Below are positions 1 through 40,633 of a stretch of 40,633 bases of DNA, piece after piece; position 1 is the first letter of the stretch, and each line of letters opens with the position of its first letter. The notes beneath the pieces were generated by a model. That model ran no database searches and had not been told where the DNA came from. It saw nothing but the letters and a program-made list of their open reading frames with translations. This stretch comes from Actinotalea sp. C106 (GTDB taxonomy: Bacteria; Actinomycetota; Actinomycetes; Actinomycetales; Cellulomonadaceae). The DNA lies in assembly GCF_023630195.1 (NCBI RefSeq), contig NZ_JALPKN010000002.1, positions 1-40,633 on the forward strand, read 5' to 3'. The position numbers and the translations under genes are program-made.

Positions 1-632
1 TGCGCGGGCAGGTCCGCGGGGGGCAGCAGCCCCTCGGCCGCGACCCGACGCCGGTGCTGCCGCAGCAGCGCGGCCCACCAGGCGGCGCCCGCCACGGTGA
101 TCAGCCCCCACGACGTGAGCGCCCACTGCCACCCGATCACCGCAGCCAGCGGCGCGGTGCCCAGCGAGGTGAACATCGAGCCGACGTTGAGAGCCGCGGT
201 GTAGATGCCCGTCACGGTCCCGCGCCGGGCCGGTTCCACGTCGCGGCGGATCACCACGGGCAGCACCACGTTGCCCAGGGCGATCGAGATGCCGATCACC
301 ACCGTCCCGGACAGCAGCGCCCAGGAGGGCCCGACCGAGCGCAGCAGCGTCCCCGCGAGCACCCCGAGCAGGCAGAGCAGGACGGCGACCTCGGGCCCCG
401 CGCGCCGGATCACCCGGGTGGCGAGCGGGATGCCCAGGGCGAAGCACAGCACCGGGATGGTGGTCAGCAGCCCCGCGGCCGCCGTCGAGAAGCCCGTGTC
501 GCGGGAGATCTCCCCGATGACCGGGGCCGGGGCGACCATCGGCCCGCGCAGGGACAACGCCGCGAGCACGACGCCGCCGACCACCCACCAGGGAAGACGC
601 GCGTCGCGTGCTGGGCGCGACGCGGAGGGCAT
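1..632 (-). CDS. MFS transporter (CynX/NimT-like), 3' end outside window
   Basis: Membrane exporter or importer of the major facilitator superfamily. The visible 210 residues start MPSASRPARDARLPWW and hold about six hydrophobic segments, roughly one MFS half: a first helix with the RGPMVAPAPVI motif, an LTTIPVLCFALG helix, an RRAGPE cytoplasmic turn, and a later RRGTVTGIYTAALNVG loop. These resemble the cyanate/2-nitroimidazole (CynX/NimT) branch. The substrate cannot be told from sequence. The ATG at 632 was chosen because TAGGAT (644-639 on the minus strand) lies 6 nt upstream and there is no Shine-Dalgarno, which fits a leaderless mRNA. It is divergent from the F420-type oxidoreductase at 693. 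The gene runs off the left edge, so the C-terminal half is unseen. Confidence 0.85.
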   Translation of the reverse strand, partial: MPSASRPARDARLPWWVVGGVVLAALSLRGPMVAPAPVIGEISRDTGFSTAAAGLLTTIPVLCFALGIPLATRVIRRAGPEVAVLLCLLGVLAGTLLRSVGPSWALLSGTVVIGISIALGNVVLPVVIRRDVEPARRGTVTGIYTAALNVGSMFTSLGTAPLAAVIGWQWALTSWGLITVAGAAWWAALLRQHRRRVAAEGLLPPADLPA

Positions 633-638
633 CGCACG

Positions 639-686
639 ATCCTAGGAGCCCAGCCCTCCCGCCGGAGCCCGTGACCGCCCTACGCT
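639..686. promoter_or_regulatory. Divergent leaderless promoter pair
   Basis: Two -10 boxes face outward in the 60-bp gap between the MFS gene and the oxidoreductase. TAGGAT (644-639, minus) is 6 nt from the ATG at 632, and TACGCT (681-686, plus) is 6 nt from the ATG at 693. No clear -35 is seen on either side and there is no ribosome binding site. Inferred from spacing only. Confidence 0.5.
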
Positions 687-692
687 CATCCC

Positions 693-1466
693 ATGACCTA
701 CCCCATCCGCATCGCGGTGCAGATCCAGCCCCAGCACGCCGAGTACGCCCAGATCCGTGACGCTGTGAAGCGCGCGGAGGAGATCGGCGTCGACGTCGCC
801 TTCAACTGGGACCACTTCTACCCGCTGTACGGCGACCCGGACGGCAAGCACTTCGAGTGCTGGACGATGCTCGGTGCGTGGGCCGAGCAGACCAGCCGCA
901 TCGAGATCGGTGCCCTGGTCACCTGCAACTCCTACCGCAACCCGGACCTGCTGGCGGACATGGCGCGGACCGTGGACCACATGAGCGGCGGGCGGCTGAT
1001 CCTCGGCATCGGGGCCGGCTGGTTCGAGAAGGACTACGACCAGTTCGGCTACGAGTTCGGCACCGCCGGCAAGCGCATCGCCGACCTCGCCGAGGCCATG
1101 CCGCGTATCCGCCACCGCCTCGCTGCGGGCAACCCGGCCCCCACCCGCGAGATCCCGATCATGATCGGCGGCGGGGGCGAGAAGAAGACCCTGCGCATCG
1201 TCGCCGAGCACGCGAACATCTGGCACGGCTTCGGCGACGCCGAGACCATCACCCGCAAGAGCGGCATCCTCGACGAGCACGGCACCGCCGTCGGCCGCGA
1301 CGCCACGCAGATCGAGCGCTCGGCCGGGGTCACCGAGGCCCCCGAGGAGGTCGCCGACGCGATGGTCGCCGCGGGCGTCACCCTGTTCACCGTGGGGATC
1401 GGCGGGCCGGACTACGACATGGACCTGGTGAAGAAGTGGGTGCAGTGGCGCGACGCGCAGGGCTGA
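693..1466 (+). CDS. LLM-class F420-dependent oxidoreductase
   Basis: Soluble TIM-barrel enzyme of the luciferase-like monooxygenase superfamily, 257 aa, full length. Members transfer hydride to or from a substrate using coenzyme F420 (sometimes FMN). Visible family features are the N-terminal barrel strand with NWDHF near residue 38, the EIGALVTCNSYRNP segment (71-84), the signature SGGRLILGIGAGW (98-110) followed by FEKDYDQFG, and IPIMIGGGGEKKTLRI in the C-terminal half. The physiological substrate is unknown. The start is ATG 693, 6 nt after a TACGCT -10 box, so the mRNA is probably leaderless. It is followed after 39 nt by a membrane protein that could be cotranscribed. Confidence 0.9.
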   Translation: MTYPIRIAVQIQPQHAEYAQIRDAVKRAEEIGVDVAFNWDHFYPLYGDPDGKHFECWTMLGAWAEQTSRIEIGALVTCNSYRNPDLLADMARTVDHMSGGRLILGIGAGWFEKDYDQFGYEFGTAGKRIADLAEAMPRIRHRLAAGNPAPTREIPIMIGGGGEKKTLRIVAEHANIWHGFGDAETITRKSGILDEHGTAVGRDATQIERSAGVTEAPEEVADAMVAAGVTLFTVGIGGPDYDMDLVKKWVQWRDAQG

Positions 1467-1505
1467 GGGACTGACGGAGGACGAGGGCTGACGGAGGGGG
1501 ACACC

Positions 1506-1943
1506 GTGATGGACGAGGCGCGCCGGCCCTGGCACCTGTGGCTGGTCGGGTTCCTCGCCCTAGCGCTCTACGTCATGGGCGCGCGGGACTACCTGCTCAG
1601 CGCAGCCCTCGACGCCGACTACTTCGCCGCGCAGGGCTACGACGACGGCGGGGTCGCCTACTTCACGGACTACCCCGTGGCCCCGCGCATCCTGTGGACG
1701 CTGAACGTGGTGGCTGGCCTGCTGGCCCCGGTGCTGCTGATGCTCCGGTCCCGGTGGGCCACGCCGACCGCGGCGGTCGCGGCCGGCGCCCAGGTGGTGC
1801 TGCTGGTGGTGACGTTCGCGTTCATGGACCGGTGGGCCGCGCTGGGCGCGGGGATCGCCGGGTTCGACATCGGGATCGCGGTCCTGACGGTCGGGCTGTG
1901 GGCCTACTGCCGGTGGATGGCGGCGCGAGGGGTGCTGCGCTGA
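1506..1943 (+). CDS. Small four-helix membrane protein, unknown function
   Basis: I do not recognise this 145-aa protein as a named family. It has four hydrophobic segments: WLVGFLALALYVMG (about 12-28), ILWTLNVVAGLLAPVLLML (about 57-76), AAVAAGAQVVLLVVTFAFM (about 84-103) and GIAGFDIGIAVLTVGLW (about 115-132). The second loop (about 30-55) is acidic and aromatic, with YFAAQGYDDG. GGAGG lies 8 nt before GTG 1506, and an ATG follows directly at 1509, so either may be used. It lies 39 nt downstream of the oxidoreductase on the same strand and is followed by a strong bidirectional terminator. Confidence 0.75.
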   Translation: MMDEARRPWHLWLVGFLALALYVMGARDYLLSAALDADYFAAQGYDDGGVAYFTDYPVAPRILWTLNVVAGLLAPVLLMLRSRWATPTAAVAAGAQVVLLVVTFAFMDRWAALGAGIAGFDIGIAVLTVGLWAYCRWMAARGVLR

Positions 1944-1971
1944 GGGGCGACGTCTGAGCCGACCGCAGCTC

Positions 1972-2015
1972 GGTCGACGGTCCGGGCGCCGTGCGTGGTG
2001 CCCGGACCGTCGACC
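1972..2015. terminator. Bidirectional terminator, 16-bp perfect inverted repeat
   Basis: GGTCGACGGTCCGGGC (1972-1987) is perfectly complementary to GCCCGGACCGTCGACC (2000-2015). Three further pairs, one of them G-U, shorten the loop to GTGCGT. It lies between two convergent genes ending at 1943 and 2020. There is no long T-tract on either strand. Confidence 0.8.
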
Positions 2016-2019
2016 ATCC

Positions 2020-2268
2020 CTACCGGCGCCTCTTGCTGAGCGCGGCGATCGCTGCCACCGCCAGGACCACCGTCAGGGCAGCGAGCGACCAGAGGAGCAC
2101 GCCAGCAACGGTCGTCCCGGGGACGTCCGCCCCGACGGGGGCTCCTGCGGCCTCGTCGGCCAGATATCCCGACCACACGAGCGTGCCCAGCGTCGCGACC
2201 GCCGCGGTACCCGCCAGCGCGAGAAGCAGAAGGGAAGCCCGGTCGCGGGGCTTGCTGTTGTCGCTCAC
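2020..2268 (-). CDS. Small two-helix membrane protein coupled to map
   Basis: An 82-aa protein with two hydrophobic helices, ASLLLLALAGTAAVATLGTLVW (about 11-32) and VAGVLLWSLAALTVVLAVAAIAAL (about 53-76), and a basic SKRRR C-terminus. Family not recognised. The start is GTG 2268: it overlaps the TGA of map by 4 bp (GTGA), and GGAGG within the end of map serves as its ribosome binding site, so translation is probably coupled. An upstream extension in the same frame would run antisense-like through map and is not credible. A role with methionine aminopeptidase is not implied beyond cotranscription. Confidence 0.75.
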   Translation of the reverse strand: MSDNSKPRDRASLLLLALAGTAAVATLGTLVWSGYLADEAAGAPVGADVPGTTVAGVLLWSLAALTVVLAVAAIAALSKRRR

Positions 2269-3041
2269 GCCACCCTCCGCGCGGTGAGGATCTCCGCCCC
2301 GTCCTCGGTGATGGCGATGGTGTGCTCGCTGTGGGCGGTGCGGCAGCCGGTGGCGCTGCGCAGGGTCCAGCCGTCGGGGTCGGTGACGAGCTCGGCGGTG
2401 TCGGCCATGACCCACGGCTCGAGGGCCAGGAGCAGGCCAGGGCGGAGCTTGTAGCCGCGGCCGGGGCGGCCGGTGTTCGTGATGTGCGGGTCCTGGTGCA
2501 TGGTCGACCCGACGCCGTGACCACCGAACTCGACGTTGATCAGGTACCCCGCCTCGCTGAGCACCGTGCCGATCGCGTGGGAGAGGTCGCCGATGCGCGC
2601 CCCGGGCCTCGCGGCGGCGATCCCCGCCTGCAGGGCGCGTTCGGTCGCGTCGATCATCGCGAGGTCCTCGGGGGCCTGGGTCTCCCCGACGACGAAGCTG
2701 ATCGCCGAGTCCGCGACCTTCCCGCCCAGGGAGACCGCGAGGTCGAGGCTCAGCAGGTCGCCGTCGGCCAGCCGGTAGTCGCGGGGCAGGCCGTGCAGGA
2801 CGGCGTCGTTGACCGAGGTGCAGATGTAGTGGCCGAAGGGCCCGCTGCCGAAGGACGGTGCGTAGTCCACGTAGCAGGACGTCGCCCCGGCCTCGAGGAT
2901 CATGGCCTTGGTCCAGCGGTCGATGTCCAGCAGGTTGGTGCCGACCGTGACGCGGTCGCGGAGGGTGTGCAGGATCGTGCCGACCAGGGCGCCCGCCTCC
3001 CGCGCTCGGGGCAGCTGGGCGGGGTTCAGGATCTCGATCAT
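2265..3041 (-). CDS. map: Type I methionine aminopeptidase
   Basis: Cytoplasmic metalloprotease that removes the initiator methionine from new proteins. At 258 aa it is the length of a classic type Ia enzyme, with no N-terminal zinc-finger extension. The five metal ligands are visible: D100 in LSLDLAV, D111 in ADSAIS, H175 in GGHGVG, E208 in ALEPW and E239 in HSEHT. H83 in VLHGLP is the conserved substrate-side histidine. The start is ATG 3041, with AGGAG 10 nt upstream. It is divergent from a small XRE regulator whose control region (3042-3108) carries direct repeats and a palindrome, so that regulator may control map. Actinomycetes often carry two map genes; this one is not in a secY-adk-infA context and may be the second copy. 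Confidence 0.95.
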   Translation of the reverse strand: MIEILNPAQLPRAREAGALVGTILHTLRDRVTVGTNLLDIDRWTKAMILEAGATSCYVDYAPSFGSGPFGHYICTSVNDAVLHGLPRDYRLADGDLLSLDLAVSLGGKVADSAISFVVGETQAPEDLAMIDATERALQAGIAAARPGARIGDLSHAIGTVLSEAGYLINVEFGGHGVGSTMHQDPHITNTGRPGRGYKLRPGLLLALEPWVMADTAELVTDPDGWTLRSATGCRTAHSEHTIAITEDGAEILTARRVA

Positions 3042-3070
3042 GCGGTGGCTTCTCCTCAGTGTTCCAACAA

Positions 3071-3105
3071 CTATCCCGGCAATGCTATCCCGGTACTAGT
3101 ATCGG
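3071..3105. promoter_or_regulatory. Candidate operator: direct repeats plus palindrome between map and XRE gene
   Basis: CTATCCCGG occurs twice, at 3071-3079 and 3085-3093, 14 bp apart. The second overlaps a near-palindrome, CCGGTACTAGTATCGG (3090-3105, 14 of 16 positions symmetric). The palindrome contains TAGTAT (3097-3102), a -10 box 6 nt before the ATG at 3109. Placement over the promoter of a small HTH gene suggests autoregulation; this is inference. Confidence 0.5.
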
Positions 3106-3108
3106 CCC

Positions 3109-3420
3109 ATGGTCAGGTTGCCGCTCACCCCCGCCGAGCTCGAACGCGGGCGACGCCTCGGCGCTCTGCTGCGCCGCGCTCGCGGTGACCGGCCCATGCT
3201 CGACACCGCCCTCGACGCCGGCCTCTCGCCCGAGACCCTCCGCAAGATCGAGACCGGCCGCGTCGCGACCCCGGCCTTCACGACCGTCGCGGCGATCGCG
3301 GGCGTGCTCGGGCTGTCGCTGGACGAGGTGTGGGCCGAGATCCACCGGCCCGACGGCGTGGTCGGGCCGGGCGAGGTGGACCAGGCTCGCGACGAGGCGC
3401 GTCCCCGGCTGGCCTCGTAG
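3109..3420 (+). CDS. XRE-family helix-turn-helix regulator
   Basis: DNA-binding protein of 103 aa with a single Cro/C1-type HTH filling most of the chain. It begins with a LERGRRLGALLRRARGD helix, then LDTALDAGLSPETLRKIETG (about 31-50) as turn and recognition region, then TPAFTTVAAIAGVLGLSLDEVW (54-75). There is no sensor domain beyond a short acidic and basic tail. The start is ATG 3109, 6 nt after TAGTAT, so it is probably leaderless. It is divergent from map with a shared 67-bp control region, and convergent with the ABC exporter ending at 3443. It probably represses its own promoter and perhaps map. Confidence 0.85.
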   Translation: MVRLPLTPAELERGRRLGALLRRARGDRPMLDTALDAGLSPETLRKIETGRVATPAFTTVAAIAGVLGLSLDEVWAEIHRPDGVVGPGEVDQARDEARPRLAS

Positions 3421-3442
3421 CCCGAGCCAGACCGGCGTCGAG

Positions 3443-5275
3443 CTACGGCGCTGTCGCGGCCGGCTCGCTCTCCGCGATCCGCAGCGCCGCGACCAGCTCG
3501 CGGTACAGCTCGTCCCCGGCGAGCAGCTCCGCATGGGTGCCCCGCGCGCGCACCTGACCGCCCTCGAGGACGACGATCTGGTCGGCGTCCACCACGGTCG
3601 ACAGCCGGTGGGCGATGGTCAGCACGGCGCCCTCGCGCGCGGTGCGGTGGATGACCTCCTGGACGGTGACCTCGGTGAGGCCGTCGAGCTGGGCGGTGGC
3701 CTCGTCGAGCAGCAGCACCGCGGGGCGCTGGACGACGGCGCGGGCGAGGGCCACGCGCTGACGCTCGCCCCCGGAGAGGTCGGTGGCGTTGACGTGGGTG
3801 TCGAGGCCCTCGGGCAGGGCGCGGACGGTGGCCTCGAGCCGCACGGCGCGCAGGGCCTCCCAGACCTCCTCCTCGGTGGCGTCGGGGTAGCGGAACAGCA
3901 GGTTGTCCCGCACCGTGCCGGAGAGCAGCGGCGTCTCCTGCTCGACGTAGGCGAACCGGGACCGGACCGTGGCGATGCTCAGCTCGCCGTAGGGCACCCC
4001 GTCCAGCCGCAGCACGCCGTCGTCGGGCTCGATGAAGCGCAGCAGCAGGGAGAGCAGGCTGGTCTTGCCCGCGCCCGAGGGGCCGACCAGGGCGGTGTGC
4101 CCACGGCGCGGCACGGCCAGGTCCACGCCGTCGACGGCGGGTCCGGTGGCCCCGGGGTAGGTGAGCCGCACGCCCTCGAGGGACAGGACGGGTGGGGTGC
4201 CGTCGTCGGCGGGGTCGTGGGTGAGGGTCTCGGGGTGGGTGCGGCCGGAGTGGAGGTCCTCGATGTGGATGGACTCGGTCTCGCGGATGCGGGCCGCGGC
4301 TGCCACGCCGGACTGCAGCTGGGTGAAGGTCTGGGTGAGGGTGGTGATGGGGTCGACGATGTTGAAGGCGTAGAGCAGGAAGGCCACCAGGGTCGAGACC
4401 TCGAGGGTGCCCTCGCCGACCCGCCAGGCCCCCACGCCGAGGATGACGATGATCGCGAGCTGGATGCCGCCGCCCGCGATGGTCCACGCCACGGCGGTGA
4501 CCCGGACGGCGCGGATGGCGTGCCCGGCGGACTCCTCGGCCTGGCTGGCGACCTGCCCGGCCTGGCGCTCCTCGGCGCCGCTGGCCTTGACGGTGCGCAG
4601 CGCTCGCAGGGCGCCCTCGAGGGTCGAACCCACGTGGCCGAGGGACTCCTGGGCCTGACGCTGCGCCTTGCCGATCTGGGGCAGCAGGGCCCCCATGAGG
4701 ACGGCGACGACGACGATCGCCGTCAGCGTGCTGAGCAGCAGCGGCACGTCGAGCACCGCCATGAGGATCACGGTGCCCACCAGGGAGACCAGCCCGTTGA
4801 CCAGCTGCACGATGCTCGAGGAGGCGGCCTCGCGGAGCAGCACGGTGTCCGAGGTGACGCGGGTGACGAGCTCGCCCGGGGTGCGCTGCTGCACGTCGCC
4901 CAGGCGCCCGCGCAGCATGCGCTGGACGAGGGACTGCCGGGCGTCCAGCACGATGTGCTCGGCCAGGCGGCCCAGGACGATCCACTGGATGAGCCCGGTG
5001 ATGGACCCGAGGATCAGCAGGCCGACCAGCAGCATCGCTGGGCCTGCCAGGGAGACGCCGGTGCCCAGGGTGTCGAGCACGTACTTGGTGGCCAGCGGCA
5101 TCGCGAGGGCGGTCGCGGTGGTGCCCAGGCCGAGCACGGTGCCGAAGACGACGGTGCGCAGGTGCGGGCGGACGAACCCCCACAGCACCGCGATGTTCTG
5201 CCAGCGCAGCGGGACGGGCGGCGGGGCGTCGGGGGTGGTGGGCGAAGCGGCAGCCTCGGCGGCGTCGGTGGCCAT
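3443..5275 (-). CDS. ABC exporter, fused permease and ATPase (half-transporter)
   Basis: Membrane efflux pump or lipid flippase-type ABC protein of 610 aa that works as a dimer. The N-terminal transmembrane domain (about 30-330) has six helices with the exporter loops EHIVLDARQSLVQRMLRG and RVTSDTVLLREA. The ATPase domain has Walker A GPSGAGKTS (398-406), Q446, signature LSGGERQR (500-507), Walker B VLLLDEA (520-526) and H556. All catalytic residues are present. The substrate is unknown. The start is placed at ATG 5275 (MATDAAEAAASP); an upstream start at 5356 would add 27 basic residues that do not look like an exporter N-terminus. It lies 120 nt downstream of the PH-like protein gene on the same strand. 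Confidence 0.9.
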   Translation of the reverse strand: MATDAAEAAASPTTPDAPPPVPLRWQNIAVLWGFVRPHLRTVVFGTVLGLGTTATALAMPLATKYVLDTLGTGVSLAGPAMLLVGLLILGSITGLIQWIVLGRLAEHIVLDARQSLVQRMLRGRLGDVQQRTPGELVTRVTSDTVLLREAASSSIVQLVNGLVSLVGTVILMAVLDVPLLLSTLTAIVVVAVLMGALLPQIGKAQRQAQESLGHVGSTLEGALRALRTVKASGAEERQAGQVASQAEESAGHAIRAVRVTAVAWTIAGGGIQLAIIVILGVGAWRVGEGTLEVSTLVAFLLYAFNIVDPITTLTQTFTQLQSGVAAAARIRETESIHIEDLHSGRTHPETLTHDPADDGTPPVLSLEGVRLTYPGATGPAVDGVDLAVPRRGHTALVGPSGAGKTSLLSLLLRFIEPDDGVLRLDGVPYGELSIATVRSRFAYVEQETPLLSGTVRDNLLFRYPDATEEEVWEALRAVRLEATVRALPEGLDTHVNATDLSGGERQRVALARAVVQRPAVLLLDEATAQLDGLTEVTVQEVIHRTAREGAVLTIAHRLSTVVDADQIVVLEGGQVRARGTHAELLAGDELYRELVAALRIAESEPAATAP

Positions 5276-5395
5276 GGACTGAGTGGACCACCGGGGGGTG
5301 GTGCAGGTCGAGCGATTCTGCGGGGCGCGGACAACGCGACGGCGGCTGCTCGACACCCGTACGGCGCTGATCGGCAGTGATGCCCGTCGCGGCTG

Positions 5396-6184
5396 TCAGC
5401 GCTCGTCGAGGAAGGCCCCGCGCTCGATGCGGCTCACCGCGCTACGGTCGGCGAGCTCCTCGCGGTGCTCGGGGTGTCGGCGGTAGTGCTCGACGAGGGC
5501 CAGGACGAGGCGCGGGTCGCTGGCATGGAGACCCAGGGGGAAGCTGACGAACTCATCCTGTCCGAGCTCGGGGGCCCAGCGGACCCGGAGCAGCACCCCG
5601 GGCTTGGTCTCGATACGCACGGTGTCGATCTCGTCCCAGGGGACGAGGATCCGCCGCTTGCTCTTCTGGTGGACCAGGCCTCGCGGACTGAGGGCGACGT
5701 ACGGCAGGGCGTGCGACCCCGTGTCCCGACGGCTCAGCGCACCAATGATGATCACGGCGAGCACCAGGCCCGCGCCCGGTCCGGCGATACGGGGACCCAT
5801 GTCGATCCCGACGACCCCGGCGAGCACCAAGAGCGCGGCGAGGACGAGCCCGAGCCACGGCCATGCGACGACGATCGGTCGGACCCCGGCCACGGCGGGT
5901 AGTCGCAGCTCGCCAGAGCCCGGGAGCACCTCGAGTCGTCCACGTCGGGGCCGGAGGAACAGCGCCCACAACGCCATGCTCCCGAGGGTGAGCGCCGTGA
6001 GGAGGGTCGCGCCGATGGCTGCGACGACCGGGACTCCGGAGAGCAGCATTGCCACGGCCCCCACGCCACCGAGGAGGACGAGGGTGCCGACCGAGCTGAT
6101 CAGGCGGACGAGGTGCCCTGTGCGGAGCCGGACCGGAGGACCAGGGACGGACACGGGTGGACGGATGACGCGCCGGGCGGTCAC
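5396..6184 (-). CDS. Membrane protein with C-terminal PH-like region
   Basis: 262 aa, no named family. Two helix pairs are visible: LVRLISSVGTLVLLGGVGAV with VAAIGATLLTALTLGSMALW (about 28-74), and VVAWPWLGLVLAALLVLAG with GAGLVLAVIIIGAL (about 103-152). The C-terminal third (about 160-245) alternates beta-type segments, YVALSPRGLVHQKS, RILVPWDEIDTVRIETKPG and LLRVRWAPE, as in bacterial PH-like domain proteins. I infer an integral membrane protein with a cytoplasmic PH-like domain; the function is unknown. The most upstream start is GTG 6184, which lacks a strong ribosome binding site and overlaps (GTGA) the stop of a 20-codon reading frame with its own G-rich site. Confidence 0.7.
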   Translation of the reverse strand: MTARRVIRPPVSVPGPPVRLRTGHLVRLISSVGTLVLLGGVGAVAMLLSGVPVVAAIGATLLTALTLGSMALWALFLRPRRGRLEVLPGSGELRLPAVAGVRPIVVAWPWLGLVLAALLVLAGVVGIDMGPRIAGPGAGLVLAVIIIGALSRRDTGSHALPYVALSPRGLVHQKSKRRILVPWDEIDTVRIETKPGVLLRVRWAPELGQDEFVSFPLGLHASDPRLVLALVEHYRRHPEHREELADRSAVSRIERGAFLDER

Positions 6185-6243
6185 CTCGGGTGGGCTCTCG
6201 TGGCGCGGGCGGGCAGGGCGATCCGCCGGGCCGTGTCATCCAT
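6181..6243 (-). CDS. Possible 20-codon leader ORF overlapping the downstream start
   Basis: ATG at 6243 follows GGGGGGAACG and opens a 20-codon frame, MDDTARRIALPARATRAHPR. Its TGA overlaps the GTG start of the membrane protein at 6184 by 4 bp. It could be a coupling leader peptide. It could also be chance, since 20-codon frames are common in GC-rich DNA. Confidence 0.25.
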   Translation of the reverse strand: MDDTARRIALPARATRAHPR

Positions 6244-6330
6244 CGTTCCCCCCTGCTGCGCCGGCTCCTCGCCGACTGCAGAGGGGAGTATATGAGCGAC
6301 GCGGAGCCCCTCATCCCTCACCATGGACCC

Positions 6331-6789
6331 ATGAGCACCCTTGAGCAGCTGACCGCAGACCTGACCACCTCCATGAAGGCGCGGGACGCGTTCCGCACCA
6401 ACACCCTGCGCCAGATGATCGGCGCGGTGCGGGCGGCGGAGAAGTCCGGCAAGGTCGCGCGCGAGCTCACCGACGAGCAGGTCCAGGCCGTGCTGGCCGG
6501 CGAGGTGAAGAAGCGCCGCGAGAGCGCCGAGATCTACACCGGCGCCGGGGCCACCGACCGCGCCGAGAACGAGACCGCTGAGGCCGACCTCATCGAGACC
6601 TACCTGCCGAAGGCCCTCACCTCCGAGCAGCTCGACCAGGTGGTGGCCGAGGCCATCGCCGAGACGGGGGCCACGGGCATGAAGGACATGGGCGCAGTCA
6701 TGAAGGCAGCGAACGCGCGGGCCGCTGAGGTGGGGCGCGTGGACGGCAAGGAGCTGTCGGGGCGGGTGCGGGCGGCGCTCGCGGGCTGA
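6331..6789 (+). CDS. GatB/YqeY domain protein
   Basis: Cytoplasmic protein of 152 aa, the usual length for free-standing YqeY proteins, which share the C-terminal tRNA-binding domain of the amidotransferase subunit GatB; their exact role is not settled. Visible features: MSTLEQLTADLTTSMKARD at the start, TLRQMIGAVRAAEKSGK, then ETAEADLIETYLPKALTSEQ, and near the end TGMKDMGAVMKAANARAAEVGRVDGKELS split over the domain. ATG 6331 matches where family members begin. An in-frame ATG at 6292 has a closer purine-rich site (GAGGGGAG) and would add 13 residues, so both starts are possible. It is divergent from the PH-like membrane protein and is followed by tRNA-Arg. Confidence 0.9.
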   Translation: MSTLEQLTADLTTSMKARDAFRTNTLRQMIGAVRAAEKSGKVARELTDEQVQAVLAGEVKKRRESAEIYTGAGATDRAENETAEADLIETYLPKALTSEQLDQVVAEAIAETGATGMKDMGAVMKAANARAAEVGRVDGKELSGRVRAALAG

Positions 6790-6916
6790 TGCGGAGCCTC
6801 GGCGCGGGCGCCGGTAGGCTGGTGCGCGCGTCGACCGGGCTCGTGGTCTGGTCGGCGTCGACGGGACCGTCGTTCTGGGCCGGTGGATGACTGCCGGCGC
6901 AGGTGCCGACGGCCTC

Positions 6917-6989
6917 GCGCCTGTAGCTCAGGGGATAGAGCACCGCTCTCCTAAAGCGGGTGTCGGCAGTTCGAATCTGCCCAGGCGCA
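6917..6989 (+). tRNA. tRNA-Arg (anticodon CCT)
   Basis: A 73-nt cloverleaf: acceptor stem GCGCCTG/CAGGCGC (6917-6923 and 6982-6988), D-stem GCTC/GAGC, anticodon stem CCGCT/AGCGG with loop CTCCTAA, T-stem GGCAG/CTGCC with loop TTCGAAT, and discriminator A6989. The anticodon CCT (6950-6952) reads AGG. The terminal CCA is not encoded. The 3' half is repeated, with differences, at 8999-9043, marking it as the attachment site of an integrated element. Confidence 0.97.
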
Positions 6990-6992
6990 CAG
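6948..6992 (+). repeat. attL: tRNA-Arg 3' half
   Basis: Covers the anticodon loop to just past the 3' end of the functional tRNA-Arg gene. It pairs with the copy at 8999-9043, offset by 2051 bp with no gaps. Confidence 0.7.
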
Positions 6993-7003
6993 GGTGTTTG
7001 TAG

Positions 7004-7093
7004 TACTTCGCCTGATGCTGGACGTTTTGGCTTCGGTTGAGCCTTGACGGTGTTTCGGCTGATGGTTGACAGGTACTTCGGCTGATGGTTGAC
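7004..7093. repeat. Three copies of a 20-nt repeat beside the tRNA
   Basis: TACTTCGGCTGATGGTTGAC occurs at 7074-7093. A close copy begins TGTTTCGG at 7051-7070, and a diverged copy at 7004-7023 differs at three positions. Copies two and three are spaced 23 bp apart. The region is less GC-rich than the rest of the window and codes for nothing. It may be stacked ends of lost insertion sequences or binding sites of a lost island protein; I cannot identify the parent element. Confidence 0.7.
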
Positions 7094-7139
7094 GCTCTCG
7101 GAGCCTGACCCGGTTTCCCGGACAGTTGCGGTTAGGTGA

Positions 7140-8015
7140 TCATGCCGCGGTGACCACCGCGGTGTGAAGGTCCTCGAACTCGTTCGGGGACCGGTAGCCG
7201 AGGCCGGAGTGGCGCCGGACGGGGTTGTAGAAGCCTTCGATCCACTCGAAGATCGCCGAGGCCAGCTCCTCGCGACTGGTCCAGATGCGGCGGTCGAGGA
7301 GCTCGCGCTGCATGGTCGACCAGAACGACTCCATCATGGTGTTGTCCACGCTCGAGGCGACGCGGCCCATCGACCCGAGCAGGCCGGCCTGGCGCAGCCG
7401 GTGGCCGAAGATCCAGGACGTGTACTGGGCTCCGCGGTCCGCGTGGACGATCGCCCCCGGACGCGGCTGACGACGCCAGATCGCCATCTGCAGGGCGTCG
7501 ACGACCAGCTCGGCGCGCATGTGATCCGCGATCGACCAGCCCACGACCTTGCGGGTGAAGACGTCGAGGACCGCGGCGCAGTAGACCTTTCCGGTGCTCG
7601 TGGGGTGCTCGGTGATGTCGGTGCACCACAGCCGGTCCGGGCCGTCGGCGGTGAAGTCCCGCCGGACCAGGTCCTCGTGCGGGGCCGGCAGCGGGCGCTG
7701 GCCACGGCGTTTGCGCCGGTGACACACCCCGACCAACCCCGCGGCGCGCATCAACCTCGCGACGCGTTTACGACCGCAGGGGACCCCCAGGCCCAGGCGC
7801 AGCTCGGCATGGACCCGCGGGGCGCCATAGGTCGCCCGCGACCCGTGGTGGATCGCGGTGATCGTCGCGGTCAGGGCCTCGTCGGCAACCTCTCGCGCGC
7901 TCGGCTGTCGTCGGGCCGCGTCATAGAGCCCTGAGCGGGAGATGCCGAGCACCCGGCAGGTCAGCGCGACGGGCACCCCGTCGGCCGCCAGCTCCTGGAC
8001 CAGCCGGGCACTCAT
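7140..8015 (-). CDS. IS3-family transposase OrfB (DDE catalytic subunit)
   Basis: Catalytic part of the transposase, 291 aa from ATG 8015. An N-terminal HTH_21-type region (VALTCRVLGISRSGLYDAARR, then ATYGAPRVHAELRL) precedes an RNase H-fold integrase core with the D-D-35-E residues: D in LWCTDITEH, D in IVHADRGAQYTS and E in MMESFWSTMQREL. The C-terminus has FYNPVRRHSGLGYRSPNEFE, typical of the family. It is made mainly as an OrfAB fusion by -1 frameshifting at the CCCAAAA heptamer (fwd 8015-8021). The ATGA overlap with orfA could also allow separate OrfB by reinitiation. No disruption is seen. Confidence 0.93.
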   Translation of the reverse strand: MSARLVQELAADGVPVALTCRVLGISRSGLYDAARRQPSAREVADEALTATITAIHHGSRATYGAPRVHAELRLGLGVPCGRKRVARLMRAAGLVGVCHRRKRRGQRPLPAPHEDLVRRDFTADGPDRLWCTDITEHPTSTGKVYCAAVLDVFTRKVVGWSIADHMRAELVVDALQMAIWRRQPRPGAIVHADRGAQYTSWIFGHRLRQAGLLGSMGRVASSVDNTMMESFWSTMQRELLDRRIWTSREELASAIFEWIEGFYNPVRRHSGLGYRSPNEFEDLHTAVVTAA

Positions 8016-8299
8016 TTTGGGAGGACGTTCTCCCGGGCGAAGTAGGCGCTGGCGCGTTTGAGGATCTCGTTCTCCATCTCCAGCACCCGGGTCCGGCGGC
8101 GCAGCTCGACGAGCTCTTTGCGCTCGTCGCTGGTCAGGCCCTCCCGGCGGCCGGCCTCGACGTCGTCCTGGGCCATCCAACGGCGCAGGCACGACTCGCT
8201 GATCCCCAGATCCGACGCGATCTTCGCCACCGGCTGCTGACCCGAACGGGCCAGGTCCACTGCTCGACGCCGAAACTCCGGCGGCTTGGCTGCAGGCAT
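8012..8299 (-). CDS. IS3-family OrfA (HTH/leucine zipper subunit)
   Basis: DNA-binding half of the transposase, 95 aa. A transposase-8 type HTH, PPEFRRRAVDLARSGQ then VAKIASDLGISESCLRRWM (about 4-41), is followed by a coiled coil, ELVELRRRTRVLEMENEILKR split by heptads (about 62-83), ending FARENVLPK. The start is ATG 8299, with GGGAG 8 nt upstream; an in-frame start at 8326 adds nine residues and is less likely. The last codons CTC CCA AAA TGA form a canonical X_XXY_YYZ slippery heptamer immediately before the stop. Confidence 0.9.
   Translation of the reverse strand: MPAAKPPEFRRRAVDLARSGQQPVAKIASDLGISESCLRRWMAQDDVEAGRREGLTSDERKELVELRRRTRVLEMENEILKRASAYFARENVLPK
8015..8021 (-). promoter_or_regulatory. 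Programmed -1 frameshift site CCCAAAA
   Basis: Read on the minus strand, C CCA AAA directly precedes the orfA stop TGA. Slipping back one base gives CCC AAA ATG and continues into orfB. This matches the canonical slippery pattern used by IS3 elements to make the fused transposase. Confidence 0.8.
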
Positions 8300-8330
8300 C
8301 CTCGAACTCCCTTCCGAGACGATCATCGCC

Positions 8331-8813
8331 TCAGATCAGGTGTCCGGAGAAGCGGGTCAGGCTCCCTTCCGCCTTGTCGAGGAAGACGTGCGACCAACCG
8401 ACCCCGCCAAAGTGCTCACCCAGTGCGTACATCAGCTCGCGCCCGAAGTGGGGCCAGTTCTGCGGAAGCCGATGTGACTGACGATCCCATGCACTCTGGA
8501 ACACGGCCAGGGCGGCTGACACGTCGGCGGGCTGGACGTGACCGAACCCCGAGCGCCTCACAACTTCTCGAACAGCATGCAGACCCTCGACGATCTCGTC
8601 GGCAGCGCTTGCTGCCGCGCTCCTGCGCTTCAGCGCGATATCCCGCGTGAGTGCGCTCCGAGCGCCGATGTACCCAGCACCCAGCGCCCCCACAAGGCTC
8701 GCCACGGCCGCAACGATGGCGCTGGTCCAGCCCCCACCCAAAGTCAGTGTCTCCACGAGCGGTAGCGTCCCAGGCGACACCGACACGACGACATGGAGGT
8801 CAGACATCGCCAT
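8331..8813 (-). pseudogene. Membrane-anchored protein gene truncated by the IS3 element
   Basis: 160 readable codons from ATG 8813 (an alternative ATG lies at 8807). One hydrophobic segment, WTSAIVAAVASLVGALGAGYIG, lies near residues 30-51, followed by a basic stretch SALTRDIALKRRSAAA and a soluble helical region with WDRQSHRLPQNWPHFGREL. The last 11 or so codons (GSLTRFSGHLI and stop) are read from the IS terminal repeat, so the original C-terminus is gone; no continuation is found on the far side of the IS. Family not recognised. There is only a weak purine run (AAGAG) upstream. It is part of the tRNA-Arg island remnant. Confidence 0.6.
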
Positions 8814-9188
8814 GCGCTCTTGTAGGCAGCTTCGCTTTGGCTGGTTCAGCGGCAGCCCCGGCTCGACCGACGTAGGACCCCATGGAAGCCATCTCGTGGT
8901 CAGCGCGTGGTCAGCGCTGGCCTCGGAGCGGGCTCCACACACGAACTGCCTGCGTGTATTTCCGCAGGTCAGCGCACTGCGCGCCGACCAAGATCGAACT
9001 CCTGCAGCGGGTGCCAGCAGTTCGAGTCTGCCCAAGCGCACAAGGCCGCCACGCGCCCCAGCGGCCCGAACGCCACCCGTCTCGGCGATCCACGTGGCCA
9101 TTCTCTCCGTGCTCGACGTCAGCGTCGACGTTGGCAGCGGTCGAGCGACAGCACTGACAAAGACGACTCGCCGGGCCCGAAGACTCCG
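8814..9188. other. Non-coding end of the island
   Basis: No convincing gene. It holds an 11-bp tandem repeat CGTGGTCAGCG (8895-8905 and 8906-8916) with GGTCAGCGC again at 8967-8975, a small hairpin CCTGCG/CGCAGG (8949-8954 and 8963-8968), and the attR copy of the tRNA end. Past 9043 I see nothing in particular up to the next gene. Confidence 0.6.
8999..9043 (+). repeat. attR: degenerate copy of tRNA-Arg 3' half
   Basis: CTCCTGCAGCGGGTGC and onward matches tRNA positions 6948-6992 at 38 of 45 bases, including the anticodon triplet and TTCGAGTCTGCCC of the T-arm. The T-stem keeps 4 of 5 pairs. With no 5' half present it is not a tRNA gene. Confidence 0.7.
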
Positions 9189-10154
9189 TCATCGGACAGG
9201 TCGTGGGATGACGGGCGCGGCCCCGCCGACGCTGAACCGGACGGTGTAGCCGTCCCGGTGCCTGCGGTGGTTCAGGTCGCTCAGCAGCTGGTGCAGGATC
9301 CACATGCCGCGACCGGATGGGCTGTCGAGCGGCACCGGTCGGAGGCCCACGAGCGGGTGAGGTCCTGAGCCCGCGTCGGTGACCGAGACGGTGAGCTGTC
9401 CGCCTTCGGTCCACGCCTTCACCTCCACGGGACCGCGACCGTGGCGGGTGCCGTTGGTGACCGTCTCGGTGACGGCCAGCATGGCGGCCTGGATCGCCTC
9501 GTCAGTGAGCCCGAGCGCCGCGGCGAGGGCCTGGACCGCGCGGCGCGCTGCGTGGACCGAGGGTTCGTGCAGCGACAGGTGCGGGGTGGTCGCCTCGATG
9601 GGGTGTGGAGGGAGGTCGAGGTAGCCGGCGATGTGGTCGTCCAGATCCGCGAACCGTTCGCTGGAGCGTGTGCCGGCGGGGGTGTGCAGCTGTGCGTGGC
9701 TCGCGCTGAGGTCCTCGAGCATCGTCTCGTCGAGCACATCGGTGTCGTACGCGCACGTGCCCCACACCCGGTACGGAGCCAGGACGTAGTTGGCGGCGGC
9801 TTCGTACCGGCGCCACTCGTGCCACTGGTGCTCGGTCATGGTGGGCATCTGGTTGACCACCCGGACGGAGGACGCGGTCGCGTCCAACCGTGCAAGGGAC
9901 TGCTGGAACCTGTGCAGGTCCCGGCCAGGGAAGCGCTCACGGCTCCGCTCGGGAATCGCCTGGATCCCGTCGACGCCGGGCACCGCGGCCAGCAGGTGGT
10001 CGACGAACTCCGGTTCGCCGACCACGAGGATCTCATCCCCTGCGGCGGCGCCGTCCTGCACGAACGGCGTCATCAGGTCGACCAGCGCGTCGGTGCCGGT
10101 GTGCAGGACGAGCTCGTGGCGGAAACGCTCTTCAGGGCGCGTGGTGGTAGTCAT
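9189..10154 (-). CDS. MEDS-domain anti-sigma-type kinase (RsbA/RsbW-like)
   Basis: 321-aa cytoplasmic regulator. The N-terminal half (about 1-195) resembles the MEDS/DcmR sensory domain: HELVLHTGTDALVDLMTPFV, GDEILVVGEPEF, and VRVVNQMPTMTEHQWHEWRR. The C-terminal part is a GHKL ATPase of the RsbW/SpoIIAB kind: an N-box AVTETVTNGTRHGRGP, then DAGSGP as G1 and SGRGMWILHQLLSD as G2. Such proteins phosphorylate a STAS antagonist and bind a sigma factor, and the upstream gene is a STAS protein. The start ATG 10154 overlaps that gene's TGA (ATGA), so the two are coupled. No sigma factor is encoded nearby, so the target is unknown. Confidence 0.85.
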   Translation of the reverse strand: MTTTTRPEERFRHELVLHTGTDALVDLMTPFVQDGAAAGDEILVVGEPEFVDHLLAAVPGVDGIQAIPERSRERFPGRDLHRFQQSLARLDATASSVRVVNQMPTMTEHQWHEWRRYEAAANYVLAPYRVWGTCAYDTDVLDETMLEDLSASHAQLHTPAGTRSSERFADLDDHIAGYLDLPPHPIEATTPHLSLHEPSVHAARRAVQALAAALGLTDEAIQAAMLAVTETVTNGTRHGRGPVEVKAWTEGGQLTVSVTDAGSGPHPLVGLRPVPLDSPSGRGMWILHQLLSDLNHRRHRDGYTVRFSVGGAAPVIPRPVR

Positions 10155-10975
10155 GCTGGATCCGTCCTGACGTGGCGCAGGCCGAGGGTATGGACGAGCC
10201 ACTCGGTCAGCCCTTTCGCTCCCACCAGCGTCACCGTGACGTCCAGTGAGTGGGCGGCTCGATCGACCGCCATGAGACTCGAGTGATCGATGAACTCGAC
10301 CTCGGACATGTCCAACGTGACGCGGGAGGGGATCTCCGGACCGATCGCCATCAGAGCGCCCCAGAGGTTGGCGGCCGACGCCCTGTCGACCTCACCGACC
10401 AGGGCGAGTCCGCCTCTCGTGTCGGCTGCGCGCACGAGGAACGGGGACAGGGCGCCACGGGTCAGCGGATGGACCCGGGCCGCCTCGGCGACGGTCTGCT
10501 CTCCGACGTCGTCGACGTCATAGCCGCACAGGATGGTGAGCGGGTGGTCCACGGCGTACCGGTCGATGAGGTGCTCGGTCCGGATCCACTGACGCAACCC
10601 GTCCGGCGTGCGGACGAGGTCGTTGACGTCGGTCAACACCCGCAGCCCCGTGTAGCCGTCCGCGACCGCGGCGCGGGTCATCCGGTCGAACTCCGACGGT
10701 GCGCTCGTGGGTGACATCCTCCGGGCCGGAACCTGCGAGTCGTTCAGCACCAACCGTCCGTGGTCGGCAGGGCGGCCCACCTGGGCGACGTCGGACACGA
10801 TCGTGTGCTCGAGCCCGGTGGGCGTGACCTTGGTGAAGGCCACCAGCTGGCGGCTGTCCAGACCCTCCCTGATGTACTCCCGCGCTGTCTGCGCATACTC
10901 CTCAAGTCCGCGGAACCACCAGCACACGTGGTCCCCGGGGGAGCGTCCGGTCGCCGTCGTCAGGAAACGCTGCAC
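10151..10975 (-). CDS. MEDS-STAS protein (anti-sigma factor antagonist-like)
   Basis: 274 aa. The N-terminal MEDS/DcmR-like region (about 1-170) has GDHVCWWFRGLEEYAQTAREYI, read in two parts, with LTDVNDLVRTPDGLRQWIR and ILCGYDV. The C-terminal STAS domain (about 180-274) has GGLALVGEVDRASAANLW, RVTLDMSEVEFIDHSSLMAV and VTLVGAKGLTEWLVHTLGL. The phosphorylatable serine of the SpoIIAA DSSG motif aligns with the first serine of DHSS, so regulation by the coupled kinase is plausible. The start is GTG 10975 with GGAGAGG about 6 nt upstream; the open frame continues further but is arginine-rich and not protein-like. First gene of a two-gene operon. Confidence 0.85.
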   Translation of the reverse strand: MQRFLTTATGRSPGDHVCWWFRGLEEYAQTAREYIREGLDSRQLVAFTKVTPTGLEHTIVSDVAQVGRPADHGRLVLNDSQVPARRMSPTSAPSEFDRMTRAAVADGYTGLRVLTDVNDLVRTPDGLRQWIRTEHLIDRYAVDHPLTILCGYDVDDVGEQTVAEAARVHPLTRGALSPFLVRAADTRGGLALVGEVDRASAANLWGALMAIGPEIPSRVTLDMSEVEFIDHSSLMAVDRAAHSLDVTVTLVGAKGLTEWLVHTLGLRHVRTDPA

Positions 10976-11241
10976 ATGACACCTCTCCGCGCTCTGCCCC
11001 CTCAAGGCCGCTGTTCCAGGATTTTTCCACAGTGCCTCGTCAGCTGCCCGGTGTGTGCCACAGGTCGTGGATGGTCCTCCCCTCGACGAGGTGGTCCGCC
11101 ACAAGGGCGCCTGGCGCTCGTGACCACCTGCATCAGGCGAGCGTCGCCGTCGGCGCCTCGTCATGGAGCTGAGGCACCGCCTGATCGCTCGCTCGGGAAG
11201 GCTCCTCCACCCCCGCGCGACCCGTGCTGCAAGATGTCCCC

Positions 11242-11784
11242 GTGCGCACCGCCACTCGACGCCCTGCCCTGCGCCACGGCGCCCTCGCCTCGACGGCCCT
11301 GGTGGCCGCCCTCGTCCTGTCGGGCTGCTCGAACGCCCCGGACATCAGCGCCCAGCGTGAGGATGCCGTGACCCTCGCCGAGCACGTCCGCGGCTCGCTC
11401 GAGTACCTCGACGCCCTGACCGACGTCGACGTCGTGGACGACGCGTCCGTGACCGTGCCCTGCGCTGAGGGCGGCGAGCATTACCGGTGGCTCGCCGTCG
11501 GGCGCCTGCCCAACCCCAACCCCGAGGCGGGCGCGGCCGCCACCGACACGCAGCTCGACGTCGCCGCCCAGGCGGTCCGTGGCGCCGTTGCGCAGAACCC
11601 CCTGGGCCCCGACCACCTCGACCGGGCGTGGGAGAGCACCCCGACCGACGAGCCCGTGGCCCGTCAGGTCGGCTGGTACAGCGACAGCGGCGACGCCCGG
11701 GGCAGCCGACTCACGGCCGACTTCATCCCGATCGACGGGTCGTCGGTGCTCGTCCGCCTCGAGGCCGCGACCGCCTGCGGCTGA
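11242..11784 (+). CDS. Lipoprotein, unknown function
   Basis: 180-aa secreted lipoprotein. Basic N-terminus (RTATRRPALRHG), hydrophobic stretch ALASTALVAALVLSGC with lipobox LSGC, and an acidic, soluble remainder that includes AQREDAVTLAEHVRGSLEYL and VTVPCAEGGEHYRWLAVG. Cysteines remain at the CAEG position and near the C-terminus (TACG), possibly a disulfide. Family not recognised. GTG 11242 lies 6 nt after CAAGAT (11230-11235), a leaderless-type -10; the frame also allows GTG 11224. It is convergent with the GGDEF-EAL gene and divergent from the MEDS operon (266-bp gap, no other gene seen). Confidence 0.75.
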   Translation: MRTATRRPALRHGALASTALVAALVLSGCSNAPDISAQREDAVTLAEHVRGSLEYLDALTDVDVVDDASVTVPCAEGGEHYRWLAVGRLPNPNPEAGAAATDTQLDVAAQAVRGAVAQNPLGPDHLDRAWESTPTDEPVARQVGWYSDSGDARGSRLTADFIPIDGSSVLVRLEAATACG

Positions 11785-11832
11785 GCGACCGCGTGCAGGT
11801 GACTCGAACACCCTTGGGCGAGGGCGGCAAGG

Positions 11833-13737
11833 CTAGCCCCGAGAGGCATCTCCGCTACCGGCCCCGGCCGGCACCCGCTGCCCGTCGAGGAACGCGACCA
11901 TGGCCGCCAGCGCCACGGGCCGCGCTAGCAGATACCCCTGCCCGTAGTTGCACCCGATGCCCGTGAGCGCCTCGAGCTGCTCGGTGGTCTCGATACCCTC
12001 CGCGACCAGCGGCAGGCCCAGGTCACCGGCCATCGCCGCCATCGAGCGTACGATGGCAGCGGCCCGGCGGTCGCTGGAGACCTCCACGGTGAAGGCACGG
12101 TCGAGCTTGATGATGTCGACCGGCATGAGGCGCAGCGCGGCGATCGACGACTGCCCGACTCCGAAGTCGTCCATCGCGATGAGGATCCCCCGCCGTCGCA
12201 GCTCCTCGAGCACCGGGACCACATCCGCGCGGATCAGCGTGCTCTCGGTGACCTCGATGATCAGCTGCATCGTCTCGGTCTGGCCGCTGGGGATCATGTC
12301 GAGGATGCGCGTGCTGACGAGCTGCGCCGCTGACATGTTGATCCCGATGCTGAGCTGCTTGCCTGCCGCGGCGGACAACGGTCGGCTGTGCGCGGTCACC
12401 TCGGCGAGCACGAACGCTCCGATCTCGTCGATCAGACCGGCCTGCTCGGCGAGCGGGATGAAGGTCTCGGGGGAGACAGGCCCACGGACCGGGTGCGTCC
12501 AGCGGGCCAGGGCCTCGAGGCCGTCGACCAGCCGGGATCGTAGGTCGACGACGGGTTGGTAGTGCACCGAGAACTCGCCGCGTGAGACTGCGCCGTGCAG
12601 GTCCTGGACGAGGGACGCCTGCTCGACCTGCGCCGTCAGCATCTGCTCGGTGAACTCCACACACCTGCCGCGGCCGGCTGCCTTGGCCGCGTACATCGCG
12701 ATGTCGGCCTCGCGGACCAGGGTGTGGACGTCCTTGTCGGCTCCCGCCTGGGTGAGCGTGATGCCGATGCTGGCCGCGACGTGCACGTGGTGCCCGGCGA
12801 CCGGTACGGGCGTGGCGACGGCCTCGAGCAGGTTCCCGGCCATGACGCGCGCTGCCTCGGGGTCGACGCCGTGCAGGAGCACCGCGAACTCGTCGCCACC
12901 GAGGCGGGCGACCACGTCCTGCGCCCGCAGGCGCGAACGCAGCCTGCCGGCGATGGTGACGAGGAGCTCATCGCCCGCGCGGTGCCCGAGGCTGTCGTTG
13001 ACCGCCTTGAAGTCGTCCAGGTCGCAGAAGAGCACGGCGACGTCGTCGGGGGCGTCTCGCCGACGACGGTCGGAGTCCCCGGGACCCTCCGACGGGGACC
13101 GCGGCTGTGCGAGCAGGGCCTCGTGCACCTGCTGGTGGAAGAGCACCCGGTTCGGCAGGCCGGTCAGGGCGTCGTGGGTGGCCTGCCGCAGGAGCGCGTC
13201 CTTGCCCTCCTGCAGCTGCCGGACCACCGCGTCCTGGCTGCGACCCTTGCGGATCAGCACGACGGCGATCGCCGTCATGGTCGTGGCCATGTACAGCACG
13301 TCGGTGAGGGCCTGGGCCGGTGGCACGAGCGTGAAGGCCACCAGGGCGTCGAGGGCGATCGCCGCGGCGGTGATGACCACCGCCGCACCCGTGCGGAGCT
13401 GCGAGGCGGCGTAGAGCACCGGGACGCAGAAGAAGATGTGCCCGGAGATGCCGGCGTCCTTCGTCGCGATGTCCAGCACAGCGATCGCGACGAGCGCTCC
13501 CAGCGGGATGAGCGACAGCACCGGTGACGGCCGACGCCCACGCGGGGAGCGCAGGAAGACGCCGATCAGGACGAGCAGGACGGGCACGACCAGGACGAGG
13601 GGCCGTGCCGACGGACCCTCGGGCGGGTCGACGACGGCTGCTCCCGCGGTCACCACCGCAGCCGCGACGAGGAGCACGCCGGCGGTCGGACCCGCCACGG
13701 CCGCATCGCGAGGCTCGAAGTGCCTCCGGATCTCCAC
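11833..13737 (-). CDS. Membrane GGDEF-EAL protein (c-di-GMP synthase/phosphodiesterase)
   Basis: 634 aa. About six membrane helices lie in 15-163, followed by GGDEF (about 180-365) and EAL (about 372-620) domains. The cyclase site is intact (GGDEF 280-284), with a product-inhibition I-site RxxD (RAQD 271-274) exactly five residues upstream. The EAL site also looks intact: E408 in EAL, N467 in INMSA, E495 in IIEVTES, D523-D524 in MDDFG, K544 in IKLD and E580 in AEGIE. It could therefore both make and hydrolyse c-di-GMP; which dominates cannot be told. A linker inside GGDEF (211-230, SPSEGPGDSDRRRR) is an unusual charged insertion before the DDVAVLFCDLDDFK strand. The start is GTG 13737. It stands alone, 50 nt from the tetR-type gene on the same strand. 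Confidence 0.93.
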   Translation of the reverse strand: MEIRRHFEPRDAAVAGPTAGVLLVAAAVVTAGAAVVDPPEGPSARPLVLVVPVLLVLIGVFLRSPRGRRPSPVLSLIPLGALVAIAVLDIATKDAGISGHIFFCVPVLYAASQLRTGAAVVITAAAIALDALVAFTLVPPAQALTDVLYMATTMTAIAVVLIRKGRSQDAVVRQLQEGKDALLRQATHDALTGLPNRVLFHQQVHEALLAQPRSPSEGPGDSDRRRRDAPDDVAVLFCDLDDFKAVNDSLGHRAGDELLVTIAGRLRSRLRAQDVVARLGGDEFAVLLHGVDPEAARVMAGNLLEAVATPVPVAGHHVHVAASIGITLTQAGADKDVHTLVREADIAMYAAKAAGRGRCVEFTEQMLTAQVEQASLVQDLHGAVSRGEFSVHYQPVVDLRSRLVDGLEALARWTHPVRGPVSPETFIPLAEQAGLIDEIGAFVLAEVTAHSRPLSAAAGKQLSIGINMSAAQLVSTRILDMIPSGQTETMQLIIEVTESTLIRADVVPVLEELRRRGILIAMDDFGVGQSSIAALRLMPVDIIKLDRAFTVEVSSDRRAAAIVRSMAAMAGDLGLPLVAEGIETTEQLEALTGIGCNYGQGYLLARPVALAAMVAFLDGQRVPAGAGSGDASRG

Positions 13738-13787
13738 GCCCTGCTATCGGCCGAAAAGGGCTGGTGTTGACGAGTCCGTCTGCCGGG

Positions 13788-14453
13788 TCAGGCCCCGGGT
13801 GCGTCGGCGGCCCTGGCCGAGTGCAGGTCGAGCGGCACCCCCTCCGCCCCCACCACCTGTGCCGCAATGGCCTCGATGGCAAACGCACTAGCCTCCGCCA
13901 GCCGCACGTCGTCCGGCGACAGCAGCCACTGGACCTGCAGCCCGTCCATCACCGCGAGGATGCTCGCGGCCGCCAACCCCACCGTGCTGGGCGCCGTCAC
14001 CCCCCGCTCCGCGCAGACGGCGGTGAACGCCTCGACGATCTCCCCGCGCAGCGTCTGGTAGCGCTCCTCGAAGTAGGCACGCCCCGGGTGGTCGTCCGTC
14101 ACGGACTCTGCGGAGAGCACGGCGTAGGCCTGGACGATGCCGGGGCGGGCCTCGTTGGCGAAGGCCGTGCGGACCAGGTGGCGGAAGAGCTCCATGCCCT
14201 CGGGGATGTGCGCGCCCTCGAGGTCGGCGACGTCCTCGGCGTCCCGGAACCTCAGCACCTCGACGAGCAGCTGATCCTTCGAGCCGAAGTGGTGCAGGAT
14301 CCCGGCGTGCGTCATGCCGACCTGGTCGGCGATCTCGGTGAGCGGCCCGTTGTTGAAGCCCTTGGCCCCGAAGGTGGTCATCGCGGCGCGCAGGATCTCG
14401 GTGCGCTTGACGAGGGTCCCGGCGCGGGCGCGCGGGGCGCGTCGTTCCGCCAT
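13788..14453 (-). CDS. TetR-family repressor of the sugar-uptake operon
   Basis: 221-aa regulator. The N-terminal HTH is clear: LVKRTEILRAAMTTFGAKGF, then GPLTEIADQVGMTHAGILHHF and GSKDQLLVEVL (about 15-66). The C-terminal ligand domain is all helical, with FRHLVRTAFANEARPGIVQ and AAASILAVMDGLQVQWLL. The start is ATG 14453 with GAGG 5 nt upstream (the GTG at 14456 is also in frame). It is divergent from the SBP-ABC-GH3 operon, and a 24-bp palindrome sits on that operon's promoter (14601-14624). I infer it represses the operon until an imported sugar or its product binds. TetR control of a sugar operon is less usual than LacI control in these bacteria. Confidence 0.9.
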   Translation of the reverse strand: MAERRAPRARAGTLVKRTEILRAAMTTFGAKGFNNGPLTEIADQVGMTHAGILHHFGSKDQLLVEVLRFRDAEDVADLEGAHIPEGMELFRHLVRTAFANEARPGIVQAYAVLSAESVTDDHPGRAYFEERYQTLRGEIVEAFTAVCAERGVTAPSTVGLAAASILAVMDGLQVQWLLSPDDVRLAEASAFAIEAIAAQVVGAEGVPLDLHSARAADAPGA

Positions 14454-14595
14454 CACGTCCTCGCTCTCCCTCGGGTGTCCGCGCCACGGCTCGGCAGGTA
14501 GACGGCGAGCACGGTGTGCGCGGTCGAGTCTAGGCCGCTCGCACCACCGCCGAGGCGCGCTCGGCCACGCCGTCGGCTTTCGGGGCAGGCCACTA

Positions 14596-14624
14596 TTTAC
14601 AACTTACTGACTGGTCTGTAAGTT
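14596..14624 (+). promoter_or_regulatory. Promoter with superimposed TetR-type operator
   Basis: TTTACA (14596-14601), a 17-bp spacer and TAAGTT (14619-14624) form a -35/-10 pair facing the transporter operon. The palindrome spans 14601-14624: half sites AACTTAC and GTAAGTT at the ends and GAC/GTC around the centre, with only the spacer bases not symmetric. It fills the spacer and the -10, so a bound repressor would block RNA polymerase. Confidence 0.7.
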
Positions 14625-14701
14625 ACGTGGCGCTCCCTCATCGCGGAGGGCGGCCAGGGGCTGGCGGGTGCACCGCATCCCCGCACATCGAAGGAGAAGC
14701 A

Positions 14702-16369
14702 ATGAGGCTACGGACCTCCCTCGTCACCCTGAGCGTCGTCACGGCGCTCGCCCTCGCCGGATGCGGAACGGGCGAGCCCGGCGCATCCGACCCGGACGCG
14801 TCCGCCGAACCAGGCGCCGCCCTGACCATCGCCAAGCCCGACGGCGCGATCACCACCGAGTCCCACAACCCCTACCTGGGCGACTCCTCAGCGTCGAAGT
14901 ACGGCTACGCCAAGGTGATCTTCGAGCCCCTCGCCCTCGTGAACCCCACGGGCGACCTCCTCACCACCCCGTGGCTCGCCGAGTCGGTCGAGTGGAACGA
15001 CGACTACACCGAGCTCACGGTCGTCCCGCGCAGCGGCGTGACCTGGAGCGACGGCACCGAGTTCACCGGTGAGGACATCGTCTACACCTTCGACCAGTAC
15101 CTCGACGGCCGGCTCACCGACACCGCAGGCCTCGGCTACGAGGGGGCGACCGTCGACGGCGACGCGATCACCCTGGCCTTCGCCGAGTCCAAGTTCACCG
15201 CCCAGGCCCGCGTGCTGCACACCCCGATCGTCCCGAAGCACCTCTGGGAGGGCATCGAGGACCCCAACACCGACCCCCTCACCGAGGACGGCCTCGCCGT
15301 CGGCACCGGCCCGTACGTGCTCGACTCCTGGTCCACCGAGTCGGTGACCCTCGCCGCGAACCCCGACTACTGGGGCGGCGAGCTGTCCGTGCCGCAGCTG
15401 CACTACGTCTCCTACGGCGACAACGCCGCCCTCACCACCGCTCTGGTCTCCGGTGAGGCCGACTGGGCGCAGGCCTTCATCCCGCAGATCCAGGACAGCT
15501 ACCTGGCCGCCGACGAGGACAACCACTTCCTCGTCTCGCCCACCGCGGGCGCCGGCACCCTGTTCATGAACCTGCAGACCAAGCCCTTCAACGACGTCGC
15601 CCTGCGCGAGGCCCTCGCCTGGACGATCGACCGCCAGGCCTACGTCGACATCGCCCGCGAGGGCGCGAGCGAGCCCGTCTGGAACATGACCGGCCTCAGC
15701 AGCGTGCTGGAGGACGAGATCATCCCCGAGTACCAGGGCCAGGACTACGCGGTCGACGTCGCCAAGGCCCGCGAGATCCTCACCGACGCCGGCTACACCT
15801 GGACCGACGACGCCCTGATCGACCCCGACGGCGAGCGCGTCACCTTCTCGATCTCCGTGCCCGCCGGCTGGAGCGACTGGAACACCGAGCAGGCCCTGAT
15901 CGCCGAGGAGCTCGACGAGGCCCTGGGCATCGAGGTCACCGTGGACCAGCCCGACTGGGGCGGCTGGGACGCCGCCCGCCAGGAGGGCACCTTCCAGGCG
16001 ATCATCCACTGGCTCGAGGACACCGGGAACTCCTACGGCCTCTACACCTCGACCATGGACCCGCGCTGGATCGTCGAGGACCGCGCGCAGTACAACTTCG
16101 GCCGCTTCGAGGACGCCGCCGTCACCGAGGCGCTCAACACCTACGCCACCGCCTCCACCGACGAGGACCGCACCGCTGCCTCGGCCGTGCTGCAGGAGGC
16201 GTTCGTCGAGCAGGTGCCCGCCATCCCGCTCGGTGCGCACCCGCTGCTCGGCGAGTTCAACACGCGCAACTACATGGGCTGGCCCTCGGAGGAGGACGCC
16301 TACGCCTCCGCGGACCCGACGCAGCCGGGGATCGTCCAGGTCCTGGTGAACCTCGAGCCCGTCGAGTGA
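14702..16369 (+). CDS. ABC transporter substrate-binding lipoprotein (SBP family 5)
   Basis: 555-aa extracellular binding protein of the oligopeptide/oligosaccharide (Opp/Dpp) type. Signal peptide with lipobox LAGC and lipidated C21. Family features: YGYAKVIFEPLALVNPTG, TWSDGTEFTGEDIVYTFDQY, TGPYVLDSW, NPDYWGG, and LREALAWTIDRQAYVDIA in the second lobe. The start is ATG 14702 with AAGGAG 7 nt upstream. First gene of an operon with two ATPases, two permeases and a GH3 beta-glucosidase, which suggests a beta-linked gluco-oligosaccharide as ligand rather than a peptide. The exact sugar is unknown. Confidence 0.93.
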   Translation: MRLRTSLVTLSVVTALALAGCGTGEPGASDPDASAEPGAALTIAKPDGAITTESHNPYLGDSSASKYGYAKVIFEPLALVNPTGDLLTTPWLAESVEWNDDYTELTVVPRSGVTWSDGTEFTGEDIVYTFDQYLDGRLTDTAGLGYEGATVDGDAITLAFAESKFTAQARVLHTPIVPKHLWEGIEDPNTDPLTEDGLAVGTGPYVLDSWSTESVTLAANPDYWGGELSVPQLHYVSYGDNAALTTALVSGEADWAQAFIPQIQDSYLAADEDNHFLVSPTAGAGTLFMNLQTKPFNDVALREALAWTIDRQAYVDIAREGASEPVWNMTGLSSVLEDEIIPEYQGQDYAVDVAKAREILTDAGYTWTDDALIDPDGERVTFSISVPAGWSDWNTEQALIAEELDEALGIEVTVDQPDWGGWDAARQEGTFQAIIHWLEDTGNSYGLYTSTMDPRWIVEDRAQYNFGRFEDAAVTEALNTYATASTDEDRTAASAVLQEAFVEQVPAIPLGAHPLLGEFNTRNYMGWPSEEDAYASADPTQPGIVQVLVNLEPVE

Positions 16370-16447
16370 TCCGGTCCGCGACGGGGCGGGTGCTGCGTGC
16401 CCCCGCCCCGTCGCGGCCGACGACCCCCAGAGAGCGAGCCCGCACCG

Positions 16448-17272
16448 ATGCGTGATGCGTTGCTGTCCGTCCACGACTTCTCGGTCACCTACGACGTCGA
16501 CCCGCCCGTCGAGGCGGTGAAGAACGTCACCCTCGAGCTGCGCCGCGGGGAGATCCTCGGGCTCGCCGGGGAGAGCGGCTGCGGCAAGACCACCCTCGCC
16601 TACGGCGTCCAGCGCCTCCTCAAGGCCCCCGCCCTCATCACGAGCGGATCGGTGGTGTTCCACGACGCCTCGGGGGAGGACGTCGAGGTCGACCGCCTCG
16701 ACGCCGAGCAGATGCGCCGGTTCCGCTGGGACAAGGTCTCGATGGTCTTCCAGGGGGCGATGAACGCGCTCAACCCGGTGGCCCCCATCGGCGCGCAGCT
16801 CGAGGACGTCTTCGTGGTGCACCGCCCCTCGATGTCCCGCGCCGAGCGACGCGAGGCCGTCGCCGAGCTCCTCGAGATCGTCAAGGTGGGCCGGCAGCGC
16901 GCACGCTCTTTCCCGCACGAGCTCTCGGGCGGCATGCGTCAGCGCGTGATGATCGCGATGGCCCTCGCCCTGCGCCCCCAGCTCATGGTGATGGACGAGC
17001 CCACCACCGCCCTGGACGTCCTGGTGCAGCGCGAGATCCTGCGGCAGATCTCCCAGCTGCGCCACGAGTTCGGCTTCACGGTCGTCTTCATCACGCACGA
17101 CCTGCCGCTGCTGCTCGAGATCAGCGACCGCATCGCGATCATGCGCGAGGGCGAGATCGTCGAGCTCGACACCGCCGAGCGCATCTGGTCCAACCCCCAG
17201 GACGGCTACACCAAGACCCTGCTGTCGTCCTTCCCCCGCCTCACCGGAGAACGAGGAGTGGTCGTGCGATGA
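16448..17272 (+). CDS. ABC transporter ATPase (OppD/DppD-like)
   Basis: 274-aa cytoplasmic ATPase that powers sugar import together with the next gene. Walker A GESGCGKT (41-48), Q102, signature LSGGMRQR (159-166), Walker B LMVMDEP (179-185) and H217 in THDL are all present, so it should hydrolyse ATP. It ends soon after the H-loop region (NPQDGYTKTLLSSFPRL) and lacks the cysteine-rich iron-sulfur tail found in many OppD/DppD proteins. The start is ATG 16448; the ribosome binding site is weak. The stop overlaps the next ATG by 4 bp. Confidence 0.93.
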   Translation: MRDALLSVHDFSVTYDVDPPVEAVKNVTLELRRGEILGLAGESGCGKTTLAYGVQRLLKAPALITSGSVVFHDASGEDVEVDRLDAEQMRRFRWDKVSMVFQGAMNALNPVAPIGAQLEDVFVVHRPSMSRAERREAVAELLEIVKVGRQRARSFPHELSGGMRQRVMIAMALALRPQLMVMDEPTTALDVLVQREILRQISQLRHEFGFTVVFITHDLPLLLEISDRIAIMREGEIVELDTAERIWSNPQDGYTKTLLSSFPRLTGERGVVVR

Positions 17273-18078
17273 CGGTCCTGGAGTTCGACCACGTCACCAA
17301 GGTCTACTCGGTGCGCGGCGCAGGGCAGATGAAGGCCCTCGACGACGTCAGCTTCACCCTGGAGTCCGGCCGCACCATCGGGCTGGTCGGCCAGTCCGGG
17401 AGCGGCAAGTCGACCATCGCTAAGATCCTCACCCAGCTCGAGACGCCGACCAGCGGGCAGGTGCGCCTCGACGGGCAGCCGATCCCACGCCGCGGCGCCG
17501 GGCTGCGCGCCTACCGGCAGACGTTGCGCATGGTGTTCCAGGACCCGTTCGCCTCGCTCAACCCGTACCACTCCATCCGGTACCACCTCGAGCGCCCCCT
17601 GCGCCTGGACGCCGTCGTCCCCAAGGCCGAGCTCGAGGACGAGGTGCGGCGCCTGCTGCACCGGGTGCGCCTCGAACCCGACGCCGTGATCGACCGCCGC
17701 CCGCACGAGCTCTCGGGCGGTCAGCGGCAGCGCGTCGCGATCGCCCGGGCGCTGGCCTCCCGGCCCAGCCTGCTCGTGGCCGACGAGCCGGTCTCGATGC
17801 TCGACGTCTCCCTGCGCCTGGGCGTGCTCAACCTGCTCGCCGACCTGGGGCGCGACGAGGGCCTCGGCGTCCTGTACATCACCCACGACCTGGCGACCGC
17901 CCGGCACTTCAGCGACGAGATCCTCGTGCTCAACCAGGGCCAGGTGGTCGAGAGAGGCACGGCCGACGACGTGATCCTGCGCCCCCAGCACCCCTACACC
18001 CGCGAGCTGCGGGCCGCGTCCCCCGACCCCGAGAAGCACTTCGCCTCGCTGTCCGGCTCGCAGGGAGGTACCCGGTGA
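17269..18078 (+). CDS. ABC transporter ATPase (OppF/DppF-like)
   Basis: 269-aa second ATPase of the importer. Walker A GQSGSGKS (41-48), Q91 in VFQDPFASLNP, signature LSGGQRQR (148-155), Walker B LLVADEP (168-174) and H206. The C-terminal LRPQHPYTRELRAASPDPE segment is typical of oligopeptide-type ATPases. It is translationally coupled at both ends: ATGA overlap with the upstream ATPase and GTGA overlap with the permease. It should form a heterodimer with the preceding ATPase. Confidence 0.93.
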   Translation: MTVLEFDHVTKVYSVRGAGQMKALDDVSFTLESGRTIGLVGQSGSGKSTIAKILTQLETPTSGQVRLDGQPIPRRGAGLRAYRQTLRMVFQDPFASLNPYHSIRYHLERPLRLDAVVPKAELEDEVRRLLHRVRLEPDAVIDRRPHELSGGQRQRVAIARALASRPSLLVADEPVSMLDVSLRLGVLNLLADLGRDEGLGVLYITHDLATARHFSDEILVLNQGQVVERGTADDVILRPQHPYTRELRAASPDPEKHFASLSGSQGGTR

Positions 18079-19163
18079 CCGCCGTCCAGCCCCAGCCCCA
18101 GCCCGAAGCCCAGCCCCAGCAGGACGCCCTCGAGGTCGGCACCACGGCGACCACCACCGTTCAGGGCCACTCGCGCATCCCGTGGCGGTTCCTCGCCGGG
18201 CGTGCCGCGTTCTACCTGTTCACCCTCTGGGCCGCGATCACCATCAACTTCTTCCTGCCTCGCATGATGAAGGGGGACGCGGTCACCCAGTACCTGTCCC
18301 GCAACCGCAACGTCAGCCCCGAGGCCGCCGACGCGCTCCGAGCGCTGCTGGGCCTGGACACCGACGCGTCCATGCTGGAGCAGTACCTCGACTACTGGGG
18401 CCTGCTGCTGCGGGGGGACCTGGGCGTCTCCCTGCTGCACGGCCTGCGCCCCGTCACCGAGGTGATCAGTCAGGCGCTGCCGTGGACCGTGGGCCTGGTG
18501 GGGTTCGCGACGATCGTCTCCTTCGCGATCGGCACCATCGGTGGCGCGATCGTCGGGTGGCGCCGCGGCAGCCGGCTCGACGGGCTCATCCCCCTCACCA
18601 CGTTCCTCAGCACCATCCCGTACTTCTGGCTGGGGCTGCTGGCCATCGCGGTGTTCTCGGTGAACCTCGGGTGGTTCCCCATCGGCAAGGCCTACGGCGT
18701 CGGCATCACGCCCGAGCTGTCGGCGGAGTTCATCGGCCAGGTGATCCAGCACGGCACACTGCCCGCGGCGACCATCGTGATCGCCTCCCTGGGCGGCTGG
18801 ATGCTGGGCATGCGGAACATGATGCTCACGGTGCTCGACGAGGACTACGTCATGGTCGCCCAGGCCAAGGGCATGCCGAACCGGCGGGTGCTGTGGCGCT
18901 ACGCCGCACGCAACGCGGTGCTCCCGCAGATCCAGAGCTTCGCGCTGTCGATCGGGTTCATCGTCGGCGGCACGATCGTCATGGAGATGGTCTTCAGCTA
19001 CCCCGGCGTCGGGAAGCTGCTGCTCGACGCCACCAACGCCAAGGACTACGCCCTCATGCAGGGCGTGTTCCTGGTGATCACGCTGTCGGTGCTTGTCGCC
19101 AACATCCTGGCCGACGTCGCCTACGCCTTCCTCGACCCGCGCACCCGCCAGACGGAGGCCTGA
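18075..19163 (+). CDS. ABC transporter permease (OppB/DppB-like)
   Basis: 362-aa inner-membrane permease with about six helices. The EAA-type coupling loop that docks on the ATPase is DEDYVMVAQAKGMPNRRVLWR, read in two parts; it precedes NAVLPQIQSFALSIGFIVGG and the FSYPGVGKLLLDA motif typical of DppB proteins. The N-terminus before the first helix (about 1-40) is unusually long and rich in PQ repeats (VQPQPQPEAQPQQ), probably a flexible cytoplasmic tail. GTG 18075 overlaps the preceding stop. It should pair with the next permease. Confidence 0.92.
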   Translation: MTAVQPQPQPEAQPQQDALEVGTTATTTVQGHSRIPWRFLAGRAAFYLFTLWAAITINFFLPRMMKGDAVTQYLSRNRNVSPEAADALRALLGLDTDASMLEQYLDYWGLLLRGDLGVSLLHGLRPVTEVISQALPWTVGLVGFATIVSFAIGTIGGAIVGWRRGSRLDGLIPLTTFLSTIPYFWLGLLAIAVFSVNLGWFPIGKAYGVGITPELSAEFIGQVIQHGTLPAATIVIASLGGWMLGMRNMMLTVLDEDYVMVAQAKGMPNRRVLWRYAARNAVLPQIQSFALSIGFIVGGTIVMEMVFSYPGVGKLLLDATNAKDYALMQGVFLVITLSVLVANILADVAYAFLDPRTRQTEA

Positions 19164-19166
19164 CCC

Positions 19167-20216
19167 ATGACCACCGACCTGCGCACCGAGCCGGCACCCG
19201 ACCTCCACGCGGCACCGGCGCCACGTCCCCGGGCGACGGGCCGCGCCCGGCTGGGCTCGGCCTTCGCGATGTTCCGCAACCGCAAGTCCATCACCGGCCT
19301 GGTGATCCTCGGGTTCTTCGTCCTCGTCGCGATCCTCGCCGACGTCATCGCGCCGTTCTCGCCCACCCAGGTGGACAGCACTGCGCGCCTCGAGCCGCCG
19401 TCGGGCGCGCACTGGCTCGGCACCACCCACCTCGGGGAGGACGTGCTCAGCCAGGTCATCTACGGCACCCGTGGGGTGATCGTCGTCGGGTTCCTCGCCG
19501 CGATCATGGCGACGATCATCGCCGTCCTCGTCGGGGTGATCGCGGGGTACCTGCGTGGCTGGCGCAGCGAGAGCCTCTCGGCGCTGACCAACGTGTTCCT
19601 CGTCATCCCCGGGCTGCCGCTCATCATCATCGTGGCCTCGATGTTCGACGACCCGCCGCTCGTGGTGATCGCCGCCGTGCTGGGGCTGACCGGCTGGGCG
19701 TGGGGCGCCCGGGTGCTGCGCGCCCAGACCATGTCCCTGCGCAACCGCGACTTCGTCCAGGCCGCCCGCGCCAACGGCGAGCCGCTGCACCGCATCATCG
19801 GCAACGAGATGCTGCCCAACCTCATGGCCCTCATCGCGGCGAGCTTTGTCGGCACGGTGACCGCCGCGATCCTCGGCCTGACGACGCTGTCCTACATCGG
19901 CGTGATCCCGGTCAACACCTACAACTGGGGGACGATCCTCAACTGGGCCGGCGCGCAGGGGGCGTTCCGGCAGAACCAGTGGTGGTGGTTCCTGCCCCCA
20001 GGGCTGTGCATCGCCGCGATCGGCGTGGCGTTGTCGCTGATCAACTTCGGCATCGACGAGTACGTCAACCCGCGCCTGCGGTCCGCCGGGGAACGTGCCC
20101 GCGCGATGAGGAAGCGGGGCCTGGACGTCAACGACCCGGTCACCGCGGTTCGTCCAACTGCGGTGCGCCCGACGACGAGCCCGGGCAGCGCGACCTCCGC
20201 TGAGGAGCGAGCATGA
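19167..20216 (+). CDS. ABC transporter permease (OppC/DppC-like)
   Basis: 349-aa second permease. An N-terminal OppC-type helix (ITGLVILGFFVLVAILADVIAPF over two quoted parts) is followed by HWLGTTHLGEDVLSQVIYG, the family motif that opens the transport domain, and the coupling loop MSLRNRDFVQAARANGEPLHR. About six helices. The C-terminus after NFGIDEYVNPRLR extends about 45 polar residues, longer than usual. It starts 3 nt after the DppB stop. A GH3 gene follows after 43 nt and is likely cotranscribed. Confidence 0.92.
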   Translation: MTTDLRTEPAPDLHAAPAPRPRATGRARLGSAFAMFRNRKSITGLVILGFFVLVAILADVIAPFSPTQVDSTARLEPPSGAHWLGTTHLGEDVLSQVIYGTRGVIVVGFLAAIMATIIAVLVGVIAGYLRGWRSESLSALTNVFLVIPGLPLIIIVASMFDDPPLVVIAAVLGLTGWAWGARVLRAQTMSLRNRDFVQAARANGEPLHRIIGNEMLPNLMALIAASFVGTVTAAILGLTTLSYIGVIPVNTYNWGTILNWAGAQGAFRQNQWWWFLPPGLCIAAIGVALSLINFGIDEYVNPRLRSAGERARAMRKRGLDVNDPVTAVRPTAVRPTTSPGSATSAEERA

Positions 20217-20259
20217 CCCTCAGCGCCTCCACCTTTGCCTCGACCACTGAAGGACCTCG

Positions 20260-22551
20260 ATGACCGTCACGACGACCGCCCCGTACCTGGACCCGACCCT
20301 CGGCGTCGCCGAGCGGGTCGAGGACCTGCTGGGGCGGATGACCGTGGCCGAGAAGATCGGCCAGATGCTCCAGCTCGACGCTCGGGACGACCTCGACGAC
20401 CACGTGCTGCGACGCCACGTCGGCTCGGTGCTGCACGCATCCCCCGAGCGGGTGCTGCGCGCGCACGACCTCACCGCCCAGACGCGCCTGGGCATCCCGC
20501 TGCTCATCGCGGAGGACTGCATCCACGGCCACTCGTTCTTCGAGGGCGCCACGATCTTCCCCACCCAGCTGGGCATGGCCGCGACCTGGGACCCCGCGCT
20601 GCTCGAGCAGGTCGCGCGGGCGACCGCCGTCGAGGTCGCCGCGACCGGCATCCACTGGACCTTCTCGCCCGTGCTCTGCATCACCCGTGACTTGCGCTGG
20701 GGCCGCGTCAACGAGACCTTCGGCGAGGACCCGCACCTGATCGGCGAGCTCGCCTCAGCCATGGTGCGCGGCTACCAGGGCGACGGGCTCGCCGACCCGA
20801 CGGCGATCCTCGCGAGCGCCAAGCACTTCGCGGGGTACTCCGAGACCCAGGGCGGGCGCGACGCGTCCGAGGCTGACCTGAGCCGCCGCAAGCTGCGGTC
20901 CTGGTTCCTGCCGCCGTTCGAGCGCGTCGCCCGCGAGGGGTGCCGCACGTTCATGCTCGGCTACCAGTCGATCGACGGGGTTCCGATCACCGTCAACGAC
21001 TGGCTGCTCAACGACGTGCTGCGCGGCGAATGGGGCTACACCGGCACCCTCATCACCGACTGGGACAACGTGGGCCGCATGGTCTGGGAGCAGCGCGTGC
21101 AGCCCGACTACGCCCACGCCGCAGCCGCAGCGGTCCGCGCCGGCAACGACATGATCATGACGACGCCGGGCTTCTTCGAGGGCGCCCTCGAGGCCGTCGA
21201 GCGCGGTCTGCTGGAGGAGGACGCCTTCGACGAGGCCGTGCGGCGCATCCTGACCCTCAAGGTCGAGCTCGGGCTGTTCGAGGACCCGCGCCGGCCCTCC
21301 GCCGAGCGCATCGACGCGGTGCTCGGCACGCACGGCGACCTGAACCTCGAGGTCGCGCGTCGCTCCGTGGTGCTGCTCGAGAACGACGGCGTGCTGCCGC
21401 TCGCGGGTGGGTTCACGGCGGGGACCGGCGGGCGCGGGGTGGCGGAGGCCGGATCCCGGCCCGCGCGGGTCGCCGTCGTCGGGCCGCTCGCCGATGACGC
21501 GCAGACCCAGCTGGGGGACTGGGCGGGCAGCTCGGGCCAGGCCGGGTGGATCGCCGACGGCCACCCACGCTCGATGATCACGACCGTGCTCGACGGCCTG
21601 CGCGACCACGTGCCAGCGGACTGGACCGTGACGCACGAGCAGGGCGCGGAGATCCTCACCCTCGAGCCCCACCCCGAGGGCGAGCGGTTCCCCGACGGGC
21701 AGCCGCGCCCGCCCGTGGTGCTCTCCGCCCCGGTGGACGACGCCGCGATCGCCCGGGCCGTCGACGCCGCCCGCGAGGCCGACTACGTGGTCGCCGTCGT
21801 GGGGGACCGGATCGAGCTCGTGGGGGAGGGGCGCTCGACGGCGACCCTCGAGCTGCTCGGCGGCCAGGTCGCGCTGCTCGAGGCACTCGCGGCCACGGGC
21901 ACGCCCATGATCGTGGTGCTGCTGGCCTCCAAGCCCCTGGTGCTGCCCCAGGCTGCTCTTGAGGCCTCGGCCCTGCTGTGGGTGGCGAACCCCGGGATGG
22001 CCGGCGGGCGGGCGATCGCCGAGGTGGTCCTCGGGCTCGTCGAGCCCTCGGGGCGGTTGCCGTTGTCCTTCGCGCGGCACGTCGGTCAGCAGCCGACCTA
22101 CTACAACCAGGTGCGTGGGCAGCACGGCGACCGCTACGCCGACCTGACCCAGCGTCCGGCCTTCGCCTTCGGTCAGGGCCTGTCCTACACGACCGTGGAG
22201 TACCGGGATCTGCGCGTCCTCGAGCCCACCCTGAACTCGGCCGACGTGCTCGAGGCCGAGGTGACGGTCGCCAACACCGGGTCCCGCCCGGCCCGCGAGA
22301 CCATCCAGGTCTACGTGAGCGACAGCGTCACCTCGGTGAGCTGGGCCGATCAGGAGCTCAAGACGTTCCTGCAGGTCGAGCTGGCGCCGGGGGAGGAGCG
22401 CCGGGTGCGGATCGAGCTCCCGGTCAGCGCGTGCAGCCTGGTGGACGCTGGCGGGGCCCGTGTGGTCGAGCCCGGGGACTTCGAGCTACGGGTCGGTCGG
22501 TCCTCCCGTGCGGAGGACCAGGTGCGGGCGGGGTTCGTCGTCGTGCCCTGA
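20260..22551 (+). CDS. GH3 beta-glucosidase, cytoplasmic
   Basis: 763-aa glycoside hydrolase that releases terminal sugars from beta-linked oligosaccharides by a retaining mechanism. The N-terminal barrel has RLGIPLLIAEDCIHGH, RWGRVNETFGEDP, KHFAGYSETQGGRD (189-201) and the nucleophile D267 in TLITDWDN. The C-terminal sandwich starts near 355, with a glycine-rich insertion (TAGTGGRG), and a fibronectin-III-like domain with TVANTGSRPARETIQVYV ends the protein. No signal peptide, so it acts on sugar already imported by the adjoining ABC system. The start is ATG 20260 with AAGGACC upstream. Substrate (cellobiose, laminaribiose, xylobiose or similar) cannot be decided. Confidence 0.93.
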   Translation: MTVTTTAPYLDPTLGVAERVEDLLGRMTVAEKIGQMLQLDARDDLDDHVLRRHVGSVLHASPERVLRAHDLTAQTRLGIPLLIAEDCIHGHSFFEGATIFPTQLGMAATWDPALLEQVARATAVEVAATGIHWTFSPVLCITRDLRWGRVNETFGEDPHLIGELASAMVRGYQGDGLADPTAILASAKHFAGYSETQGGRDASEADLSRRKLRSWFLPPFERVAREGCRTFMLGYQSIDGVPITVNDWLLNDVLRGEWGYTGTLITDWDNVGRMVWEQRVQPDYAHAAAAAVRAGNDMIMTTPGFFEGALEAVERGLLEEDAFDEAVRRILTLKVELGLFEDPRRPSAERIDAVLGTHGDLNLEVARRSVVLLENDGVLPLAGGFTAGTGGRGVAEAGSRPARVAVVGPLADDAQTQLGDWAGSSGQAGWIADGHPRSMITTVLDGLRDHVPADWTVTHEQGAEILTLEPHPEGERFPDGQPRPPVVLSAPVDDAAIARAVDAAREADYVVAVVGDRIELVGEGRSTATLELLGGQVALLEALAATGTPMIVVLLASKPLVLPQAALEASALLWVANPGMAGGRAIAEVVLGLVEPSGRLPLSFARHVGQQPTYYNQVRGQHGDRYADLTQRPAFAFGQGLSYTTVEYRDLRVLEPTLNSADVLEAEVTVANTGSRPARETIQVYVSDSVTSVSWADQELKTFLQVELAPGEERRVRIELPVSACSLVDAGGARVVEPGDFELRVGRSSRAEDQVRAGFVVVP

Positions 22552-22589
22552 TCCGGGCCACGTCCGGGGTGGGTGCTGTGCCGGGTCAG
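22548..22589. terminator. Weak convergent terminator candidate
   Basis: CTGATCCGG (22548-22556) pairs with CCGGGTCAG (22581-22589) with one G-U. It spans the two convergent stop codons. The loop is long (24 nt) and there is no T-tract. Confidence 0.3.
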
Positions 22590-23665
22590 CGCGGTCCCTT
22601 CCGCCCAGGTGTGGTCGACCCGTCGTCGTCGGGGACCTCAGGCCAGCCCTCGTCCCACTGCAGCTCGCAGATCTGCATGCGGATCTGGAGGTCCGGCTCC
22701 CACTCGTAGACGTGGTTGACCATGTAGTAGCGGCCCCGGTCCTTGATGACGTCCTGGCCGCCAGCCCCACCCTCGGTCTCGAGCACGACGGTCCCGCCGC
22801 CCTCGAGGAGCGGCACGCCGTCGCGGTCGACGTACGGGCCCGTGAGGCTCCTAGAGCGTCCCACCTGGACGTGGTAGCTGTCGCTGACGATGAAGCCGCG
22901 CGAGGTGAACAGGTAGTAGTTGCCCTTCCGGAAGACGATCGTGGGCGCCTCGAGCGACGGAGCCCCTGTCACCTCCGCCAGCTGCACCGGCTCACCGGTG
23001 GTCGAGGTCATGTCCCCCAGCTCGACGAGGTGGATGCCCTCCCACCACGACCCGAAAGCGAGGTACCAGGTGCCCCGGTCCTTGAGCACCTGCGGGTCGA
23101 TCGCGTTGTAGGGGTCCCCGGGCTCCGACGTGAACACCGGGCCGTGGTCCTGCCAGCTGTCCAGGTCGTCGGGCGTCGTCGTCGACATCACGCCGATGGC
23201 CGAGTTCTGGGTACCGAGCTGGGAGACCGCGTAGTACAGCCAGAACGTGTCACCGGTGCGGACGATGTCCGGCGCCCAGAGGTGCTCCGAGCCGTACTCG
23301 AGCGCCCACTCAGGCACCGGCAGCGCGCCCAGCGACTCCCAGGGGCCCTCCAGGGAGCCCACGGAACGGCGCAGGTAGATGCCGCCCGGGTCCTCGGGCG
23401 ACTGCAGGACGCCCGTCGAGGCGACGTAGTACGTCTGCGTGGACGGGTCCTTGAAGATCGCGGGGTCGTGCACCGGGTCGTCAACCGGCGTGGTGGAGCC
23501 GGTGTCTCCGGTCAGGGCGAGGCAGCCCGACGGGGGTGGCCCCTGCGTGTGGACGGAGGCCTGAGCGCCCGAGATCCCGGCGGCCATGCTGGCAGCAAGT
23601 GCGAGCACCAGCAGGAACGCGCCTCTCGGCGTCCAGCGGGTGTGGTCATGCGTCGTCGTCGACAT
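22586..23665 (-). CDS. Secreted GH43 endo-arabinanase-like enzyme
   Basis: 359-aa secreted five-bladed beta-propeller hydrolase. The signal peptide AFLLVLALAASMAAGISGAQA has a probable cut after AQA (about residue 36). The three GH43 acids fit: D67 in VHDPAIFKD (base), D190 in YNAIDPQVLKD (orienting acid) and E239 in SLEAPTIVFRKG (proton donor). WAPDIV (130-135) and LAFGSWWEGIHLVEL match arabinan endo-1,5-alpha-arabinosidases best. It should trim arabinan in pectin outside the cell. ATG 23665 has GGGGA upstream; a longer start at 23722 would spoil the signal peptide. No sugar transporter adjoins it on this strand. Confidence 0.85.
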   Translation of the reverse strand: MSTTTHDHTRWTPRGAFLLVLALAASMAAGISGAQASVHTQGPPPSGCLALTGDTGSTTPVDDPVHDPAIFKDPSTQTYYVASTGVLQSPEDPGGIYLRRSVGSLEGPWESLGALPVPEWALEYGSEHLWAPDIVRTGDTFWLYYAVSQLGTQNSAIGVMSTTTPDDLDSWQDHGPVFTSEPGDPYNAIDPQVLKDRGTWYLAFGSWWEGIHLVELGDMTSTTGEPVQLAEVTGAPSLEAPTIVFRKGNYYLFTSRGFIVSDSYHVQVGRSRSLTGPYVDRDGVPLLEGGGTVVLETEGGAGGQDVIKDRGRYYMVNHVYEWEPDLQIRMQICELQWDEGWPEVPDDDGSTTPGRKGPR

Positions 23666-23796
23666 GAGCTTGTCCCCTCTTCTGCGTCTAAGGGGGTGAT
23701 CATCCGGACGGATCAGCCCCATTGCTGTCTGTCTTCCGTCTGTCGAGCCTGCTTCCGGGCCCGTCGACAGCGGTGTCGATCGAAGGTGCCCGAATT

Positions 23797-23812
23797 TCTA
23801 CAACGATGTAGA
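23797..23812. promoter_or_regulatory. LacI-type operator
   Basis: TCTACAACGATGTAGA is symmetric except for the two bases flanking the central CG, the usual form of LacI-family operators. It lies in the divergent gap, about 130 bp from the GH43 start and 125 bp from the aldo/keto reductase start. No LacI gene is present in the window, so a distant regulator is inferred. Confidence 0.6.
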
Positions 23813-23937
23813 GGAAATGTTACGTCCGGTTCCGCCTCTCGTCAACGGTTCGTGGCCGGTGGCGAGGGCCCAGGCCTCGCGCCCATAGTGGTGAGCGAGT
23901 CGGGCTGGCCCGACCCCTCGACCACCCAGGAGGACCC

Positions 23938-24969
23938 ATGCACTACCGCATGCTCGGTGCGAGCGGCACCGTCGTCTCCACGCAGACGCTCGGCACGATG
24001 ACCTTCGGCGCCGAGGCCGACGAGGAGACGTCCGGCCAGATCATGACCCGGTTCGTCGAGGCGGGCGGCACGCTCGTCGACACCGCCGACGTCTACAGCG
24101 CCGGGGTGTCTGAGGAGATCATCGGCCGCTGGCTGGCGCAGCACCCCACCGACGCCCGCGGGGTGGTCCTGGCGACTAAGGGTCGGTTCCCCATGGGGGA
24201 GGGGGCCAACGACGTCGGCCTGTCCCGCCGGCACCTGCGCGAGGCGTTGGACGCGTCGCTGCGCCGGCTCGGGGTGGACCACGTCGACCTCTACCAGATG
24301 CACGCGTGGGACGCCCTCACCCCCATCGAGGAGACCCTGCGCTTCCTGGACGACGCCGTCTCGGCCGGGAAGATCTCCGGCTACGGGTTCTCCAACTACC
24401 TCGGCTGGCAGCTCACCAAGGCCGTGCACGTCGCGCGTGCGCACGGCTGGGCGCCGCCGGTGACCCTCCAGCCGCAGTACAACCTCCTGGTCCGCGACAT
24501 CGAGCACGAGGTGGTCCCCGCAGCCCTCGACGCCGGGATGGGTCTGCTGCCGTGGTCCCCGCTGGCCGGCGGGTGGCTGAGCGGCAAGTACCGCCGCGAC
24601 GTCAGCCCCACCGGCGCCACCCGCCTCGGGGAGAACCCCGAGCGGGGGATGGAGGCGTGGGAGGCGCGCAACGCCGACGAGCGAACCTGGCAGGTGCTCG
24701 CCGTGGTCCAGGAGATCGCCGACGGCCACGGGGTGTCCCCCTCGCAGGTGGCGCTGGCGTGGCTCGGGGAGCAGCCCGCGGTGACCTCGGTCATCATCGG
24801 CGCGCGGACCGTCGAGCAGCTCGACGACAACCTCCACGCGGCCGACCTGCGCCTCTCCACCGAGGAGATCGCGCGGCTGAGCGAGGCCAGCGCCCCCCGC
24901 GCCGACGACTACCCCTACGGCCCCGCGGGGATCCAGCAGCGCCACCGGTCCTTGACCGGGGGCCGGTAG
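23938..24969 (+). CDS. Aldo/keto reductase
   Basis: 343-aa NADPH-dependent oxidoreductase of the AKR superfamily (TIM barrel). Catalytic tetrad visible: D48 and Y53 in LVDTADVYS, K81 in LATKGRF, H122 in YQMHAW. Family segments GLLPWSPLAGGWLSGKY and SVIIGARTVEQLDDNL bind the cofactor. The physiological substrate is unknown; this branch commonly reduces sugar-derived or xenobiotic aldehydes. The start is ATG 23938 with GGAGG 6 nt upstream. A 16-bp palindrome GTCGGGC-TG-GCCCGAC (23899-23914) lies just upstream and could be an operator. Confidence 0.92.
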   Translation: MHYRMLGASGTVVSTQTLGTMTFGAEADEETSGQIMTRFVEAGGTLVDTADVYSAGVSEEIIGRWLAQHPTDARGVVLATKGRFPMGEGANDVGLSRRHLREALDASLRRLGVDHVDLYQMHAWDALTPIEETLRFLDDAVSAGKISGYGFSNYLGWQLTKAVHVARAHGWAPPVTLQPQYNLLVRDIEHEVVPAALDAGMGLLPWSPLAGGWLSGKYRRDVSPTGATRLGENPERGMEAWEARNADERTWQVLAVVQEIADGHGVSPSQVALAWLGEQPAVTSVIIGARTVEQLDDNLHAADLRLSTEEIARLSEASAPRADDYPYGPAGIQQRHRSLTGGR

Positions 24970-25012
24970 GGGCCTCGCCGGGCGGAGCAGCGGCGGGATC
25001 CTGAACCGGGGC

Positions 25013-26176
25013 CTACGGCCGGCCGCCGCCCCAGCCGCCGCCTCCGCCCATCCGCTGGGTCGTCAGCTCGGTGACCTGCTCGCCGTTGACGATCAGGGTG
25101 CCCCCGGACAGCGTCCCCGTCCCGTCGACGTCGGTCGCCGACTGCGCGGTGATGTCGATCGTGCCGCCCGTGATGGTGAGGTCGCCGTTGCTGTCGATCG
25201 CGTCGGTGTCGCCCGGGCCCATCACGACCGTGATGTCGCCGCCGTTGATCGTGATGCTCAGGCCGGTCGTCACGATCGCCGAGGCGGCAGCGTTGATGCC
25301 GTCGTCCGAGGCGTTGACCGTGATGTCACCGTCGTCGATCACGATGACCGGCGCTTCGATCCCCTCGACGGACTCGAGGATGTCGACGGTGCCGCCCGTG
25401 ATGGTCACCTGCTGCTCGGCCTTGACGGCGTCGTCGCCGGTGGTAATGGTGATGTCGCCTCCGGAGACGACGAGCTGCCCTGCGCCGGCGTCGGTGTCGT
25501 TGCTGGACTTGATGCCGTCGCCCGCTGCGTCGACCGTGATCGTGCCGCCGCTGATGATCAGGGAGTCTGTGCCGCGGATGCCGTCGTCGACGCTCGTCAC
25601 GGTGATCGTGCCGGCCTCGATCCACAGGTCGTCCTTGCCGACGATCGCGTCGGCGAACGTGGCGGTGACGTCCAGCGTGCCGGTGCCGGTGATGATCAGG
25701 TCGTCCGCCGAGTAGATCGCGCCGTCGACCTCCTCGTCGGAGCGTGCGGAGGCGTCGGAGACGGCGTTGGTGGTGCCGTCCGCCAGCTCGATCACGGTCG
25801 TCTCGGCGCTGTCGACCTGGATGGCGGCGCCGTCGCTGCTCTCGATCGTGGCGCCGTCCAGGATGATCCGCACGTACCCGTCGGTGGCCACGAGGACCTG
25901 TCCGGTGGTCGAGCCGCTGAGGACGTAGGTGCCGGCCTCGGTGATGGTGAGGCCGTCGTCGGTGAGCGTCACCTCCGTGGTCGGCAGGGCGCTCCAGTCG
26001 ATGTCGCCGCTCGCGGAGCTCGTGTCGACCGCGGCGGTCGAGCTGGACGCGCTCGCGGTCGACTCGGTGCTGGACGCGGTGGTCGCGGTGCCCGAGCTCG
26101 AGGCGGTGGCGCCGCAGCCGGTGAGCAGCAGCGCAGAGGTGAGGAAGGCGGTGGTGGTGCAGGCGAGTCGTCTCAT
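25013..26176 (-). CDS. Beta-helix carbohydrate-binding lipoprotein (Cthe_2159-like)
   Basis: 387-aa surface lipoprotein. Lipobox LTGC at about 18-21, then a low-complexity Ser/Thr/Ala linker (about 25-58), then repeating beta strands about 20 residues apart: LIITGTGTLDVTATFADAIVG, read in parts, SLIISGGTITVDAAGDGIKS, LVVSGGDITITTGDDAVKA, VTITGGTVDILESVEGIEA and LTITGGTIDITAQ. The repeated [IV]xGG-[ST]I plus GDDxIxx turn is the pattern of the Cthe_2159 (polygalacturonate-binding) beta-helix family. It ends in a glycine-rich GGGGGWGGGRP tail. Possibly binds pectin at the cell surface. The start is ATG 26176 with AAGGA 8 nt upstream. Confidence 0.82.
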   Translation of the reverse strand: MRRLACTTTAFLTSALLLTGCGATASSSGTATTASSTESTASASSSTAAVDTSSASGDIDWSALPTTEVTLTDDGLTITEAGTYVLSGSTTGQVLVATDGYVRIILDGATIESSDGAAIQVDSAETTVIELADGTTNAVSDASARSDEEVDGAIYSADDLIITGTGTLDVTATFADAIVGKDDLWIEAGTITVTSVDDGIRGTDSLIISGGTITVDAAGDGIKSSNDTDAGAGQLVVSGGDITITTGDDAVKAEQQVTITGGTVDILESVEGIEAPVIVIDDGDITVNASDDGINAAASAIVTTGLSITINGGDITVVMGPGDTDAIDSNGDLTITGGTIDITAQSATDVDGTGTLSGGTLIVNGEQVTELTTQRMGGGGGWGGGRP

Positions 26177-26313
26177 GATCAGTCCTTGGGTCGGGGTCCG
26201 GTGTCGGCGGAGCCCCACTTCATCGCGTGCCGCTATGCGCTCCCTGTGCGCTCCCCGTGCGAGGACTGTGGCGGCGGGAGCATTGGACCCACGGATGGTC
26301 TGCCGCGCAGCGC

Positions 26314-26319
26314 TACCCT
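26314..26319 (+). promoter_or_regulatory. -10 box TACCCT for the lipoprotein-OmpA pair
   Basis: Lies 40 nt upstream of the ATG at 26360, which has its own ribosome binding site. It resembles the TANNNT boxes at leaderless starts elsewhere in the window, but here leaves a short leader. Confidence 0.35.
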
Positions 26320-26359
26320 CATGCGTCGGTGCGCACGTCGCGCCCGTGGAGAGGACCAG

Positions 26360-26944
26360 ATGTCCATGCGCCACCGCCTCGCGGCTGTCTCCGCCGCCGG
26401 GCTCCTCATCCTCACCGGATGCACCGCGAGCCCTGAGACCGACCCAGCCGTCCCGTCAGCCGCCAGCTCGGAGACCGCTCCCGGTCCAGGCGGCGCCGTG
26501 GACGGGTCCGGCGCCGGTGTCGCGTCCTACGACCCCGCCGACGTGGTGGTCAGCCAAGAGGTCACCGTGCCGGGCTCTGAGGGCGACACTGCGACCGTCG
26601 GGGTGCTCTCCCTGACCGTCGAGGGCTCGGTCCAGGTGCTGCGACTCGTGGTGACCCCGAACTTCTCGAGCGTGAGCACCGCGGAGAGCGTCAACCAGTA
26701 CGCCGTCTGGGGCACCGATGCGTTCCGTCCCACGCTCGTCGACATGGAGAACCTCAAGGTCTACTCCGCCCTCAGTGACACCGGTCAGTACTGGGCCTCG
26801 GACGCCGTGTACAACGAGGCGATCAACGGCGAGCCGATGATCGTCTGGGCGGTGTTCGCGGCACCCGAGGACGACGTCGACGCCGTCGACCTGCGGCTGC
26901 ATGAGTCCTGGCCCGAGTTCACCGACATCCCGGTGACCCGGTGA
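26360..26944 (+). CDS. Lipoprotein coupled to an OmpA-family protein
   Basis: 194-aa lipoprotein. Signal peptide LAAVSAAGLLILTGC with lipobox LTGC (about C21), a disordered Pro/Ser/Ala/Gly linker (about 22-55), and a beta-rich domain with VVVSQEVTVPGSEGDTATVG, VQVLRLVVTPNFSSVS and DLRLHESWPEFTDIPVTR. The pattern resembles small beta-sandwich lipoproteins; I do not recognise a named family. The start is ATG 26360 with GAGAGG 5 nt upstream. Its stop overlaps the GTG of the OmpA-like gene by 4 bp, so the two products are made together and probably work as a pair in the envelope. Confidence 0.85.
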   Translation: MSMRHRLAAVSAAGLLILTGCTASPETDPAVPSAASSETAPGPGGAVDGSGAGVASYDPADVVVSQEVTVPGSEGDTATVGVLSLTVEGSVQVLRLVVTPNFSSVSTAESVNQYAVWGTDAFRPTLVDMENLKVYSALSDTGQYWASDAVYNEAINGEPMIVWAVFAAPEDDVDAVDLRLHESWPEFTDIPVTR

Positions 26945-27531
26945 GCAGAGTCCGCCGCGAGCGTCCCCGCACGGTGGGAGCCGTGGCTGCCGCGCTCGCA
27001 GCTGCCGTGCTGGTCACCGGCGCAGCCCCTGCCCCCGACGAGGGGTGGCAGGACCTGGGCGAACCCACCACCGAGCAGCTGGCGGTCTCGGTCCAGGTCT
27101 GGGACCCCCGCGGGACGGTCCACACCTGGAACCCCGAGGGAACGGTTCGAGGCCTCGCCGTCGAGGCGGCCGACGGCGCCGAGTCCGTGGTCAGCCTCAC
27201 CGCCGACCTGCTGTTCGAGTTCGGCAGCGCGGAGCTCGCCGACTCGACCGCGGAGGCTGTCGCGGCGACCGTGGCCGACCTGCCCGAGGGCGTCGCGGTC
27301 CTCGTCGGCGGTCACACCGATGCCATGGGCACGGACGCGATCAACCTGCCGCTCTCGACCGCACGCGCCGAGGCGGTCGCAGCCGCGGTGCGCGACGCGC
27401 GACCGGACCTGGTCCTCACCGTGCAGGGATTCGGCTCGAGCGCTCCGGTGGCACCGAACACGGTCAGCGGGGAGGACGACCCGGAGGGCAGGGCCCTCAA
27501 CCGCCGCGTGGAGCTGCGCTACACGAGCTGA
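26941..27531 (+). CDS. OmpA-family (peptidoglycan-binding) protein
   Basis: 196-aa exported protein. An N-terminal hydrophobic stretch TVGAVAAALAAAVLVTGAAP acts as signal peptide or anchor, followed by an OmpA C-like domain (about 85-195): LLFEFGSAELADSTAEAVAA, VLVGGHTDAMGTDAINLPLS, TARAEAVAAAV, TVQGFGSS and GRALNRRVELRY. The D of HTDAMG and the R of NRRVEL are the residues that bind diaminopimelate in this family. It should grip peptidoglycan outside the membrane. It is coupled by a GTGA overlap to the upstream lipoprotein. Confidence 0.9.
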   Translation: MSRVRRERPRTVGAVAAALAAAVLVTGAAPAPDEGWQDLGEPTTEQLAVSVQVWDPRGTVHTWNPEGTVRGLAVEAADGAESVVSLTADLLFEFGSAELADSTAEAVAATVADLPEGVAVLVGGHTDAMGTDAINLPLSTARAEAVAAAVRDARPDLVLTVQGFGSSAPVAPNTVSGEDDPEGRALNRRVELRYTS

Positions 27532-27583
27532 CGGGGGCCACCACCGGGCTGCCGCGGAGGCGCGCCGCGATCGTGACCGCCGC

Positions 27584-27940
27584 TCAGGCCTGGGCGTCCT
27601 CTCGCGACGCCCGTGCCAGTCGTTCGACGAGGTCGTCCGGGATCGGTGTGCGCAGCGAGAAGGTGATCCCGGTCTTGGTCGCCTTGAGGCCAGCCGCCGC
27701 GATCCCCTCGGCATGTGCGGAGATCGCGCCCGGAAGGAGGTACAGCCCGCACTGCTTGCTGAACGCCGCGTAGCTGGCGACGACCGTGCCGTCGATCCTG
27801 AACCCTGGCATGTTGTACGCCACGATCTCGTCGGCCTCCGGCAGGACGCGGGCCAGGATCGCGCGCAGATGTGCCAGCGCGGGCTGGAACTGCTCGGGCG
27901 CCGCGGCGATGTACGCGTCGTGATCGGCGATCGTCGTCAT
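27584..27940 (-). CDS. DUF1801/YdhG-type protein
   Basis: 118-aa small cytoplasmic protein. Family features: DHDAYIAAAPEQFQPALAHLR, EIVAYNMPGFRIDGTVVASYAAF over two stretches, and GLYLLPGAISAHA, followed by KTGITFSLRTPIP. Related proteins have been linked to iron delivery, but the biochemical role is not firm. ATG 27940 is preferred because GAGG sits 10 nt upstream; the ATG at 27949 directly abuts that site. It is convergent with the OmpA gene and 80 nt downstream of nothing else on its strand within the operon range except the methyltransferase, whose end at 27981 lies on the upstream side. Confidence 0.85.
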   Translation of the reverse strand: MTTIADHDAYIAAAPEQFQPALAHLRAILARVLPEADEIVAYNMPGFRIDGTVVASYAAFSKQCGLYLLPGAISAHAEGIAAAGLKATKTGITFSLRTPIPDDLVERLARASREDAQA

Positions 27941-27980
27941 GCTCGACATCCTCGCCCACGTGCTCCGCTGACCATCAGGG

Positions 27981-28856
27981 TCAGCGTCGCCGGGCGGTCA
28001 GCGTGAAGGTCGCCGGGAGTCGCTCGGGCCGGTCGCGCAGGCGGTACTCGTCGACGCCTTCGTCGAGGACCATCAGCTCGGGGAGGGCCTCCCACGGGGC
28101 GCTGTCGTGCTCGGTCAGCGAGGTCAGCTCCAGGCCCGCGTCCAGCACCGCGGTGACGATCTCGCCCAGGCCGTGGTTCCACTCCATCGAGCGCGGCTGG
28201 GCGACCTTGTCCGCACCCGCGTAGCTGTACTCGTCGTTCCAGACGAGCGGCTCGGTCTGCTCGAAGTACGGGAGCTCGAGCGCGAGCGTCGTCGCCCCCG
28301 GACCGGTGATCCACGGCTGCTGTTCACGATCGACGTGGTCGGCACCGACCGTCATCGCGAGGGCCGAGTTCAGCACGGGGTGGCCGTCGCGGATGAACAG
28401 CCGACCACCCGGGCGCAGCAGGGCGGCGACCGTCTGCGCCCAGCGACGGATGTTCGGCAGCCAGCAGATCGCGCCGATGCCGGTGTAGACGAGGTCGAAG
28501 CGCCGGCCGTCGAGCGCCTCCGGTGCCGCGTAGACGTCGGACTGGACGTACTCGATGTCCGCGCCGGCGCGCTGCGCCAGGCTCCGCGCCTCGTCGAGGG
28601 AGGTGCCCGAGAGGTCGACGCCCGTCACCTGCGCGCCCAGCCGGGCAAGGCTCAGGGTGTCGGTGCCGAGGTGGCACTGCAGGTGGACGACGTCGAGGCC
28701 TGCGACGTCCCCGAGCCGTGGGCGGTCGAAGGCGACGACGGCCGAGAGAGCGTCCGGGTCGGCCAGCAGCCGGTCGATCCCGTAGCCCTGGGCATGCACC
28801 GATGCGCGGGCGTCCCAGTTGGTGCGGTTGAGCTCGAGGTACTCGTCGGTGGACAC
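27981..28856 (-). CDS. SAM-dependent methyltransferase
   Basis: 291-aa class I methyltransferase. Motif I is VVHLQCHLGTDTLSLARLGA with the acidic end of strand 2 in VTGVDLSG; motif II is FDLVYTGIGAICWL; a later strand reads GGRLFIRDGHP. The opening NRTNWDARASVHAQGYG is typical of a small-molecule methyltransferase group whose substrates are mostly unknown. The start is GTG 28856, 7 nt after TAGCGT on the minus strand, suggesting a leaderless mRNA; no clear ribosome binding site. It stands alone between DUF1801 and a membrane protein gene, all on the minus strand. Confidence 0.85.
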   Translation of the reverse strand: MSTDEYLELNRTNWDARASVHAQGYGIDRLLADPDALSAVVAFDRPRLGDVAGLDVVHLQCHLGTDTLSLARLGAQVTGVDLSGTSLDEARSLAQRAGADIEYVQSDVYAAPEALDGRRFDLVYTGIGAICWLPNIRRWAQTVAALLRPGGRLFIRDGHPVLNSALAMTVGADHVDREQQPWITGPGATTLALELPYFEQTEPLVWNDEYSYAGADKVAQPRSMEWNHGLGEIVTAVLDAGLELTSLTEHDSAPWEALPELMVLDEGVDEYRLRDRPERLPATFTLTARRR

Positions 28857-28863
28857 CTGCCGG

Positions 28864-28869
28864 ACGCTA
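28864..28869 (-). promoter_or_regulatory. -10 box TAGCGT (methyltransferase)
   Basis: Read on the minus strand, it ends 7 nt before the GTG start at 28856, the distance expected for transcription starting on the start codon. Confidence 0.45.
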
Positions 28870-28908
28870 GCAGCGCCGTTGCCGCCGATGGGTGACACGG
28901 ACACCCCG

Positions 28909-29796
28909 TCAACGGCAGGGCGCCAGCTCCTCGACGAGGCCGCCCCCGCTGTCGACAGCGATCCGGACGTCCTCGGCACTCGTCTCGAGAACGACGTCGT
29001 CGGTCGGGAAGGGGAAGGTCTCCTCGAGCGGGTAGGCCGCGCGCCGCGTCGCGATCGCCGAGCCGGGCGGCGCGACGTACAGCGCGGCCTCGCCGGAGAA
29101 CATGATCTGCGTCTGGCGCACGACCGCCGTGCACCCCTCCGGGCTGGTAGCGACCACCACGTCGTCGTCGGCGGTGAACAGGCCCCAGAGGAGCGCCCTC
29201 GATGCGAGCAGCACGACCCCCGCCGTGAGCAGGGCTGAGGCGACCCGGCGCACGCCGCTCCGTGCCGTCCACCCGTGACGCGGCCCGCCGGCGCCTGGCG
29301 CGCGCCCACTCGTCCACGGCTGTCCATGCCTCAGGACGCCCGCGCCGACGACGACACCGACGACGCTCAGAACCATCGGGACCGGCTCGGCCAAGAAGAC
29401 CCAGAGTCCGTAGCCCACGATCAGGACGAAGAATCCGACGAGAGGGATGAGGAGGAGTGACACCACCAGGAGCGAGGTCACGAGCCCACGGACGACCGCC
29501 CACTCCGCGTCCCGCAGGGGCCCCGGCGCCCGCGACACGAGGTGACCGCCCGCCATGGCAACCGCGGCCAGGACGACGGTGAGGAAGAGGGCCGGCCGAC
29601 TCAGCGCGGTAGATCCGAAGACCAGCACGCGCTCTGATGCTGTCAGCGCTGCGACGCCCCCGGTCACGGCGGCGGCGAGGGAGCTGATCAGCGCGGACCG
29701 TCCAAGTACTCGGCGCCACCGGGGTGCGCGCGCCACCGTTCCCTCGGCTGCCGCAGCGGGAGCTGGCGCGCTCGGGGACGGGTCCAGATGGAGCAT
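28909..29796 (-). CDS. Polytopic membrane protein, unknown function
   Basis: 295 aa, no family recognised. About six hydrophobic segments: ALISSLAAAVTGGVAALTA, PALFLTVVLAAVAMAGG, LVTSLLVVSLLLIPLVGFFVL over one long hairpin, VPMVLSVVGVVVGAGVL, and VASALLTAGVVLLASRALLWG. After the last helix about 85 residues form an outward or cytoplasmic beta-rich tail with two cysteines (EGCTAVVRQT and the C-terminal APCR), which could form a disulfide if exported. The start is ATG 29796, 7 nt after TAGCGT, leaderless-type; an upstream start at 29886 would add an arginine-rich stretch without support. Confidence 0.7.
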   Translation of the reverse strand: MLHLDPSPSAPAPAAAAEGTVARAPRWRRVLGRSALISSLAAAVTGGVAALTASERVLVFGSTALSRPALFLTVVLAAVAMAGGHLVSRAPGPLRDAEWAVVRGLVTSLLVVSLLLIPLVGFFVLIVGYGLWVFLAEPVPMVLSVVGVVVGAGVLRHGQPWTSGRAPGAGGPRHGWTARSGVRRVASALLTAGVVLLASRALLWGLFTADDDVVVATSPEGCTAVVRQTQIMFSGEAALYVAPPGSAIATRRAAYPLEETFPFPTDDVVLETSAEDVRIAVDSGGGLVEELAPCR

Positions 29797-29803
29797 GATC
29801 ACG

Positions 29804-29809
29804 ACGCTA
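29804..29809 (-). promoter_or_regulatory. -10 box TAGCGT (membrane protein)
   Basis: Same hexamer and same 7-nt distance to the start codon as at the methyltransferase gene. Confidence 0.45.
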
Positions 29810-29891
29810 GTGACGCGTCGGCTTCGGTCGGCTCGGTTCACTGGACCTGCACCGCGCCCACCCGAACCCACCGCGTGGAGCGTCACGCAGT

Positions 29892-29918
29892 CTTCAACAC
29901 AGGTGCGGCTTATTGAAG
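29892..29918. promoter_or_regulatory. Inverted repeat at the fic promoter
   Basis: CTTCAA (29892-29897) and TTGAAG (29913-29918) are perfect inverted copies 15 bp apart. The right arm overlaps TATTGA (29911-29916), a possible -10 box 6 nt before the GTG at 29923. Candidate operator; the binding protein is unknown. Confidence 0.4.
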
Positions 29919-29922
29919 CCTA

Positions 29923-31146
29923 GTGAGCGACCAGCGGACGGCCGTCGAGCCCGATGCGCACGACGACGCAGCGTGGCCCGCGCTCACCACCGAGCCCCGC
30001 GACTGGACGTCGCATCTCGATGACGGGCGCCTCAGCATCTGGGAACGCCAGCGAATCTCCCGCCCCTACAAGGCGTCAGTCCTCCCGCTGATCGCCTCCC
30101 GTACCCCGCGCATCAGCAGCACCGTGCAAGTCCTCGTCAACGACGCGACCTCGGACGTCGCACGGTTCGACAGCGAAGTCGCGACGATGCCTGTGCCCAT
30201 GCCCGCGGTCCTGCTCCGCACCGAGTCGGCGTCCAGCTCTCAGATCGAGCATCTGACCACCGACGCCCGCAACCTCGCCATGGCGAGCCTCGGAGTCGGA
30301 GCCAAGCAGAATGCCGAGCTCGTGGCTGCGAACGTGCGCGCCATGAATGAAGCCCTCGCCATCGGCGACCACGTCACCCCCGACACGATCCTTGCTGTTC
30401 ACCGCGCCTTGCTCGCCGCGTCAGACCCCGAGGTCGCCGGACAGTGGCGCGACGAACAGGCGTGGGTCGGCGCCTCCGCGATCAGTCCGCACGGCGCCGA
30501 CTTCATCCCCCCGCACCATGAACGTGTGCAGACCGCGATCCTTGACATGGTCGGGTTCGCTGCGCGCGACGACATCCCCGCACTCACGCACGCAGCGCTC
30601 GTTCATGCTCAGTTCGAGACCATCCACCCGTTCGTCGACGGCAACGGGCGCACCGGCCGTGTGCTGCTGCACCAGGTCTTGCGCCGCCGGGCCGTGACCC
30701 GGCACGCGACCGTGCCCGTGTCCGCCGGCCTCGTGCGCGATCCCGAGCGCTACTTCCGCGCACTCACCAGCTACCGCGAAGGCGATGCCGATGTCATCGT
30801 CGAACAGGTTGCCTACGCGGCAGTGGCCGCCATCATCAACGGCCGCCAGCTCGCGAACGACGTCATGGCTCTCCGCGCTGGATGGCAGGACCAGATCAAG
30901 GCCCGATCCGACTCGGCGGCATGGCGCCTCGCCGACGACCTCTTCGCCCAGCCTGTCGTCAACGCGGAGTACGTCGCAGCGACGCTCGCGATCTCCGACC
31001 GTGGTGCCCGCAACGCGATCGAGGTCCTCGAGAAGGCCGGCGTCCTTCATCCGTCGACCTCGGCGCGACGGCACAAGGTCTGGCAAGCGCCGCACGTCCT
31101 GACCGCCATGGATGCGTTTGCCGCCCGTGCTGGGCGCCGCGCCTGA
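29923..31146 (+). CDS. Fic-family protein (AMPylator) with N-terminal inhibitory motif
   Basis: 407-aa protein of the class II Fic type. The catalytic motif HPFVDGNGRTGR (235-246) matches the family pattern HxFx(D/E)GNGRxxR, so adenylylation is expected. The inhibitory helix motif (S/T)xxxE lies before the core, S105-SQI-E109, followed by H instead of the usual G or N. The Fic_N region (about 35-100) and a C-terminal winged helix (about 330-400, with NAEYVAATLAISDRGARNAI, read in parts) are present. No separate antitoxin gene adjoins it; the inhibitory helix is internal. GTG 29923 lies 6 nt after TATTGA, so it may be leaderless. Hairpins follow at 31147. Confidence 0.9.
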   Translation: MSDQRTAVEPDAHDDAAWPALTTEPRDWTSHLDDGRLSIWERQRISRPYKASVLPLIASRTPRISSTVQVLVNDATSDVARFDSEVATMPVPMPAVLLRTESASSSQIEHLTTDARNLAMASLGVGAKQNAELVAANVRAMNEALAIGDHVTPDTILAVHRALLAASDPEVAGQWRDEQAWVGASAISPHGADFIPPHHERVQTAILDMVGFAARDDIPALTHAALVHAQFETIHPFVDGNGRTGRVLLHQVLRRRAVTRHATVPVSAGLVRDPERYFRALTSYREGDADVIVEQVAYAAVAAIINGRQLANDVMALRAGWQDQIKARSDSAAWRLADDLFAQPVVNAEYVAATLAISDRGARNAIEVLEKAGVLHPSTSARRHKVWQAPHVLTAMDAFAARAGRRA

Positions 31147-31201
31147 CCCGACCGACAGCCCGCTGGGAGCTGTCGTTGTCGGGACCCGACAACCAGTCGG
31201 G
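31147..31201. terminator. Terminator/alternative hairpin cluster after fic
   Basis: CGACAGC (31153-31159) pairs with GCTGTCG (31169-31175) inside CCCGAC (31147-31152)/GTCGGG (31178-31183), with a 2-nt bulge. A second 19-bp palindrome GTTGTCGGG-A-CCCGACAAC (31175-31193) and a third hairpin CCCGAC/GTCGGG (31185-31190 and 31196-31201) overlap the first. The hairpins exclude one another. At least one is probably the fic terminator. Confidence 0.6.
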
Positions 31202-31322
31202 CGGATCCTGAGTGCGACGCCGCCCCCGCGCACCCGAAGGGCTCCACTAGCGTCGCCGAAGGCGCGCCATGGACCCATGTCCGGCGCACCTCCTGCACCC
31301 CCACATCGCTAGGACGGTTCCC

Positions 31323-32090
31323 ATGACCCTGCTCGCCGGCAAGAAGATCCTGGTCACCGGGGTGCTGACGGAGGGGTCGATCGCCTTCCACGTCGCCCGC
31401 CTCGCGCAGGAGCAGGGGGCCGAGGTCGTACTCACGTCCTTCGGGCGGCAGATGCGGCTCACCGAGGTCATCGCCCGGCGGCTGCCCGTGCCGGCACCGG
31501 TGGTCGAGCTCGACGTGACCTCGCCCGAGCACCTGGAGGGCCTGGCCGGCGCGGTCGGTGAGCACGTGGACCGGCTGGACGGGGTGGTGCACTCGATCGG
31601 GTTCGCCCCGCAGTCGGTGCTCGGCGACAAGTTCCTCACGGCCGCCTGGGAGGACGTCGCGACCGCCGTCCACGTCTCGGCCTTCTCGCTCAAGTCCCTG
31701 GCCGTGGCCGCTCTGCCGCTCATGGGCCGCGGGGGCTCGATCGTCGGGCTGACCTTCGACGCGAGCTACGCCTGGCCCGTGTACGACTGGATGGGCGTCG
31801 CCAAGGCGGCCTTCGAGTCGACCTCACGCTACCTGGCCCGGGACCTCGGCCCGCAGGGGATCCGCGTCAACCTCGTCTCCGCCGGCCCGGTCAAGACCAC
31901 GGCCGCGACCTCGATCCCCGGGTTCGAGGCCATCGAGGGCGGCTGGGACGCCAAGGCGCCCCTCGGCTGGGACGTCCGTGACCCGGACCCCACCGCCCGC
32001 TCCGTCCTCGCCCTGCTCTCCGACTGGTTCCCGGCCACCACGGGCGAGATCGTCCACGTGGACGGCGGCGTGCACGCGATGGGGTTGTAG
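31323..32090 (+). CDS. fabI: Enoyl-[acyl-carrier-protein] reductase, InhA-like
   Basis: 255-aa NADH-dependent reductase for the last step of fatty-acid chain elongation. Short-chain dehydrogenase fold: LVTGVLTEGSIAFHVARL binds NADH, HSIGF (90-94) matches InhA, and the active Y154-x6-K161 pair lies in YDWMGVAKA. The segment GGWDAKAPLGWDVRDPDPTA and the ending ATTGEIVHVDGGVH follow InhA closely. The start is ATG 31323 with AGGACGG upstream. Unlike mycobacteria, no fabG lies beside it; the next gene is an FMN-type monooxygenase. TAGCGT about 70 nt upstream may be the promoter. Confidence 0.95.
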   Translation: MTLLAGKKILVTGVLTEGSIAFHVARLAQEQGAEVVLTSFGRQMRLTEVIARRLPVPAPVVELDVTSPEHLEGLAGAVGEHVDRLDGVVHSIGFAPQSVLGDKFLTAAWEDVATAVHVSAFSLKSLAVAALPLMGRGGSIVGLTFDASYAWPVYDWMGVAKAAFESTSRYLARDLGPQGIRVNLVSAGPVKTTAATSIPGFEAIEGGWDAKAPLGWDVRDPDPTARSVLALLSDWFPATTGEIVHVDGGVHAMGL

Positions 32091-32165
32091 CACCGCCGGG
32101 CCGTTCCAGGGACCTTGGGCCCAGGAGTCGGCGAGGGGGGCGCCCACACTCGCGGAGGCAGAAGT

Positions 32166-32181
32166 TACGGTCCCGTAGGTT
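32166..32181 (+). promoter_or_regulatory. Promoter/operator before the nitronate monooxygenase gene
   Basis: A 12-bp palindrome TACGG-TC-CCGTA (32166-32177) overlaps TAGGTT (32176-32181), a -10-like box. It lies 19 nt before the start codon, leaving room for the ribosome binding site GGAGG. Arrangement suggests repression by a dimeric regulator; inference only. Confidence 0.45.
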
Positions 32182-32199
32182 CGTCTGGAGGTCCCCGTC

Positions 32200-33651
32200 A
32201 TGGCGTTGCACCAGGCACCGACCGACCTCGCCCCGCCCCGCACCCAGCTCCCGCCGATCATCCAGGGCGGGATGGGGGTCGCCGTCTCCTCCTGGCCCCT
32301 GGCGAGGGCTGTCTCGGCGGCGGGCCAGCTCGGCGTCGTCTCCGGGACCGCGCTCGACGTGGTGCTCGCCCGACGCCTGCAGGACGGCGACCCCGGCGGG
32401 CACCTGCGCCGCGCCCTGGCGCACTTCCCCGTCCCGGCGATGGCCCAGCGCGTCCTCGACAGGTACTTCCGGGCCAAGGGCCGCGCGGCCGGTCAGCCCT
32501 ACCTGCCCGTGCCCAAGCTCGGCCTGCGACCCTCGACCGGGGGGCTCGAGCTCGGCGTCGTCGGGGCGTTCGTCGAGGTCTGGCTCGCCAAGGAGGGCCA
32601 CACCGGGCCGGTGGGGATCAACCTCCTCGAGAAGATCCAGATGGCCAGCCCGAGCGCTGCCTACGGGGCGATGCTCGCCGGGGTCGACGTCGTGCTGGTG
32701 GGGGCGGGGATCCCCGTCCAGTTCGCCGCGATGCTGAACCGCCTGGCCCACCACGAGCCCGTCGTGCTCGACGTCCGCGTCGACGACGCGACCCGCGCCT
32801 ACACCGTGGACCTCGACCCGGACCGGCTGACCGGCGGCGGGCTCGCGCCCCTGCACCGGCCGCAGCTCCTCGCGATCATCTCGGCCCACATCCTGGCCGT
32901 GCACCTGGCCCGCGACCCGGCGACCACGCCGGACGGCTTCGTCGTCGAGGCACCACCGGCCGGTGGGCACAACGCCCCGCCCCGGGGGCGCCTCACCCTC
33001 GACGAGGACGGCCAAGCGGTGTTCGGGCCCCGGGACCAGGCCGACCTGGCCGCCGTCGCCACGGTCGGGGTGCCCTTCTGGCTCGGCGGCGGGCACGGGA
33101 CGCCCGAGCAGGTGAGGCGGGCGCGGGAGGCCGGGGCCTCGGGGGTGCAGGTGGGCTCGCTGTTCGCCCTGGCCGCCGAGTCCGGGATCGAGCCCGAGCT
33201 GCGCCGCTCGATGCTCGCGGACCTGGCCGCCGGGACCCTCGAGGTGCGGACCGACCCACGCGCCTCACCCACCGGGTTCCCGTTCAAGGTGGTGACCATG
33301 CCCGGCACGCAGTCCGACGCCGAGGTGTACCGGGCCCGGCCACGGCTGTGCGACGTCGCCCACCTGCGCGTGCCCTTCGAACGCAGCACGGGGACCGTGG
33401 GCTACCGGTGCCCCGGCGAACCCGTCGACGTCTACGTCGAGAAGGGCGGCACGGTCGAGGGCACCGCGGGGCGAACCTGCCTGTGCAACACCCTGCTGGC
33501 CACCGTCGGCCTCGGCCAGACGCGGCGCGAGGGGTACCGCGAGGCGCCCCTGCTGACCCTGGGCACCGACCTGAGCGGCGCCGCCGCCCTGCTCGAGCGC
33601 CACCCGGACGGCTGGCGTGCTGCCGACGTCCTCGCGTACCTGCTCGGCTGA
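32200..33651 (+). CDS. Nitronate monooxygenase/FMN oxidoreductase family protein
   Basis: 483-aa TIM-barrel flavoprotein of the nitronate monooxygenase (2-nitropropane dioxygenase) superfamily, which also contains the enoyl reductase FabK and PfaD. Family features: IIQGGMGVAVSSWPLARAVS near the start, GVDVVLVGAGIPVQ, EAPPAGGHNAPPRG (FMN-side glycines), and a GASGVQVGSLFALAAES phosphate-binding segment. It is longer than FabK, and its C-terminus has three cysteines in YRCPGEP and TCLCNTL. The substrate is uncertain: it may oxidise nitronates, or act in acyl-chain reduction since fabI lies 109 nt upstream. The start is ATG 32200 with GGAGG 9 nt upstream. Confidence 0.85.
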   Translation: MALHQAPTDLAPPRTQLPPIIQGGMGVAVSSWPLARAVSAAGQLGVVSGTALDVVLARRLQDGDPGGHLRRALAHFPVPAMAQRVLDRYFRAKGRAAGQPYLPVPKLGLRPSTGGLELGVVGAFVEVWLAKEGHTGPVGINLLEKIQMASPSAAYGAMLAGVDVVLVGAGIPVQFAAMLNRLAHHEPVVLDVRVDDATRAYTVDLDPDRLTGGGLAPLHRPQLLAIISAHILAVHLARDPATTPDGFVVEAPPAGGHNAPPRGRLTLDEDGQAVFGPRDQADLAAVATVGVPFWLGGGHGTPEQVRRAREAGASGVQVGSLFALAAESGIEPELRRSMLADLAAGTLEVRTDPRASPTGFPFKVVTMPGTQSDAEVYRARPRLCDVAHLRVPFERSTGTVGYRCPGEPVDVYVEKGGTVEGTAGRTCLCNTLLATVGLGQTRREGYREAPLLTLGTDLSGAAALLERHPDGWRAADVLAYLLG

Positions 33652-33699
33652 GTCGACAGGGCGGGCCGCTACGCCCACGCCGATGATCACCCCGCGCCG

Positions 33700-33705
33700 T
33701 AGAGT
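33700..33705 (+). promoter_or_regulatory. -10 box TAGAGT (CYTH-CHAD gene)
   Basis: Ends 6 nt before the ATG at 33712. There is no ribosome binding site, consistent with a leaderless mRNA. Confidence 0.45.
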
Positions 33706-33711
33706 GCGGTG

Positions 33712-35331
33712 ATGACACAGGTGCATCGTGAGGTCGAGACGAAGTACGAGGCGGACGCGGAGCTCCAGCTGCCGGACCTGGTCGAGCTGTTCGGGTCGGT
33801 GCGCGAGGGGGCGTCGAGCCCGGAGGAGTCGTCCTGGGCAGAGGAGAGCGTGGAACGGCAGCGCCTCCGCGCCACCTACTTCGACACCGCGGAGCTCGAC
33901 CTCGCTGCGGCCGGGCTGACCCTGCGACGGCGCACCGGTGGTTCGGACGCGGGCTGGCACCTCAAGGTCCCGATGGCTGACCGGTCGCGGTCCGAGGTCC
34001 GGCTCCCCCTCGGACGTGGCGCCACCACCGTCCCGCCGCGCCTCGTCGCGATGGTCTACGCGGCCACCGACGGGCGCGACCTGGTCCCCGTCGTGAAGAT
34101 CGAGACCGACCGCACCGTGCGGCACCTGGTCGACGAGGCCCGGCAGGTCGCCGTCGAGGTCGCCGACGACCTGGTCACCTCCCGCCCCGTGCCGTCGTCG
34201 GACTCGGGAGAGAGCCCGCCCGCGACCTCGTGGCGAGAGATCGAGGTCGAGCTCGTCGACGGCCCCGCCAGCCTGCTGGACTCCCTCGACCCCGCCCTGC
34301 GGGCGAGCGGCCTGGTCCCGGCCAGGACTGCCTCGAAGCTGGCCCGGGCGCTCGGCCGCACGTCACTGGCCAGCCCGGCGGGTAGCAAGGCACGCAAGAC
34401 CTCGGCGAAGAAGGCCGCAGCGCCCACGAAGGCCGCCTCGGGCAAGAAGCCCCGCGCGGGGGCGGTCGCGCTCGCCCACATCGGTGTGCAGGTCGACAAG
34501 ATCCGCGGGCAGGACCTGCCCGTGCGCCTGGATGTCGAGGGCTCCGTGCACGCGATGCGCGTCGCCACCAGGAGGCTGCGCAGCGCCCTCACCACGTTCG
34601 CGCCCCTCCTCGACCGGAAGGTCACCGACCCGCTGGGCACGGAGCTCACGTGGCTGGCCCGCGTCCTGGGGGAGGCCCGCGACGCCGAGGTGATGCGGGC
34701 CCGCATCGGCGCGGCCGTCGACGAGGAGCGTCCCGATGCGCGTCTCGATGCCGCGGTCGCCGAGAGCGTGGACGACGAGCTCGACAACGCCTACCGGGCA
34801 GCGCATGAGGACGTGGTGAACCAGCTGAGCAGTGACCGGTACCGGGCCCTGCTCGACGCGCTCCGAGCCCTTGTCGAGAACCCGCCGCTCACCGAGCGTG
34901 CCGGACGGTCGGCGCAGAAGGTCCTGCCGGGACTCGTCGCGAAGAGCGACGCGAGGGTCGGTGCTGCCATGCGAGCCGTCCGCACGGCGCGCGACGAGGC
35001 CAAGCGCGAGGCAGCGCTCCACCGTGCCCGCAAGGCCGCCAAGCAGGCGCGCTACGCGGCCGAGTCGGTGGCGCCGGTGTTCGGCAAGGACGCACGGAGG
35101 TTCGCCGCAGCCATGGAGGGGGTCCAGCAGGCGCTCGGCGACCACCTGGACTCCTTGGCCACCCGCGACCGGCTCCGTGAGCTCGCCTCCCGGACCGATC
35201 AGCCCAGCACCGCGTTCACCTACGGCCGTCTCCACGCCTTCGAGGACGCGAGAGCGGAGCAGTCGGGCGAGCTCGTCGGCGATGCCTGGGCTGCGGCACG
35301 CAAGAAGAAGCTCCGCACCTGGTTGGACTGA
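33712..35331 (+). CDS. CYTH and CHAD domain protein
   Basis: 539-aa fused protein likely to bind or hydrolyse polyphosphate or triphosphate. The CYTH tunnel begins with the ExExK motif, E7-E9-K11 in HREVETKYE, followed by RATYFDTAELDLAAAGLTLRRR over two stretches and KIETDRTVRHL. A lysine-rich linker (about 220-250: ARKTSAKKAAAPTKAASGKK) joins it to a helical CHAD domain (about 260-530) with the histidines VHAMRVATRRLRSALTTF (start), ARDAEVMRARI and HRARKAAKQARYAAES. The basic surfaces fit polyphosphate binding; whether it is enzymatic is unknown. The ATG at 33712 is preferred over the GTG at 33709. Confidence 0.9.
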   Translation: MTQVHREVETKYEADAELQLPDLVELFGSVREGASSPEESSWAEESVERQRLRATYFDTAELDLAAAGLTLRRRTGGSDAGWHLKVPMADRSRSEVRLPLGRGATTVPPRLVAMVYAATDGRDLVPVVKIETDRTVRHLVDEARQVAVEVADDLVTSRPVPSSDSGESPPATSWREIEVELVDGPASLLDSLDPALRASGLVPARTASKLARALGRTSLASPAGSKARKTSAKKAAAPTKAASGKKPRAGAVALAHIGVQVDKIRGQDLPVRLDVEGSVHAMRVATRRLRSALTTFAPLLDRKVTDPLGTELTWLARVLGEARDAEVMRARIGAAVDEERPDARLDAAVAESVDDELDNAYRAAHEDVVNQLSSDRYRALLDALRALVENPPLTERAGRSAQKVLPGLVAKSDARVGAAMRAVRTARDEAKREAALHRARKAAKQARYAAESVAPVFGKDARRFAAAMEGVQQALGDHLDSLATRDRLRELASRTDQPSTAFTYGRLHAFEDARAEQSGELVGDAWAAARKKKLRTWLD

Positions 35332-35334
35332 GCC

Positions 35335-35376
35335 GGCAGGGCGCCCACGCCGTGCCGCGGGACGGGAGCGCCTGCC
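35335..35376. terminator. Convergent terminator candidate
   Basis: GGCAGGGCGC (35335-35344) pairs with GCGCCTGCC (35368-35376) with one bulged base. It lies between two convergent stop codons. Confidence 0.45.
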
Positions 35377-35377
35377 C

Positions 35378-36508
35378 TCAGGCTCCCGGCACGGCGGCCA
35401 CGGACGCTGCGTGCTCGTAGTGCCGCAGCAGCCGGTCGCACACCACCGGCCACGTCCGTGCCCGCACGGCCTGATGGGCGGCCACCCCCATGGCGACGCG
35501 CTTGGCCTGGTCACCCACGAGGTCGACCACCCGCGTGCGCAACGCAGCGAGGTCGCCCTGGGGGTAGAGCCAGCCGGTCCGGCTGTGGTCGACGAGGTCG
35601 CGCAGGCCCCCCGCGCCGACGGCCACCACGGGCACGCCGCTCGCCATCGCCTCCTGGGCGGCCTGGCAGAACGTCTCGTAGGGGCCGGTGTGCACCATGA
35701 CGTCGAGGCTCGCGACGGCCCGCGAGAGGGCCAGGCCCGACAGCGACCCGGTGAAGTGCGCCCCGGGCAGGCGCCGCGCGAGCCGCTCGCGCTCCGGCCC
35801 GTCGCCGATGACGACCAGCTGCACCCCGGGCAGGTCCGCCAGCACGGCGAGGTCCTCGACCTGCTTCTCGGCGGCGAGCCTGCCGACGAAGCCGACGACG
35901 ACGTCACCGCCCGGGGTGAACCGCGCCCGGAGGCCGGCGTCGCGGTGGGTGGGGGAGAAGGCCGCGGTGTCGACCCCGCGCGGCCACACCTCCACGCGAG
36001 GGATGTCGTGGTCGAGGAGCTCCTGGGCGGAGGTCGGCGACGGCGCGAGGGTGAGCTGGGCCCGCCCGTGGACGGACCGGATGTGCCGCCACGCCGAGGT
36101 CGAGGCCGCGGTGAGCCCGTACCGGCGGAAGAACCCTGCGACGTCGGTCTGGTAGATGGCGACGACGGGGATGCCGAGCGACCCGGCCACGCGCATCACG
36201 GGGCCGCCGAGGGTGAACGGGGACGCGAGGTGCAGGACGTCGGGGCGGAACTCCGCGAGCCTGCGGTGCAACGACCCCGAGGCCACCGCGGGCACCGGCA
36301 CCGGGACGCGCACGTGGCGGTGGCCGGGCAGGCCCACGGACGGCAGGTTCACCACGTCGAAGCCCTCGCACTCCGGGGGCGGGTCACCCAGCGCGAAGAC
36401 CCGCGCGTCGTGGCTCGTCCGGCTCAGGTGGCGCAGCACCTGCTGCACGGACCCGGTGACCCCGTTGATCGAGGGAAGGAACGTCTCGGACACGACGGCG
36501 ATCTTCAC
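35378..36508 (-). CDS. GT4 glycosyltransferase (MgtA/PimB-like mannosyltransferase)
   Basis: 376-aa GT-B fold enzyme, probably adding mannose from GDP-mannose to a lipid or glycan at the inner membrane face. N-terminal domain: MKIAVVSETFLPSINGVTGS, the acceptor-side TDVAGFFRRYGL, and VWPRGVDTAAFSP at the hinge. C-terminal domain: VGFVGRLAAEKQVEDLAVL and the E-x7-E motif in GPYETFCQAAQEAM (about 275-290). These match the actinobacterial MgtA/PimB group, but the acceptor is not shown by sequence. The start is GTG 36508. A second copy of GTGAAGATC lies 28 nt upstream, out of frame. It is divergent from the hexapeptide-repeat gene. Confidence 0.88.
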   Translation of the reverse strand: MKIAVVSETFLPSINGVTGSVQQVLRHLSRTSHDARVFALGDPPPECEGFDVVNLPSVGLPGHRHVRVPVPVPAVASGSLHRRLAEFRPDVLHLASPFTLGGPVMRVAGSLGIPVVAIYQTDVAGFFRRYGLTAASTSAWRHIRSVHGRAQLTLAPSPTSAQELLDHDIPRVEVWPRGVDTAAFSPTHRDAGLRARFTPGGDVVVGFVGRLAAEKQVEDLAVLADLPGVQLVVIGDGPERERLARRLPGAHFTGSLSGLALSRAVASLDVMVHTGPYETFCQAAQEAMASGVPVVAVGAGGLRDLVDHSRTGWLYPQGDLAALRTRVVDLVGDQAKRVAMGVAAHQAVRARTWPVVCDRLLRHYEHAASVAAVPGA

Positions 36509-36651
36509 GCTCGAATCCCACCAAGGTGATCTTCACCGCAGGTGTGCCGCCGGAGGCGGGCAGGGGACGTCCGCGTGAACCCTGGGCGGGACGACGACGT
36601 CGGCGCGCACGCTGGAACATCCCGGCTGCCGGACTCGTTGAACAAGACACG

Positions 36652-37083
36652 ATGAGACTGAATCGATACGAGGAGTTCGAGGACCCGGCCGGCCGCCGGG
36701 TCCGGTACCGGCGCCGCGACACCGGGGGCGTGGTCGCCGTCGGAGCCGAGGTCGCGCAGGACGCGACGCTCGGTCGCGAGACGTGGGTCGACCCTGGGGC
36801 GCGCGTCGTGGCCGGTGCGCGCATCGGGTCGCACGGCTGGGTCGAGGCGGGAGCCGTCGTGGGCGAGCAGGCCCGGCTCGGGCGCGACGTCCACGTCGGC
36901 CGTGATGCCGTCGTCGGCGCCGGGGCGTGGGTCGGCGACCGGACCCACATCGGCGCGCGTGCCCATCTCGCGGCGGGGGTCGCCCTCGAGCCGGACACCA
37001 GAGTCCCCGAGGACCAGGACGTGGTCGTGGCACCGACCACCCCGTCCGTGCCCGCCAAGGTCAGACGGGGCCGCGCCGCGTAG
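36652..37083 (+). CDS. Hexapeptide-repeat left-handed beta-helix protein
   Basis: 143-aa protein. After a short charged start (MRLNRYEEFEDPAGRRVRYR), about nine repeats of the type [V/I]GxxAx follow, from VVAVGAEVAQDATLG through DRTHIGARAHLAAG (about 28-115), the signature of the left-handed beta-helix of acyltransferases and carbonic anhydrase-like proteins. No acyltransferase catalytic histidine can be assigned confidently, and the helix is short, so it may be a binding or scaffold protein that works as a trimer. The start is ATG 36652; upstream residues in that frame are arginine-rich and not protein-like. No clear ribosome binding site. Confidence 0.7.
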   Translation: MRLNRYEEFEDPAGRRVRYRRRDTGGVVAVGAEVAQDATLGRETWVDPGARVVAGARIGSHGWVEAGAVVGEQARLGRDVHVGRDAVVGAGAWVGDRTHIGARAHLAAGVALEPDTRVPEDQDVVVAPTTPSVPAKVRRGRAA

Positions 37084-37132
37084 GTCAGCCTCGAGATGGC
37101 CCGGGGCGCCCGACGGTGACCCCTGAGCGGCC

Positions 37133-37181
37133 CCTGAGGCGCACGCCGCCCCCGACGACCAGGGATCAGGGACGCCTCAGG
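37133..37181. repeat. Inverted repeat between hexapeptide and PspC genes
   Basis: CCTGAGGCG (37133-37141) and CGCCTCAGG (37173-37181) are perfect inverted copies 31 bp apart. Could be a weak terminator or operator; role unknown. Confidence 0.4.
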
Positions 37182-37304
37182 TGCCTCCCCGATGTGTCAG
37201 ACCCCCGCGAGGACCACGCTGGTGTCATGCCCGCAGGACGCGGGCGCCGCTCCCCACCTCGAGCGGACATCCCCCGCCAGCAGCGGGTCAGAAGGGAACG
37301 TCAC

Positions 37305-37550
37305 GTGGGCATCCAGGACAGCTTGTACGCCGAGGGCTACTACCGGCCCCACCAGGACAGGATCCTCGGGGGCGTGTGCGCCGGGCTCGGCCGCCGCTGG
37401 GGGATGACCCCGTGGAGCGTGCGGTGGCTCTTCATCCTCATCCTCTTCGTGGTGCCGGGCTCCCCGATCCTCATCTACCCGATCCTGTGGATCTTCATGC
37501 CCGACGAGCGCAGCGTGTGGGCGCCTGCGCCGCCGACCCCGAACCCGTAG
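37305..37550 (+). CDS. PspC-domain small membrane protein
   Basis: 81-aa membrane protein with a single PspC domain: YYRPHQDRILGGVCAGLGRR (about 13-32), then WSVRWLFILILFVVPGSPIL and IYPILWIFMPDE as two hydrophobic halves. PspC proteins sense membrane stress in other bacteria; in actinobacteria small free-standing forms are common with undefined roles. The C-terminus is short and proline-rich. The start is GTG 37305 with GAAGGGA 7 nt upstream. It is followed by the long inverted repeat at 37580. Confidence 0.87.
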   Translation: MGIQDSLYAEGYYRPHQDRILGGVCAGLGRRWGMTPWSVRWLFILILFVVPGSPILIYPILWIFMPDERSVWAPAPPTPNP

Positions 37551-37579
37551 CCCGCGCCGGCCCCTGCTGCCCGCGCCAG

Positions 37580-37661
37580 CCCCCGCCGAGGTCGCACATC
37601 TGCACCGAGGTCGCACCTGTGATCGTGCGTTCTCGGTGCAGATGTGCGACCTGAGCGGGGG
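37580..37661. repeat. 82-bp nested inverted repeat (long hairpin)
   Basis: A 21-bp perfect inverted repeat (37589-37609 and 37632-37652; left arm begins AGGTCGCACATCTGCACC) is extended by CCCCCGC (37580-37586) and GCGGGGG (37655-37661) across a 2-nt mismatch, giving 28 pairs in total. The 22-nt loop holds a further CGCAC/GTGCG stem, and CCGAGGTCGCAC is repeated directly in left arm and loop. It lies between convergent genes and may act as a terminator, but its size and inner repeats suggest a REP-like element. Confidence 0.85.
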
Positions 37662-37684
37662 GTAGGGCAGGTGGGCGGGGCAGC

Positions 37685-38578
37685 TCAGCCCACCGGCAGG
37701 CACACGGCCTGCGAGCAGCGGTCCACCTCGTCGGCGTCCAGGGTGAGGTCCGCGGCGGCGGCGGAGTCGGTGATCGAGGTCGCGCGTCGGGAGCCGGGGA
37801 TGGCGATGAGCGCCTCGCTGAGGGCCAGCTCCCAGGCCAGCACCACCTGCTGGGGGCTGACCCCGTGGTGCTGGCCGATCTCGGCGAACACCGCGAACCG
37901 CTCGCCGACCTGCTGCGCCCCGCCGCCCGTGCCGCCGAGGGGGCTCCAGGGCAGGAAGGCGATCCCGTGCTCCTCGCAGTACCGGAGCTCGTCGTAGCTG
38001 CCCGGGTGGCGCGGGGAGAACTCGTTCTGCACGCTCACCAGGGCTCCCTCGCCCAGCACCTCGCGCGCGATCTCGATCTCCTCGACGCTCGCGTTGGAGA
38101 TGCCGATCTCGCGGATCTTGCCTGACCGCTTGAGCTCGGCCAGGTTCTCCATGACGTCGGCGTAGACCATCGTCCGGTCGGGGCGGTGGTACTGGTACAG
38201 GTCGATCGCCTCGACCTGCAGGGCGCGCAACGAGCTCTCCACCGCGGCGCGCAGGTGGGCCAGCGAGCCGTCGCGGCCCCACGTCTCGCCGTCGCCGCGG
38301 GTGATGCCGCCCTTGGTGGTGACCAGGACGTCGGAGGTGTCGCCGTGCCAGGTCCGGACCGCCTCACCGACCAGGCGCTCGTTGTGCCCGACCTGGTCCC
38401 AGGCCGGAGCGTAGATGTCCGCGGTGTCGATCAGGGTGACGCCCGCGTCCAGCGCTGCGTGGATGGTGGCGATCGCGTCCGCCGGCTCCGGGTACTCCTT
38501 CTTCTGGTTCATCGACAGCGGCATCGCGCCCAGGCCGATCGCGGAGACGGTGTACGGGCCGAGCTTGCGCTGCTGCAC
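37685..38578 (-). CDS. Aldo/keto reductase (second copy)
   Basis: 297-aa NADPH-dependent AKR, a different branch from the one at 23938. Tetrad: D51 and Y56 in LIDTADIYAPAWD, K89 in VTTKGGI, H131 in YQYHRPD. Also SGKIREIGISNAS, IAFLPWSPLGG and IAIPGSRRATSI near the end. Substrate unknown. The start is GTG 38578 with GGAGG 8 nt upstream; an in-frame start further upstream at 38638 adds a proline-rich stretch without support. The PspC gene converges on it across the long inverted repeat, and the pirin gene diverges. Confidence 0.9.
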   Translation of the reverse strand: MQQRKLGPYTVSAIGLGAMPLSMNQKKEYPEPADAIATIHAALDAGVTLIDTADIYAPAWDQVGHNERLVGEAVRTWHGDTSDVLVTTKGGITRGDGETWGRDGSLAHLRAAVESSLRALQVEAIDLYQYHRPDRTMVYADVMENLAELKRSGKIREIGISNASVEEIEIAREVLGEGALVSVQNEFSPRHPGSYDELRYCEEHGIAFLPWSPLGGTGGGAQQVGERFAVFAEIGQHHGVSPQQVVLAWELALSEALIAIPGSRRATSITDSAAAADLTLDADEVDRCSQAVCLPVG

Positions 38579-38724
38579 GGGAGGAACCTCCGGGTCGGGA
38601 CGGTCCGGCGCGGGCCACGGGCCGGTCCGTCCCAGCATCGCACCCCCGCGGGCGAGCGGCAGGTCGTGGCCCCCGACGTGAGGTCCGGCGCCGGTCGAGC
38701 GTCTCCCAGGTCCCGGGGGCGTCC

Positions 38725-38730
38725 TACCCT
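38725..38730 (+). promoter_or_regulatory. -10 box TACCCT (pirin gene)
   Basis: Ends 6 nt before the GTG at 38737. No Shine-Dalgarno is present, as for the other leaderless candidates. Confidence 0.45.
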
Positions 38731-38736
38731 CGTGGT

Positions 38737-39732
38737 GTGACGAACTCCGAGCGGCGCCCGCAGGACCACGACCTGACGGTCGCCACGCTCGACCAGGGGG
38801 TCGAGATCATCGAGTCGCGCGAGGTGCCCCTCGGTGGCCCCCGGGCGATGACGGTGCGCCGGACCCTGCCGTCGCGCCAGCGCTCCCTCATCGGGGCGTT
38901 CTGCTTCGCCGACCACTACGGCCCGGACGCCGTCGAGGCGACGGGCGGCATGGATGTGGCCCCGCACCCGCACACCGGTCTGCAGACCGTCACGTGGCTC
39001 TTCGAGGGCCGGGTGCTGCACCAGGACGCCCTGGGCTCGGTGCAGGAGATCCGGCCCGGGCAGCTCAACCTCATGACGGCGGGTCGTGGGGTCTGCCACT
39101 CGGAGGAGGGTACCGTCCGGCGCTTCCCCGACCAGAGCAGCCTGCACGGCATCCAGTTGTGGACCGCCCTGCCGGAGTCGACGCGGCACGGTGAGCGGGC
39201 CTTCGAGCACGTCGAGGAGGTCCCCACGGTCACCATCGACGGCGCGCGGGTGCAGGTCTTCATGGGGGCCCTCGGCGGTGCGACCTCCCCGGCGCGGGCC
39301 GACACCCCGCTCGTCGCCGCGCAGGTCGACCTGCCGGCCGGTGCTCGGGTCCGGCTGCCGGTCGAGCCGGGGTTCGAGCACGGCGTCATGCTCGACACGG
39401 GGCAGCTGCACGTGGCCGGCCACCCGCTGGCCCCGTCGGCCCTGGCCTACCTGCCCCCCGGCCGCGAGGAGATCGAGCTCGTCGCGGGTGACGCGGGCGC
39501 GCGGCTCGTCCTCATGGGCGGCGCGCCCTTCGAGGAGGACATCCTCATGTGGTGGAACTTCGTCGGGCGCGAGCACGAGGAGGTCGTCGAGGCCCGCGAG
39601 CAGTGGCAGGCCGCCGTCCGCGGGGAGGAGGAGGGCATCGCACGGTTCGGGCAGGTGCTCGGGTACGAGGGCGACCCGCTACCCGCCCCGGCCCTGCCGC
39701 ACGTGCGCCTCAAGTCACGCGGTCGGCTGTAG
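38737..39732 (+). CDS. Pirin-family protein
   Basis: 331-aa bicupin. The metal-binding residues of pirins are all present: H77 and H79 in APHPHTGLQTVTWLFEG, H121 and E123 in VCHSEEG. The C-terminal cupin has FEEDILMWWNFVGREHEE, family typical. Bacterial pirins have been reported as quercetinases or as regulators of metabolic enzymes; no choice can be made here. The start is GTG 38737, probably leaderless (TACCCT at 38725). It is convergent with the FGGY kinase. Confidence 0.92.
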   Translation: MTNSERRPQDHDLTVATLDQGVEIIESREVPLGGPRAMTVRRTLPSRQRSLIGAFCFADHYGPDAVEATGGMDVAPHPHTGLQTVTWLFEGRVLHQDALGSVQEIRPGQLNLMTAGRGVCHSEEGTVRRFPDQSSLHGIQLWTALPESTRHGERAFEHVEEVPTVTIDGARVQVFMGALGGATSPARADTPLVAAQVDLPAGARVRLPVEPGFEHGVMLDTGQLHVAGHPLAPSALAYLPPGREEIELVAGDAGARLVLMGGAPFEEDILMWWNFVGREHEEVVEAREQWQAAVRGEEEGIARFGQVLGYEGDPLPAPALPHVRLKSRGRL

Positions 39733-39803
39733 CGGGGACGCCGTCGGCCCCGTCCGGGCAGTCCGGCCGCCGCTGAGACGAGGTCGGGCCGCCCCCGGCG
39801 GGT

Positions 39804-40633
39804 TCAGCGGCCGACGACGGCGTCGTACATCTCGTCGAAGCGGTGCTGGCGGTCCGCGTAGTGCTCGGCACGGTTGCTCTCGGGCTCGTAGGTGGTGCCG
39901 GTCGGCCGCGGGGCCCGGGGGACGTCCGGCGCGAGCACGTCCAGGGCCAGGAGGGCGGTGCCGCGCAAGGTGGACCGCTTGAGGGTCACGTGGGTGACGG
40001 GACGGCCCAGCACGTCGGCGAGGATCTGCAGCCAGCCCGGGTGGTCGTTGCTGACCCTGCCCGACGCCGTCATCCGCACCGCCTCGGGCGCCGCGGGACC
40101 GAGCTCGGCGACCACCCGGGCGTAGGTGATCGCGATGCCCTCGACCGTGCCGCGGAGCAGGGCGGCGCTGTCCGTCGCGGCGGTGATGCCGGTGATCGTG
40201 GCCTGGGCGTCACCGGCCCAGTGGGGTGCCCGTTCGCCCGTCAGGTACGGCAGCACCAGCGGCGTCGCGGCCGACGGCGGTGCGGTCAGCAGCGGGTCGA
40301 TGTCCTCCTCGAGCCGGAAGGTGCTGGTCGCCCAGGCGAAGGCCCTCCCGACGTCGTTCAGCGCCCCGCCCAGGAGGGTGCGGTCGCCGTCGACCCGGTA
40401 GTTCCACAGGCCCAGAGGCAGCGGCTCGGCGGCGCGGGGGAGCAGCACCCGGAGCGCGCCGCTGGTCGCGGTGGCCGCAGCCATGGTGGTCGGGTCGGTC
40501 GCGCCGGCACCGACGTTGCTCGCGAACCCGTCGGTGATGACCGGGAACCAGCGGGCCTCGGCCAGGGCCGGCCTCCGCGGCGCCGTCGTCGGCCCCACCG
40601 TGTCCGCCAGGTCGGGGGGCGGCGACAAGCCGG
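39804..40633 (-). CDS. FGGY carbohydrate kinase (gluconokinase-like), N-terminal part outside window
   Basis: C-terminal 276 residues of an FGGY sugar kinase that phosphorylates a sugar or sugar acid with ATP. The second actin-like domain is visible: VITDGFASNVGAGATDP, then TATSGALRVLL (phosphate-binding), YLTGERAPHW, GTVEGIAITYARVVAEL, and MTASGRVSNDHPGWLQILADVLG (in parts), the adenosine-side motif. VTDGxASNxG and TSGALRV resemble gluconate kinases best. The first domain lies beyond the right edge, so the start is not seen. It is convergent with pirin. Confidence 0.85.
   Translation of the reverse strand, partial: GLSPPPDLADTVGPTTAPRRPALAEARWFPVITDGFASNVGAGATDPTTMAAATATSGALRVLLPRAAEPLPLGLWNYRVDGDRTLLGGALNDVGRAFAWATSTFRLEEDIDPLLTAPPSAATPLVLPYLTGERAPHWAGDAQATITGITAATDSAALLRGTVEGIAITYARVVAELGPAAPEAVRMTASGRVSNDHPGWLQILADVLGRPVTHVTLKRSTLRGTALLALDVLAPDVPRAPRPTGTTYEPESNRAEHYADRQHRFDEMYDAVVGR

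Follow-up and report, generated by a model that had tools for sequence, protein, structure and literature searches.

A 2-kb stretch beside tRNA-Arg(CCT) of Actinotalea sp. C106 as a likely relic of a tyrosine-recombinase element family

What left an altered half of a tRNA gene about 2 kb beyond the intact gene in Actinotalea sp. C106? An earlier note, made from the sequence alone, had read this arrangement as the decayed footprint of an island integrated by a tyrosine recombinase. We followed up this reading in the window, i.e., the whole stretch of 40,633 bp that was analysed (C222, one of the 661 contigs of a 3.6-Mb genome), and in related genomes. The conserved ends of an element family, the genes of its relatives and an empty site support it, and we consider it very likely that the 2-kb stretch is a relic of a tyrosine-recombinase element family targeting the tRNA-Arg(CCT) anticodon loop in Actinotalea and Cellulomonas.

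The tRNA gene, its displaced half-copy and the DNA between them

The single tRNA gene found in the window by ARAGORN and Rfam encodes tRNA-Arg(CCT). Its 74-mer is identical in 17 of 20 loci from other genomes; two of the remaining three are distal stretches and the third (L074) has six mismatches. L074 (G005:C151) holds a tRNA-Arg with a different T-stem and a relaxase fragment ~2 kb downstream. Within the window, the two 45-base copies (Table 1) agree at 38 of 45 positions in direct orientation and at an offset of 2051 bp, so that the repeat described in the earlier note, with its constant offset, was borne out by repeat search and shuffles. The repeat starts exactly with the seven-base anticodon loop (CTCCTAA) and ends just beyond the tRNA, as a correctly oriented direct repeat of the tRNA 3′ end of the kind that marks a tRNA-targeted island. 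Chance similarity was ruled out by a shuffle control and a scan of the window: across 20 mononucleotide shuffles, the closest match in each carried 18–21 mismatches (24–27 of 45 bases matched) vs. seven observed, and a both-strand scan of all 40,633 bp at up to 13 mismatches found no third place. The att cores differ at seven of 45 bases, two of them inside the anticodon loop (CTCCTAA vs. CTCCTGC), and their crossover bases are thus not identical, as those of a tRNA island should be.

Table 1 Features at the tRNA-Arg(CCT) locus of the window
Feature	Position	Strand	Basis
Intact tRNA-Arg(CCT), target of integration, with its 3′ half also serving as attL	6917-6990	+	ARAGORN and Rfam
attL core, from anticodon loop CTCCTAA to just beyond tRNA end	6948-6992	+	repeat comparison
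Start of element left end (AGGGTGTTTGT), found also in relatives ahead of their GCAGGTCAG	6991-7001	+	relatives' left ends
End of an IS481-type IS remnant, ~23-bp repeat doubled (7049-7070, 7072-7093)	7002-7099	.	comparison with G018 and repeats
IS3-family IS, OrfA 8012-8326, OrfB from 7140, inverted ends, without target duplication	7100-8365	-	profile match and repeats
Cargo remnant, ORF cut by the IS3-family IS, without known family	8366-8813	-	ORF and family searches
Right end conserved in the family: GTGGTCAGCGCGTGGTCAGCG, GAACTGCCTGCGTGTATTTCCGCAGGTCAG, CCAAGATCGAA; probably arm-type sites of the integrase	8895-8998	+	right-end alignment
attR, displaced and decayed tRNA 3′ half, loop CTCCTGC not CTCCTAA	8999-9043	+	repeat comparison and alignment

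The insertion sequence (IS) previously noticed between the copies belongs to the IS3 family. Its OrfB transposase scored 323.5 bits against NF033516 (cut-off 160), its inverted arms lie at 7100–7143 and 8322–8365, and the OrfA/OrfB layout with terminal inverted repeats is that of the family. Unlike a typical IS3 insertion, it is flanked by TCG and CTT, i.e., by no short target-site duplication, which is consistent with an adjacent deletion. A related copy elsewhere in the genome (91%) ends within one base of the same edge. The earlier note had also claimed a broken gene, and this holds in part: a minus-strand open reading frame (from ~8813 down to 8366) does run into the IS, and "broken" was concluded from that truncation, as the frame has no family match. 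Weak partial matches to it (31–40%) in three of 220 other genomes of the family provided no context, and its homologues were dropped as a marker of island origin. The reported loss of the integrase agrees with tblastn using seven integrases and nine relaxases (E ≤ 1e-3), which gave no match in the window; the island thus has neither the integrase nor the relaxase of an integrative and mobilizable element (IME). In G000, no relaxase match was obtained, and integrase matches were limited to 44–47% over 48–57 aa.

Two further features had gone unnoted, the IS481-type end (~7002–7099) and the conserved right end (8895–8998). The former stops at 7099, where the IS3-family IS starts, and is 91% identical to G018, the closest relative found, over the 79 bp following the tRNA. 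Its assignment comes from a transposase fragment in G018 whose best match was the IS481 profile NF033577 at 119.9 bits, below the cut-off of 224. The same end occurs in G008 as far as the edge of the contig. The ~23-bp unit doubled in the window (7049–7093) is single in G018.

An element family with common ends at one tRNA gene

The right end of the window island is present in 13 of 19 genus genomes, the window's included, and its best match in each of the 12 (of 18) others is 74–85% identical over 76–157 bp. In the left ends of relatives, the tRNA is followed by GTGTT..GCAGGTCAG and, ~80 bp in, by TGGTCAGCGTGTGGTCAGCG; their right ends carry a doublet GTGGTCAGC..GTGGTCAGC, a GCATGTATTTCCGCAGGTCAG-like block and CCAAGATCGAA immediately ahead of the core. 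The window shares the right end of these fuller elements and has ~11 bases of the left end left. GTCAGC and TGGTCAGC are invariant across 21 aligned right ends, although part of this invariance reflects selection because 11 rows besides the window were found by similarity to it; eight L rows were found by att copies alone, and partial matches of G006, G012 and G014 are left out of the alignment. We infer that the shared words of the right ends are integrase arm-type sites.

The copies share as little as CTCCTAAAGCGGGTGTCGG (in G010), which locates the crossover to the anticodon loop. Of the 21 right copies, 17 keep this loop intact (16 by script and G016b by alignment); it is changed in those of the window (CTCCTGC), G016c, G018 and L101. 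As crossover bases should agree at insertion, the two changes in the window probably arose afterwards. They would hinder excision, and the window island is probably dead, given that its copies differ inside the crossover.

Relatives at the same site encode the genes that the window lacks. The tyrosine integrase (PF00589 and PF22022) was aligned from eight elements, the other seven being 89–96% identical to the first. Searches at E ≤ 1e-30 matched it in 14 of 19 genus genomes, with at least 91% identity in a long match in 11 of the 18 other than the window's; it is split over two frames in G006, reduced to a C-terminal fragment with a stop (54%) in G018 and represented by a 40% relative only in G003, and no match at this threshold was obtained in G000, G004, G005, G007 and G009. 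A MobF relaxase-helicase of ~1000 aa (NF041492, 247 bits vs. a cut-off of 100; PF08751, PF13604) adjoins the integrase. At E ≤ 1e-10, relaxase matches occur in 14 of 19 genus genomes, many of them elsewhere in the genome and only ~50% identical, and none in G000, G018, G004, G005 and G009. Plasmid-borne relatives of the integrase were considered and set aside, all being below 60% identity among the matches listed (10 of 184 records).

Scanning of genome contigs with the aligned integrases yielded 26 loci on 25 contigs, a set that overlaps the G genomes, to which at least nine of the contigs belong. Seven loci (L113–L117, L119, L121) hold distant relatives with 71–75% identity, all at the same tRNA. 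tRNA-Arg(CCT) lies in the fetched stretch of 19 of the 26 loci (at most eight mismatches of 74; it is missing from the stretches of L109, L110, L118, L120, L123, L124 and L125). Of these 19, 11 have a second half-copy (at most 14 mismatches) on the one strand that was scanned within the fetched stretch, and eight do not; five second copies are exact at 45/45 (L106, L107, L113, L115, L119). The longer islands ending in the same attR that the note had suggested seeking are therefore seen both in these half-copies and in the shared right end. Relaxase matches, some of them fragments, were obtained in 22 of the 26 loci, and integrase and relaxase thus occur together among relatives at this site, as in an IME, though not at every locus. 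Spacing between tRNA and second copy ranges from ~6 kb (L115) to ~39 kb (G016). It is ~10 to 39 kb in G006, G010, G011, G013, G016, G017 and G030, and in the second half-copies of G010 and G013 the agreement is limited to roughly the first 20 bases.

One element, that of Cellulomonas sp. B6 (L106), is 13.5 kb long with exact 45/45 ends. The integrase and nine of ten picked open reading frames were scanned, the dropped frame overlapping the integrase. Besides integrase and relaxase, they comprise a GmrSD_N protein, a small HTH_17 protein whose position would suit an excisionase, and six proteins without family. No capsid, terminase, FtsK, type IV secretion system (T4SS) family or mating apparatus was detected among these ten proteins, although the picking of frames may miss genes.

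Anti-phage genes are part of the cargo. For each of ten elements at the slot, between one and five proteins were picked by hand and submitted to PADLOC; owing to this choice, the results are examples and not a rate. Matches were obtained in seven elements (G010, G012, G013, G016, G017, G018, L106) and none for the chosen proteins of G001, G011 and G014; counted by protein slot, with the truncated frame of the window included, 12 of 20 matched and eight, that frame among them, did not. Seven matches exceeded 100 bits: TIR and NsnA (G013), a type I methyltransferase (G012), a type II methyltransferase (G017), PD-Lambda-5 A and B (G018) and HEC-06 (L106). Three fell at 64–79 bits, i.e., a ThsA-like SIR2 and PDC-M55C (G010) and AbiU (G016), and two further matches were weaker.

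An empty site, which the note had likewise proposed as a check, is present in G007. This genome carries the tRNA without a second copy in the 20-kb locus, a right-end match or a family integrase. From ~1.8 kb after the tRNA, its flank is 81% identical over ~1.6–1.7 kb to the sequence that lies past the second copy of C. chitinilytica (L115) and of Cellulomonas BIN39 (L119), with shorter matches in C. biazotea (L107; 403 bp at 76%) and in C. gelida (L122; 322 bp at 75%). The first 1.8 kb after the tRNA is nearly devoid of matches (a single 62-bp piece, in L119), so that the shared flank starts ~1.8 kb away and not directly behind the tRNA. A 79% relaxase lies elsewhere in the G007 genome.

Occupied sites frequently appear to hold more than one element. 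Sequence resembling the element left end follows the second copy in G002, G006, G013, L101, L110 and L119, which indicates tandem arrays, and such arrays look common at this site. At G016:C4:253638-318130, a long tandem array has four element right ends over ~45 kb after one tRNA-Arg(CCT).

Decay of the window island and its closest relative

G018 is ~95% identical to the window genome in yqeY and shares its left junction, as described above. Its island has a decayed attR 10.6 kb from attL, the right copy having 14 mismatches of 45. The IS481-type IS is ~1.1 kb long in G018, with the element left end resuming behind it and with CAGGCGCACA(A/G)GGTGT, read by eye, on both sides, probably a target duplication. 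A pair resembling PD-Lambda-5 A and B lies ~0.5 kb before the decayed attR in G018, and the integrase of this element is broken. An IS481-type copy is also found beside a 68% integrase at G008:C80:31050-33678; as the tRNA contig of G008 ends inside the same IS end, this IS may recur at the junction of tRNA and element.

The right end of G018 is 76% identical to that of the window, no closer than those of other species (74–85%). Orthology of the two right ends thus gains no specific support, and they may not derive from the same insertion. Beyond attR, 2.2 kb of the window with two RsbA-like genes are missing in G018, where only a short distance separates the decayed attR from the orthologue of 11229 that follows it. 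The two adjacent genes, of RsbA/MEDS-type anti-sigma kind (9189–11164), stand just outside attR and are absent from the G018 locus. A 634-aa frame at 11833–13737, which we take to resemble GGDEF/EAL proteins, separates two stretches of the window that lie closer together in G018. Upstream, the distance from yqeY to the tRNA is ~5.9 kb in G018 (L056, G018:C27:222001-242000) vs. 127 bp in the window, and in G003 a 182-bp stretch that starts 108 bp upstream of the tRNA and takes in the gene is 90% identical to the window. Together, these distances and this match suggest that G018 may hold a second insertion upstream of the tRNA.

Origin of the relic and its place among known elements

The ancestor of the window island would have been an IME-like element with an integrase, a MobF relaxase-helicase and variable cargo including anti-phage genes, presumably moved by conjugative transfer. 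Its integration at the anticodon loop would have rebuilt the 3′ half of the tRNA from the element's copy (attL) and displaced the original half to the far end (attR). In the order of decay that we infer, an IS481-type IS entered the left end in the window lineage, and the IS3-family IS and a deletion then took out integrase, relaxase and most of the cargo. As this IS lacks a target duplication, a deletion adjoining it probably removed the rest of the IS481-type IS, the left end, the integrase and the relaxase. Drift of attR would have left a 2-kb immobile relic. Several results weigh against this reading: the window gave no match to an integrase or relaxase, the right end of G018 is no closer than those of other species, G018 lacks the 2.2 kb beyond attR, eight tRNA-bearing loci showed no second copy on the scanned strand, and G007 has a late start of the shared flank and a relaxase elsewhere in its genome.

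The relic could also descend from more than one element. Its two att copies would then go back to separate elements of an earlier tandem array whose intervening stretch was deleted, a variant of the above reading rather than its opposite. The left-end-like sequences behind six second copies and the four right ends in G016 are in line with such a collapse, and a left junction common with G018 next to a right end not specially close to that of G018 makes it a credible competitor of descent from one element common to both. On the other hand, the window has no third half-copy at up to 13 mismatches, and we hold the collapse to be a tentative possibility, somewhat short of an even chance. An old partial duplication of the tRNA gene, made with no integrase involved, would fit a diverged copy in an island in which no integrase was found. 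It fits poorly with a copy that starts exactly at the anticodon loop behind a conserved family right end. Moreover, the earlier note had named a second copy at the same distance in relatives as the sign of such a duplication, and spacing instead varies from ~6 to 39 kb; in relatives, an element right end precedes such copies, and the empty site lacks the copy. Variable spacing, family right end and empty site rule this origin out for practical purposes, and we regard it as extremely improbable. A prophage or a TraB/FtsK-type actinomycete integrative and conjugative element as the ancestor, in place of a MobF mobilizable element, is given some room by the many other integrases in these genomes and by a window that keeps no gene telling the kinds apart. 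The ends of the window match elements with integrase and MobF, however, and the ten L106 proteins scanned include no capsid, terminase, FtsK or T4SS family; such an ancestor appears quite unlikely.

The relic of a MobF-type element, which remains our preferred reading, is ordinary in kind. As in the tRNA islands mapped by Islander, where a regenerated tRNA and a displaced 3′ fragment mark the ends, tandem arrays are known and the anticodon-loop crossover class ("A") accounts for 2083 of 3919 islands (PMC4383910), the window has a regenerated tRNA, a displaced 3′ fragment and a crossover at the anticodon loop. Islander also filters for the presence of an integrase gene (PMC4383910), and a filter of this type would be expected to drop the window island, in which none was found. 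The relic also resembles a cis-mobilizable element (CIME), which has lost its integration and transfer genes and kept attL and attR (Guedon 2017, PMC5704250). Unlike a CIME, its att cores differ at 7/45 bases (two in the anticodon loop) and an IS interrupts its left end, which makes cis-mobilization doubtful.

More interesting is the family around it, which combines MobF in an IME-like element with variable defence genes at a single tRNA slot. In encoding a tyrosine integrase and a relaxase, relatives at the site resemble iMOBs, i.e., integrative and mobilizable elements that encode a relaxase (PMC11389934); among the ten proteins scanned from one of them (L106), no mating apparatus was seen. 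According to the 2017 review, no canonical IME was then known to encode MobF (PMC5704250); the relatives differ from those canonical IMEs in encoding it, and the window relic in having neither integrase nor relaxase. MobF relaxases are thereby indicated in IME-like elements, a combination beyond those of that review (PMC5704250). Searches of open-licence papers turned up none on a Cellulomonadaceae tRNA-Arg(CCT) MobF element family, and of the three that mention both Actinotalea and a genomic island none looked on topic.

On the whole, we lean towards an undescribed MobF-type IME family of Cellulomonadaceae that shares the tRNA-Arg(CCT) slot, accretes in tandem and swaps anti-phage cargo between species. 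Its members would lose mobility through IS at the attL junction and drift of the crossover, and defence genes could be retained, as exemplified by the PD-Lambda-5-like pair beside a broken integrase in G018. The result is a mapped integration slot, with one tRNA gene, a defined crossover, conserved ends, one unoccupied example and occupants that are complete, stacked in tandem or dead, in which the arrival, stacking and fixation of mobile defence islands can be followed.
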